IMG/VR virus record: IMGVR_UViG_3300021389_000096
Span: 1-31,018 of that record
Length of the DNA stretch: 31,018 bases
Origin: a virus
Direction: 5' to 3' (one strand)
Translations under genes and position numbers: made by a program
In this document: piece after piece, positions 1 through 31,018 of the stretch
How the letters are laid out: the number at the start of each line of letters is the position of its first letter
Numbering within the stretch: the first letter of the stretch is position 1
Notes under the pieces: model-generated
What the model was told of the DNA's origin: nothing
Seen by the model: only the letters and a program-made list of their open reading frames with translations
Database searches by the model: none

Positions 1-156
1 ATATTGAATAAGGTCAGCAATCAAATCGTCGAGTGTTTCGCGGTTGTGCTGATATTCATCAAAGAACGCATTAGCGTGGACGATTCCTTCGACCTCCATA
101 CCGATGTCAGTATGAGATGGAAAATGTTTTTCTACTTTTTCAGATATGATGCTCAT
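1..156 (-). CDS. Hypothetical protein, C-terminus beyond window edge
   Basis: The ATG at 156-154 opens a frame of 52 codons that runs off the left edge without a stop. The visible N-terminus begins MSIISEKVEKHFPSHTDIGM and is hydrophilic and acidic, with no membrane segment or motif I recognise. The start is supported by an ATGA overlap with the stop of the upstream 28-aa membrane peptide, which implies translational coupling. Function unknown. Confidence 0.6.
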   Translation of the reverse strand, partial: MSIISEKVEKHFPSHTDIGMEVEGIVHANAFFDEYQHNRETLDDLIADLIQY

Positions 157-239
157 AATATATTAAAAGCGATACAACCAATAAAAACACAGAACAGTAA
201 TACGACTGTGAAGATTAAAATATTTGTGGCCGTTTCCAT
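153..239 (-). CDS. 28-aa single-pass membrane peptide
   Basis: The reading frame gives a 28-residue peptide starting METATNILIF. Residues 6-26 are almost entirely hydrophobic (I, L, F, V, C, G) and can form one transmembrane helix. The TGA stop overlaps the ATG of the next gene downstream. The gene sits 3 bases after the YD-repeat gene. It is one of four tiny membrane peptides seen in this window. No family recognised; it is called a gene because of the tight coupling on both sides and the clear transmembrane composition. Confidence 0.5.
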   Translation of the reverse strand: METATNILIFTVVLLFCVFIGCIAFNIL

Positions 240-242
240 GAT

Positions 243-563
243 TTATAGTTCAGTTAGCTTATATTTCTTACCATCTACTTCGATAACCTTACCAGCACAG
301 GATTGTCCGCGAGGTGTGCCTTTCTTGTAGCCACTTTTATCCTCGCGGTAGGTTACGTAACCGTCGGAATCGTATTCACACTTGCTCCAATAGTCATCGC
401 TGCACTCGCAATAGGTTTGGTTGCCCCTTTCGTCGTATTCCCACCTAATCCATAAGCCATCGCTTTCCTCATAGTAGGTATCATTGCCGTTAGCATCTTT
501 AATCTCAATAGGAAAAGTAAAATCAATCCCCAATTCCTTGTATGTGTCACTTAGTTTTTTCAT
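243..563 (-). CDS. YD-repeat (RHS-like) small protein
   Basis: This 106-aa acidic protein begins MKKLSDTYKELGIDF, followed by degenerate repeats of about 16 residues of the type YxxSDGxWxRWEYDxxGN, ending in a Lys/Gly-rich tail. The pattern matches the YD/RHS-like repeat that recurs in small phage proteins of unknown role; such repeats form beta-strand arrays. An in-frame TTG at 599 would add 12 residues, but it would lie inside the 31-aa membrane gene, so the ATG at 563 is preferred. Function unknown; cytoplasmic, since no signal peptide is visible. Confidence 0.75.
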   Translation of the reverse strand: MKKLSDTYKELGIDFTFPIEIKDANGNDTYYEESDGLWIRWEYDERGNQTYCECSDDYWSKCEYDSDGYVTYREDKSGYKKGTPRGQSCAGKVIEVDGKKYKLTEL

Positions 564-570
564 AAATTTA

Positions 571-666
571 TTAGGCAGGGATTGAAAGAGTAAGGCCAAT
601 ATAAGCCATAGCCGCGATAGCTGCTCCTACAAGGGAAGCGAGGATGATATCTTTTAGTGTTTTCAT
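571..666 (-). CDS. 31-aa membrane peptide, copy 1
   Basis: The frame encodes a 31-residue peptide beginning MKTLKDIILASLVGAAIAAM and ending AYIGLTLSIPA. It has a charged N-terminal turn followed by one hydrophobic helix with small residues (A, G, S). A clear paralogue lies at 2370-2465: both start MKTLK, share SLVG and AYIGL, end in PA, and are exactly 31 residues long. This conservation between two loci is the main evidence that the frame is real. It starts 2 bases after the gene at 669-905, in the same order as in the other copy. Function unknown. Confidence 0.7.
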   Translation of the reverse strand: MKTLKDIILASLVGAAIAAMAYIGLTLSIPA

Positions 667-668
667 AA

Positions 669-905
669 TTAAGCCTTAACAGTAAGTTCACTCAACGTGT
701 TATTCGTGCCAGGAAAGATTTCCCTTTGATCAACGCTTCGAAGAGCGACATCAGCCTTTGCGGAGAAAAAAGTCTCACCAAAGGAAGGCCCATCAAGAAG
801 CAATCTTGCAGTCTTTTCGGAAATCTCATTGTGATCACCATCTCTGGCATCGGTGAGGGTGAATTTTCCCTCGTAGGGAGTATCGATGATGTATTTGATT
901 TTCAT
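669..905 (-). CDS. Small hypothetical protein (78 aa)
   Basis: The ATG at 905 gives a soluble 78-aa protein beginning MKIKYIIDTPYEGKF. A longer upstream frame would run into the promoter, so this start is chosen. No cysteines, membrane segment or recognisable domain; beta-rich at the N-terminus and mixed afterwards. It is the first gene after the promoter at 933-961 and is followed 2 bases later by the 31-aa membrane peptide. The same arrangement recurs at 2468-2659 with an unrelated-looking small protein. Function unknown. Confidence 0.65.
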   Translation of the reverse strand: MKIKYIIDTPYEGKFTLTDARDGDHNEISEKTARLLLDGPSFGETFFSAKADVALRSVDQREIFPGTNNTLSELTVKA

Positions 906-932
906 AATTGTTCCTAACTTGATTATGATACT

Positions 933-961
933 ATTATACCATAAGAAACACATTACGTGAA
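933..961 (-). promoter_or_regulatory. Sigma70-like promoter with extended -10
   Basis: Read on the minus strand: TTCACG (-35), exactly 17 bases, then TATAAT, preceded by TGG (extended -10). It sits about 28 bases upstream of the ATG at 905. The -10 and the bases after it (TGGTATAATA, then CATAATCAAG) are nearly identical to the promoter at 2684-2712. Confidence 0.65.
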
Positions 962-1001
962 CTGTTATTTTCAGCCCTCAAGCCCTTAAGTCATCTAAGT
1001 T

Positions 1002-1037
1002 GTTGGTAACCAACTAGATAAAAATGCATTTTTTATC
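1002..1037. other. Two inverted repeats between genes
   Basis: The gap between the SemiSWEET gene and the promoter at 933-961 contains GTTGGTAACCAAC (1002-1014), a near-perfect palindrome, and an A/T-only inverted repeat centred on TGCA (1017-1037) that overlaps the stop codon at 1036. A transcription terminator for the SemiSWEET operon is possible, but there is no T-tract after a GC-rich stem, so this is weak. Confidence 0.25.
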
Positions 1038-1299
1038 ACTTTTTATATCGATAGTATACACCAATCATGGCAATAACAGATATTCCACTTAGAATGTAGT
1101 TGATGCAAAGCCAATAGTCAAATCCAAATTTCATTAGCGCATATCCAAGAGCCGCGCAATATCCTATGATAGACATAAAACAAAGCATAATGCTTACGTC
1201 TTCAACTGATTGAGTCTTTATTGATTTGTAAATCTGAGGCCAAAAGCATCCGATAAAGCAAATGTTGTAAATAATGCCAAGTAAGTTCTCAAGCCACAT
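1036..1299 (-). CDS. SemiSWEET / PQ-loop membrane protein
   Basis: This 87-aa protein has three predicted transmembrane helices (about residues 5-22, 36-56 and 63-83). The Pro-Gln signature is at residues 21-22 (FWPQIYKSIKTQS), followed by a short charged loop ending VEDVS and a basic C-terminus YYRYKK. Length, topology and motif match bacterial SemiSWEETs (about 85-95 aa, three helices, dimeric), which carry sugars and related small solutes across the inner membrane; PQ-loop proteins include other transporters. Its start overlaps the end of the HAD phosphatase gene by 11 bases, so the two are probably co-translated. The substrate cannot be read from sequence. Family assignment is quite secure, transport activity is inferred. 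Confidence 0.8.
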   Translation of the reverse strand: MWLENLLGIIYNICFIGCFWPQIYKSIKTQSVEDVSIMLCFMSIIGYCAALGYALMKFGFDYWLCINYILSGISVIAMIGVYYRYKK

Positions 1300-1858
1300 G
1301 AAGATAGATTTCCTTCCAGTTTTCTACGCGTGTCACGTTTTCGTTAAGAGTATTATCTCTATTATAGATATGATCTAAAAGGAAACTATTAAGTCCCATT
1401 TCTGCTCCAAGATTTGCGTTTTCAAGTTTATCTTCAATCCACATGAAGTCTGAATCACGATATCTTTCGAGCGCTTCATTCTTATCAGCACCACATGGAA
1501 GACATACGATTCTCTCAAAGACTCCTTCACCAAAGATTCGAGTAAGATTTTGTTCGCGAAGCTTAATCGCCCACGGATCATCGCTCATAGAGGTAATGCA
1601 GTGGAAAACTACACCACATTCTTCATGTAGCCTACGGACATATTTAACAGCATCTCGTAAAGGTGGAAGAAAACCAACTGCAGCTGATTCGCAGAATGTC
1701 TTACACAATTCCTTTGATTCTTCACGAGGAATTCCATAGTGTTTATCCATCTCATACGCCGTAGGATTGGCTACTCGATATCCTTTACGGTGCATCCACC
1801 AATGATAACTTTGAGCCCAATTCAAAAGGACTCCATCACAGTCAGTTAATATAATCAT
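1289..1858 (-). CDS. HAD-superfamily phosphatase, 5'-nucleotidase-like
   Basis: A 189-aa protein with the four HAD motifs in order: motif I DCDGV at residues 6-10 (nucleophile D6, acid D8), motif II Thr/Ser at 89-90 (ITSMSDD), motif III Lys at 126 (CGADKNEAL), and motif IV E142-D143 (WIEDKLENA). Between motifs I and II is a small helical cap. Size and DCDGV resemble 5'(3')-deoxyribonucleotidases and the HAD proteins common in T4-like phages, so a nucleotide or small phosphoester is the likely substrate, but other HAD phosphatases are not excluded. It overlaps the SemiSWEET gene, hinting at linked roles such as dephosphorylation and transport; that link is inference. Confidence 0.8.
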   Translation of the reverse strand: MIILTDCDGVLLNWAQSYHWWMHRKGYRVANPTAYEMDKHYGIPREESKELCKTFCESAAVGFLPPLRDAVKYVRRLHEECGVVFHCITSMSDDPWAIKLREQNLTRIFGEGVFERIVCLPCGADKNEALERYRDSDFMWIEDKLENANLGAEMGLNSFLLDHIYNRDNTLNENVTRVENWKEIYLHVA

Positions 1859-1861
1859 AAT

Positions 1862-2071
1862 TTATTCTTCTAATTCTCCCAAGTAATGTGCAATTGCCAT
1901 GTCATAATCTATATCGTCAAACCGATCTTTTGCAGAATCAGTTATAACTATATTGTTTCTATAACGTATTTTAAGAGCTTCCTTAATCGTGAGGATATGC
2001 TCAGTTTTATTTTGATCAATTAAAACAAATTGATCAAAGTTAAAGTCGATCGTTGATTTCATATTTATCAT
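1862..2071 (-). CDS. Small acidic hypothetical protein (69 aa)
   Basis: Begins MINMKSTIDFNFDQFVLIDQ and ends in an acidic helix with YLGELEE. The ATG at 2071 overlaps the TGA of the upstream gene as ATGA, which supports this start over the in-frame Met at residue 4. It is followed 3 bases later by the HAD phosphatase gene. No motif recognised; probably soluble alpha/beta. Function unknown. Confidence 0.6.
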   Translation of the reverse strand: MINMKSTIDFNFDQFVLIDQNKTEHILTIKEALKIRYRNNIVITDSAKDRFDDIDYDMAIAHYLGELEE

Positions 2072-2286
2072 GTTTTGCGGTCGATAATAATTCGAGATTT
2101 ATGGACATACTCTAATCCTCCTCCACCATTACCGAATTTTACAATGACTTCATCTTGATTTTCAAAGATTTTGAAAATTTCACCTTGACCAATCATATTG
2201 TCTCCACACTTATAACAAACATAGTCGCCTTCTTTATAAGGTAAGTTCTTTTCGTGCATTCTATGTCTATTTGAGTTTGTGTGCAT
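2068..2286 (-). CDS. Small SH3-barrel-like protein with CxxC
   Basis: The 72-aa frame contains KEGDYVCYKCGDNMIGQGEI followed by alternating beta-strand-like segments, GNGGGG and a basic end. The pattern (GDYV, a glycine turn, IGQGEI, EVIVKF) resembles small SH3/KOW-type barrels; the single CYKC pair is not a full zinc site. Start uncertain: ATG 2286 or ATG 2259 (MHEKN). The later start would avoid overlap with the tiny frame at 2267-2368. ATGA overlap with the downstream gene. Function unknown. Confidence 0.6.
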   Translation of the reverse strand: MHTNSNRHRMHEKNLPYKEGDYVCYKCGDNMIGQGEIFKIFENQDEVIVKFGNGGGGLEYVHKSRIIIDRKT

Positions 2287-2368
2287 TATATATTTTATTT
2301 AGCTTTAATAATATCTTTTGGAAAAGCGGAGCTTTACGTTCAAGACGAGATTTATATCGATAAGTCAT
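2267..2368 (-). CDS. Possible 33-aa basic peptide
   Basis: An ATG one base after the stop of the 31-aa membrane peptide opens a 33-residue frame starting MTYRYKSRLERKAPLFQKIL. It is very rich in Lys/Arg and could form an amphipathic helix. It fills an otherwise gene-free gap of about 80 bases in a tightly packed region, which is the main support. There is no homologue in the duplicated cassette at 571-905, so it may be a chance frame. Confidence 0.35.
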   Translation of the reverse strand: MTYRYKSRLERKAPLFQKILLKLNKIYNAHKLK

Positions 2369-2369
2369 A

Positions 2370-2465
2370 TTATGCAGGGACTGCAAGGCAAAGACCAATA
2401 TAAGCTACAAGGCCAATTAAGATTCCAACTAAGCTGGAGAGTGTGATTTCTTTTAGTGTTTTCAT
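2370..2465 (-). CDS. 31-aa membrane peptide, copy 2
   Basis: A 31-residue peptide starting MKTLKEITLSSLVGILIGLV and ending AYIGLCLAVPA. It is a paralogue of the peptide at 571-666: same length, same MKTLK start, same SLVG...AYIGL core and same PA end. Around the start codon the two loci share a 22-base identical stretch. One hydrophobic helix spans about residues 8-28. It begins 2 bases after the gene at 2468-2659. A small inner-membrane effector or a superinfection or lysis-timing factor is conceivable, but nothing in the sequence decides this. Confidence 0.7.
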   Translation of the reverse strand: MKTLKEITLSSLVGILIGLVAYIGLCLAVPA

Positions 2466-2467
2466 AA

Positions 2468-2659
2468 TTAAAAAAGTGTGTAATTACCAGCCTCAAATTT
2501 TTTGTAGAGAGCATTTGCTGCTTCCATTTTGTTAGCTCCTTGAGCTTCGAGAACGTCATTAATACCTTTACCAATCCATACTCCAGCAGTAACTACATTT
2601 TCGGTATAGTTGGAATATGTGATGTGTGATTCGAAGAATAGTTTTTCTGTAATATTCAT
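2468..2659 (-). CDS. Small hypothetical protein (63 aa)
   Basis: Starts MNITEKLFFESHITYSNYTE at the ATG at 2659; the longer upstream frame crosses the promoter at 2684-2712 and is rejected. A soluble, mildly acidic protein with a C-terminal helix (NKMEAANALYKKFEAG). No motif recognised. It is the first gene of the second copy of the cassette: promoter, small soluble protein, 31-aa membrane peptide. Confidence 0.65.
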   Translation of the reverse strand: MNITEKLFFESHITYSNYTENVVTAGVWIGKGINDVLEAQGANKMEAANALYKKFEAGNYTLF

Positions 2660-2683
2660 AACTTTTAGCTTGATTATGTATAT

Positions 2684-2712
2684 ATTATACCATATCGCAG
2701 TACATTTGTACA
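2684..2712 (-). promoter_or_regulatory. Sigma70-like promoter with extended -10
   Basis: Minus strand: TGTACA (-35), 17 bases, TATAAT, preceded by TGG. The leader to the ATG at 2659 is short. The -35 lies in a small inverted repeat, GTACA-TT-TGTAC on the plus strand (2701-2712), which could be an operator. It is closely related to the promoter at 933-961. Confidence 0.7.
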
Positions 2713-2781
2713 CAGATATTATACTATTGACTATCAATCACTTATGCACTTTTTCGAAAATTGATTGAAAAAATCACAAAA

Positions 2782-3381
2782 TTAATCACACATTGGATGA
2801 TCTAGTGGCAACCAGACGTATGATGATATGACATATTTAGGTCCAGAGATTGGTATAGCACCCTTATGTGGGTACTGCCACGTTGGAGGAAAACACACAA
2901 CTGATCCAGCTTTGGGCTTTATAGCCACTTCGTCACCGATATCGAAGATCGTTTCCCCTCCTTCAGCAACATCATTGAGATACCAAAACATGACCACTGC
3001 TCTCTTCGAAGATGCCTGATCAGCAGCATCGATATGCCAATCAAAGATTCCCTGATTAGGCTCATATCTCTTGATTCGTGGAGCTTCATAATCCTTCATT
3101 GGCTCATAGCACACTAACTTATCGCGAAGTGCATTATGTGTCTTATCCATATAGAAGTTATTCACGGCTCTCATCAATTCACCCATCGGTTCACGAAACT
3201 CGGTAAAAGCCTCATGATCAAGCATATTGATCTCAGCAAAGTCAAAGATCTTACTCTCACGTTTTATATAATTAGGATCAGAATGGCTAACAGAGTCATA
3301 TGTCTCGATTAGCTTCTCACACATATCTAAAGGCATCGCATCCTTTAAATGTAGGATATATTCAGCTAGGGTTTTCAGCAT
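2782..3381 (-). CDS. 2OG-Fe(II) dioxygenase (prolyl 4-hydroxylase-like)
   Basis: A 199-aa protein from the ATG at 3381. The double-stranded beta-helix signature is complete: iron ligands H116 and D118 in DWHIDAA, and H172 in YPHKGAIP, plus K182 in GPKYVISSYVW as the likely 2-oxoglutarate anchor. RAVVMFWYLNDV and GGETIFD between the ligands are typical of P4Hc-like enzymes, which hydroxylate amino acid side chains or small molecules using O2 and 2-oxoglutarate. Such oxygenases are common in marine T4-like phages; the substrate is usually unknown. The gene overlaps the 3' end of the RecB-like nuclease gene by 20 bases. A nucleobase substrate is possible but this clade does not suggest it strongly. 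Confidence 0.85.
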   Translation of the reverse strand: MLKTLAEYILHLKDAMPLDMCEKLIETYDSVSHSDPNYIKRESKIFDFAEINMLDHEAFTEFREPMGELMRAVNNFYMDKTHNALRDKLVCYEPMKDYEAPRIKRYEPNQGIFDWHIDAADQASSKRAVVMFWYLNDVAEGGETIFDIGDEVAIKPKAGSVVCFPPTWQYPHKGAIPISGPKYVISSYVWLPLDHPMCD

Positions 3382-4063
3382 GGTATTTAACAATTTTGTT
3401 GACCATTTTTTCAAGCCAATTATCTGTTTTTTCAATGAAAATAAGAGGTTCGCTTGAACCATCAACTACCATTAGAATTACTAATTGATCAATTGATATT
3501 CCAGTTCGCTCTTCAAACATTACTGAATATGCACAAGCTTGAATAAAATAATCTTCAATGTCTTCGAGCGTTTTTACTCTATTCGAAGTTTTAAAGTCAA
3601 CGATAGATAATGCGCCATCGAATTCTGCAATCAAATCTACTCTTCCAGCCGTTTTCAACTGTGTCGAATAAAGTGGACATTCTTGTAGAACAACTGTACC
3701 CAAACGTTCATCCAATACTTCTTTAGCAGCTTTAATAAGCTGTAAAACATGTGGCATATTTTCTCCTTGAAGAAAATCTTCTTCATTATTAATATACCGC
3801 TCAACAGTATTGTGTAGCGCATTACCACGAGTACATGCATGTCGACTTATTCGATTCGCTTCCTCATCTCCTACACGCTTTCTCCATTCAATGATAGAAG
3901 CTTTTTTAAAGTAACCAAGAATAGTGGTAATTGAAGGATATGATTCTCCATCTGGAGTTGTATATAATCTCTTGCCGTTTTCATTTGTTTCAGCATTTAG
4001 ATCATCATATTCAAGTTTAACACTTTTATGTTTAAAAGTCTTCGATCGTATTAGGTCTATCAT
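3362..4063 (-). CDS. PD-(D/E)XK exonuclease, RecB/Cas4/MGME1-like
   Basis: A 233-aa protein with the ordered motifs of the RecB-type nuclease fold: RGNALH at 79-84, a conserved Glu at 128 (LQECPL), GRVDLIAEF with D143, and IVDFKTS with D156 and K158, followed by Q175 and Y179 in the QACAY motif. The N-terminal SITTILG motif is typical of the MGME1-like single-stranded DNA exonucleases found in phages. The likely role is processing DNA ends in recombination or replication with UvsX and the helicase. It overlaps both neighbours by about 20-30 bases, so it is part of one operon from the promoter at 5055-5083. Confidence 0.85.
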   Translation of the reverse strand: MIDLIRSKTFKHKSVKLEYDDLNAETNENGKRLYTTPDGESYPSITTILGYFKKASIIEWRKRVGDEEANRISRHACTRGNALHNTVERYINNEEDFLQGENMPHVLQLIKAAKEVLDERLGTVVLQECPLYSTQLKTAGRVDLIAEFDGALSIVDFKTSNRVKTLEDIEDYFIQACAYSVMFEERTGISIDQLVILMVVDGSSEPLIFIEKTDNWLEKMVNKIVKYHAENPS

Positions 4064-4235
4064 AATAATCTATATTATCAAGGTAAGATTCATAATCATA
4101 TTGATTCAAAAAATCTCCTCTATTTTTTCTTTTGTTGCGATTAAATTTATTAGCTCTTTTGCGCTTTTGCTCAAAAGGATCAAAATCGTTAGAATGATTT
4201 TTTCGATTTTTCTTTTGTTTTTTACATACATTCAT
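4032..4235 (-). CDS. Lys/Arg/Asn-rich small protein
   Basis: 67 aa from the ATG at 4235 (MNVCKKQKKNRKNHSNDFDP), one base after the upstream stop; a TTG at 4250 could extend it. The first 45 residues are dominated by K, R and N; the C-terminus is acidic and tyrosine-rich (YDYESYLDNIDYYDRP). The composition suggests a disordered nucleic-acid-binding protein. It overlaps the RecB-like gene by 32 bases. No family recognised. Confidence 0.55.
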   Translation of the reverse strand: MNVCKKQKKNRKNHSNDFDPFEQKRKRANKFNRNKRKNRGDFLNQYDYESYLDNIDYYDRPNTIEDF

Positions 4236-4236
4236 T

Positions 4237-4491
4237 TCAGTAATGATCAATATTTGTTCCCGAGCCAGAAGCCTTTTTAATCCCCTTTAGTACATCATTC
4301 CAACCAGATCCAGCTTTCCGAATCGCTGATACAGAACCTTGATAGGATAACCCTGGAGCGCACACACCTCTTTTTACATTTCCGCCTTTTCCACAACCAC
4401 AATCTTTTCCAACTGGTGTGTCACGTTCAGCAATAGAATGAACTTCTTCCCATGTCTTTTCGCATTTATCGCAATAGTAATCGTATGTCAT
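4237..4491 (-). CDS. FmdB-like zinc ribbon protein
   Basis: An 84-aa protein starting MTYDYYCDKCEKTWEEVHSI. Cysteines C7 and C10 form the first knuckle, C31 and C33 the second (KDCGCGKGG), and C44 lies nearby, matching FmdB/CxxC zinc ribbons; the C-terminal part is Gly/Ser-rich and flexible. FmdB-type ribbons are widespread regulators or adaptors of unknown target and are frequent in T4-like phages. ATGA overlap with the upstream gene. Metal binding is strongly suggested; the role is unknown. Confidence 0.75.
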   Translation of the reverse strand: MTYDYYCDKCEKTWEEVHSIAERDTPVGKDCGCGKGGNVKRGVCAPGLSYQGSVSAIRKAGSGWNDVLKGIKKASGSGTNIDHY

Positions 4492-5042
4492 AGTGTTTTA
4501 AACCAATGTGGTGTTTCTCTTTTAGTCCACTTCATTGAGAAGCGTTTTTGTTTTGTTTGATAGAATTTTTGATATGAACCAATAGGATCGTCATGGTCCA
4601 TACATTCGGGGTTAGAACCCATAGCAAGTGCGTATGATGTCATATATGATTTTTTAATATTTTTTGGTGGATCTTTAAGAATATTAAGTAATACTCTTTC
4701 AGTTAGATGTTGCTTACCATATCGATATGTATATTCTTTGCACAATTCTTTGAAGAGATTATAGTGCCACTTATAATTCATATGTGACTCCATTGTCCAA
4801 ACTGTACAAGGATGTCCAACATGAACTGCTTTATATAGAACATCTTCGCGATTATCTCGTAGTTCCCAATACTTGGACATTGTTTTACCTGACTTGGAAG
4901 GTCGACGATCCATAGTTCCATCGAGAATACGATGAGCTGTAGATAACATCTGACCTGATTCTACAATCATTTTTGGGACATGTTTGTCACAGTGCCATTT
5001 GGCCGCGACTTCGGGTACTGGAGATAATGCGAAGATATTCAT
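4488..5042 (-). CDS. Conserved phage protein, MNIFALSPVPEVAAKWHCDKH family
   Basis: A 184-aa protein with a highly conserved-looking N-terminus including WHCDKHVPKMIVESGQML, then HPCTVWTMES, YKWHYNLFKELCKEY and a Trp-rich C-terminus. This arrangement is familiar from T4-like and other large phage genomes as a conserved protein of unknown function. The invariant-looking His, Asp, Lys and Glu residues suggest an enzyme, and a distant relation to pyrimidine-dimer glycosylases has seemed plausible to me, but I cannot show it here. First gene after the promoter at 5055-5083. Confidence 0.7.
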   Translation of the reverse strand: MNIFALSPVPEVAAKWHCDKHVPKMIVESGQMLSTAHRILDGTMDRRPSKSGKTMSKYWELRDNREDVLYKAVHVGHPCTVWTMESHMNYKWHYNLFKELCKEYTYRYGKQHLTERVLLNILKDPPKNIKKSYMTSYALAMGSNPECMDHDDPIGSYQKFYQTKQKRFSMKWTKRETPHWFKTL

Positions 5043-5054
5043 AATTAAGATATA

Positions 5055-5083
5055 ATTATACCACTAATTATATTATTTGTACA
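5055..5083 (-). promoter_or_regulatory. Sigma70-like promoter with extended -10
   Basis: Minus strand: TGTACA (-35), 17 bases, TATAAT, preceded by TGG. It lies 12 bases before the ATG at 5042 and between two genes, so it should start the operon 5042 to 2782. Confidence 0.7.
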
Positions 5084-5086
5084 TGT

Positions 5087-5518
5087 TTATTTTATCAGTG
5101 CTGGAAAGGTCTTTTCAACAAGATTTTCAGTAATTTTACTATAGAGCTTACTCAGTTTCTTATCCTTTGCTGCGATAATAATCTCAGCATCTTTTTCATG
5201 AATCGCTTCAAGAATACCAATTAGAATCTTTTCCTTCTTAAATCCAGCAATACCGTTACCCTTTACACAACTACCAAGTGGTTTAATTACGTTTTTCAGT
5301 CTAACTGGTTCTAAGCCAGTTGGATTTTTATTGACTGTAAAAGGAGGTGCTCCTAAAGGAAAATCCAGTTCAATAGACTTATTATAAGCAAGTTGAAGGA
5401 TAGTCCTTAGTACAAATGTATCATTCTCTTTAAATAGTTTGATACGATCTTCGCGAGTTTTGGCTTCTTGAACTTCTTCAAAAAGCTCATGTAGTAGTTT
5501 TTCTTTATTTGTTTTCAT
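5087..5518 (-). CDS. Conserved T4-like phage protein next to RNase H
   Basis: 143 aa, beginning MKTNKEKLLHELFEEVQEAK with a long charged N-terminal helix, a middle segment DFPLGAPPFTVNKNPTGLEP, and a C-terminal helix with many lysines. The proline-rich LGAPPFT-type segment and the position directly after RNase H recur in marine T4-like genomes; no function is established to my knowledge. It overlaps the RNase H gene by 14 bases. A partner of RNase H in primer removal or recombination is a contextual guess only. Confidence 0.65.
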   Translation of the reverse strand: MKTNKEKLLHELFEEVQEAKTREDRIKLFKENDTFVLRTILQLAYNKSIELDFPLGAPPFTVNKNPTGLEPVRLKNVIKPLGSCVKGNGIAGFKKEKILIGILEAIHEKDAEIIIAAKDKKLSKLYSKITENLVEKTFPALIK

Positions 5519-6383
5519 GTGGAAAAAAGTCTGAAGCAGATGACACTAGATTATTTAGACGATTAACGACTAAGTAATTTAATACCTTCATCTTCGGAGC
5601 TATTTTTGTATTATTATATGTTTCAGTGATTTGGTTTGTAATATTCGTAGGAATAAAGTCTAAGTCAATAACCTTTTGGTTTCGTTGATAGTTTCGATAA
5701 ATTTGTTCAGGCATTATTGTATCAAGATTATCATAATTATCTAGCCATTCCTGTATTTTCTTTTTGCTTAGAGGAGTTTGACGTTCGCCATCTACAACAA
5801 ATACATCATCTTTACTTAATACATTTGGAACACCATCACTTGAATCTCCTCTAAAAATATGTTCACGAATGTAATTAATTGGATTATCTTCAGAAATAAG
5901 TTTCTTCTTCATTGGAGAGTATTGTTTTACATTCGAATATTTATGCAATTGGATAAAATCCTTATCTGCTGAAACAATCATGACCTTTTCATTTTTACCA
6001 AACTCTTGTGTTTCTTTAACGAGTGTCGCAATGATATCATCTGCTTCAACATTATTGAAATGAAGAACCATCCATGGAAGGTTTTCGCTAATCTCGTTTC
6101 GAACTTTAGTAAGAACTCCGAAAAAAGATTCCCAATCCATTGTATCGGAATCTCGAGACTTCTTTCTATTAGCCTTATATTCCTTAAAGACTTCTTTACG
6201 CCATGATCCTCCATCGCATGCGATTATCATTTGTCCATATTCTTCTCTAAACATCATATTATACATACGAATGCTATTAAGAATAAGATGCCTAATTAAA
6301 TCTTCCGATAACATATCGCCGCCTCTTTTAGCCTGTGAAAAGTAGGACGCAATAGCAATTCCTGAATAGTCTGTAATTATCAT
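5505..6383 (-). CDS. rnh: RNase H / 5'-3' exonuclease (FEN-like)
   Basis: 292 aa, close to the length of T4 RNase H (305 aa). Metal-binding acidic residues typical of the FEN/PIN family are visible: D5 (MIITDYSG), D57 (IIACDGGSWRKEVF), E113/D115/D116 (NVEADDIIATLV), D140/D142 (VSADKDFIQL), and D180/D183 in FRGDSSDGVPN. The enzyme removes RNA primers and 5' flaps during lagging-strand synthesis. The promoter at 6420-6448 lies just upstream of its ATG. The Arg/Lys-rich KEYKANRKKS segment fits the helical arch that binds 5' ends. Confidence 0.93.
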   Translation of the reverse strand: MIITDYSGIAIASYFSQAKRGGDMLSEDLIRHLILNSIRMYNMMFREEYGQMIIACDGGSWRKEVFKEYKANRKKSRDSDTMDWESFFGVLTKVRNEISENLPWMVLHFNNVEADDIIATLVKETQEFGKNEKVMIVSADKDFIQLHKYSNVKQYSPMKKKLISEDNPINYIREHIFRGDSSDGVPNVLSKDDVFVVDGERQTPLSKKKIQEWLDNYDNLDTIMPEQIYRNYQRNQKVIDLDFIPTNITNQITETYNNTKIAPKMKVLNYLVVNRLNNLVSSASDFFPHENK

Positions 6384-6419
6384 AATATATTTCTCATTTT
6401 ATTGTTAAATCTAGTATAG

Positions 6420-6448
6420 ATTATACTAAAAATAATTCACTTTGTAAA
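6420..6448 (-). promoter_or_regulatory. Sigma70-like promoter
   Basis: Minus strand: TTTACA (-35), 17 bases, TATAAT, about 36 bases before the RNase H ATG at 6383. It lies in the 73-base gap between the GIY-YIG gene and rnh. Confidence 0.7.
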
Positions 6449-6456
6449 CAACAATA

Positions 6457-6873
6457 TTACTTCCATAGTGCTTTAAGGTGATTGCGGTGAATTTTCCCAC
6501 CAACGAAAGCGTTGTGATATTCTTTAGGTTTTAATATGACATCCCGCATAACCTGTTCACGAAGCTCAATATAGTTCATTTCTCCCTTACTCTTACATAG
6601 ATGCAATATCTCTCGTTCAAAATGATCTAAACCATTTTCTTCAACGAGAGATTTGACAGTCTCGCTTGAACCACAATATGTTTTCCAATCTGATTCCTTA
6701 ATTGATCTACGTTTGCGCTTTTTTCCTTTTAATGGTGGCTTAGTTACCTTTGAGAAGAAATTCTTCTTTCCGATATATTTCATGCCTATTTCCTTGTCAG
6801 TGACCATATAAACAAAGCCTACATTATCCTCAATCATTTCAGACGTAAATTCTTCACCATTATAACTCCACAT
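6457..6873 (-). CDS. GIY-YIG endonuclease family protein
   Basis: A 138-aa protein with the GIY-YIG core: GFVYMVT at 19-25 and KYIGKK at 32-37, a basic loop (KGKKRKRRS), WKTYCGSS at 63-70, the metal-binding Glu in MNYIELREQV (E103), and Asn in YHNAFVGG (N121). It resembles the short Seg-like or putative endonuclease proteins of T4-like phages. These may be free-standing homing nucleases or enzymes acting on host or competitor DNA; length and lack of a separate DNA-binding domain leave this open. It sits 4 bases after the Ntn-hydrolase gene. Confidence 0.8.
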   Translation of the reverse strand: MWSYNGEEFTSEMIEDNVGFVYMVTDKEIGMKYIGKKNFFSKVTKPPLKGKKRKRRSIKESDWKTYCGSSETVKSLVEENGLDHFEREILHLCKSKGEMNYIELREQVMRDVILKPKEYHNAFVGGKIHRNHLKALWK

Positions 6874-6877
6874 GAAG

Positions 6878-7795
6878 TTATTTATTCTCTACGAAATCTT
6901 TGAATGAGAGTAGTTTTCGAGAAGAAATAATTTCAAAGAAAGTTTTTGAATCTGGACCGCTGAGACGATTATAATCAAATTTAACCTTTGAAAATATTGG
7001 TCGATAGTGTAGAGTTCTTTCTTTAGGAATGATTAGAAGTTGACCCGTTGTTACCATATCACCTTTATTAACATTACCAACTCGAAGTGGATTCATGAAT
7101 TGATCTTTATCTGGACACTTGGCCAATAAATCCATTAATTCTCCAGGTTCAGTGATTTCTGATGAAATAGCCTTTGTGGCATACTCTAATCTCTTTTCGC
7201 TACTCTTTCTGGATTTGACTAGTCTTGGATCAGTAGGATTTTCATGATAGCCAAGCTGCGGCATCATAATTCCATGATTAGTTCTACAAGAACATTCATC
7301 TTCATTAGGCGAAAGATGCTTTACTTTGTATTGATATTCACGAGGATTATCTTTAGTAGCATCATCTTTTTTTATGGTGAAACCGCCTTCAAGGATATAA
7401 CAATCTTTTTCATTAAAGACATATGTAGCTCCGGCAAGATTGTGTTGAATTAATACGTTTAAAGCTTCTTTAGGCGTCTTCATTAAAAGAGCTTTACGAA
7501 TAGCTCTTCCATCTGGAGAATAATAGCCATATTGATCACGCTTATTTTTACGTTTAAGAATAATCTTATCGCCTTCTTTCTCATCACTTTTTACAGAGAA
7601 TGATGCGGATATAATTGAAACACCATATTCATTTACACCTTCGCTCCATCGACTTAATTTATCATCGATATATAGACGCTGAACATCATGACGATTGCTC
7701 TGAACAATCTCTACCTCTGCCTTATAGTTTCGATCACGATTTTTTGCTCCAACCCAACCATGATCTTTGAGATATTTTATTGCGACTACACACAT
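6878..7795 (-). CDS. Ntn-hydrolase, C45/choloylglycine-hydrolase-like
   Basis: 305 aa starting MCVVAIKYLKDHGWVGAKNR, so removal of Met would expose Cys2 as an N-terminal nucleophile, as in choloylglycine hydrolase and acyl-CoA:6-APA acyltransferase (C45) families; the GAKNRDRNY segment matches the conserved Arg/Asp region after the nucleophile. SRWSEGVNEYGVSIISASF continues the N-terminal Ntn beta-sheet. Homologues occur in T4-like phages, with substrate unknown (amide bonds of peptides, acyl-homoserine lactones or bile-salt-like conjugates are possibilities). The C-terminus ends KLLSFKDFVENK, which resembles the FKxY/F...E segments at the starts of the putative virion proteins. Confidence 0.75.
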   Translation of the reverse strand: MCVVAIKYLKDHGWVGAKNRDRNYKAEVEIVQSNRHDVQRLYIDDKLSRWSEGVNEYGVSIISASFSVKSDEKEGDKIILKRKNKRDQYGYYSPDGRAIRKALLMKTPKEALNVLIQHNLAGATYVFNEKDCYILEGGFTIKKDDATKDNPREYQYKVKHLSPNEDECSCRTNHGIMMPQLGYHENPTDPRLVKSRKSSEKRLEYATKAISSEITEPGELMDLLAKCPDKDQFMNPLRVGNVNKGDMVTTGQLLIIPKERTLHYRPIFSKVKFDYNRLSGPDSKTFFEIISSRKLLSFKDFVENK

Positions 7796-7819
7796 ACATA
7801 TATTTATATAATATTACCG

Positions 7820-7984
7820 CTATTCTTCATATTCATCTTCATCAATTATCTCTTCTTCACCGTAGTTCTCAGAACCACAGAATGGACAAAAAGATGGAAC
7901 AAGATCTTCATCAACGTCTTGTTCTCTATATCGAACAGTGTATTGTGATGTACAGTGAGGGCAATATTGTGTTTCGTTTATCAT
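7820..7984 (-). CDS. 54-aa zinc-ribbon protein
   Basis: The frame encodes MINETQYCPHCTSQYTVRYR, then an acidic stretch and SFCPFCGSENYG, ending in an acidic tail (EEEIIDEDEYEE). Two CPxC knuckles about 22 residues apart make a typical zinc ribbon. Its ATG overlaps the NrdA stop as ATGA. Small zinc ribbons like this occur in phages as adaptors for polymerase or nuclease complexes; the role here is unknown. The double-knuckle pattern makes the gene secure despite its size. Confidence 0.8.
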   Translation of the reverse strand: MINETQYCPHCTSQYTVRYREQDVDEDLVPSFCPFCGSENYGEEEIIDEDEYEE

Positions 7985-9627
7985 GCTTCGCAGGATGAGC
8001 AGTTAAGTAGGTTACGAGATAGTTCTTGAGATGGATTAGTGCCGCGATGATAATATAAAGTCTTAACACCTTGTTCCCAAGCAAAGATAAGAAGTTGATT
8101 TACTTCTCTTGCTGGAGTTTTTGGGTGAATCATCAAATTAATACTTTGAGCTTGATCTATAAAATTTTGTCGAATAGCTGCTTGAGTAATAATTTCTCTT
8201 TGTGAGATTTCACCAAACGTCTTAAAAACATCTTTTTCTTCATCTGTAAGAAAATCTAAATGTTGAACAGAGCCACCATTCGTGAGAATTGATTTCCATG
8301 TTGGACGATCATTCTTATTATGCTTTATAAGAAGTATTTCAAGATGTGGATTTTTATATGTGAATTTACCTTTTGCCAAATCTTTTACAAAGTAATTTGA
8401 ATTTAAAGGCTCAACACTTGGAGATACTTGTCCAAGAATGAATGAACTTGATGTAGTGGGTGCAATCGCCATAGTGGTGACATTACGCAAACCATATCCT
8501 TTAAGCAATTCTGGCTCTCCGTATTTCTCTGCCATGATTTGAGATGCTTGATGTGATTCCTTTTTTATATATGAGAATATATCAGCATTTAATTGTTTTG
8601 CCTCAAAACTTTCAAAGGCAATCATTTTTGACTGTAGATAAGAATGCCATCCAAGTACACCAATACCAAGTGCTCTTTGTCTTTCAGCAAACTTTCGTGG
8701 TGCCTCCATATAAGGGATATTTTCAGTCTTACTAATGAACTCAGACATGACAGCATCAAGAAAGAATGTTAACACCTCGACAGCATCTGTTCCTTTCCAT
8801 TGATCATAATGAAGAAGATTCATTGACGATAGATTGCACACGAATGACTCATCATTACTTGATGAAAGAGCGATTTCAGAACAAAGATTAGATGCATAAA
8901 TCTTCTTACCTTTATCTTGATAAACCTGCGGTGCATTCTTATTCATTGTGTCAGAGAAGAACAAATATGGATAACCAGATTCAAATCTCTTTTGAATCAC
9001 CTTACCCCATATCTTGCGCTTATCTTTATCACCATCAACCATTGACTTCATCCATTCGTCAGATATTGTAACACCAATAGATAGATTTTGAATTGGGTTG
9101 CCATCGCTACGAATCTGTAAGAATTCTAGAATATCTTTATGCTCAATGGGCATATAAGCCGCGAATGAACCTCTTCGAACGTTAGACTGAGAAACTACAT
9201 TTGTGACTGTCTCAAATAATTCCATAAAGTGAACTGGACCATTTGATTTACCACCAGCAGAAATTTCTGCTCCTCTCTCACGAAGATCTCCAAAATACGC
9301 AGAAGTTCCTCCACCCATCTTAGTCATCATTCCGACTTCAGCTTGCTTTGTTAAGATAGCTTCTAATGTATCATCAACATAAGAGCCGAAGCATGAAATT
9401 GGCAATCCTCTTTTTAGACCATAGTTGGCCCAAATAGGTGACGATAAAGAATACCATCCATAGGACATATACTCTTCAAATTTCTCTGCAAAGCCTTTTA
9501 TCTTTAATTTTTTTTGTGCAGCTTTAGCAATCTCAGTGATTCGCTCTTCTGGTGATTGATCACTTGTTAGGTAACCGCGTTCAAGAAACTTGCGCGAATC
9601 TTCATTTAACCAATAGTATTTTTCCAT
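7981..9627 (-). CDS. nrdA: Ribonucleotide reductase class Ia large subunit
   Basis: 548 aa. Active-site residues are all present: C79 (GLPISCFGSY, radical-transfer-linked thiol), N247/C249/E251 in SNLCSEIALSS, C264 (FVCNLSS), PTTSSSFILG, the radical-path YYHRG near the C-terminus, and the C-terminal redox pair C543/C546 (NCSSCEA). It reduces ribonucleoside diphosphates with NrdB. It is much shorter than E. coli NrdA (761 aa): the N-terminal ATP-cone is absent, so overall activity regulation by dATP is probably lost, which suits a phage that needs high dNTP output. Starts 15 bases after nrdB. Confidence 0.96.
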   Translation of the reverse strand: MEKYYWLNEDSRKFLERGYLTSDQSPEERITEIAKAAQKKLKIKGFAEKFEEYMSYGWYSLSSPIWANYGLKRGLPISCFGSYVDDTLEAILTKQAEVGMMTKMGGGTSAYFGDLRERGAEISAGGKSNGPVHFMELFETVTNVVSQSNVRRGSFAAYMPIEHKDILEFLQIRSDGNPIQNLSIGVTISDEWMKSMVDGDKDKRKIWGKVIQKRFESGYPYLFFSDTMNKNAPQVYQDKGKKIYASNLCSEIALSSSNDESFVCNLSSMNLLHYDQWKGTDAVEVLTFFLDAVMSEFISKTENIPYMEAPRKFAERQRALGIGVLGWHSYLQSKMIAFESFEAKQLNADIFSYIKKESHQASQIMAEKYGEPELLKGYGLRNVTTMAIAPTTSSSFILGQVSPSVEPLNSNYFVKDLAKGKFTYKNPHLEILLIKHNKNDRPTWKSILTNGGSVQHLDFLTDEEKDVFKTFGEISQREIITQAAIRQNFIDQAQSINLMIHPKTPAREVNQLLIFAWEQGVKTLYYHRGTNPSQELSRNLLNCSSCEA

Positions 9628-9642
9628 AATGTATATATCTCT

Positions 9643-10617
9643 TTAAAATAAGTCGTCTTCGTCGTATGATTTGTCTTTCTTCGAATATTCTGTCGGGCGT
9701 TTGTAAAAGAAATCAGTTGCATTATTTCCCAACACATCCTCATCAAACCATTCTGTCTTCTCTAAAAGCTCTTGATCAACATCAGAAAACACTGGCTCAA
9801 TTCCAATTTGAGTAAGAGAATCATTCAAACGATTCTTAATAAAGTTTTGTAGAATAGGAGTTGAAAGGTGTTCGGACTGATATCCATTCACAGACCACTC
9901 AATGATTTTTGATTCAGCATTATATGCTTCAATACATTCAGAACGAATACGATCAATCAATTCGTCATCAAATAATTCTGGGTATTCTTTACGAATTGTA
10001 TTCACGAGTTTCATTCCAACCATAGCATGAATCAATTCTTCTTTTGATGTATATGCCACTTGTTGAGCAGTATCTTTTAATAGATTACGAAAGCGATTAA
10101 AATAATTAATTGTATAAAACTGACTAAACAAGGAAACATTCTCTACATACAATGTAAAGAGAATCAAGGAATAGACGTATTGTTTCTTTGAGTCCTTATA
10201 ATATTTGTGAAGATACTTACGAAGGTATTTTACTCGATTGTGAATAATATCAAGCTTAAGATTCTCTTCAAAGATATCTTCCATTCCAAGAACATCAAGA
10301 AGTCTCTCATATGCATTGTTATGAATCACCTCAACATTAGCCATAACATAGCCAAGATCTGTGATAGATGGATGCGGTAGATTTTCTCCTACTTTTGCCC
10401 AGAATGTCTTAACCGCGACTTCAATCTGTCCAATGGCAGATAAAGAACGAGTGACCATATCTCGTTCTTTATCGGTTAAATTAACTTTAAAATCCTGAAT
10501 ATCAGATTGGAAATTGAACTCCTTATCGGTCCAAAACCCATTGTGCATGGCTGTAATAAAGTCCTCTGTCCAAGGATAGTGATCGGGTTTACGCGAGATT
10601 TGTTCTTCGAATATCAT
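9643..10617 (-). CDS. nrdB: Ribonucleotide reductase class Ia small subunit
   Basis: 324 aa. The di-iron site is visible: E96 and H99 in NVEVIHNNAYERL, a Glu in YVENVSLFSQF, and Glu/His in EELIHAMVG. The radical tyrosine is Y103, four residues after H99, as in E. coli (H118/Y122). The first carboxylate, Asp in E. coli, appears to be Glu (E66, GQIEVAVKTFW). The acidic, flexible C-terminus (YDEDDLF) is the expected docking tail for NrdA. Transcribed first, from the promoter at 10648-10674, with nrdA downstream. Confidence 0.96.
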   Translation of the reverse strand: MIFEEQISRKPDHYPWTEDFITAMHNGFWTDKEFNFQSDIQDFKVNLTDKERDMVTRSLSAIGQIEVAVKTFWAKVGENLPHPSITDLGYVMANVEVIHNNAYERLLDVLGMEDIFEENLKLDIIHNRVKYLRKYLHKYYKDSKKQYVYSLILFTLYVENVSLFSQFYTINYFNRFRNLLKDTAQQVAYTSKEELIHAMVGMKLVNTIRKEYPELFDDELIDRIRSECIEAYNAESKIIEWSVNGYQSEHLSTPILQNFIKNRLNDSLTQIGIEPVFSDVDQELLEKTEWFDEDVLGNNATDFFYKRPTEYSKKDKSYDEDDLF

Positions 10618-10647
10618 TAAATGAGTTTATTGGTTTATAAGGTATAT

Positions 10648-10674
10648 ATTATACTAAAGGCTTAAAAAAGTAAA
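10648..10674 (-). promoter_or_regulatory. Probable promoter for nrdB-nrdA
   Basis: TATAAT preceded by TAG, about 30 bases before the nrdB ATG. The best -35 (TTTACT) is only 15 bases upstream; at the usual 17 bases there is TATTTA. Weaker than the other promoters, but it shares the position and the -10. Confidence 0.5.
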
Positions 10675-10694
10675 TAAAATTAAAATAATTAAAA

Positions 10695-10982
10695 TTATTC
10701 GTTTTTTGCCTTACGTCTAATACATCTCATAGCACCAGTTTCCTCATCTCTTAAAACGATAACTGATTTTCTATTCTTCTTAGCGTAGGAATATATTGCA
10801 CGTTGATTTTCATCTTCCAAATTTAAGTATTTAGACCAACGTTCGAACTTATTTCTTCCAGTGTCAAATCTGCGAAAGATGTCAGATGGAACATTAAAGT
10901 CTTTATATTTAGTTTTATTCTTTATTCCGAGTGGACGATCTACGATTGCCACCGAACCAGTAGTTACTTGATCATTAATCAT
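10695..10982 (-). CDS. Conserved T4-like phage protein (95 aa)
   Basis: Begins MINDQVTTGSVAIVDRPLGI, then a basic stretch with FRRFDTGRNKFERWSKYLNL and a C-terminal beta-rich region ending IRRKAKNE. The GSVA..DRPLG and RRF..GRNKFERW segments look like those of a small conserved protein in marine T4-like phages; I know no assigned function. ATGA overlap with the upstream conserved gene, so translation is coupled. Net positive charge suggests contact with nucleic acid or an acidic scaffold. Confidence 0.65.
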   Translation of the reverse strand: MINDQVTTGSVAIVDRPLGIKNKTKYKDFNVPSDIFRRFDTGRNKFERWSKYLNLEDENQRAIYSYAKKNRKSVIVLRDEETGAMRCIRRKAKNE

Positions 10983-11569
10983 CGAATGATATCTCCTTGA
11001 GTTATATAAATTTTCTGTTGTGTTTTTATATGTAATCCCTCGAATACTGCAATACCAAAAATATTATCAATAGGTGCATGTTCTTTTACAATTACGCGAC
11101 TACCTTTAACAGCTAATACATCTCCAGTAGAGGGAATAGCGATATCTCTAACAAGTGTATAAGTTGATTCTTGTATGTGGCCATTCTCTTCATTGAGATA
11201 CCATAAATTTTCGGTTTCTTCACACAGATCAATTTTATTAACATTAACACCCGTTGCTTCAGTAAGTATTTTCGACATAACTACATTAGACATATTCGAA
11301 TTTTCTTTAACAAGATAAAGTGCAGCCGCATAAGATGCCAGTGTCGACTTACCAAATGGGACTTTGTTTAAGAGTCTCTTTATATTATACACCAATTTAT
11401 GAAAGGTGTTATATACCTCTTTTTCCCTTGATGTTTCAGGTTTCTTAATTACTTTACCATTCTCGTCTATAATTCCTTCTTTATACGCATTTGTTTTATT
11501 CCACGGAGTGGTCAACAAACGAAGAAATCGTAGTGAATAGAAAAAATCTCCTGCTCTAAGTAGTCCCAT
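10979..11569 (-). CDS. Conserved T4-like phage protein (196 aa)
   Basis: Starts MGLLRAGDFFYSLRFLRLLT, then TPWNKTNAYKEGIIDENGKV and VYNTFHKLVYNIKRLLNKVPFG followed by a helical segment. This looks like a conserved protein of marine T4-like phages of unknown function; the context suggests head or assembly. Within it is I-L-T-E-A at 101-105, which satisfies the gp21-type cleavage rule, so maturation cleavage between E104 and A105 is conceivable. The C-terminal half is beta-rich (VLAVKGSRVIVKEHAPI). Overlaps by one base (TAATG) with the upstream gene. Confidence 0.65.
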   Translation of the reverse strand: MGLLRAGDFFYSLRFLRLLTTPWNKTNAYKEGIIDENGKVIKKPETSREKEVYNTFHKLVYNIKRLLNKVPFGKSTLASYAAALYLVKENSNMSNVVMSKILTEATGVNVNKIDLCEETENLWYLNEENGHIQESTYTLVRDIAIPSTGDVLAVKGSRVIVKEHAPIDNIFGIAVFEGLHIKTQQKIYITQGDIIR

Positions 11570-11940
11570 TATATTGTTTGTAGTTTTTTAGCTATATTTA
11601 AGTCTATTAATACGTGATTGTATTTATTATCTTCTGGTAAATAGTTTAAATAGATTAAGAATGGTTTTAAATATGGCCATAGTTCTTGATCTATTCGATA
11701 AAACATCATCCTATTTGCAGCATGAATTTCAAATACGTTATAGATTACAATGATGTGGTTTAAGACTAATCGCTCTTGTATAATACCAGTATCATTATAT
11801 TTACGCAAAAGACGTAAAACATATTTAAACCGTGCTAAATCATCATAAAATTCTTCGACAGAAAGACACGAAGAATTGCGATAATGTTTAGCGGCGTATA
11901 ATTCAAAATTATCATTATTTAATTCAGAGAATAGCTTCAT
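11569..11940 (-). CDS. Conserved T4-like phage protein (123 aa)
   Basis: Begins MKLFSELNNDNFELYAAKHY and is predominantly helical, with FYDDLARFKYVLRLLRKY and a hydrophobic C-terminal half (LKPFLIYLNYLPE). The combination AAKHY...EEFYDDLxRFKY is familiar from conserved small proteins in this part of T4-like marine genomes; no function is known to me. Co-transcribed with 10695-12165 from the late-type promoter at 12186-12193. Confidence 0.65.
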   Translation of the reverse strand: MKLFSELNNDNFELYAAKHYRNSSCLSVEEFYDDLARFKYVLRLLRKYNDTGIIQERLVLNHIIVIYNVFEIHAANRMMFYRIDQELWPYLKPFLIYLNYLPEDNKYNHVLIDLNIAKKLQTI

Positions 11941-11943
11941 ATA

Positions 11944-12165
11944 TTACCGAACGTAAAATCTACCCTTTTCTACAATCTTTCCTCCATTTTCTTTAACGTA
12001 TCTCTTAGCTTCTTTTAAAGAGCGAAATGACTGAGGAGCTTTGATTTCGGGTACAACAACTTCTCTTAATTCTTCAACAGTTTCTTCAACTGGAATTTGA
12101 ACCTCTACCTCTTCAACGAGTGATTCGGTAGATTCTTCTATTTGACTTTTCTTTTTTCTAGACAT
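11944..12165 (-). CDS. Small acidic protein with basic C-terminal motif
   Basis: 73 aa: basic start (MSRKKKSQIEES), a long Glu/Val-rich low-complexity stretch (about residues 10-45), then a folded-looking C-terminus RSLKEAKRYVKENGGKIVEK. The C-terminal part resembles short alpha/beta modules that recognise or decorate larger phage proteins. First gene after the TATAAATA at 12186-12193. Function unknown. Confidence 0.6.
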   Translation of the reverse strand: MSRKKKSQIEESTESLVEEVEVQIPVEETVEELREVVVPEIKAPQSFRSLKEAKRYVKENGGKIVEKGRFYVR

Positions 12166-12185
12166 ATTATTAGTTGGTTAAATAT

Positions 12186-12193
12186 TATTTATA
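12186..12193 (-). promoter_or_regulatory. T4-late-type promoter (TATAAATA)
   Basis: A perfect TATAAATA on the minus strand in the 53-base gap before the ATG at 12165. T4 late genes use this -10 without a -35. The leader would be about 15 bases. Confidence 0.5.
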
Positions 12194-12210
12194 TTAGTGT
12201 TAATCTTCCA

Positions 12211-12236
12211 TTTGATATTCACGTTTGATATTCACG
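12211..12236. repeat. 13-bp tandem duplication at a stop codon
   Basis: TTTGATATTCACG occurs twice in a row (12211-12223, 12224-12236) at the 3' end of the 287-aa gene. Thirteen is not a multiple of three, so the duplication shifts the frame and creates the present TGA; with one copy the protein would end REYQMED rather than REYQT. Confidence 0.85.
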
Positions 12237-13082
12237 ATCAATCTCGTCAAGAATATATAAAATCTCTTCAATTGCTTTTTCCATTTTACGAAACTCAGGA
12301 TCGTAATTACCTTCGAGTTTTTTATTAACGGCTTTATTTAAGTTAGAACCTCTTTTTAAAGATGCTGTAAGTCTAGTTACAGCATCATAAGCGGCTTTAG
12401 CGCCTTGGCTTGATTCTGGAAAACCTCTTGCTTCTTCAAGTTCGACATCTTCTTTAAACGGTGACACTGATTTAGTAACATACGCAATTCCTTGAGCCAA
12501 TTGCTTAATCTCTTCTTTAGGTATTTGAATGAATTTCATACCGTAATTAATCTGTAGGCCTGCTCCTTTGCCTTTACCCATTGCAAATTGAGTGAGGGTA
12601 ATTTTCCCCTTCTTGTAAAGTTCAGTAGCTTCTTCAAGATCAACTGATTCAAATGCCATCATAGCATCTTTAACATTTTTAAAATATTCAACTCCCGTTG
12701 ATAAACCACCATCGAACTTGATCTTACCTTTTTCGATAGATACATCAACTACTGCACCTTGGCCAAAATCTGCTGTATTTCCTTCAACATCAGCACCTGC
12801 CTTTTTAGCAGCGGCTAAAACCTTTTTGATATCGGCCGTCGATGCTTCTTCAAGGTCGACAGACTCCTTCTTAATTGCTTTACTAATCGCTTGACGTTTT
12901 TTATGAAGATATTCATCAGAGCTATCTGTGTCTCCATCATTATCAATATCTTTATCTTCACGATCATCAAAGTCACCCTTTACAGCTTTAGGATCTACTT
13001 TATCTAGCTTAGCAGCTTCGTTATACATTATAGAACTAGCTGCTTTAGCCAATTCGCGAGTTAAGTCGTCATTTAAATTCAT
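12219..13082 (-). CDS. Modular polyprotein-like protein with EF-hand-type loop
   Basis: 287 aa. N-terminal 79 residues carry a calcium-loop pattern, DIDNDGDTDSSDEYLHKKRQ, with D45, D47, D49, G50, D53 and D56 in EF-hand/dockerin register. Three linkers follow: SVDLEEA (A80), SVDLEEA (A152) and DVELEEA (A218), each fitting L-x-E before A. They separate blocks of 72, 66 and 70 residues. The block at 80-151 is a near-copy (58 of 72 identical) of a block in the 902-aa protein. It is likely a virion-associated, protease-processed protein; block functions are unknown. A TATAAATA-like GATAAATA lies upstream at 13108-13115. Confidence 0.75.
   Translation of the reverse strand: MNLNDDLTRELAKAASSIMYNEAAKLDKVDPKAVKGDFDDREDKDIDNDGDTDSSDEYLHKKRQAISKAIKKESVDLEEASTADIKKVLAAAKKAGADVEGNTADFGQGAVVDVSIEKGKIKFDGGLSTGVEYFKNVKDAMMAFESVDLEEATELYKKGKITLTQFAMGKGKGAGLQINYGMKFIQIPKEEIKQLAQGIAYVTKSVSPFKEDVELEEARGFPESSQGAKAAYDAVTRLTASLKRGSNLNKAVNKKLEGNYDPEFRKMEKAIEEILYILDEIDREYQT
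12630..12845 (-). repeat. Duplicated 72-codon block, copy in 287-aa gene
   Basis: Encodes a 72-residue block starting ASTADIKKVLAAAKKAGADV. Partner: 15225-15440 in the 902-aa gene, same length, 58 of 72 residues identical by hand count, including a shared ESVDLEE end. Shows exchange of blocks between neighbouring genes. Confidence 0.9.
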
Positions 13083-13106
13083 ATTAGTTTATTTTCTTGT
13101 TAATGT

Positions 13107-13415
13107 TTATTTATCACCTGGTAAACCCAATAACCAGATTATTGCTCCGCCAAGACCAGTAATTATAGCTGAAACAAATGTCCATGCAATCGATCTAACA
13201 GTCTTTAGTGTTCCTTCAGCATCTGCTTGAGTTTTCTCGACTTGTCGCAGTCTTTCTTCTTGAGCAACTAATCGTTTGAGAGTAATTCGAGTCGTTTCAT
13301 CTAGATTGCTTATCTTTTCTTCAGCCCGAGCGAGAGCAATGATGGCTTCGGCCATTCTATCAATCTTCTCCTCAATTCGATCTAAACGACTTTTTTCGAT
13401 ATTATTCATTGTCAT
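13107..13415 (-). CDS. Coiled coil with C-terminal membrane anchor (XhlA-like topology)
   Basis: 102 aa: residues 5-75 form a charged coiled coil (RLDRIEEKIDRMAEAIIALA, then ARAEEKISNLDETTR), and about residues 76-97 form one hydrophobic helix (TFVSAIITGLGGAIIWLLG) with a short tail. This is the layout of haemolysin XhlA-like phage proteins involved in lysis, so a holin-associated or membrane-tethered lysis protein is possible. It lies between the two modular polyprotein genes, with no lysin nearby, so a different role (anchor or injection) is equally open. Confidence 0.65.
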   Translation of the reverse strand: MTMNNIEKSRLDRIEEKIDRMAEAIIALARAEEKISNLDETTRITLKRLVAQEERLRQVEKTQADAEGTLKTVRSIAWTFVSAIITGLGGAIIWLLGLPGDK

Positions 13416-13442
13416 ATTGTCCCATTGTGAATATTAAATATG

Positions 13443-16151
13443 TTATGCTTTTAGTTTAGCAAGTTTAGAATTAAGCATTTTTAAATATCCTTCCTTACCA
13501 CCATATTGGCTGAATCTTCGAGGATCAGGATTCTTAATCATCTTTTCAAGTGATTCAATATCCTGTTGTTTATCGCTTTTAGCTTCAAGCTGCACAAATG
13601 CATCTTTACCAAATCTATTACCAATAATTGTTTTTGCCTTTTTAATTTGTGCAGATGTTGCAGGAGAATCTTGTTTATAGATGTTAAATAGTTCATGCCT
13701 AAATTTATCAGCTGCGCTAGAATCGATTTTAAATAGCATTTGACGTAGTTCGCGAACTGTAGCATTTTTTGCTTCTTCAAGATCGGGTGATTCTGATTTT
13801 TGTTTCTGTCGCTTCATTTCTCTCTTAATAATGGATAGCTCATAAGGTGTAAGCTTTCCATCTTTAAAGTTCGAACTCTTTTTGAGCATTTTCTCATAAA
13901 AAGCTAAGCTCTTACCTTCATAAGTTGACATTATATTATCAATGAAGTTTAGTCTTTCTTTAGCTTTAATACCTTTCATTGCACCGTCCGCAGCGTCGGC
14001 TTCATCAAGTTGAGTTGACTCTTCCATTACCTTAGATTTTGCAGACTTAAATTCTGCAGTATTAATAAAGGAAATTCTCTTACCACTTCTTTTGACCTTT
14101 AACTTCATTGAAGTAAATAACTTTTCTGCTTGTTTCGCCTCAGCGTCATTAACAAATGTTATGGTCTCACTTTCTCTATTGACCTTTGGTTTATAAAATG
14201 TAGCTTCTTCAAGATCAGTTGATTCTTTAACAGCTCTACCTCTTAATGCTTTGATCACTTTTCTGATATTTGCAGGCCCAATAACAGACATTAGCGCCAA
14301 ATTTATATCTTTCATCATATACCTATCATCAGCAGTGCTACCTTTGAACAGTTTCCTTACTTTTATGACGTTGGCAGTTCCAATACCAGCAGACCTTAAT
14401 GCCATACTAATGTCTTTCATCATATACTTATCTGTAGGAGCTTCTTCAAGCTCAGTTGATTCTTTCATATTGGCAACTTCTGGTTGCTTTTTAATGTATC
14501 TTATAATGTATAGTTCATTTGGATAAATGATTTCGTCTCCTTTTACCATATCATCCCAATTATATCCACTAAACTTATTCTTAAGTTTCTTGATAAGTCT
14601 TTGAGCCGCAGCGGGTGTGTGAGCTTTAAGTCTATTATTCGCTTCTTCAAGATCAGTTGATTCACCTAACACTGCATCTACACTACCACTTGGAACTAAT
14701 GAAGGATCACCTTTCATTTGTTTAATTCCTTTTTTAATAGCTTCAGCTGAGTTACGTGCTTTAACATCAACTGTTTGATCCTTAAAGAGTTTACCAGCTT
14801 TCTTAGTGATAGTAACTGTCCACCATTTGACTGCTTCTTCAAGATCAGTTGATTCCTTAACTGATTTAATTCTAACGTATTTCTTTTGGATTGCATTGCG
14901 TTTCCAGTCATTCTTATTAAAGTTTTTGAAGTTTTTAACTTCATCATACTCGTCATAAGTCAATATATTTGTCCTTTCAAGATCAGTTAATGCTTCTTCA
15001 AGATCATTTGCTTCTCCCATCAACTTGGCTTTATTATCCTGATACCATGCGGCGTCAGCTGGTTCAGCATTTCCGCCAATCTTAGCAGCAGCCATTTTAG
15101 CACCTAGCCATTTTGTCCAAGACTTTGACGGGCTTAGTTGCTTTCCTGTTTTCTTGTCATAGATGATCCACTTGGCACTAGATTCGAACATCTTATACGC
15201 TTCTTTTGTGACTTGGCATTTAACTTCTTCAAGATCAACCGATTCAAATGCCATTATAGCATCCTTAGCATTATTAAAATATTCAACTCCCGTTGACATA
15301 CCTCCATCGAACTTGATCTTACCCTTTTCGATAGATACACCAATTAGTGATCCTTCACCAAAGTCGATTTTATTACCTTTAATATCAGCACCTGCCTTTT
15401 TAGCAGCAGCTAAAACCTTTTTGATATCGGCCATTGATGCTTCATGAAGTTCAGTTTCTTTACTAACTTTACGAATAACTTTAGCTGATTCAGTAAGATT
15501 AAATGCCTTATAAGCTTCGCGTATCTTCGACGGTGAAGTAGTGATATCGATGTTAGAAGAATCAACAAAAGCTTCAATAAGTGATTGATTGTTTTCATTG
15601 ATCACTAACGATACCATCTTTTCGAGTCGAAGAGTATCGAGATCTTTTGCCTTTACTGATTCTTTTATTTCTTCTCCTTCAGGACGACGACCGCTCTTTT
15701 TAGGATAAATAATTTTAAGAGGATTATTTGTAATGAAGATAAGCTGATCATCTGAATCTAAACCAGCAGCAGTTGCAGCCTTTGTTGTTCCTAATAGCTT
15801 ATTTTTAATACCAAGCTTAATTTCTCCGGGACGAACACTTGAAATTAGTTTCTTTAAATCGTATTTCTTAATAAGTTTGGCTTGCTTGTCTTTGTCTCCA
15901 TCTGTTCTAGACCATGCTTGTTCGAGACCTTTAAATGGAACTACCTTTGCTTCATCAAGGTTAGATTCTTTTTTTAAGCGTTTCATCCACTCACCTTTAA
16001 GTGCCTTTAATATAGGCTGTGCTGATGATCTACCAACGTTTTTAAAAATATCTAAAAGATCTTTTAACTCTGACGTTGATAGTTTTTCGTAATCTGCAGT
16101 TGTTGCTTCAGATAGATATTTTTCGATAATTTCTTGTTCCTTTATATTCAT
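13443..16151 (-). CDS. 902-aa modular polyprotein with repeated protease-like sites
   Basis: Starts MNIKEQEIIEKYLSEA, like the T4 internal-protein capsid-targeting peptide (MKTYQEFIAEA, cleaved before the last A). Sites of the (L/I)-x-E|A type follow with A at residues 16, 68, 238, 387, 440, 504, 571, 650, 718 and 794, plus one degenerate site LEE-V at 310. Blocks between them are 52, 170, 72, 77, 53, 64, 67, 79, 68, 76 and 109 residues. Each is basic, Lys-rich and mixed alpha/beta, with short helices (for example ARNSAEAIKKGIKQM, LIKKLKNKF). Block 571-649 holds an internal duplication of YMMKDI...AL. A TATAAATA promoter sits just upstream. Proposed: late, packaged, cleaved into about 11 small basic proteins. 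No block has a recognised function. Confidence 0.85.
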   Translation of the reverse strand: MNIKEQEIIEKYLSEATTADYEKLSTSELKDLLDIFKNVGRSSAQPILKALKGEWMKRLKKESNLDEAKVVPFKGLEQAWSRTDGDKDKQAKLIKKYDLKKLISSVRPGEIKLGIKNKLLGTTKAATAAGLDSDDQLIFITNNPLKIIYPKKSGRRPEGEEIKESVKAKDLDTLRLEKMVSLVINENNQSLIEAFVDSSNIDITTSPSKIREAYKAFNLTESAKVIRKVSKETELHEASMADIKKVLAAAKKAGADIKGNKIDFGEGSLIGVSIEKGKIKFDGGMSTGVEYFNNAKDAIMAFESVDLEEVKCQVTKEAYKMFESSAKWIIYDKKTGKQLSPSKSWTKWLGAKMAAAKIGGNAEPADAAWYQDNKAKLMGEANDLEEALTDLERTNILTYDEYDEVKNFKNFNKNDWKRNAIQKKYVRIKSVKESTDLEEAVKWWTVTITKKAGKLFKDQTVDVKARNSAEAIKKGIKQMKGDPSLVPSGSVDAVLGESTDLEEANNRLKAHTPAAAQRLIKKLKNKFSGYNWDDMVKGDEIIYPNELYIIRYIKKQPEVANMKESTELEEAPTDKYMMKDISMALRSAGIGTANVIKVRKLFKGSTADDRYMMKDINLALMSVIGPANIRKVIKALRGRAVKESTDLEEATFYKPKVNRESETITFVNDAEAKQAEKLFTSMKLKVKRSGKRISFINTAEFKSAKSKVMEESTQLDEADAADGAMKGIKAKERLNFIDNIMSTYEGKSLAFYEKMLKKSSNFKDGKLTPYELSIIKREMKRQKQKSESPDLEEAKNATVRELRQMLFKIDSSAADKFRHELFNIYKQDSPATSAQIKKAKTIIGNRFGKDAFVQLEAKSDKQQDIESLEKMIKNPDPRRFSQYGGKEGYLKMLNSKLAKLKA
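14228..14441 (-). repeat. Internal duplication inside one polyprotein block
   Basis: Two units of about 37 codons, DKYMMKDISMALRSAGIG... and DRYMMKDINLALMSVIG..., each followed by ANxxKV and a basic helix, lie back to back in residues 571-642 of the 902-aa protein with no LEEA linker between them. Confidence 0.8.
15225..15440 (-). repeat. Duplicated 72-codon block, copy in 902-aa gene
   Basis: Encodes a block starting ASMADIKKVLAAAKKAGADI; partner of 12630-12845. Its closing linker has changed from LEEA to LEEV, so if the linkers are cleavage sites this one may be lost. Confidence 0.9.
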
Positions 16152-16183
16152 TTAAGTAATCCCATGGTTAATTAGCTGTGTTA

Positions 16184-16191
16184 TATTTATA
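16184..16191 (-). promoter_or_regulatory. T4-late-type promoter (TATAAATA)
   Basis: Perfect TATAAATA on the minus strand in the 63-base gap upstream of the 902-aa polyprotein (ATG at 16151), leaving a leader of about 25 bases. It supports late expression. Confidence 0.6.
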
Positions 16192-16214
16192 AAATTATGG
16201 TTCTTCATTATGTA

Positions 16215-18647
16215 TTATTTTCCAAATTCGTGACCAGCCACGCGTTGCATTTGTTTGCTATATTCTTTAAAATCTGGTTTTTCTTTATAAAGTTTAATTG
16301 AAATGTTGGGTTTTTCTTTTCCCATTATACGCCATTTATAACCTTTTTCAAGGTGCTCTGGATCTGTAGTTTTAACTACTCTTCTTTTATATCCTTGCTC
16401 CCATGTTTCTCCCTTATACTTACCTTCTCCTTCTTGTATATTTTGGCCAGGAGTATTCTTCTTAAATATTTTTGTTGTCTCAGGAGTTCCGTAATCTAAA
16501 GCTTCAGTTGGTTCATGTGTCCAACCTTTAGCTGCTAGTCTTTCGTGATCTTCAGGTTTTTCAGCCTTTTCTTTTTCTCCAGTTTTTGGATCATACATCC
16601 AATGCGGTTCGAAATCCTTTGACTCTTCAATTGATTCTTTCTTACCTTTATGCTGAGCCCAAAGATCTTTATCAGCGGTTGTTCTTGTTTTGCCTCCAGT
16701 GGCAAATGAATTAATTCGAGCAAATCCCCACTGGGTTGGAGTAGTTCCAGGACGATGACCTGTTCTCCATGCAGCTACACCGCGATCAAATACTTTCTTC
16801 AAAATAGAATATGAGATGCCAGTCTTTTCAGCCTTATTGCGAATACCTTCTTCGGTACTTTCACTTATAGGTATTTTTTTCCATCCAGCTTTCGTACGAA
16901 GTGTATTCAATTGTTGAATAATTTTCTTTTGATTAGATGAACCGGGAGTAGATGCTAATGCCTTTTTTAGAAGGCTAAGCATTTCAACATCCGTTTCATT
17001 ACCTTCACCAAGTTGTTGCTTAATCCAATCTTTCGCAATCTTATTTCTTGGAGTTGCATCAGCAAACTTACTCATCTTCTTATAGGCATCAGTAGTTGCT
17101 TTTTGCCAATTTGCTCCTTCAGAATTATCTACAATTATAAAATTATCTTTAAAGAATGATTGGAATTTACCGATATTCTTTTGAACTTCATCCCACATAA
17201 TCTTCACTTGTTTCGGACCAAGTGTTCGATTTCTTTGAGAATCTCTTTTAACTGCTGTATCAAAATCAGTATTAACAAGAATCATAGCTACATCATAGCC
17301 AATTTCTTTTAATTTAGAAGCTTGCTTTTTAATCTTTTCATAATCTTTACCTGTTCCATCAATCACTAGGCCAAGACGACCTTGAATATAGAGGTCCATT
17401 TGTTTAGATGTTAAAGCTTTTGCCTTTGCGCGAACTTCTTGTCCTTTCGGTGAGAAGATAAATTCTGGCTCCATTACACCACCAGCTTTTTCAATTGCCT
17501 TTTCAAAAGCAGGATCAGAGTTTACCAATTTAAATCCGAGGGCACTTAAACCAGTCTTACCAACTGTAAATGATTTACCCGAACCTGGGCCACCTGCGAG
17601 GAATATCGCCTTAAAGATTGCAGGATCATCTACGCCTTCTTGAAATTCTTCACCGAACATATCCTTGAATTTCTTAGTATACTTCGAAGGTTTTGTTTCA
17701 GTTGTAGCATCTCCTGGGGCTGGTTTATAAGCTGCTGGATTATCATCATCCATTTTAGCTTGTTTATTAAATTGCGCTTGTCGTTTATCTTTAGTCGACT
17801 TTGACAATCCAGCATGATACTTTGGATTTACCGATTCTTCAAAATATTCTTCCAAATCATTAATGAAATACTTAGTACCAATAGAACTTGTAACATAATT
17901 TGTATAGCGTTCAACTATAGTAAAATTTTGATTTGTTTTTTGGCATTGAACTCTATCACCAATATTAAAGATTTCTCCTGCAACGAATTTCTCTCGTTTT
18001 TCAGAAATAGTTGGAAGCTGAATATGCTTTCGGAAACTATTCATTTCTTTTAATCCCATTCTTTTACGAAGAAGATTAAATACTGATAGTTTATCTCCGA
18101 ATGATTTTGGAAGACCATTAGCAAATGACTGAAAGTCTCCTGATTTTGCTGCTGTTCTCATTTTAGAAGCAGACATTCCTGAAACATCATCTGCATCTGG
18201 ATCACGATCACCGGCAGACTTGAATGTAATACTATCAAAATCGTAAAAGCCGTGGCGTGCCTTTATACCATTATACTTGAGAAGTAAAGTTTTAAAGTCT
18301 TTGATACGATCAGCGCCAATTACCATTGTTATATCGCTATAACCTTGATTGTAAAGTGACACAACAATATCAAAAATATTAACGATATTCGTATCAAAGA
18401 TGATGTTCCGAGCATATTTCGGAAACATCTTACGCATGATTCCTACTTTTTCTTTATATTGAAGAGGATCTTTTTCGGGTTTATTAGATTGCGATACGAA
18501 AATTTTATAGTCTCCGCCTTTAGCAGCATCAACTATATTCGAAATAAGCTTTTCGTGTCCAATAGTAGGCGGATTAAATCTACCAAACGTAAACGTTACC
18601 GATTTGGACTTCTCTTCGTTAAACTGTTTAAACCCCTTCACCAACAT
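16215..18647 (-). CDS. 810-aa multi-domain protein: nucleotidyltransferase + P-loop kinase + DUF5824-like
   Basis: N-terminus MLVKGFKQFNEEKS resembles a packaging peptide. Residues 17-195: cytidylyltransferase/NMNAT-like domain, FTFGRFNPPTIGHEKL (TxGH) and SASKMR. About 276-299: KYHAGLSKSTKDKRQ basic segment. 347-540: zeta-toxin-like P-loop kinase, Walker A GGPGSGKS at 352-359, D430 in VIDGTGKD, and R-rich lid TAVKRDSQRNR. 600-650: segment DRGVAAWRTGHRPGTTPTQW, as in DUF5824 proteins. 683-712: WMYDPKTG...AAKGWTHEP. Linkers fitting (L/I)-x-E|G/S: LGE|G (548/549), IEE|S (675/676), IQE|G (739/740). Possibly a packaged enzyme polyprotein acting on nucleotides, NAD-type cofactors or host targets. 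Domain calls are good; processing is inferred. Confidence 0.8.
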   Translation of the reverse strand: MLVKGFKQFNEEKSKSVTFTFGRFNPPTIGHEKLISNIVDAAKGGDYKIFVSQSNKPEKDPLQYKEKVGIMRKMFPKYARNIIFDTNIVNIFDIVVSLYNQGYSDITMVIGADRIKDFKTLLLKYNGIKARHGFYDFDSITFKSAGDRDPDADDVSGMSASKMRTAAKSGDFQSFANGLPKSFGDKLSVFNLLRKRMGLKEMNSFRKHIQLPTISEKREKFVAGEIFNIGDRVQCQKTNQNFTIVERYTNYVTSSIGTKYFINDLEEYFEESVNPKYHAGLSKSTKDKRQAQFNKQAKMDDDNPAAYKPAPGDATTETKPSKYTKKFKDMFGEEFQEGVDDPAIFKAIFLAGGPGSGKSFTVGKTGLSALGFKLVNSDPAFEKAIEKAGGVMEPEFIFSPKGQEVRAKAKALTSKQMDLYIQGRLGLVIDGTGKDYEKIKKQASKLKEIGYDVAMILVNTDFDTAVKRDSQRNRTLGPKQVKIMWDEVQKNIGKFQSFFKDNFIIVDNSEGANWQKATTDAYKKMSKFADATPRNKIAKDWIKQQLGEGNETDVEMLSLLKKALASTPGSSNQKKIIQQLNTLRTKAGWKKIPISESTEEGIRNKAEKTGISYSILKKVFDRGVAAWRTGHRPGTTPTQWGFARINSFATGGKTRTTADKDLWAQHKGKKESIEESKDFEPHWMYDPKTGEKEKAEKPEDHERLAAKGWTHEPTEALDYGTPETTKIFKKNTPGQNIQEGEGKYKGETWEQGYKRRVVKTTDPEHLEKGYKWRIMGKEKPNISIKLYKEKPDFKEYSKQMQRVAGHEFGK

Positions 18648-18651
18648 AGTA

Positions 18652-18825
18652 TTATTTTTCCTTTACTTTTGATTCATTCGGTCCGCCACCTAAGCTTTGT
18701 TTTTTTCTTTTGGCATTATTATATGCTAAGATTCCGTCTGGATCCACATCGGTTCCAGCTTGTTGAGTATAGTCAACTACTAAGAAATCTTTAAAATTGA
18801 GAATTTTTTCTGGTAACTTATTCAT
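18652..18825 (-). CDS. 57-aa small protein with FKDF motif
   Basis: An ATG at 18825 opens a 57-residue frame, MNKLPEKILNFKDFLVVDYT and onward, ending in a basic tail (KRKKQSLGGGPNESKVKEK). It fills the gap between the ligase-like and 810-aa genes with 4 and 28 bases to spare. LNFKDFL resembles the FKxY/F segments that open neighbouring proteins. The upstream AAAGA is a weak ribosome-binding site. Function unknown. Confidence 0.6.
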   Translation of the reverse strand: MNKLPEKILNFKDFLVVDYTQQAGTDVDPDGILAYNNAKRKKQSLGGGPNESKVKEK

Positions 18826-18853
18826 TTTATCTTTCTTTTAAATTGTGGAGATT

Positions 18854-20086
18854 TCATTTTTGCCATCCTTTAATTACATCTGGTGAAAAATTGTTCATTG
18901 AAAATTCTAATCTATCTATCAATTTAACGGCACCAGAAGAAGTCTTATCAATGGCAACGAATCCTTCTGAACCTGTAACCTTAAAACCATTCTTAGTACG
19001 TACAAATGTATCAAGTTGTTTTACTTTATCTAGTTTATTTATAATAAGAAGTTTTGCGTCTATAATAGCATTCTGAAGCTCAAATATAAGTTCAAGGTTC
19101 TTTTTATTATCATTCGAAAAGAATGCCATTAATTCCTGTTCTTTCGCATCAATTGCTTCTTTACCTTTTTCGGATTTACGTTTTTGTCTTTCTTTTTCGA
19201 ATCTATTTTTAAACCATACAATAAGATCACTTACGTGTTTTGTTGGTGATGCGATTCGTTCTCCTTTACGAACAAGAGTATTATTAAACGTTTCAATTTG
19301 CCGAGCAAGATCAATATTAGATTCTAATTGTCTCAATGTTGTTCCGGCAATCTTTTGAAAAATTCTACCAGCTTGAGATAAAGCATCATTTACTTGCTTA
19401 GTATCGACTGCAGATAAACTTGCCTTACCTGTCACATCTCTATATTGAGCATCTTGATACCAAACCGAAGATTTTTGTTTTAACTCTTTTAGATTGACAC
19501 CATAAGATGCTTTCATTGAAGGAAAATCTTTGCCCTTATATGTTGTGTGCCATACTACTCCAAGATTTGCTTTAGCAATTTGTTTACCTAAATCTGATCT
19601 AACAGGAATAGCATATACAATTGTGTTTGGCTGAAATGTATAATAAGCTTCGCCATCAATCGTTTCTTTTTTTACATCTCCCTTTGTAAACATGATATCA
19701 CCTTGAATAACATTTTTGATACCCATGTCCTTCAATTCGTTGAATGCAACGGATAGCTTATTCGCAAGATCTCCCGATGTATCAGCACGAACATCAGCTT
19801 CTGATTTATAAACCTTTGGGTCTTTATTGAAGATACCCTTTTTCGCAACAAAGAATTGACCGTCATTTGGGTCGATACCAGCAAATACGGCAGGTGCTCC
19901 ATCCCATTTAACAGTAACATCATAATTCTCATTACTGTTACCAGCCAACATATCTCTCATTGCTCTCAAAGCAAAGATGGCTTCTCGGGCGCCCTTGACA
20001 CCGCCATAGATCACACGATCCTCGATGTGGGTCATATGAGTATTCTTGCCAGTGGCTTCTGATAGATATGTTTTGAAAGATAGCAT
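18854..20086 (-). CDS. Ligase-like nucleotidyltransferase with capsid-targeting-like N-terminus
   Basis: 410 aa from ATG 20086; the 23-residue upstream extension overlaps the previous gene and is rejected. It begins MLSFKTYLSEATG, closely like T4 internal protein III (MKTYQEFIAEA), with L-S-E|A at residues 8-11. Ligase-type motifs: motif I KWDGAP (K60, D62, G63), GDIMFTKGD as a motif-III-like strand, EGFVAID (374-380) as motif IV, and a Lys in AVKLIDR (K388) as motif V. These are the covalent nucleotidyltransferase motifs of DNA/RNA ligases and capping enzymes, though there is no OB-fold visible; a helical Lys-rich region (about 290-350) takes its place. A packaged, injected ligase-like enzyme is the inference. 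Confidence 0.7.
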   Translation of the reverse strand: MLSFKTYLSEATGKNTHMTHIEDRVIYGGVKGAREAIFALRAMRDMLAGNSNENYDVTVKWDGAPAVFAGIDPNDGQFFVAKKGIFNKDPKVYKSEADVRADTSGDLANKLSVAFNELKDMGIKNVIQGDIMFTKGDVKKETIDGEAYYTFQPNTIVYAIPVRSDLGKQIAKANLGVVWHTTYKGKDFPSMKASYGVNLKELKQKSSVWYQDAQYRDVTGKASLSAVDTKQVNDALSQAGRIFQKIAGTTLRQLESNIDLARQIETFNNTLVRKGERIASPTKHVSDLIVWFKNRFEKERQKRKSEKGKEAIDAKEQELMAFFSNDNKKNLELIFELQNAIIDAKLLIINKLDKVKQLDTFVRTKNGFKVTGSEGFVAIDKTSSGAVKLIDRLEFSMNNFSPDVIKGWQK

Positions 20087-20087
20087 T

Positions 20088-20450
20088 CTAATATGTATGT
20101 GTGATAGTAGTTGTTCCAGCGCTAATATCATCCCGTGTATCATCGCCCCATTCAATAATTTGATCAGAAGTTGTGCTAATTACAAATTCAACTTGTGCAC
20201 CTATAATAGACTCATCAAATTTGTAGAATCCAGTTTCATCCCAAAAAGTTTTACTCATTTCACTAGGGACAGAAGGATAGTCCGCATGAAGTACTTTATG
20301 GCGAACATTCATATAAAGTTTTTCGCCGCGAGGATTGGTGCGAATACCATTAACTCCAGTCTGCCATAATGCAGTCTGAGCACCACCAGGGTTTGGTGGA
20401 TTGTCATCATATTCCCATATAGGATTTTGTACTATTGTTACCCAAGACAT
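20088..20450 (-). CDS. Conserved phage protein, possible virion component (120 aa)
   Basis: Begins MSWVTIVQNPIWEYDDNPPN, with PGGAQTALWQTGVNGIRTNP and a beta-rich C-terminus rich in Thr/Ser (STTSDQIIEWGDD, TTTITHTY). No Cys or membrane helix. The Trp/Tyr/Asn-rich beta-type composition is usual for tail or head decoration proteins. It sits directly before the ligase-like gene (1-base gap). No family name recognised. Confidence 0.6.
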   Translation of the reverse strand: MSWVTIVQNPIWEYDDNPPNPGGAQTALWQTGVNGIRTNPRGEKLYMNVRHKVLHADYPSVPSEMSKTFWDETGFYKFDESIIGAQVEFVISTTSDQIIEWGDDTRDDISAGTTTITHTY

Positions 20451-20497
20451 TTTAATTTATTTTGATTGAGTTTATACTGTGAATTTGGCTATATTAA

Positions 20498-21754
20498 CTA
20501 TACTTTCATTTTAAATGAAATCTTTTTTAGAGAAGGGTTTCCGGCATTTGCGTTATAATGAAAAAGAAATTTTCCATCTTTAAATGGAATAAGCTCGTAC
20601 GATAAGTTTTTTCCATTTGTATTTAAATAGAGTTGTTCCACCGTTAATGATGATAAAACTTTATTAAGAAGATCAGTTATACCCTTATCTTTATTTAACT
20701 CATCTACTAAATGATAGCCCATTGGAGATATAATAATACCGTCTTTTCTTTGTTTTGTATTTGCTCCTTCATAGATTCTTTTCCACATCATTTCAGAGAC
20801 ATTTCGTTTTGTTGCTCTATAATATGGTTCTAAGTCTTTTTTAGCATTATCCCATTTTGAGAAGCCGTTTAAATAGTTTTCAATATTATCTCTAGTAACT
20901 TTAGATATTATCTTTTTGATCGCTCTATAACCTGGAGTATTATAAGATTTTGATGCCTCAATGATTCCGCCAATCGTGCTATTATCTGCTATATCAATAA
21001 TCACCTGAGCATGCTTTTTTTCTTTTGAATCTAATTTAATATTTCCGCTTTTAAGTTCTTCAGCTACAACGTTAATACTGGGTGGTGCACCCTTTCCAGC
21101 TTTAGCTGATATTTTTTTATCTCCAGTTTTTGTCTCAACGATATAATCAATCAATGGTTCGTTACTTGCTAATGGAAAATAGACCTTATTACTCTTGTTT
21201 TTATATATGGTTCTTAATAACCAAAGAGCTCCAGTTAACTCTCCAAAGTCCTTTGCGATTTTCGATATATCAGAAGATGTTACAGAATCTCCATATTTAA
21301 CAGATTTTAAATCTTTATTACTCGATTCAATGATTGACAACATAAAGGCTCCAACCTTTGAAAATTTTGGATGCGCTTTGATCGTTTTAACTAGAGTTGT
21401 ATTGAGTTGATCTGAAGTATATTTTTTACCAGCAAATCCCAGATTATCTGGAGTAAATTCTTTATTATTAACTGTTCCCTTAGAACTCTTCGAATTGACA
21501 TACAACATTTTTGTTCCACGTGGAATGTCACCAATTTTTTCGAGTGTAGTAATCTCATATGTTGGAAATGATCCGCTGATCGACTTTTCCATCATTTCAA
21601 TTTTTATCTTTGCTACCTTTTTTAAAATAGGTTCAAAGGCTCCATCAATAGCTGTTCTTAGGTGCGGACCACCTCTTGATGTTTTAGGCATTGGCACCGT
21701 AAGCACACTTCTAAAATATGCTATTAGCTTATTACTATTATTTTTTTCTGCCAT
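20498..21754 (-). CDS. Hypothetical 418-aa protein, possible restriction-fold enzyme
   Basis: Starts MAEKNNSNKLIAYFRSVLTV, with SRGGPHLRTAIDGAF, then SSDISKIAKDFGELTGALWL, and PLIDYIVETKTGDKKISAKA followed by GKGAPPSINVV. The D-x(n)-ISAKAGKGAPPS arrangement resembles the catalytic hairpin of PD-(D/E)XK enzymes where the second acidic residue is replaced by Ser; this is only suggestive. The C-terminal half is basic and mixed alpha/beta. It lies between the small 106-aa-type late gene and the 120-aa protein, and starts one base after its neighbour's end. Function unknown; virion association inferred from position. Confidence 0.6.
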   Translation of the reverse strand: MAEKNNSNKLIAYFRSVLTVPMPKTSRGGPHLRTAIDGAFEPILKKVAKIKIEMMEKSISGSFPTYEITTLEKIGDIPRGTKMLYVNSKSSKGTVNNKEFTPDNLGFAGKKYTSDQLNTTLVKTIKAHPKFSKVGAFMLSIIESSNKDLKSVKYGDSVTSSDISKIAKDFGELTGALWLLRTIYKNKSNKVYFPLASNEPLIDYIVETKTGDKKISAKAGKGAPPSINVVAEELKSGNIKLDSKEKKHAQVIIDIADNSTIGGIIEASKSYNTPGYRAIKKIISKVTRDNIENYLNGFSKWDNAKKDLEPYYRATKRNVSEMMWKRIYEGANTKQRKDGIIISPMGYHLVDELNKDKGITDLLNKVLSSLTVEQLYLNTNGKNLSYELIPFKDGKFLFHYNANAGNPSLKKISFKMKV

Positions 21755-21755
21755 C

Positions 21756-22067
21756 TTATGTCAAGTCAGTGACAGATTTACCTTTTTCCCAAAATTTGCA
21801 TGACCAATATCTTGCTTTCCACTTAGGACCTAAATCAGTATCGCATTGATGACGCGCTCTAAAGCTCTTGCGTCTTTCAGGATCATCTCTTTTAATCTCC
21901 ATATTAGGATCACCAAACCCTAATCTAATGATATTACCTTTTTCGTTCTTTACATATACGTAGAACTTTTTCTTACCGTCATTCCCACGAAACGGTTTAT
22001 TAAGAGTAACCTTTTTACCCTGATACTCACTCTCTTCAAATAGAAAAGAATCTTTGAAATTTAGCAT
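21756..22067 (-). CDS. Small conserved T4-like protein with FKDSF start and Trp/Cys motif
   Basis: 103 aa from the ATG at 22067 (MLNFKDSFLFEESEYQGKKV); an ATG at 22076 would add three residues (MGT). The later start has GGGA just upstream and places the FKDSF...EES segment at the N-terminus like the neighbouring putative virion proteins. The C-terminal motif RRKSFRARHQCDTDLGPKWK then ARYWSCKFW recurs in marine T4-like phage proteins and carries two cysteines and several aromatic residues, perhaps a metal site. First gene after a TATAAATA promoter. Function unknown; virion role inferred. Confidence 0.7.
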   Translation of the reverse strand: MLNFKDSFLFEESEYQGKKVTLNKPFRGNDGKKKFYVYVKNEKGNIIRLGFGDPNMEIKRDDPERRKSFRARHQCDTDLGPKWKARYWSCKFWEKGKSVTDLT

Positions 22068-22097
22068 AGTTCCCATATTAATGTAATGTATTTATTC

Positions 22098-22105
22098 TAT
22101 TTATA
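22098..22105 (-). promoter_or_regulatory. T4-late-type promoter (TATAAATA)
   Basis: Perfect TATAAATA on the minus strand between the metallopeptidase stop and the ATG at 22076/22067. It is flanked by an 8-bp inverted repeat AATGTAAT (22080-22087) / ATTACATT (22110-22117), which could form a hairpin or end the upstream replication transcript. Confidence 0.55.
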
Positions 22106-22117
22106 ATATATTACATT

Positions 22118-22594
22118 TTAATATTTGGCCCATTTGCAGTTTTTCCATTTACTTTGTTCGACCCATCGTATAAATATGCCGCGTTCTCGACCATGAGCTT
22201 CAATCTCCCATGGGCAATCATAATAATGCGTTTTCATATGATTTATATCTTTACCATTCCATTTACAGATAGATAATGAGTCAGTGTCCTTTAACTCTCC
22301 TCTAGCAAACTGTTTCACGTGAACCATTTCATGCGCAACAGTTTGAAGCATATCATGTTTTGATTGTGAAGAATCAATTCGTATTGTAAAATGCCTAGGC
22401 ATATATGAACTATCTTCCCAAACACAATCTCCTACTACATCTTCTTTTTCTTTTAAATTTTTAATCAACGAAATGTCAACCTCCAATTTATTGCTATTTC
22501 GTAATCGCGGAGCTAAAATGCTAAGAGAAAAATAGCCGATATCTTCTGCCATCTCTCTATTAGATATTGTTGAGCCTTTAACGCAAATAAACAT
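22118..22594 (-). CDS. Zinc metallopeptidase-like protein (HExxH)
   Basis: 158 aa with H88-E89-x-x-H92 in VAHEMVHVKQFARGEL and downstream PWEIEAHGRER supplying a likely third ligand Glu (E130 or E132), as in gluzincin-type peptidases. A GxxDSLSICKWNGKD segment lies between. Similar small SprT/M-type putative peptidases occur in T4-like phages, with unknown targets; roles in virion maturation or in removing host proteins are possible. TAATG overlap with the helicase gene means coupled translation and early or middle expression. Contains a parS-like palindrome over the HVKQF codons. Confidence 0.7.
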   Translation of the reverse strand: MFICVKGSTISNREMAEDIGYFSLSILAPRLRNSNKLEVDISLIKNLKEKEDVVGDCVWEDSSYMPRHFTIRIDSSQSKHDMLQTVAHEMVHVKQFARGELKDTDSLSICKWNGKDINHMKTHYYDCPWEIEAHGRERGIFIRWVEQSKWKNCKWAKY

Positions 22595-23955
22595 TAGATT
22601 TTAAATGCTGAGAAGTCTGATTGTGGAATAGCGCTATTTTGAGAAGTGCTGTCGCTTGATAAAACTTGGGCAGAATCCTCTAAATCGTATAATCTCATTT
22701 TAGATCGATCAATTCCAACACAAAATCTCTTATGTTGTGTTGGATCATTATATCGATTTTTTAGTTGTTTTATCATTACTTGATTCATACCTTCAAGTTG
22801 CTCTGTAGATATAAGGGCAATCATTAAGTCAGCTGTTGCTGGAAGACCAAACGACTCAGATGTATCTGTAATCTCTACGTCAGAATTACCAAATCCAGTA
22901 CGAGTAACTTGAGTAGCAGACCAAATAGGTACATTATACTCAACTGCAAGACCACGAATTTCTTCAGCAATTGCTTTAATCATAGAATATGTATTAATAG
23001 ATCCACCTAATCCTTTAATTCTAGAACTAGAACAAATATTCAAGTAATCAATATAGATGACATCTGGAAGAAATTTCTTTTTCATCTTTAACTCACTTAA
23101 GAGAGAACGAAAGTGACCAACGTGTGCAACTGCTGTAGGATATTCTTTAATGATTAATTTACCATGTGTCTTTTTATTTACAAGATGTGCTTTGTTAATA
23201 AAAGCATCCTTACTTAAGTCTGTAAGAGTTGCTATATCTACGTCAAACAGATTGGCATCAATACGTTCAGCGATCTTCTCTTCAGCCATCTCAAGAGTAA
23301 TATATAACACATTTTTCCCTTGTGCAAGAGCATCTGCAGCAAAGTGACACATCGCAAGAGATTTTCCAACCCCAGTCCCAGCTAATATGATGTTAAGAGA
23401 CTTCTTTGGTACACCGCCTTTAGTAATGGTATTAAGAAGTTCGATATTAAATGGAATCTTATCTTCTTTTTGATGATAAAACTCATATCGTTGTTCAGCA
23501 TTTTCAAAATAATCGTGACCAACATTTGTGTCAAACGTGACCGATAGGGCCTTGGTCAAAATATCAGGAATTGCTCCTTCGGCCCTATCAGTTTTGCCAT
23601 CAACAATGGATATTGACTCCATCAGTGCAAGATATACAGCTCTATCTTTACACCACTTTTCAGTTGATTCTATTAGCCACTCTAATTCAACCTTATTATC
23701 TTCATGAAGTGTTTTAATTAGAGCAAGTGCATCATTTGCTATTGGACGATTACTATATTCAGATTCTTGAAATTCGAGTTCAAGAATAGTCGGTGTTGGC
23801 AACTTATTATACTTAGTAACAAACTTTAAGAATAGATCATAGACTGCTTTATGTTGATCCTCAAAATATTCCTTTTTAATATGAGGAAGAGCCTTTCTAA
23901 GGAATGCTTCATTATTCGTCAATGATTTCAGTATTATCGTCTGTATGTCTTGCAT
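22594..23955 (-). CDS. 41: Replicative DNA helicase, DnaB/gp41 family
   Basis: 453 aa from the ATG at 23955 (an in-frame TTG at 23961 is two codons earlier). N-terminal helical domain (1-165) with the DnaB-type EYFEDQHKAVYDLF segment; RecA-type motor domain with Walker A GTGVGKS at 193-199, Walker B VIYIDYLNIC, and WSATQVTRTG (sensor). LKNRYND and RMRLYDLED-type C-terminal elements fit gp41. It unwinds DNA at the fork 5'-3' and works with primase and polymerase. Overlaps the acidic small gene by 44 bases and the metallopeptidase by one. Confidence 0.95.
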   Translation of the reverse strand: MQDIQTIILKSLTNNEAFLRKALPHIKKEYFEDQHKAVYDLFLKFVTKYNKLPTPTILELEFQESEYSNRPIANDALALIKTLHEDNKVELEWLIESTEKWCKDRAVYLALMESISIVDGKTDRAEGAIPDILTKALSVTFDTNVGHDYFENAEQRYEFYHQKEDKIPFNIELLNTITKGGVPKKSLNIILAGTGVGKSLAMCHFAADALAQGKNVLYITLEMAEEKIAERIDANLFDVDIATLTDLSKDAFINKAHLVNKKTHGKLIIKEYPTAVAHVGHFRSLLSELKMKKKFLPDVIYIDYLNICSSSRIKGLGGSINTYSMIKAIAEEIRGLAVEYNVPIWSATQVTRTGFGNSDVEITDTSESFGLPATADLMIALISTEQLEGMNQVMIKQLKNRYNDPTQHKRFCVGIDRSKMRLYDLEDSAQVLSSDSTSQNSAIPQSDFSAFKI

Positions 23956-24235
23956 TACCAATTTGTGCTGTTTGATCTTCTAATATTTCTGTTAATATAT
24001 CTCCGATATAATCTCGGAACTCATCGCTTTCTTCAAGCTCTTCTTTTGAATATGGAGGTGGAACTTCTTCAATAACATAATTGAATTTAAGACGTGCTAA
24101 GTCATTTTCAACATCTTCTTCAATAGTAACTGCACCATACGTATATATTACATTGTTATATAATCCTTGTACAATCTTTAATGAATAAAGTTCAGAATCC
24201 TTTTTTTCTACAAAGATGTATTTTTTATTATTCAT
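23912..24235 (-). CDS. Small acidic protein between uvsX and helicase
   Basis: 107 aa from ATG 24235 (MNNKKYIFVEKKDSELYSLK); a longer frame would overlap uvsX by 77 bases rather than 8. Beta-rich N-terminus, then an acidic helical C-terminus (YSKEELEESDEFRDYIGDIL). A small gene in this position is a regular feature of marine T4-like phages. By position it could be a recombination mediator or helicase accessory, but no UvsY or gp59 signature is visible. Function unknown. Confidence 0.65.
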   Translation of the reverse strand: MNNKKYIFVEKKDSELYSLKIVQGLYNNVIYTYGAVTIEEDVENDLARLKFNYVIEEVPPPYSKEELEESDEFRDYIGDILTEILEDQTAQIGNARHTDDNTEIIDE

Positions 24236-25286
24236 CTTCTTCGATTTTATTAATGTCATCATCACCCAATATAGATCTATATGCAACCTTATATCGTTCT
24301 TCAATAACCTTTGCGAAATTAGTATTGTTTAGAATGTTATTCCAAAAATCTTTATTCAATGTGTCTTTCATACGAACATTGCCAGAGAGTTCTTCTCCTG
24401 TTTCTGGATTCTTTGCCATATACCAACCATTCTTTGGTTTGACAACGTGACCAGTTTCAATAGCAACTTCAGTAAGACCTGACCATTTTTCAATACCACC
24501 TTCCCAAGATACAGAAATAGGAATCTTAGACTTCTCTTTAACGAATCGTGATTTTTCAATGTTAATTACAAAGTCATACCCTGTAACCTCAGTGCCAGTT
24601 TTTTCTTGTCGACGACCAATAATCCATACATTATCGGCAGAATACATCACCCCAGTTCCACCTGAAACAACTGCCTTTGGAAACATTCCTTGCTCCATAT
24701 ATGTGTGATTGATTGCTAAAAGTGGAACATCATTCAATGTCAGCATCGGAGTAATCATGCGAAATAGACCCTTCAGTGCTTTAGCACGAGTCATATCTGC
24801 GACAGACTTCATATTCTCAGCATCTTCGACCTCTTTCTTCGAAGCGATATTACCAACAGAATCGATCACAACAATTACCTTATCATCACGACTAATTTCA
24901 TTTAATTGGTGAACAAGATCAAATTTAAGCTCTTCAATATTTGTAACTGGTGTATGAAGAACACGAGATGTATCAATATCAAATGCCTCAAAATATGATT
25001 GTGGTGAACCAAACTCTGAATCATAAAAGAGCAGTACTGCATCACTATGCTTTTTTAGATATGATGATGCCATAAGTAGAGCAAATGATGTTTTGAAGTG
25101 TTTTGATGGTCCAGCAAGGACAGTAAGTCCTGAAGCTAATCCACCGTTTATACTTCCAGATAAAGCGACATTTACCATAGGAACCGCTGTAGTAGTAAGC
25201 TCCTTTTCTCTGAATAATTTAGAGTCAGATAGCACATCTGTGCCAGCAACTCGGCTTGATTTTTTTAGTTTTTCTAGTAGTGACAT
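24228..25286 (-). CDS. uvsX: RecA-like recombinase UvsX
   Basis: 352 aa from ATG 25286 (MSLLEKLKKSSRVAGTDVLS). Walker A is the UvsX-type GPSKHFKT at 59-66, with catalytic Glu in FYDSEFGSP (E91), Walker B VIVVID at 137-142, and DNA-binding loop regions around SVADMTRAKALKGLF and GGTGVMYSADNVW. Acidic C-terminal tail (DINKIEEDE) as in RecA family. It drives strand exchange in recombination-dependent replication and repair. Expressed from the consensus promoter at 25408-25436, with the 32-aa membrane peptide in the leader. Confidence 0.96.
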   Translation of the reverse strand: MSLLEKLKKSSRVAGTDVLSDSKLFREKELTTTAVPMVNVALSGSINGGLASGLTVLAGPSKHFKTSFALLMASSYLKKHSDAVLLFYDSEFGSPQSYFEAFDIDTSRVLHTPVTNIEELKFDLVHQLNEISRDDKVIVVIDSVGNIASKKEVEDAENMKSVADMTRAKALKGLFRMITPMLTLNDVPLLAINHTYMEQGMFPKAVVSGGTGVMYSADNVWIIGRRQEKTGTEVTGYDFVINIEKSRFVKEKSKIPISVSWEGGIEKWSGLTEVAIETGHVVKPKNGWYMAKNPETGEELSGNVRMKDTLNKDFWNNILNNTNFAKVIEERYKVAYRSILGDDDINKIEEDE

Positions 25287-25290
25287 AATT

Positions 25291-25389
25291 TTATTTATTT
25301 TTGTATAAAGCAAACGTAAATGCTAAAGTAATTATCAATAGCATTACAACTTGCAAAAATATTTCAAGGTTTATAAGAAAGGTTTGCAT
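25291..25389 (-). CDS. 32-aa membrane peptide upstream of uvsX
   Basis: An ATG at 25389 opens a 32-residue frame, MQTFLINLEIFLQVVMLLII followed by TLAFTFALYKNK. Residues 8-28 form a strong hydrophobic helix with a basic C-terminal end. It starts 19 bases after the -10 of the promoter and stops 4 bases before the uvsX ATG, so it is either a real small gene or a translated leader that affects uvsX translation. Confidence 0.55.
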   Translation of the reverse strand: MQTFLINLEIFLQVVMLLIITLAFTFALYKNK

Positions 25390-25407
25390 CTTTTAAGTTA
25401 AGGTTTA

Positions 25408-25436
25408 ATTATAACATAAATGTGAGCGTTTGTAAA
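25408..25436 (-). promoter_or_regulatory. Strong sigma70-like promoter for uvsX operon
   Basis: Minus strand: TTTACA, 17 bases, TATAAT, with TGT before the -10 (extended -10). This is the best match in the window and drives uvsX through to the metallopeptidase. Confidence 0.8.
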
Positions 25437-25443
25437 GCTTTAT

Positions 25444-26478
25444 CTATGTAAAGAATAGATCTAAGTTACCAACTTCAATCGTTGGTTCGGTCCATTCTTT
25501 ACCCTGCCAGTGCGGGTATGACGCGCGAGAAAGATGTACAGATTGCGGTTTTTCCATTACATCAAAGCTAAGTTCTCGAGAATGATTTTTTAGTGGACCG
25601 GTCCATTCGAATACATCAGTATTTAACTTAAGCTGTGAGATAAAAGCTTCTCTTACATCATTTCGTTCTTGCCATGATCCAAAAAATGGTGTTCCTTTAT
25701 ACCAACCTGTCTTAGGAACTTTACGTGATTCATTCTCAATTGGAAGAGGCTCATACGCAAGAGTCTTAACGTTTAGTTTTTTTGATATACGATCGAGTTC
25801 CGCTGAATATCTATCTGCCAACTTCTTTGCTTCTAAAAGCGAATCTTCGAATCTGCACAGATGGTGTCGAATATCAATGTTACCAAAGTATGTTTCGATA
25901 ATATCATATTCGCCATTGTCTGGCAGAAAGGTTTCAAACCCTCTATTAATTGATCCATGTAAAGTTGAAAACGGTCGAGACACATTTTCCCATTTCGGAC
26001 GATACATACAAATAGCGTGACTATCTCCAATTGCAATATTGCGATATCGTTTAATCATATTTGGATCAACTGTCTCAGTAGCGTATTTCTGTAAGTTTTT
26101 TAGATTGTTCCAGTCAACTTCATCCCATATAAGATTAGCCTTTGTGAGACGATCTTCAAACATTGATGCATAGTCAGGAAAATCAATCATGATAGAAGTT
26201 ATCTTACCCTTAAATTTTGATAGAGCAACTAAGAACCTTTTGTTTGGATATGCTTGAATTCCTCCAAACAGATTGAGATTACCACTCCAATCACTGCCGT
26301 GATAAAAGAAAATTTCATCATAGGGACTATAATCTACAACTTTATCAGACACTAGATTGATAGTCACATCATATCCAGCTTCTCTTAATTGATCAGCATA
26401 GATAATAGCTTGTGCTGCTTTATGTGAATGAATCTTATTTGAAATAGGACCCAAACCAGTTAGTAATATTTTATTCAT
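25444..26478 (-). CDS. SGNH-hydrolase-like protein with Rossmann-like N-terminus
   Basis: 344 aa. The N-terminal ~125 residues (MNKILLTGLGPISNKIHSHK, then AAQAIIYADQLREAGYDVTI) look like a Rossmann or glycosyltransferase-like half. The second part has SGNH-type blocks: AIGDSHAICMY (GDS-like block I with Ser), YFGNIDIRHHL (block III-like Asn), and SRASYPHWQGKEW (block V-like His). Such enzymes cleave or transfer acyl groups. It is last in the gene string with PLP-like and Nmad1-like proteins, so it may act on a modified nucleotide or a sugar/acyl group, but I recognise no named family. Overlaps the PLP-like gene by 8 bases. Confidence 0.6.
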   Translation of the reverse strand: MNKILLTGLGPISNKIHSHKAAQAIIYADQLREAGYDVTINLVSDKVVDYSPYDEIFFYHGSDWSGNLNLFGGIQAYPNKRFLVALSKFKGKITSIMIDFPDYASMFEDRLTKANLIWDEVDWNNLKNLQKYATETVDPNMIKRYRNIAIGDSHAICMYRPKWENVSRPFSTLHGSINRGFETFLPDNGEYDIIETYFGNIDIRHHLCRFEDSLLEAKKLADRYSAELDRISKKLNVKTLAYEPLPIENESRKVPKTGWYKGTPFFGSWQERNDVREAFISQLKLNTDVFEWTGPLKNHSRELSFDVMEKPQSVHLSRASYPHWQGKEWTEPTIEVGNLDLFFT

Positions 26479-27364
26479 CTTTTTTCCACTTTCTATAAGA
26501 ATCGATTCTATCGTAAATTGATTCGTCTTCTAATTCGGGTTCAGTTCCAACATTCCAAAAAAGAATGTCTCTTCCAGTATTTTTGGGAATATATTTCCAT
26601 GCTTTGCCATCATATGTATTTACAGATGGAAATGGAGTAAGATCTTCTTTAATTGATGTGGTAAAGGGTAAAGGATGTGAGATAATATTTTCATGGCCGA
26701 TTTCACCTTGTTTCATATTACGTGATACTGCAACACAGTGGAACTTAGCGTTTGGCCATGCGATTTGTAAAGCTCGATGTAGAACACCAGTTGATATTAC
26801 AGTCCAAACTTCCTCTGGTTCTGGGATTTGAGATGCAACTTTTACAAATCCTGCTGTAACCATATAATGCTTTAACCCAAGGGGAATAAAACAACTATCT
26901 TCATTTTCATCTGCCCATTTTTTAGCGATCGCATTTAGATTTGGCATTGCAGCAATACGATGAAATTCATAGTCTGCACCTCTCTCAATACAACACGCTT
27001 GGTGATGTGAGATTCTCTTCGATGAAGGCATGAATAGCTTTACCTTTTTACCATGACGTTTTGCAACATCTAAAATAGATACTCCAGCTAATCCAGTTCG
27101 AGGCTGAACATATACAAGAGTTTTTGATTTAATACTCGATATAAGACAATCACCACCTCGTACTTTACTACCAACAATAAGATCGTCTCGAATAACTCGC
27201 ACTCCTTCGTGATTCGTAATAACTGGCTTTGGATTAGGATCTTCCCAATCTTTTGCCAAATTTAAATAATATTCTCGAGCCTCGTGTCGACTACTTACTC
27301 CTTCGAATAATAAGCAGTCAATGTCTTTATTCGAATTGTCTATTATGTGTTTATTATGAGCCAT
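26471..27364 (-). CDS. Fold-type II PLP-dependent enzyme-like protein
   Basis: 297 aa. Resembles ACC deaminase/tryptophan-synthase-beta-like enzymes: a candidate Schiff-base Lys at 67 in VGSKVRGGDCL, a loop PRTGLAGVSILDVAKRHGKK in the position of the cofactor-binding Asn/Ser loop, and VWTVISTGVLHRAL as a likely phosphate-binding turn. CFIPLGLKHYMVTAG also fits this fold. PLP enzymes of this type occur in phage thymidine-hypermodification clusters, where they act on amino acids attached to 5-hydroxymethyluracil. It is transcribed from its own promoter at 27375-27403. The family call is moderate; the base-modification role is contextual. Confidence 0.6.
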   Translation of the reverse strand: MAHNKHIIDNSNKDIDCLLFEGVSSRHEAREYYLNLAKDWEDPNPKPVITNHEGVRVIRDDLIVGSKVRGGDCLISSIKSKTLVYVQPRTGLAGVSILDVAKRHGKKVKLFMPSSKRISHHQACCIERGADYEFHRIAAMPNLNAIAKKWADENEDSCFIPLGLKHYMVTAGFVKVASQIPEPEEVWTVISTGVLHRALQIAWPNAKFHCVAVSRNMKQGEIGHENIISHPLPFTTSIKEDLTPFPSVNTYDGKAWKYIPKNTGRDILFWNVGTEPELEDESIYDRIDSYRKWKKDE

Positions 27365-27374
27365 TAATTATATA

Positions 27375-27403
27375 ATTATACCGTATATTAGATGTTAAGT
27401 ACA
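27375..27403 (-). promoter_or_regulatory. Sigma70-like promoter before the PLP-like gene
   Basis: Minus strand: TGTACT (-35), 17 bases, TATAAT, 10 bases before the ATG at 27364. Its -35 lies inside the end of the preceding gene. Confidence 0.65.
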
Positions 27404-28381
27404 TTCTTTTTTGAGTGAAAACGACTTTGGATAAACCCATTCATATGGGATTTTCTTAGTAGTTCCCTTTATGCCATGTCGAATAAAGAGATGTTTGCAC
27501 CACATACATGCCTTATCTTCGATATTAATATTGTATTGACGCTTCATTGGATTATCTGGATGGGCTGCGACCTCATTGAATTGGCGAACAAGCTCTTTCG
27601 CTGGATCATTGATTGGTGTATATGATCCAGTCGATTCATCTAATTCAAACTTTGTTTTACCAAATAGGTTTTTACCTCCAAAGAGTTGCCACAATCCATA
27701 GAATGATAATGTACCTGGAGTAACCCATGATTCTGGATCTACTAAATCAGGACGAGCCATTGCAATATGACGAGAAAGATTCTTAAATGGATACATCACA
27801 TTTCTAAAACCAAACTTCTTTTTTGTATGACGTTCTAACTTAGACGCTAACTCCATCATCGTAAGTTTTCTATCAGATTCTAGAATCGAATAGCAATCTT
27901 CTGCAATTTGTTGAGGAACTTCACATAACCAGTTTCGTACGATAGTTCCCTTTGGATAGTAGATCTGAAAAAGATCAGAGCGAGCATGCCTTTCAGTTTC
28001 AAACCGAGTCTTCATGGCTTCGATACCATAATCACGTAATGCTCTAAACGTTAACCAATGCTCGTTACTGAATGACCATACGATAGTGTGATGCAAAAGA
28101 GTTTTTAGATCTTTCTCATTCTTCATCTCATCTACGTATGGCATTTCATCCCAATGTAATCGATGAGAGAACTGCTGTGGATTTGCTTTAAGAAGTGGTT
28201 CCTCTCTTACATCATACGCTCTACAAAACTCAAAGAACTTTTGAAAACGTTCTTCGAGAGTATAATTCTCTAATAGGCAATTTGTTGGTTTACCCTTTTT
28301 AAGAATCGGTTCAGATGAATTAGGATACGTAATTTTAAATGAAGCATCTTCATCGATAAAGTTTTCTAAAGTGTTTTGCAT
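27395..28381 (-). CDS. Conserved large helical phage protein of hypermodification-type locus
   Basis: 328 aa, starts MQNTLENFIDEDASFKITYP. Trp- and His-rich helical core (RLHWDEMPYVDEM, LLHHTIVWSFSNEHWLTFRA, RNWLCEVPQQIAEDCY, KFGFRNVMYPFKN), then CMWCKHLFIRHGIKG and a Trp-Val-Tyr end. It is always tightly joined (16-base overlap) to the larger protein upstream, so the two may form a complex. No motif allows a reaction to be named. The CxxC pair (CMWC) may bind metal or be structural. Grouped with nucleotide-modification genes by context only. Confidence 0.6.
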   Translation of the reverse strand: MQNTLENFIDEDASFKITYPNSSEPILKKGKPTNCLLENYTLEERFQKFFEFCRAYDVREEPLLKANPQQFSHRLHWDEMPYVDEMKNEKDLKTLLHHTIVWSFSNEHWLTFRALRDYGIEAMKTRFETERHARSDLFQIYYPKGTIVRNWLCEVPQQIAEDCYSILESDRKLTMMELASKLERHTKKKFGFRNVMYPFKNLSRHIAMARPDLVDPESWVTPGTLSFYGLWQLFGGKNLFGKTKFELDESTGSYTPINDPAKELVRQFNEVAAHPDNPMKRQYNINIEDKACMWCKHLFIRHGIKGTTKKIPYEWVYPKSFSLKKECT

Positions 28382-29562
28382 TTTTCTTTGTATTCCTCAA
28401 CTGATATTCCATTTTCTTTAAGAATCGCGTCATCTGAAGGATGATTCTTTATTCCATTAAACGTTTTTACTAAATTAAGATCTAGCATTGCTTTCTGTCT
28501 TCCATAAGGGTGATCCTTAATAGAAGATGAATTCCATACAGCATCTAAATCTATATGATTATAATCAGACCCTGGACGAACATAGTTTTCAATCCAACGT
28601 ATAAAGTCACACGCTACGTCTTCAGCATTATACGGAACTGAACCAGTATCATTATAAATCATTTTCATTACAGAATCTAAAAACTCTTCTGACTTTTTAC
28701 CTTTACCATTGGGTGTGTCTGCTAAATATCCAATACATTCAACAGCATTAGTACCATAATAGAACATTGATTCTTTATTAACAAATTCGGGAAACCAATC
28801 AGCAATATCGGCAATCACTGCTGCATATTGAAAACGATAAACGCGTAATCCATTATCTTGATTCCATTTAAACATCCACTCACCAATCTCTCTTAGATCA
28901 AACTTTCTTTTGCTTTCTTCTAAGAAGTGTGCCAATTCTCTAGCCAATCTTGGTGCATACTCACATAAGAAGTAATCTCCTCCTCGTTTATATTGATAAT
29001 CTCCTTCAATATTAAAAAGAGGTTCGGCTGTTATTTTTGCTTTAGGTGGTTTAGGAAATGCAGGAAACTGATATCCAACTGATGTATAGAATGTCTTTTG
29101 TGCATACTTTACTTGATGGCACATCTCTTCAATCGTATCAGATTGCCAAAGATCAAACAATAATGTGTTATGATATCCACTTGGTTTAGTAGCATAATTA
29201 ATAGCTGAACCACAAACGCGATGTAGTATTAAAACATAGAGCCATTCTGGTAATCCAAATACTTCTCTTTTATTGTTCCAATTCATTGCAACTTCTTTAC
29301 GTTGTGACGTATAAAGTCCTGCTTCCATTCGAGACCAATATGGGTGATCTTTTGACCAACCATAAAAACAATCATTTACGATCTGACTAAACCCCGCAAA
29401 TTTTCTTTCGACAACATCATATAGCTCAATGTTTTCCATAAGATCATCGCCAAGCTGAGAATCTTTATGCGGTATATGACCTAAGTTTGACTTGTCTTGT
29501 TGATCCTTCGCAAGTTTAAAATAATATTTAAACTCTTCATAATACTTCGTAGTTTTGAGCAT
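28366..29562 (-). CDS. Possible aGPT-Pplase/AADT-type thymine-hypermodification protein
   Basis: 398 aa, largely helical with conserved-looking segments: GLPEWLYVLILHRVCGSAIN, GYHNTLL, TSVGYQFPAFPKPPKAK, GGDYFLCEYAPRLAREL, FRFQYAAVIADIADWFPEF-type, FYYGTNAVECIGYL, YNAEDVACDFIRWIENYV. The HRVCGS...NxA and GYQFPAFPKP segments recall phage proteins annotated as alpha-glutamyl/putrescinyl thymine pyrophosphorylase (an HhH-glycosylase-like fold that exchanges a pyrophosphate on 5-hydroxymethyluracil for an amino acid). I recall this from memory and cannot verify it here. Sits directly after dCMP deaminase (3-base gap) and before the 328-aa protein. Confidence 0.5.
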   Translation of the reverse strand: MLKTTKYYEEFKYYFKLAKDQQDKSNLGHIPHKDSQLGDDLMENIELYDVVERKFAGFSQIVNDCFYGWSKDHPYWSRMEAGLYTSQRKEVAMNWNNKREVFGLPEWLYVLILHRVCGSAINYATKPSGYHNTLLFDLWQSDTIEEMCHQVKYAQKTFYTSVGYQFPAFPKPPKAKITAEPLFNIEGDYQYKRGGDYFLCEYAPRLARELAHFLEESKRKFDLREIGEWMFKWNQDNGLRVYRFQYAAVIADIADWFPEFVNKESMFYYGTNAVECIGYLADTPNGKGKKSEEFLDSVMKMIYNDTGSVPYNAEDVACDFIRWIENYVRPGSDYNHIDLDAVWNSSSIKDHPYGRQKAMLDLNLVKTFNGIKNHPSDDAILKENGISVEEYKEKCKTL

Positions 29563-29565
29563 ATA

Positions 29566-30003
29566 TTATATATAGGTGATTTTTACTCCTGCTTCATCTA
29601 GGAATTCTTTTGCCATTAGGCATGAATCATTCCAACGCGGATCATTAGATGAATGCATTACGACTTCTTTAATTCCAACTTGAATCATTGCCTTAGCGCA
29701 TTCGTGACAACACGGAAGTCCATGTATATATGCTGTAGAATCTTCGAGTGACACTCCAGATCGAGACGCATTATAAATGGCATTCATTTCAGCATGAACA
29801 ATTCTATTATATTTAACTTCACGAGTCTGATATAATGTCTTATCATCACGCATACCTCTTGGAAATCCGTTATATCCTTGAGATAAAACTTGACCAGATT
29901 TTCCAATTATTACTGCACCGCATTGAGTAGAAGGATCTTTCGACCACGCCGAAATAGTGCGAGCTAGTTCAATATATCGTTTATGCCACTTATTTGACAT
30001 CAT
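29566..30003 (-). CDS. cd: Deoxycytidylate (dCMP) deaminase
   Basis: 145 aa. Zinc and catalytic residues are clear: H70-A-E72 (RIVHAEMNAIY) and the CxxC C99/C102 in LPCCHECAKAM. The N-terminal WHKRYIELARTISAWSKDPS and STQCGAVIIG, GYNGFPRG segments are characteristic of dCMP rather than cytidine deaminases. It makes dUMP, the substrate for the thymidylate-synthase-family enzyme encoded at the right edge. Overlaps the Nmad1-like gene by 14 bases; an ATG one codon later (30000) is an alternative start. Confidence 0.93.
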   Translation of the reverse strand: MMSNKWHKRYIELARTISAWSKDPSTQCGAVIIGKSGQVLSQGYNGFPRGMRDDKTLYQTREVKYNRIVHAEMNAIYNASRSGVSLEDSTAYIHGLPCCHECAKAMIQVGIKEVVMHSSNDPRWNDSCLMAKEFLDEAGVKITYI

Positions 30004-30346
30004 TTAATGTAATTTTTTTATTTAGAAAATCACGATCGATGCGTTGACCATCCATACCTCCACGCATATAAGAAACAATGAATGAACCATAATTAATCAA
30101 ATCCTTTGCAGAGTCTTCTAATGATTCAAAGTTGGGATCATAGTTTGGATCATTTTCCATTGCTTCAATGACAGATTGCATACGAAGCACCTTCGCATAA
30201 ACGATATCGAGAATTGTCGCTACTCCACGTGGATAATAATCTGCTTGTCGAATACGACTATTGGGGTTTTGGTAATCATTGCCCTTTTTAATCTGCAATT
30301 CTGCACATTCTTGTAATACTTTGATTGATTCTTTTTCTGATTTCAT
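29990..30346 (-). CDS. Nmad1/DUF1599-like nucleotide-modification-associated protein
   Basis: 118 aa, all-helical. Segments QECAELQIKKGNDYQNPNSR, ATILDIVYAKVLRMQSVIEA and ESLEDSAKDLINYGSFIVSY match the layout of DUF1599 (Nmad1): an N-terminal Glu helix, the KxNDY turn, and a C-terminal EDSxxDLxNY helix, related to MazG-type all-alpha NTP pyrophosphatases. Iyer and colleagues named the domain for its association with modified-base operons. It could hydrolyse or bind unusual nucleotides. First gene after the promoter at 30353-30381. Confidence 0.7.
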   Translation of the reverse strand: MKSEKESIKVLQECAELQIKKGNDYQNPNSRIRQADYYPRGVATILDIVYAKVLRMQSVIEAMENDPNYDPNFESLEDSAKDLINYGSFIVSYMRGGMDGQRIDRDFLNKKITLNDVK

Positions 30347-30352
30347 AATAAT

Positions 30353-30381
30353 ATTATACTATAATTTATACGTGTTGTAAA
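30353..30381 (-). promoter_or_regulatory. Sigma70-like promoter for Nmad1-dCMP deaminase operon
   Basis: Minus strand: TTTACA, 17 bases, TATAAT, 6 bases before the ATG at 30346. Part of it lies inside the 3' end of the preceding gene. Confidence 0.7.
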
Positions 30382-30857
30382 TATTTAACATTTAAAAGAC
30401 TATAGTCTCCAGATGTTTTTACTGCGGTTTTAATCGCCTCTTTTAATGGAAGCATACCTTCAAACTTAAATGTTAGCTTTTGTCCAATTTTATAATTAGT
30501 TTCAATGTTTTGAGAAAATGCAACAATGTGAGTAAGCTGATTTTTATGATATGAGTCAACCATTTTGAATATTCCAGTTAAACATATATTATCATACTTA
30601 TCTGGTTTTCGCTTTAAATCAATTAAGACATCTTTCGAGAATGCCCAATCATGTCTCCATTGATACGCTTCTCCATCTACTTCATCTAATGTTTGCATTA
30701 GGCCAACGCGTTTAGCTGTTATTTCAAGAGCAAGAGCATCAATGTTTAATCTATTACTATAACTTCCTTTGTTAAACTCTTGATCTAAATGATCGATCAA
30801 CCACTGATCTACTATGTATGAGTGGTTATTGATTATATTGGCTATTTCATTAATCAT
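30366..30857 (-). CDS. Possible PD-(D/E)XK-fold protein
   Basis: 163 aa from ATG 30857 (MINEIANIINNHSYIVDQWL), overlapping the end of the upstream thymidylate-synthase gene by 8 bases; a longer frame would overlap it by 47. Core segment RHDWAFSKDVLIDLKRKPDK, then ICLTGIFKMVDSYHKNQLTH and IVAFSQN, resembles D...xDxK with a following helix and strand, as in restriction-type nuclease folds found in many T4-like phages. Active-site assignment is tentative. Position between thymidylate-synthase and Nmad1 genes could also suit a DNA-modification partner. Confidence 0.55.
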   Translation of the reverse strand: MINEIANIINNHSYIVDQWLIDHLDQEFNKGSYSNRLNIDALALEITAKRVGLMQTLDEVDGEAYQWRHDWAFSKDVLIDLKRKPDKYDNICLTGIFKMVDSYHKNQLTHIVAFSQNIETNYKIGQKLTFKFEGMLPLKEAIKTAVKTSGDYSLLNVKYLQHV

Positions 30858-31018
30858 AGAATTCAGATACGCTTTTAAAATAATTGCCCATTGCATTATC
30901 CGCTAGATGTGCAGCGACCTTTTTCGCACGCTCAAACATCTCATCTTCAATATAATTAAAGTGGCGCTCATACACATGAAGAGAACCAACATTCCAATGG
31001 ATTGTTCCAGCTTCTACT
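30850..31018 (-). CDS. Thymidylate synthase / dUMP hydroxymethylase family, C-terminal part
   Basis: Only the last 55 codons are in the window; the N-terminus lies beyond the right edge. The visible segment IHWNVGSLHVYERHFNYIED corresponds to the GDxHxYxNH region of thymidylate synthase, whose His and Tyr bind the dUMP sugar. The GSLHVYERHF variant fits the phage branch that includes dUMP hydroxymethylases as well as thymidylate synthases; which it is cannot be told from this fragment. The catalytic Cys is outside the window. With dCMP deaminase, it would supply dTMP or 5-hydroxymethyl-dUMP. Confidence 0.7.
   Translation of the reverse strand, partial: VEAGTIHWNVGSLHVYERHFNYIEDEMFERAKKVAAHLADNAMGNYFKSVSEFYD

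Follow-up and report, generated by a model that had tools for sequence, protein, structure and literature searches.

Prohead-protease substrates and phage internal proteins are already known, and the closest described systems are those of T4. The T4 prohead protease gp21 cleaves after L/I-X-E (PMC9026906). The internal proteins IPI, IPII, and IPIII are each encoded by one gene with its own leader of about 10 to 19 aa, which ends in L/I-x-E|A (the bar marks the cut), and their mature forms are small, basic proteins that vary between phages. IPI blocks a restriction system (PMC9026906). T4 gp22, gp67, and gp68 undergo several gp21 cuts after L/I-x-E, and head protein precursors of phiKZ and SPN3US likewise undergo several prohead-protease cuts each (PMC10052503, PMC9026906). 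Polyvalent proteins of phages and conjugative elements, which are multi-domain, fast-recombining, and virion-delivered, have been likened by their authors to RNA-virus polyproteins (Iyer et al. 2017, PMC5512222). Phage internal proteins that are injected belong to the earliest phage products encountered by a host, and they are hard to recognize beyond a few model phages.

We analyzed a 31-kb virus fragment from IMG/VR (IMGVR_UViG_3300021389_000096, positions 1 to 31,018; this whole stretch is hereafter called the window). Its gene content (UvsX, DnaB-like helicase, RNR, DUF6267, and cytidylyltransferase) and its closest isolates (C48C1, Melnitz, and HTVC008M) place the window phage among the marine T4-like phages. 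One gene of the window encodes a chain of small blocks joined by gp21-type sites. We consider it likely, with a probability of roughly 0.74, that this chain is a concatenation of T4-type internal proteins, which a gp21-type protease would cut apart inside the prohead and whose products would probably be retained and injected.

Putative cut sites, blocks, and predicted structure of the chain

The polyprotein gene (13443..16151, minus strand) is a single ORF with an ATG start that encodes 902 aa in 12 pieces joined at L-x-E|A sites. A first-pass annotation, made without database searches, had listed these sites without stating the strand, and every one of them is present: YLSE|A16, further sites with A at residues 68, 238, 387, 440, 504, 571, 650, 718, and 794, and an LEE|V joint at residues 309/310, with V at P1'. 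Its claim that nine of the eleven blocks measure 52 to 79 residues also held, and its description of the blocks as Lys-rich held for most of them. The motif L.EA occurs 11 times in the protein against 0.56 expected by shuffling, and none of 20,000 shuffles reached 11. Most joints share the longer form ES[TV][DE]LEE|A. A strict version of the joint, E[SA]x[DENQ]L[DE]E[AVG], had 133 occurrences among the 1069 ORFs of the loci retrieved, compared with 0.15 in shuffles. These shuffle tests take no account of sequence relatedness. Two other matches to the cleavage pattern, SLIE|A194 and KIRE|A213, are probably not sites; L/I-x-E-A is not kept there in relatives.

A T4-type late promoter -10 element, TATAAATA, lies upstream of the gene (16184..16191, minus strand), separated from the ATG by a 32-nt gap. 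Of 44 multi-site ORFs, 26, the 902-aa ORF included, have the element in the 60 nt upstream of them, whereas it occurs in 1% of random 60-mers. Across the window it is not enriched (6 occurrences vs 4.6), and it is informative only by its position upstream of genes. This placement supports late expression of the chain gene, as the first-pass annotation had proposed; the conclusion is inferred from sequence, and there are no transcription data.

All pieces of the chain are encoded on the minus strand. The 15-aa leader, MNIKEQEIIEKYLSE (16107..16151), is capsid-targeting-like, and a cut is inferred before A16. Behind it, the blocks are 52, 170, 72, 77, 53, 64, 67, 79, 68, 76, and 109 aa long. Block 1 (residues 16 to 67, 15951..16106) is conserved in the family and ends in [LI][DE]E|A, and block 2 (residues 68 to 237, 15441..15950) is a conserved "KVVPFK" head domain assigned to block family 4, which has 16 members. 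Block 3 (residues 238 to 309, 15225..15440) is the DIKKVLAAAKKAG cassette, a copy of which occurs in a neighboring 287-aa protein with 74% identity and the same SVDLEE joint at its end. Block 4 (residues 310 to 386, 14994..15224) follows the LEE|V joint and belongs to block family 12. Block 5 (residues 387 to 439, 14835..14993) recurs in the related locus L010. Block 6 (residues 440 to 503, 14643..14834) is the KWWTV cassette, with a pLDDT of about 90; a single-block scan recovered it at 50 IMG/VR loci in many different carrier proteins. Block 7 (residues 504 to 570, 14442..14642), the NNRLKAH cassette of block family 7, stands in a different order in L002 and L005. Block 8 (residues 571 to 649, 14205..14441) contains an internally duplicated YMMKDI unit and is shared by L010 and L011. 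We sought relatives of block 9 (residues 650 to 717, 14001..14204; pLDDT 84 to 89 across most of it) and found none, and for block 10 (residues 718 to 793, 13773..14000) the same search found none for most of its length. Block 11 (residues 794 to 902, 13446..13772) ends with the DIESLEKMIKNPDP cassette (pLDDT 91 to 95 at residues 861 to 900), which in L157 is a separate gene behind an MFTFLQYLKE|A leader.

We modeled the chain with AlphaFold from a 25-row alignment, leaving out misplaced fragment rows. The model has a mean pLDDT of 64 and a pTM of 0.26, with no common core, and the confidently predicted parts are small domains at about residues 440 to 497, 660 to 700, and 860 to 902. Segments with a pLDDT of <50, which make up 29% of residues, contain nine of the ten internal joints; the exception is the joint at residue 237, which lies inside a confidently modeled region. 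A single fold running across the linkers, named by the first-pass annotation as a result that would refute its reading, was thus not predicted. We treat the model as supportive only, since regions away from the joints also have low confidence. Foldseek searches of the model against the PDB and BFVD gave no match at E <= 0.001, Pfam gave only sub-threshold matches to the chain and none above the cut-off, and PHROGs gave one weak match alone, to a family of unknown function. No cassette has a fold or function recognized by these searches.

Shuffling of blocks among relatives

The blocks are real evolutionary units: the same blocks turn up rearranged and in different carrier proteins, and homology ends at the joints. 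The chain has relatives at 12 IMG/VR loci, most of which share its head while their tails differ. When about 50 multi-site ORFs were split at their joints and clustered by single linkage, we obtained about 36 families of recurring blocks that each had at least two members and whose order varies between proteins. Families 1, 2, and 5 are partly merged via a shared tail, and the family count is approximate. As a further example of recurrence, a single-block scan placed the KIPSSN block at 23 loci. The first-pass annotation had suggested a search of marine viral metagenomes for proteins with repeated sites; in IMG/VR such multi-site relatives were found, with their blocks reordered. The shuffling of cassettes, which is the most striking part of the result, it had missed.

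Two analyses locate the breaks. With the joint motif masked, and considering matches of at least 80% identity, 60% of match edges fell within 12 aa of a joint, compared with an average of 11% and a maximum of 24% for rotated joints. The second analysis compared two nearly identical loci, L001 and L004, whose flanks show identities of 99.75% across 4 kb upstream and 99.4% across 1 kb downstream. The ends of their chain genes are just as close (99.86% identity over the first 698 nt and 100% over the last 155 nt). Between these ends, two cassettes are inserted in one contig and one is exchanged, with the breaks at or beside joints.

The codons of the joints are unusually uniform (Leu CTT, 89% vs 39%; Ser TCA, 64% vs 30%). 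We infer from this uniformity that the joints resemble shared DNA seams moving with the cassettes.

Beyond these loci, the whole chain had no match among 50,697 phage records. When ten cassette families were searched jointly, one alone reappeared, in Melnitz gene 20. The KWWTV block had no relative in the bacterial genomes scanned, and no chain of comparable length is present in the closest isolates C48C1 and Melnitz.

Protease-like signature, neighbors with virion homologues, and prohead context

Sites 1 and 2 of the chain lie in its unshuffled part. At site 1, relatives carry TISE|A, FISE|A, YLDE|A, HIAE|A, or HLNE|A in place of the YLSE|A of the window; at site 2, the family carries EIEE|A, ELEE|A, AIEE|A, PLEE|A, AIDE|A, or NLDE|A. 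At both sites, P3 is always L or I, P1 is E, and P1' is A, with P2 variable, in agreement with the cleavage specificity of T4 gp21. Because this signature is fixed while x is free, we infer that these are protease sites, beyond mere recombination seams. A site of the same form occurs in Gp23, the major capsid protein, of the relative G012, which has FGVLSE|A at the place of FGSFLTE|A in T4 gp23.

The absence of a prohead protease gene elsewhere in the genome was another result that the first-pass annotation had named as a refutation. No such gene lies on the window's own 31-kb fragment. In the wider clade, four long contigs (105, 119, 59, and 34.7 kb) encode an S77 prohead protease as well as joint-bearing proteins, and the protease is also present in both of the two closest isolates, C48C1 and Melnitz. 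No protease was found on fifteen other clade fragments of 18 to 49 kb, a result that carries little weight given their lengths. We also found no contig with both an MNIKEQE-type chain and the protease, and the link runs through other joint-bearing proteins. The presence of an S77 protease in the window phage is therefore inferred from relatives, and the linkage is shown only for the clade.

These data bear on a first alternative, in which the chain is an uncut multidomain virion protein of the polyvalent type and recombination has spread the LEEA motifs as flexible linkers. In its favor, the joint DNA is uniform, so the motif could survive as a recombination seam, and the linkers are predicted to be disordered. 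Against it, the unshuffled sites 1 and 2 keep [LI]-x-E-A while x varies and I and L are exchanged, which is unlike a neutral linker or a DNA seam; the first site lies immediately behind the leader, the position at which T4 internal proteins are processed; and relatives encode the protease. We regard this alternative as very unlikely.

The genes around the chain share its features. The 287-aa protein that carries the copy of block 3 (12219..13082, minus strand) is a second cassette protein with three LEE|A sites, after residues 79, 151, and 217, and its N-terminal part is 53% identical over 32 aa to the virion protein ORF92 of the cyanophage S-SCSM1. On the other side lies an 810-aa protein (16215..18647, minus strand) that combines a cytidylyltransferase/NMNAT, a zeta-toxin-like kinase, DUF5824, and further cassettes, several of which also occur in separate genes with IP-like leaders; it is 39% identical to S-SCSM1 ORF91, which starts with MKSFLQFLKE|A. 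A further gene (18854..20086, minus strand) encodes a DUF6267 protein with the N-terminus MLSFKTYLSE|A. Genes of this locus often begin with a 10-residue leader, M[KIL][ST]F..Y[LI].E|A, of the same form as MKTYQEFIAE|A of T4 IPII/IPIII, and a looser leader pattern was found in 104 of 2769 ORFs, compared with 0.5 by shuffling.

In the isolated phage S-SCSM1, the equivalent locus, ORF89-93, comprises five consecutive proteins annotated as virion proteins, and the virion proteins of this phage were identified by MS (PMC9602691). A cytidylyltransferase has also been reported in S-CREM2 virions, with a warning from the authors that carry-over is possible (PMC10665884). This virion evidence covers only homologues of two neighboring genes; there are no virion data for the 902-aa chain.

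Cassettes also occur in the prohead-core region of relatives. In G012 (L144), L061, L062, and L064, a cassette-carrying protein is encoded directly behind the gp20 portal, and where these contigs are long enough, a small core gene, the S77 protease, a T4_CASP scaffold, and Gp23 come next, which corresponds to the T4 order 20-67-68-21-22-23. The N-terminus of the G012-type cassette protein resembles the adjacent small gene, as well as equivalently placed small genes in G007, G009, and Melnitz, with z values from 3.5 to 12. Two of the small core genes match the "prohead" family PHROG 1064, which includes T4 gp67 (E values of 8e-7 and 4e-5). A direct pairwise comparison of the G012 core leader with T4 gp67 was not significant, and the link rests on intermediates that match PHROG 1064. 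The gp67-like protein of G009 carries an extra block of its own behind ESVTE|A. Only the G012-type cassette proteins fit the gp67 core in both similarity and position; the window chain fails this test, being located in the replication/NMNAT locus and not between portal and protease.

A second alternative likens the chain to T4 gp22 and gp67: it would be filler of the prohead core or scaffold, its cut pieces would mostly exit the head, and the cassettes would be mere spacers that do nothing in the next host cell. For this alternative, fragments of T4 gp22 and gp67 mostly exit after several cuts (PMC9026906), and a gp67-like core gene is fused with cassettes in one lineage. Against it, gp67 and gp22 have acidic pI values of 4.1 and 4.6, whereas the pI of the whole chain is 9.4 and nine of its eleven blocks have a pI of 7.9 to 9.9 (the other two, 5.0 and 6.4); mature T4 internal proteins have pI values of 9.0 to 9.7. 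Because most blocks are basic like mature internal proteins and unlike gp22 and gp67, retained cargo is favored over a disposable scaffold. In addition, several blocks are predicted to fold with confidence, homologous cassettes are highly identical across unrelated carriers, and single cassettes are found behind IP-like leaders, none of which spacers would need. We consider the filler alternative unlikely.

A third alternative invokes a different protease, of the host or of the phage cytoplasm, acting after infection or during lysis on products that are not head proteins. It has no direct evidence in its favor, only the lack of a protease gene in the window. Against it stand the form of the motif, which is that of the clade's own Gp23 site and of T4 internal proteins, the presence of the late promoter, and the occurrence of cassettes within a prohead-core gene. 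We regard it as highly unlikely.

Proposed mechanism and comparison with known systems

In the internal-protein reading that we prefer, the chain would be expressed late in a marine T4-like phage and would supply internal head proteins that are small and mostly basic. Entry into the prohead core would be directed by the short leader at the N-terminus, perhaps together with the rest of the chain. There, a gp21-type (S77) protease would cut after each [LI]-x-E, mostly before Ala, and release about eleven mature proteins (52 to 170 aa) as well as the 15-aa leader. By analogy with T4 IPI-IPIII, the mature pieces would probably remain with the packaged DNA and be injected alongside it. The conserved DNA of the joints (GAATCN...CTTGAAGAAGC) may permit whole cassettes to be swapped, inserted, or lost in frame. 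The set of cassettes would thus be strain-specific, and the cassettes could plausibly be early host-takeover or counter-defense proteins; dealings with host defenses are an inference drawn from the strain-level turnover and the analogy with T4 IPI.

The first-pass annotation had likewise proposed a chain that is packaged, cut in the prohead, and perhaps injected. Indirect tests support this proposal. We have no cleavage or virion data, and cleavage, head retention, injection, the role of joint DNA in recombination, and the functions of the cassettes are all inferred. Among the points against our main reading, two blocks have no relatives, some cassettes are acidic or neutral, and the joint at residue 310 has V.

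A bolder reading of the joints is possible, which we would neither defend nor dismiss. The chain could be one instance of a plug-in cargo system, in which a shared pool of small injected proteins is bounded by identical joints. On this reading, the case for which is as strong as the case against it, cassettes would recombine in frame into polyproteins, packaged enzymes, and even a prohead core protein. The joint would then double as cleavage site and recombination seam and give each strain its own effector cocktail, a proposal that could equally well prove right or wrong.

With a leader and ES.DLEE|A joints as a sequence signature, dozens of candidates for injected proteins can be delimited in uncultured marine phages, and each candidate is small enough for expression and testing. 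The chain also suggests a natural route for loading several proteins per head from a single gene. If our reading is true, polyprotein maturation by a prohead protease, combined with strain-level swapping, links head maturation to rapid evolution of counter-defense.

The first-pass annotation knew of no described phage polyprotein of this shape, which agrees with the open-access literature that we searched: we found no description there of a prohead-protease polyprotein of exchangeable cassettes, and a chain of shuffled cassettes is apparently undescribed in that literature. The S-SCSM1 cytidylyltransferase/NMNAT locus is an equivalent one; it differs in having no long LxE|A chain, and its ORF92 shares an EF-hand-like stretch only. 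Polyvalent proteins differ in being large multi-enzyme proteins whose processing is thought to proceed via an embedded peptidase domain. The chain, in contrast, has no known effector or MPTase domain, relies in our reading on a separate prohead protease, and consists of cassettes of mostly 50 to 80 aa, with an inferred cut site at every joint. In phiKZ and SPN3US, the cuts strip a long propeptide from a single mature protein and do not release a series of products. T4 gp22 and gp67 are acidic scaffold proteins whose pieces mostly leave, not strings of folded units that can be exchanged. We found no sequence homology between the cassettes and the T4 internal proteins, which nevertheless remain the nearest parallel in form: the 15-aa leader of the chain falls within the range of theirs, and its blocks, at 52 to 170 aa, are mostly basic. 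The difference is one of arrangement: each T4 internal protein has one gene and its own leader, whereas the chain places about eleven proteins behind one leader.

Cassette differences within the polyprotein gene

We compared the polyprotein gene between two IMG/VR contigs carrying relatives of the chain, L001 (6987-8690) and L004 (5832-7781). Whole in-frame cassettes differ between the two genes, despite flanks that are >99% identical on either side; the comparison therefore suggests that cassettes were exchanged here very recently. Within the 902-aa chain itself, block 571-649 (window 14205-14441, minus strand) is internally duplicated, with copies DKYMMKDISMALRSAGI and DRYMMKDINLALMSVIG.

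Neighboring genes and promoter motifs

The composite 810-aa protein encoded at window 16215-18647 (minus strand) combines cytidylyltransferase/NMNAT, zeta-toxin-like kinase, and DUF5824 regions with C-terminal cassettes that are, in relatives, separate genes with their own leaders. The protein of window 12219-13082 (minus strand) contains an N-terminal stretch, DREDKDIDNDGDTDSSDEYLHKKRQAISKA, that is also present in the closest isolates, Melnitz and C48C1, and in virion protein ORF92 of isolated phage S-SCSM1; it resembles an EF-hand-type calcium loop. The nearest relatives of the NrdA-like protein (window 7981-9627, minus strand) are not other marine T4-like phages, but the rhizobial/agrobacterial jumbo phages Phosso and Atu_ph07 (63-64% identity). 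Three more copies of the T4-type late promoter motif TATAAATA (window 7801-7808, 12186-12193, and 22098-22105, minus strand) lie shortly upstream of minus-strand gene starts at 7795, 12165, and 22076, in a region otherwise filled by replication genes.

Cassettes in core and leader-bearing genes

Between portal and prohead protease, four contigs carry a gp67-like prohead core gene with fused cassettes: L144 (8164-9078), L061 (5639-6553), L064 (3153-4376), and L062. In the L144 fusion, the KIPSSN cassette is partly duplicated, the partial copy lying immediately upstream of the full one. A second lineage of such extension is represented by L147 (10806-11162) and L148 (10545-10901), both minus strand, whose gp67-like core protein has an extra C-terminal block after ESVTE|A. 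Elsewhere, a 10-aa leader like those of T4 internal proteins precedes one or a few cassettes (L157:4821-5378, L030:134-1102, L128:7686-7916, and L005:7486-7938).

Follow-up and report, generated by a model that had tools for sequence, protein, structure and literature searches.

Candidate capsid-targeting tags and predicted prohead-protease-cleaved polyproteins in a fragment of a marine T4-like phage

Tagged genes and related segments in the window

The window, the whole stretch of 31,018 nucleotides analyzed here, is a 31-kb fragment of an uncultured marine T4-like phage. The initial annotation had proposed that several neighboring non-structural proteins share a T4-type packaging signal, and all of the segments that it listed were present letter for letter and on the minus strand, as are all features located below. 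No prohead protease is encoded within this 31-kb fragment; gp21 relatives occur on contigs that also bear the tag (G001 and G002) and on contigs with junction-bearing ORFs (see below).

A 410-aa protein (18854..20086) matched Pfam family DUF6267 (E=1.2e-105) and is predicted to be a covalent nucleotidyltransferase or RNA-ligase-like enzyme carried as cargo. Its N-terminal tag, MLSFKTYLSE(A) (20057..20086), is a predicted capsid-targeting sequence (CTS) with the predicted prohead-protease site LSE↓A (the arrow marks the cut). The likeness to T4 IPIII pointed out in the initial annotation proved to be in the same register as the T4 peptide, with aromatics at 4 and 7, L/I at 8, and E at 10. According to the available text of PMC9026906, residues 4 and 7 of IPIII govern targeting, residues 8 and 10 govern processing, and gp21 cuts after L/I-X-E. 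F4 and E10 of the DUF6267 tag were each at least 90% conserved (40 sequences), [LIV]xE lay ahead of the domain in 85/85 scorable orthologs, and residues 1-17 of the structural model had pLDDT values below 50. The cyanophage DUF6267 orthologs compared (S-PM2, P-HM2, S-CRM01, S-SM1, Syn9, and P-RSM4) start at or near the domain and carry no tag, indicating that the DUF6267 enzyme is not always packaged.

K60xDG, G129D130, E374GxV, and K388 were invariant in 40/40 DUF6267 sequences; we take KxDG, GD/GE, EGxV, and K to be motifs of the covalent nucleotidyltransferase/RNA-ligase fold. The best VIA-align rows for the 410-aa model were RNA ligases, led by T4 Rnl2 (2hvr, Z 6.1, 158 aligned, rmsd 4.3) and followed by 6vt0 (Z 6.1) and 1xdn (Z 6.0), all with Z under 8, and Foldseek gave no match at E<=0.001. 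The likeness of the modeled protein to RNA ligases is thus weak. A literature search found no paper on DUF6267.

The 810-aa protein (16215..18647), also predicted cargo, comprises a cytidylyltransferase/NMNAT-like domain, a P-loop kinase (Zeta_toxin/AAA_33), and DUF5824. Its N-terminus, MLVKGFKQFNEE (18612..18647), has the targeting positions, and both aromatics are kept in its family. In 59/85 relatives, its own subgroup included, the cleavage motif has no hydrophobic residue, and L/I plus E was found in 26/85. The 103-aa protein (21756..22067) is a phrog_7595 module, which occurs standalone or as the C-terminal module of the cytidylyltransferase protein. Its N-terminus, MLNFKDSFLFEE (22032..22067), is a degenerate tag that scored -1.2 bits against the DUF6267-tag profile. 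Standalone relatives begin MKSFIEHLSE↓A and MKNFKEHLNE↓A, [LIV]xE precedes the module in 52/58, and at five loci the module is naturally fused to DUF6267 via SILE↓A. Both the 810- and the 103-aa proteins fit the tag less well, and the window's own copies of them lack L/I at the cleavage position. The predicted cargo is basic (pI 9.4-9.7).

Two further segments had been grouped with these and were not supported as tags. The 57-aa protein (18652..18825) contains LNFKDFLVVD; its LNFKDFLVVDYT stretch is simply conserved among family members and offers no acidic P1, Glu being absent where the cut would fall. The C-terminus of an Ntn-hydrolase-like protein (6878-7795) carries LSFKDFVENK (6881..6910). 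KLLSFKE[FWY] is conserved among the relatives listed, but so is the entire C-terminus, and there is no LxE. C-terminal F[KRST]x[FWY] occurred about as often as shuffles predict (observed/expected, 1/0.25, 1/0.81, 1/0.92, 2/0.78, and 0/0.28).

Tag frequency and published virion proteomes

A tag profile was trained on 37 typed DUF6267 cores (34 unique); irregularly spaced tags, fused forms, and L029, which has no N-terminus, were left out. The scan covered starts in the first 16 residues and thus missed offset tags such as that of S-CREM2 Cas9. Among the 43 CDS of the window, the 410-aa protein scored 27.7 bits, a value that is not independent since the protein is related to the training set. 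Ranks 2-4 were the 57-aa (5.5 bits), 810-aa (5.4 bits), and 902-aa (4.7 bits) proteins, with the next at 0.4. Only 1/43 CDS reached 6 bits (0.24 expected), and the excess over chance inside the window alone, beyond the 410-aa protein, was modest.

Across genomes, tag frequency is well above chance. Scans of C48C1 and Melnitz-3, from which CDS under 40 aa and border-cut CDS were left out, gave 5/196 CDS at >=12 bits (0.10 predicted by shuffles; internal Met, 0/780) and 4/210 CDS at >=10 bits (0.14 expected; internal Met, 0/732), respectively. A loose regular expression for the tag matched 8/196 and 7/210 CDS versus 1.7 and 1.6 in shuffles and included clear false matches; the profile was used instead. 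When the DUF6267-only profile was applied to 58 T4 CDS from two regions of the genome (alt not included), ranks 1-3 were IPII, IPIII, and IPI. NrdA, the cytoplasmic enzyme named in the initial annotation as a telling negative, had no scoring match, nor did NrdB, helicase, or UvsX.

The five best-scoring of 219 S-CREM2 CDS all fell within the 52 virion proteins identified by published mass spectrometry, and scores of >=5 bits were reached by 6/52 virion proteins versus 1/167 others (one-sided p=0.0008). Most virion proteins lack the tag, 24/28 non-structural ones scoring <5 bits, and two structural proteins at >=5 bits had no convincing site. Tagged proteins have also been detected in virions of S-SM1 (a cytidylyltransferase beginning MKKFSAFLNE↓A) and S-SCSM1 (an NMNAT beginning MKSFLQFLKE↓A), and published lists for S-SM1, S-SCSM1, and S-CREM2 virions contain orthologs of the cytidylyltransferase/NMNAT-like domain with which the 810-aa protein begins. 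These data concern relatives, not the window phage. The core of the original proposal was supported by the IPIII register, the recovery of T4 IPI, IPII, and IPIII, and mass spectrometry of relatives' virions.

Predicted polyproteins and their junctions

The site at the end of the tag also divides a 902-aa and a 287-aa protein into modules, a feature absent from the initial annotation. The 902-aa predicted polyprotein (13443..16151) begins with a variant tag, MNIKEQEIIEKYLSE (16107..16151, cut at its end), followed by 12 modules. The YLSEA noted earlier corresponds to residues 12-16 and does provide an LSE↓A site; the first aromatic is absent (none at -7 from the cut), and the profile score was only 4.7 bits. 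[LI]xE↓A recurs 12 times, delimiting 12 mostly basic modules, with predicted cuts after residues 15, 67, 164, 237, 309, 386, 439, 503, 570, 649, 717, and 793. [LI]xE[AGS] occurred 15 times versus 2.40 in shuffles. This was the most LxE-enriched protein of the window; in C48C1 and T4 the most enriched was gp22, a known gp21 substrate. The second predicted polyprotein, of 287 aa (12219..13082), has predicted cuts after residues 79, 151, and 217 (3 sites versus 0.84 expected, p=0.07). No Pfam family was found in either protein at E<=0.01, nor was any recognised peptidase, and a tblastn search of GenBank phages with the 902-aa protein gave no match.

An AF2 prediction covered residues 1-309 of the 902-aa protein; a fragment alignment for the full-length protein was misaligned by MAFFT and was not used for structure prediction. 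Low-confidence stretches at 61-70, 154-167, 222-235, and 304-309 meet the predicted cuts at 67, 164, 237, and 309, and two others (106-110 and 114-123) fall within a module.

Modules of the 902-aa protein were found in other genomes in different orders, mostly with a site before them. [LIV]xE lay within 4 residues of the border in 80/96 module copies elsewhere, compared with 17% for random positions; the other 16/96 borders had no site. Not counted were copies in the window, those of the first modules (N0 and M1), those that open an ORF, and those whose alignment begins beyond module residue 15. The best-travelled cassette, M7 (residues 440-503; 14643..14834), begins immediately after xE↓A in 13/13 copies elsewhere. 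M4 (residues 238-309; 15225..15440) has a second copy of its family in the 287-aa protein.

The junction consensus was ES-x-[DE]-L-E-E↓A. At the DNA level, the junction word CTTGAAGAAGC (14992..15002) had 9 matches in the window versus 0.02 expected, the other copies being at 12430, 12628, 12844, 13771, 14203, 14440, 14641, and 14833, all on the minus strand and all at junctions. The junction Leu codon was CTT in 46/48, versus 40% elsewhere, and the Ser codon was TCA in 32/39; the Ala codon and the codons of the DUF6267 tag were free. Conservation of the junction codons goes further than that of the protein, which cleavage of the protein would not by itself require. Variants differing in codons or residues (ELHE↓A, NLDE↓A, QLDE↓A, FINE↓A, and SILE↓A) retained [LI]xE. 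Nine contigs had an ORF containing the exact junction DNA between gp20 (portal) and gp21 (prohead protease), the position of T4 gene 67, and the seam was also present in scaffold-like ORFs beside gp21. The maturation site of the major capsid protein (MCP) in relatives follows the [LI]xE motif as well (FLTE↓T, FLSE↓A, FITE↓D, FITE↓E, and LLTE↓A).

Proposed head-packaged cargo, alternatives, and related systems

We consider it probable that these proteins are head-packaged cargo with a T4-type tag, together with a polyprotein whose cassettes are shuffled and which the prohead protease cuts. This reading is based on tag conservation and register, recovery across phages, mass spectrometry of relatives' virions, sites at module borders, shuffling, and gp20/gp21 synteny. 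The N-terminal segment would act as a T4-type CTS, binding the prohead core during head assembly and bringing the protein inside. A gp21-type prohead protease would then cut after [LI]xE, so that the tag is lost and the basic enzyme stays packed with the DNA, with which it would be injected. The 902-aa and 287-aa chains would each be packaged whole, and cutting in the prohead would yield small, mostly basic internal proteins, about a dozen from the former and about four from the latter. Relatives gain, lose, duplicate, and reorder modules at the junctions, and some of their modules are carried by an ORF at the gene 67 position rather than by a tagged carrier. Packaging, cleavage, and injection are predicted for the window phage, and by analogy with T4 IPI the modules may serve in early counter-defence or host takeover.

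The junctions might instead be only recombination seams and flexible linkers, the conserved DNA word recombining cassettes while the long proteins act uncut. Conservation at the DNA level, with its biased Leu and Ser codons and free Ala and tag codons, the restriction of CTTGAAGAAGC to junctions, and the differing module orders would all be expected of such seams. However, the seam codes for the prohead-protease motif that relatives use in their capsid protein and scaffold, variants still retain [LI]xE, and the seam recurs both in ORFs that occupy the gp67 position and in scaffold-like ones by gp21. We therefore regard this explanation as unlikely, although a seam is compatible with cutting and both may hold. 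It is also quite unlikely that the tag brings proteins to the virion but stays on, or that they sit in the baseplate or neck and not the head. The 810-aa and 103-aa proteins, with their incomplete cleavage positions, are consistent with an uncut tag, and published mass spectrometry assigns proteins to the virion rather than specifically to its head. Against this stand the [LIV]xE in every scorable DUF6267 ortholog, the targeting of heads by the T4 peptide, and the cassette-type ORFs of the gp20-gp21 interval. Chance likeness among short amphipathic N-termini of unrelated proteins is disfavoured and very improbable: a single window CDS, itself related to the training set, exceeds 6 bits, but the C48C1, Melnitz-3, T4, and S-CREM2 results and the conserved F4 and E10 argue otherwise.

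Head-packaged, protease-released cargo would resemble several known systems. Like the CTS of T4 IPI, IPII, and IPIII, the tag is N-terminal, of the same length, with matching aromatics, L/I, and E, Ala past the cut, and basic cargo. T4 internal proteins are small single proteins, whereas the predicted cargo here includes a chain of many modules as well as large conserved enzymes (one nucleotidyltransferase-like, one combining cytidylyltransferase and kinase). T4 gp22 and gp67, core proteins that gp21 cuts into many pieces, share the dense [LI]xE sites, and gp67 also shares its position with the junction ORFs; these scaffolds are degraded to peptides, whereas the pieces here appear to be separate small domains that are conserved and can be exchanged. 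Ejection proteins of the giant phages SPN3US and phiKZ are likewise packaged and cleaved after Glu by a gp21 homolog, as described in the available text of PMC9026906 and PMC10052503, but there propeptides come off one mature protein, and that text does not mention separable cassettes in a chain. Polyvalent proteins (Iyer et al. 2017) also have many domains per chain, are thought to be coinjected with DNA, and were compared by their authors with polyproteins. They are large enzymes with embedded peptidase domains, unlike the 902-aa protein, which has no recognised peptidase or other Pfam domain. The NMNAT/cytidylyltransferases and kinases of S-SCSM1, S-CREM2, and S-SM1 virions carry the tag and are orthologous to the first domain of the 810-aa protein; the available text of the papers describing them gives no packaging signal and leaves contamination open, and the tag would supply a mechanism. 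In our literature search, we found no paper describing prohead-protease cleavage of a modular polyprotein and, among the papers listed, none linking a CTS to marine phage cargo.

A broader proposal, to which we give about even chances, is that marine T4-like phages possess a modular injected arsenal, in which many small, independent effectors on one chain are loaded by one tag or a fusion to the core protein gp67, released within the head by the prohead protease, and exchanged as DNA cassettes via a common 23-nt seam that is also the protease site. The tag offers a simple rule to predict phage proteins that travel in the head, and a mechanism by which cyanophage virions would come to contain NMNAT/cytidylyltransferases, kinases, and SAM hydrolase, a repeated and unexplained finding. 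Should the polyprotein reading be true, one signal would load many small proteins and allow their fast swapping, and the modules would amount to a naturally occurring collection of candidates for early counter-defence.

A predicted capsid-targeting tag and its distribution

The window is a piece of a T4-like phage from IMG/VR, 31 kb in length, and its long ORFs lie on the minus strand. The initial annotation proposed that several of its proteins share a T4-type capsid-targeting peptide, and all six segments that it named occur as written. The strongest, MLSFKTYLSE/A (slash, predicted prohead-protease cut), lies on the 410-aa DUF6267 protein, for which the proposal was right. N-termini of DUF6267 relatives were read from 79 of 80 IMG/VR loci; nearly all showed MxxFxx[YFH][LIV]xE, then A, S, Q, E, N, or K, with a conserved K-N-[TV]-H domain start directly after the tag. 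F4 and E10 were at least 90% conserved in an alignment of 40 sequences, and [LIV]xE stood just before the domain in 85 of 85 scorable loci (86 matches, one lost to a contig end). Residues 1-17 are disordered in the predicted structure. In T4 IPIII, the first ten residues are enough for packaging; positions 4 and 7 are important for targeting and 8 and 10 for processing, and the prohead protease gp21 cleaves after L/I-X-E (PMC9026906). Judged by sequence, the DUF6267 tag and the IPIII peptide are in the same register.

N-termini were scored with a nine-column profile derived from DUF6267 tags only (34 unique cores). IPII, IPIII, and IPI took ranks 1 to 3 among 58 T4 CDS from two regions. In the related phage C48C1, 5 of 196 CDS, including DUF6267, 103-aa-type, and DUF5824 proteins, reached at least 12 bits, with 0.10 expected from shuffles and none among 780 internal methionines. 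The Melnitz-3 count at 10 bits or above was 4 of 210 (0.14 expected; none of 732 internal methionines), including a RimK-like ATP-grasp protein and a protein in the gene position of the window's 418-aa protein. The cytoplasmic enzymes on which matches would speak against the proposal (NrdA, NrdB, helicase, and UvsX) gave no score. The 418-aa protein itself (20498-21754) has no tag, and its Melnitz-3 positional counterpart (L097 12203-13288) begins MQGFKTFLSE/A (23.5 bits); on visual inspection, both resemble nucleases. A serine/threonine-kinase-like protein of S-CRM01 (L106 5694-8159) begins MISFDQFLSE/KK (16.1 bits); PMC10665884 cites kinase-like proteins from cyanophage virions.

Among the 43 window proteins, the 410-aa protein alone exceeded 6 bits, and the 57-, 810-, and 902-aa proteins ranked 2 to 4 (~5 bits each). 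For the 810-aa cytidylyltransferase protein, the proposal holds at the level of the family. The 103-aa window copy is degenerate (-1.2 bits), and its standalone relatives bear a tag of their own. The segments on the 57-aa protein and at the Ntn-hydrolase C-terminus found no support; C-terminal matches to a targeting-type motif were no more frequent than chance. The Ntn-hydrolase ends LSFKDFVENK (6881-6910), and S-SCSM1 gp279, a small virion protein (L167 5020-5229), ends in KRTFKEFLEYIE; a C-terminal version of the motif in these two sequences is conceivable. An L014 ORF fuses the 57-aa protein, in frame, to the front of the cytidylyltransferase protein and retains FKQFREE where the two meet.

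Agreement with published virion proteins

The 52-protein virion list of S-CREM2 (PMC10665884) was set against profile scores of all 219 CDS. All five best scorers are listed (chance, 0.00065): gp154 (cytidylyltransferase, MKNFSSFLTE/A), gp14 (APH/ChoK kinase, MKRFDAFLTE/E), gp84 (tail-fibre attachment, without a convincing site), gp13 (MKDLHSFLTE/Q), and gp6 (SAM hydrolase, MKDFDSFLEE/F). Scores of at least 5 bits were found for 6 of 52 listed proteins versus 1 of 167 others (one-sided p = 0.0008). Counting against the tag, 24 of 28 nonstructural virion proteins scored below 5 bits; the tag is thus one packaging route among others. The Cas9-like virion protein gp12 (L169 complement of 7704-10313) has an offset tag-like RFASFMAE/A at about residues 18-26, and its C-terminus is KTFRDFLN.

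The S-SM1 cytidylyltransferase (T4-GC190) and the S-SCSM1 NMNAT, named as virion proteins in PMC3037559 and PMC9602691, respectively, both bear the tag. Purification carry-over was left possible by the S-SCSM1 and S-CREM2 authors (PMC9602691, PMC10665884); the tag sequence on these proteins argues for packaging. The cytidylyltransferase beside DUF6267 is tagged in Syn9, S-RIM14, P-RSM4 (5.7 bits), P-SSM2, S-SCSM1, and S-SM1 and untagged in P-HM2 and the jumbo phage Paride. Since DUF6267 proteins lack the tag in the cyanophages checked and only some cytidylyltransferases have it, the same enzymes have both acquired and lost the tag.

Predicted prohead-protease sites and a probable cassette polyprotein

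By sequence comparison, the tag ends in the motif of the major capsid protein maturation site. This site, assigned in relatives by position against the T4 gp23 cut, which we take as the reference, reads FLTE/T in C48C1, FLSE/A in Melnitz-3, LLTE/A in S-CREM2, and FITE/D and FITE/E in two IMG/VR genomes with both tag and gp21. The prohead proteases of C48C1 (L003 14633-15292), Melnitz-3 (L099 29769-30416), and two IMG/VR genomes (L107, L108) have tag-like FxxFLS-type ends (FKNFLS, FAKFLS, FEDFLS).

The larger finding is a predicted cassette polyprotein bounded by putative prohead-protease sites. The 902-aa protein contains 15 [LI]xE[AGS] motifs versus 2.40 in shuffles, a greater enrichment than in any other of the 43 proteins of the window. 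The corresponding top protein of C48C1 and T4 is gp22, a scaffold that, according to its T4 annotation, gp21 degrades. After a 15-residue tag, 12 sites, mostly ES-x-[DE]-L-E-E/A, delimit 12 modules of 52-109 residues, all with a pI of at least 8.0 (last eight residues left off). An AF2 model of residues 1-309 had a mean pLDDT of 67, with four of six low-confidence stretches meeting predicted cuts. The modules recur on other contigs in differing order and copy number. [LIV]xE lies within 4 residues of the border in 80 of 96 mapped copies outside the window (17% of random positions), followed by Ala in 57 of the 80. For M7 (residues 440-503), xE/A directly precedes 13 of 13 copies, and the upstream sequence varies.

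The 103-aa module occurs standalone with its own tag (MKSFIEHLSE/A, MKNFKEHLNE/A) or closes the cytidylyltransferase protein as its final module, following FINE/A, PLVE/A, or PLME/A; [LIV]xE precedes 52 of 58 copies. DUF6267 is fused behind it in five loci, joined by SILE/A.

Junction DNA and possible cargo functions

At junctions between modules, the Leu codon is CTT in 46 of 48 distinct cases (40% elsewhere in the same ORFs) and the Ser codon TCA in 32 of 39; the Ala codon and the DUF6267 tag codons are free. CTTGAAGAAGC occurs nine times in the window, at junctions only (0.02 expected). Because of these conserved codons and this restriction, the junction is a DNA seam as well, which probably serves cassette exchange. 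A search of viral contigs for GAATCANNNGANCTTGAAGAAGC returned 68 stretches, with 67 of 67 distinct sites inside reading frames of at least 80 codons. The downstream segments (66 of 66 scorable) fell in 27 clusters, and 28 segments match window modules. Head-gene relatives lie on 18 of the 68 loci. In nine (L173, L174, L184, L196, L200, L201, L203, L206, and L229), the seam ORF sits between portal and prohead protease, the place of T4 genes 67 and 68, with recognisable cassettes in L196 and L200; in L175, L190, and L199, the seam is within scaffold-like ORFs near gp21. L178, from an unrelated-looking phage, has the same junction DNA near the C-terminus of a 549-codon minus-strand ORF, by appearance a protease/scaffold fusion.

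KxDG, GD, EGxV, and K residues are invariant in the DUF6267 alignment, and the best structural matches are RNA ligases, albeit weak (Z ~6), so DUF6267 may be a nucleotidyltransferase or ligase. In the 810-aa protein, a cytidylyltransferase is combined with a P-loop kinase. The cargo may plausibly form an injected kit for repair or NAD-related functions; for the modules, the leading guess, by analogy with T4 IPI, is early counter-defence proteins. T4 targeting and gp21 processing are both known; new here is their predicted extension to enzymes and a chain of many shuffled modules.
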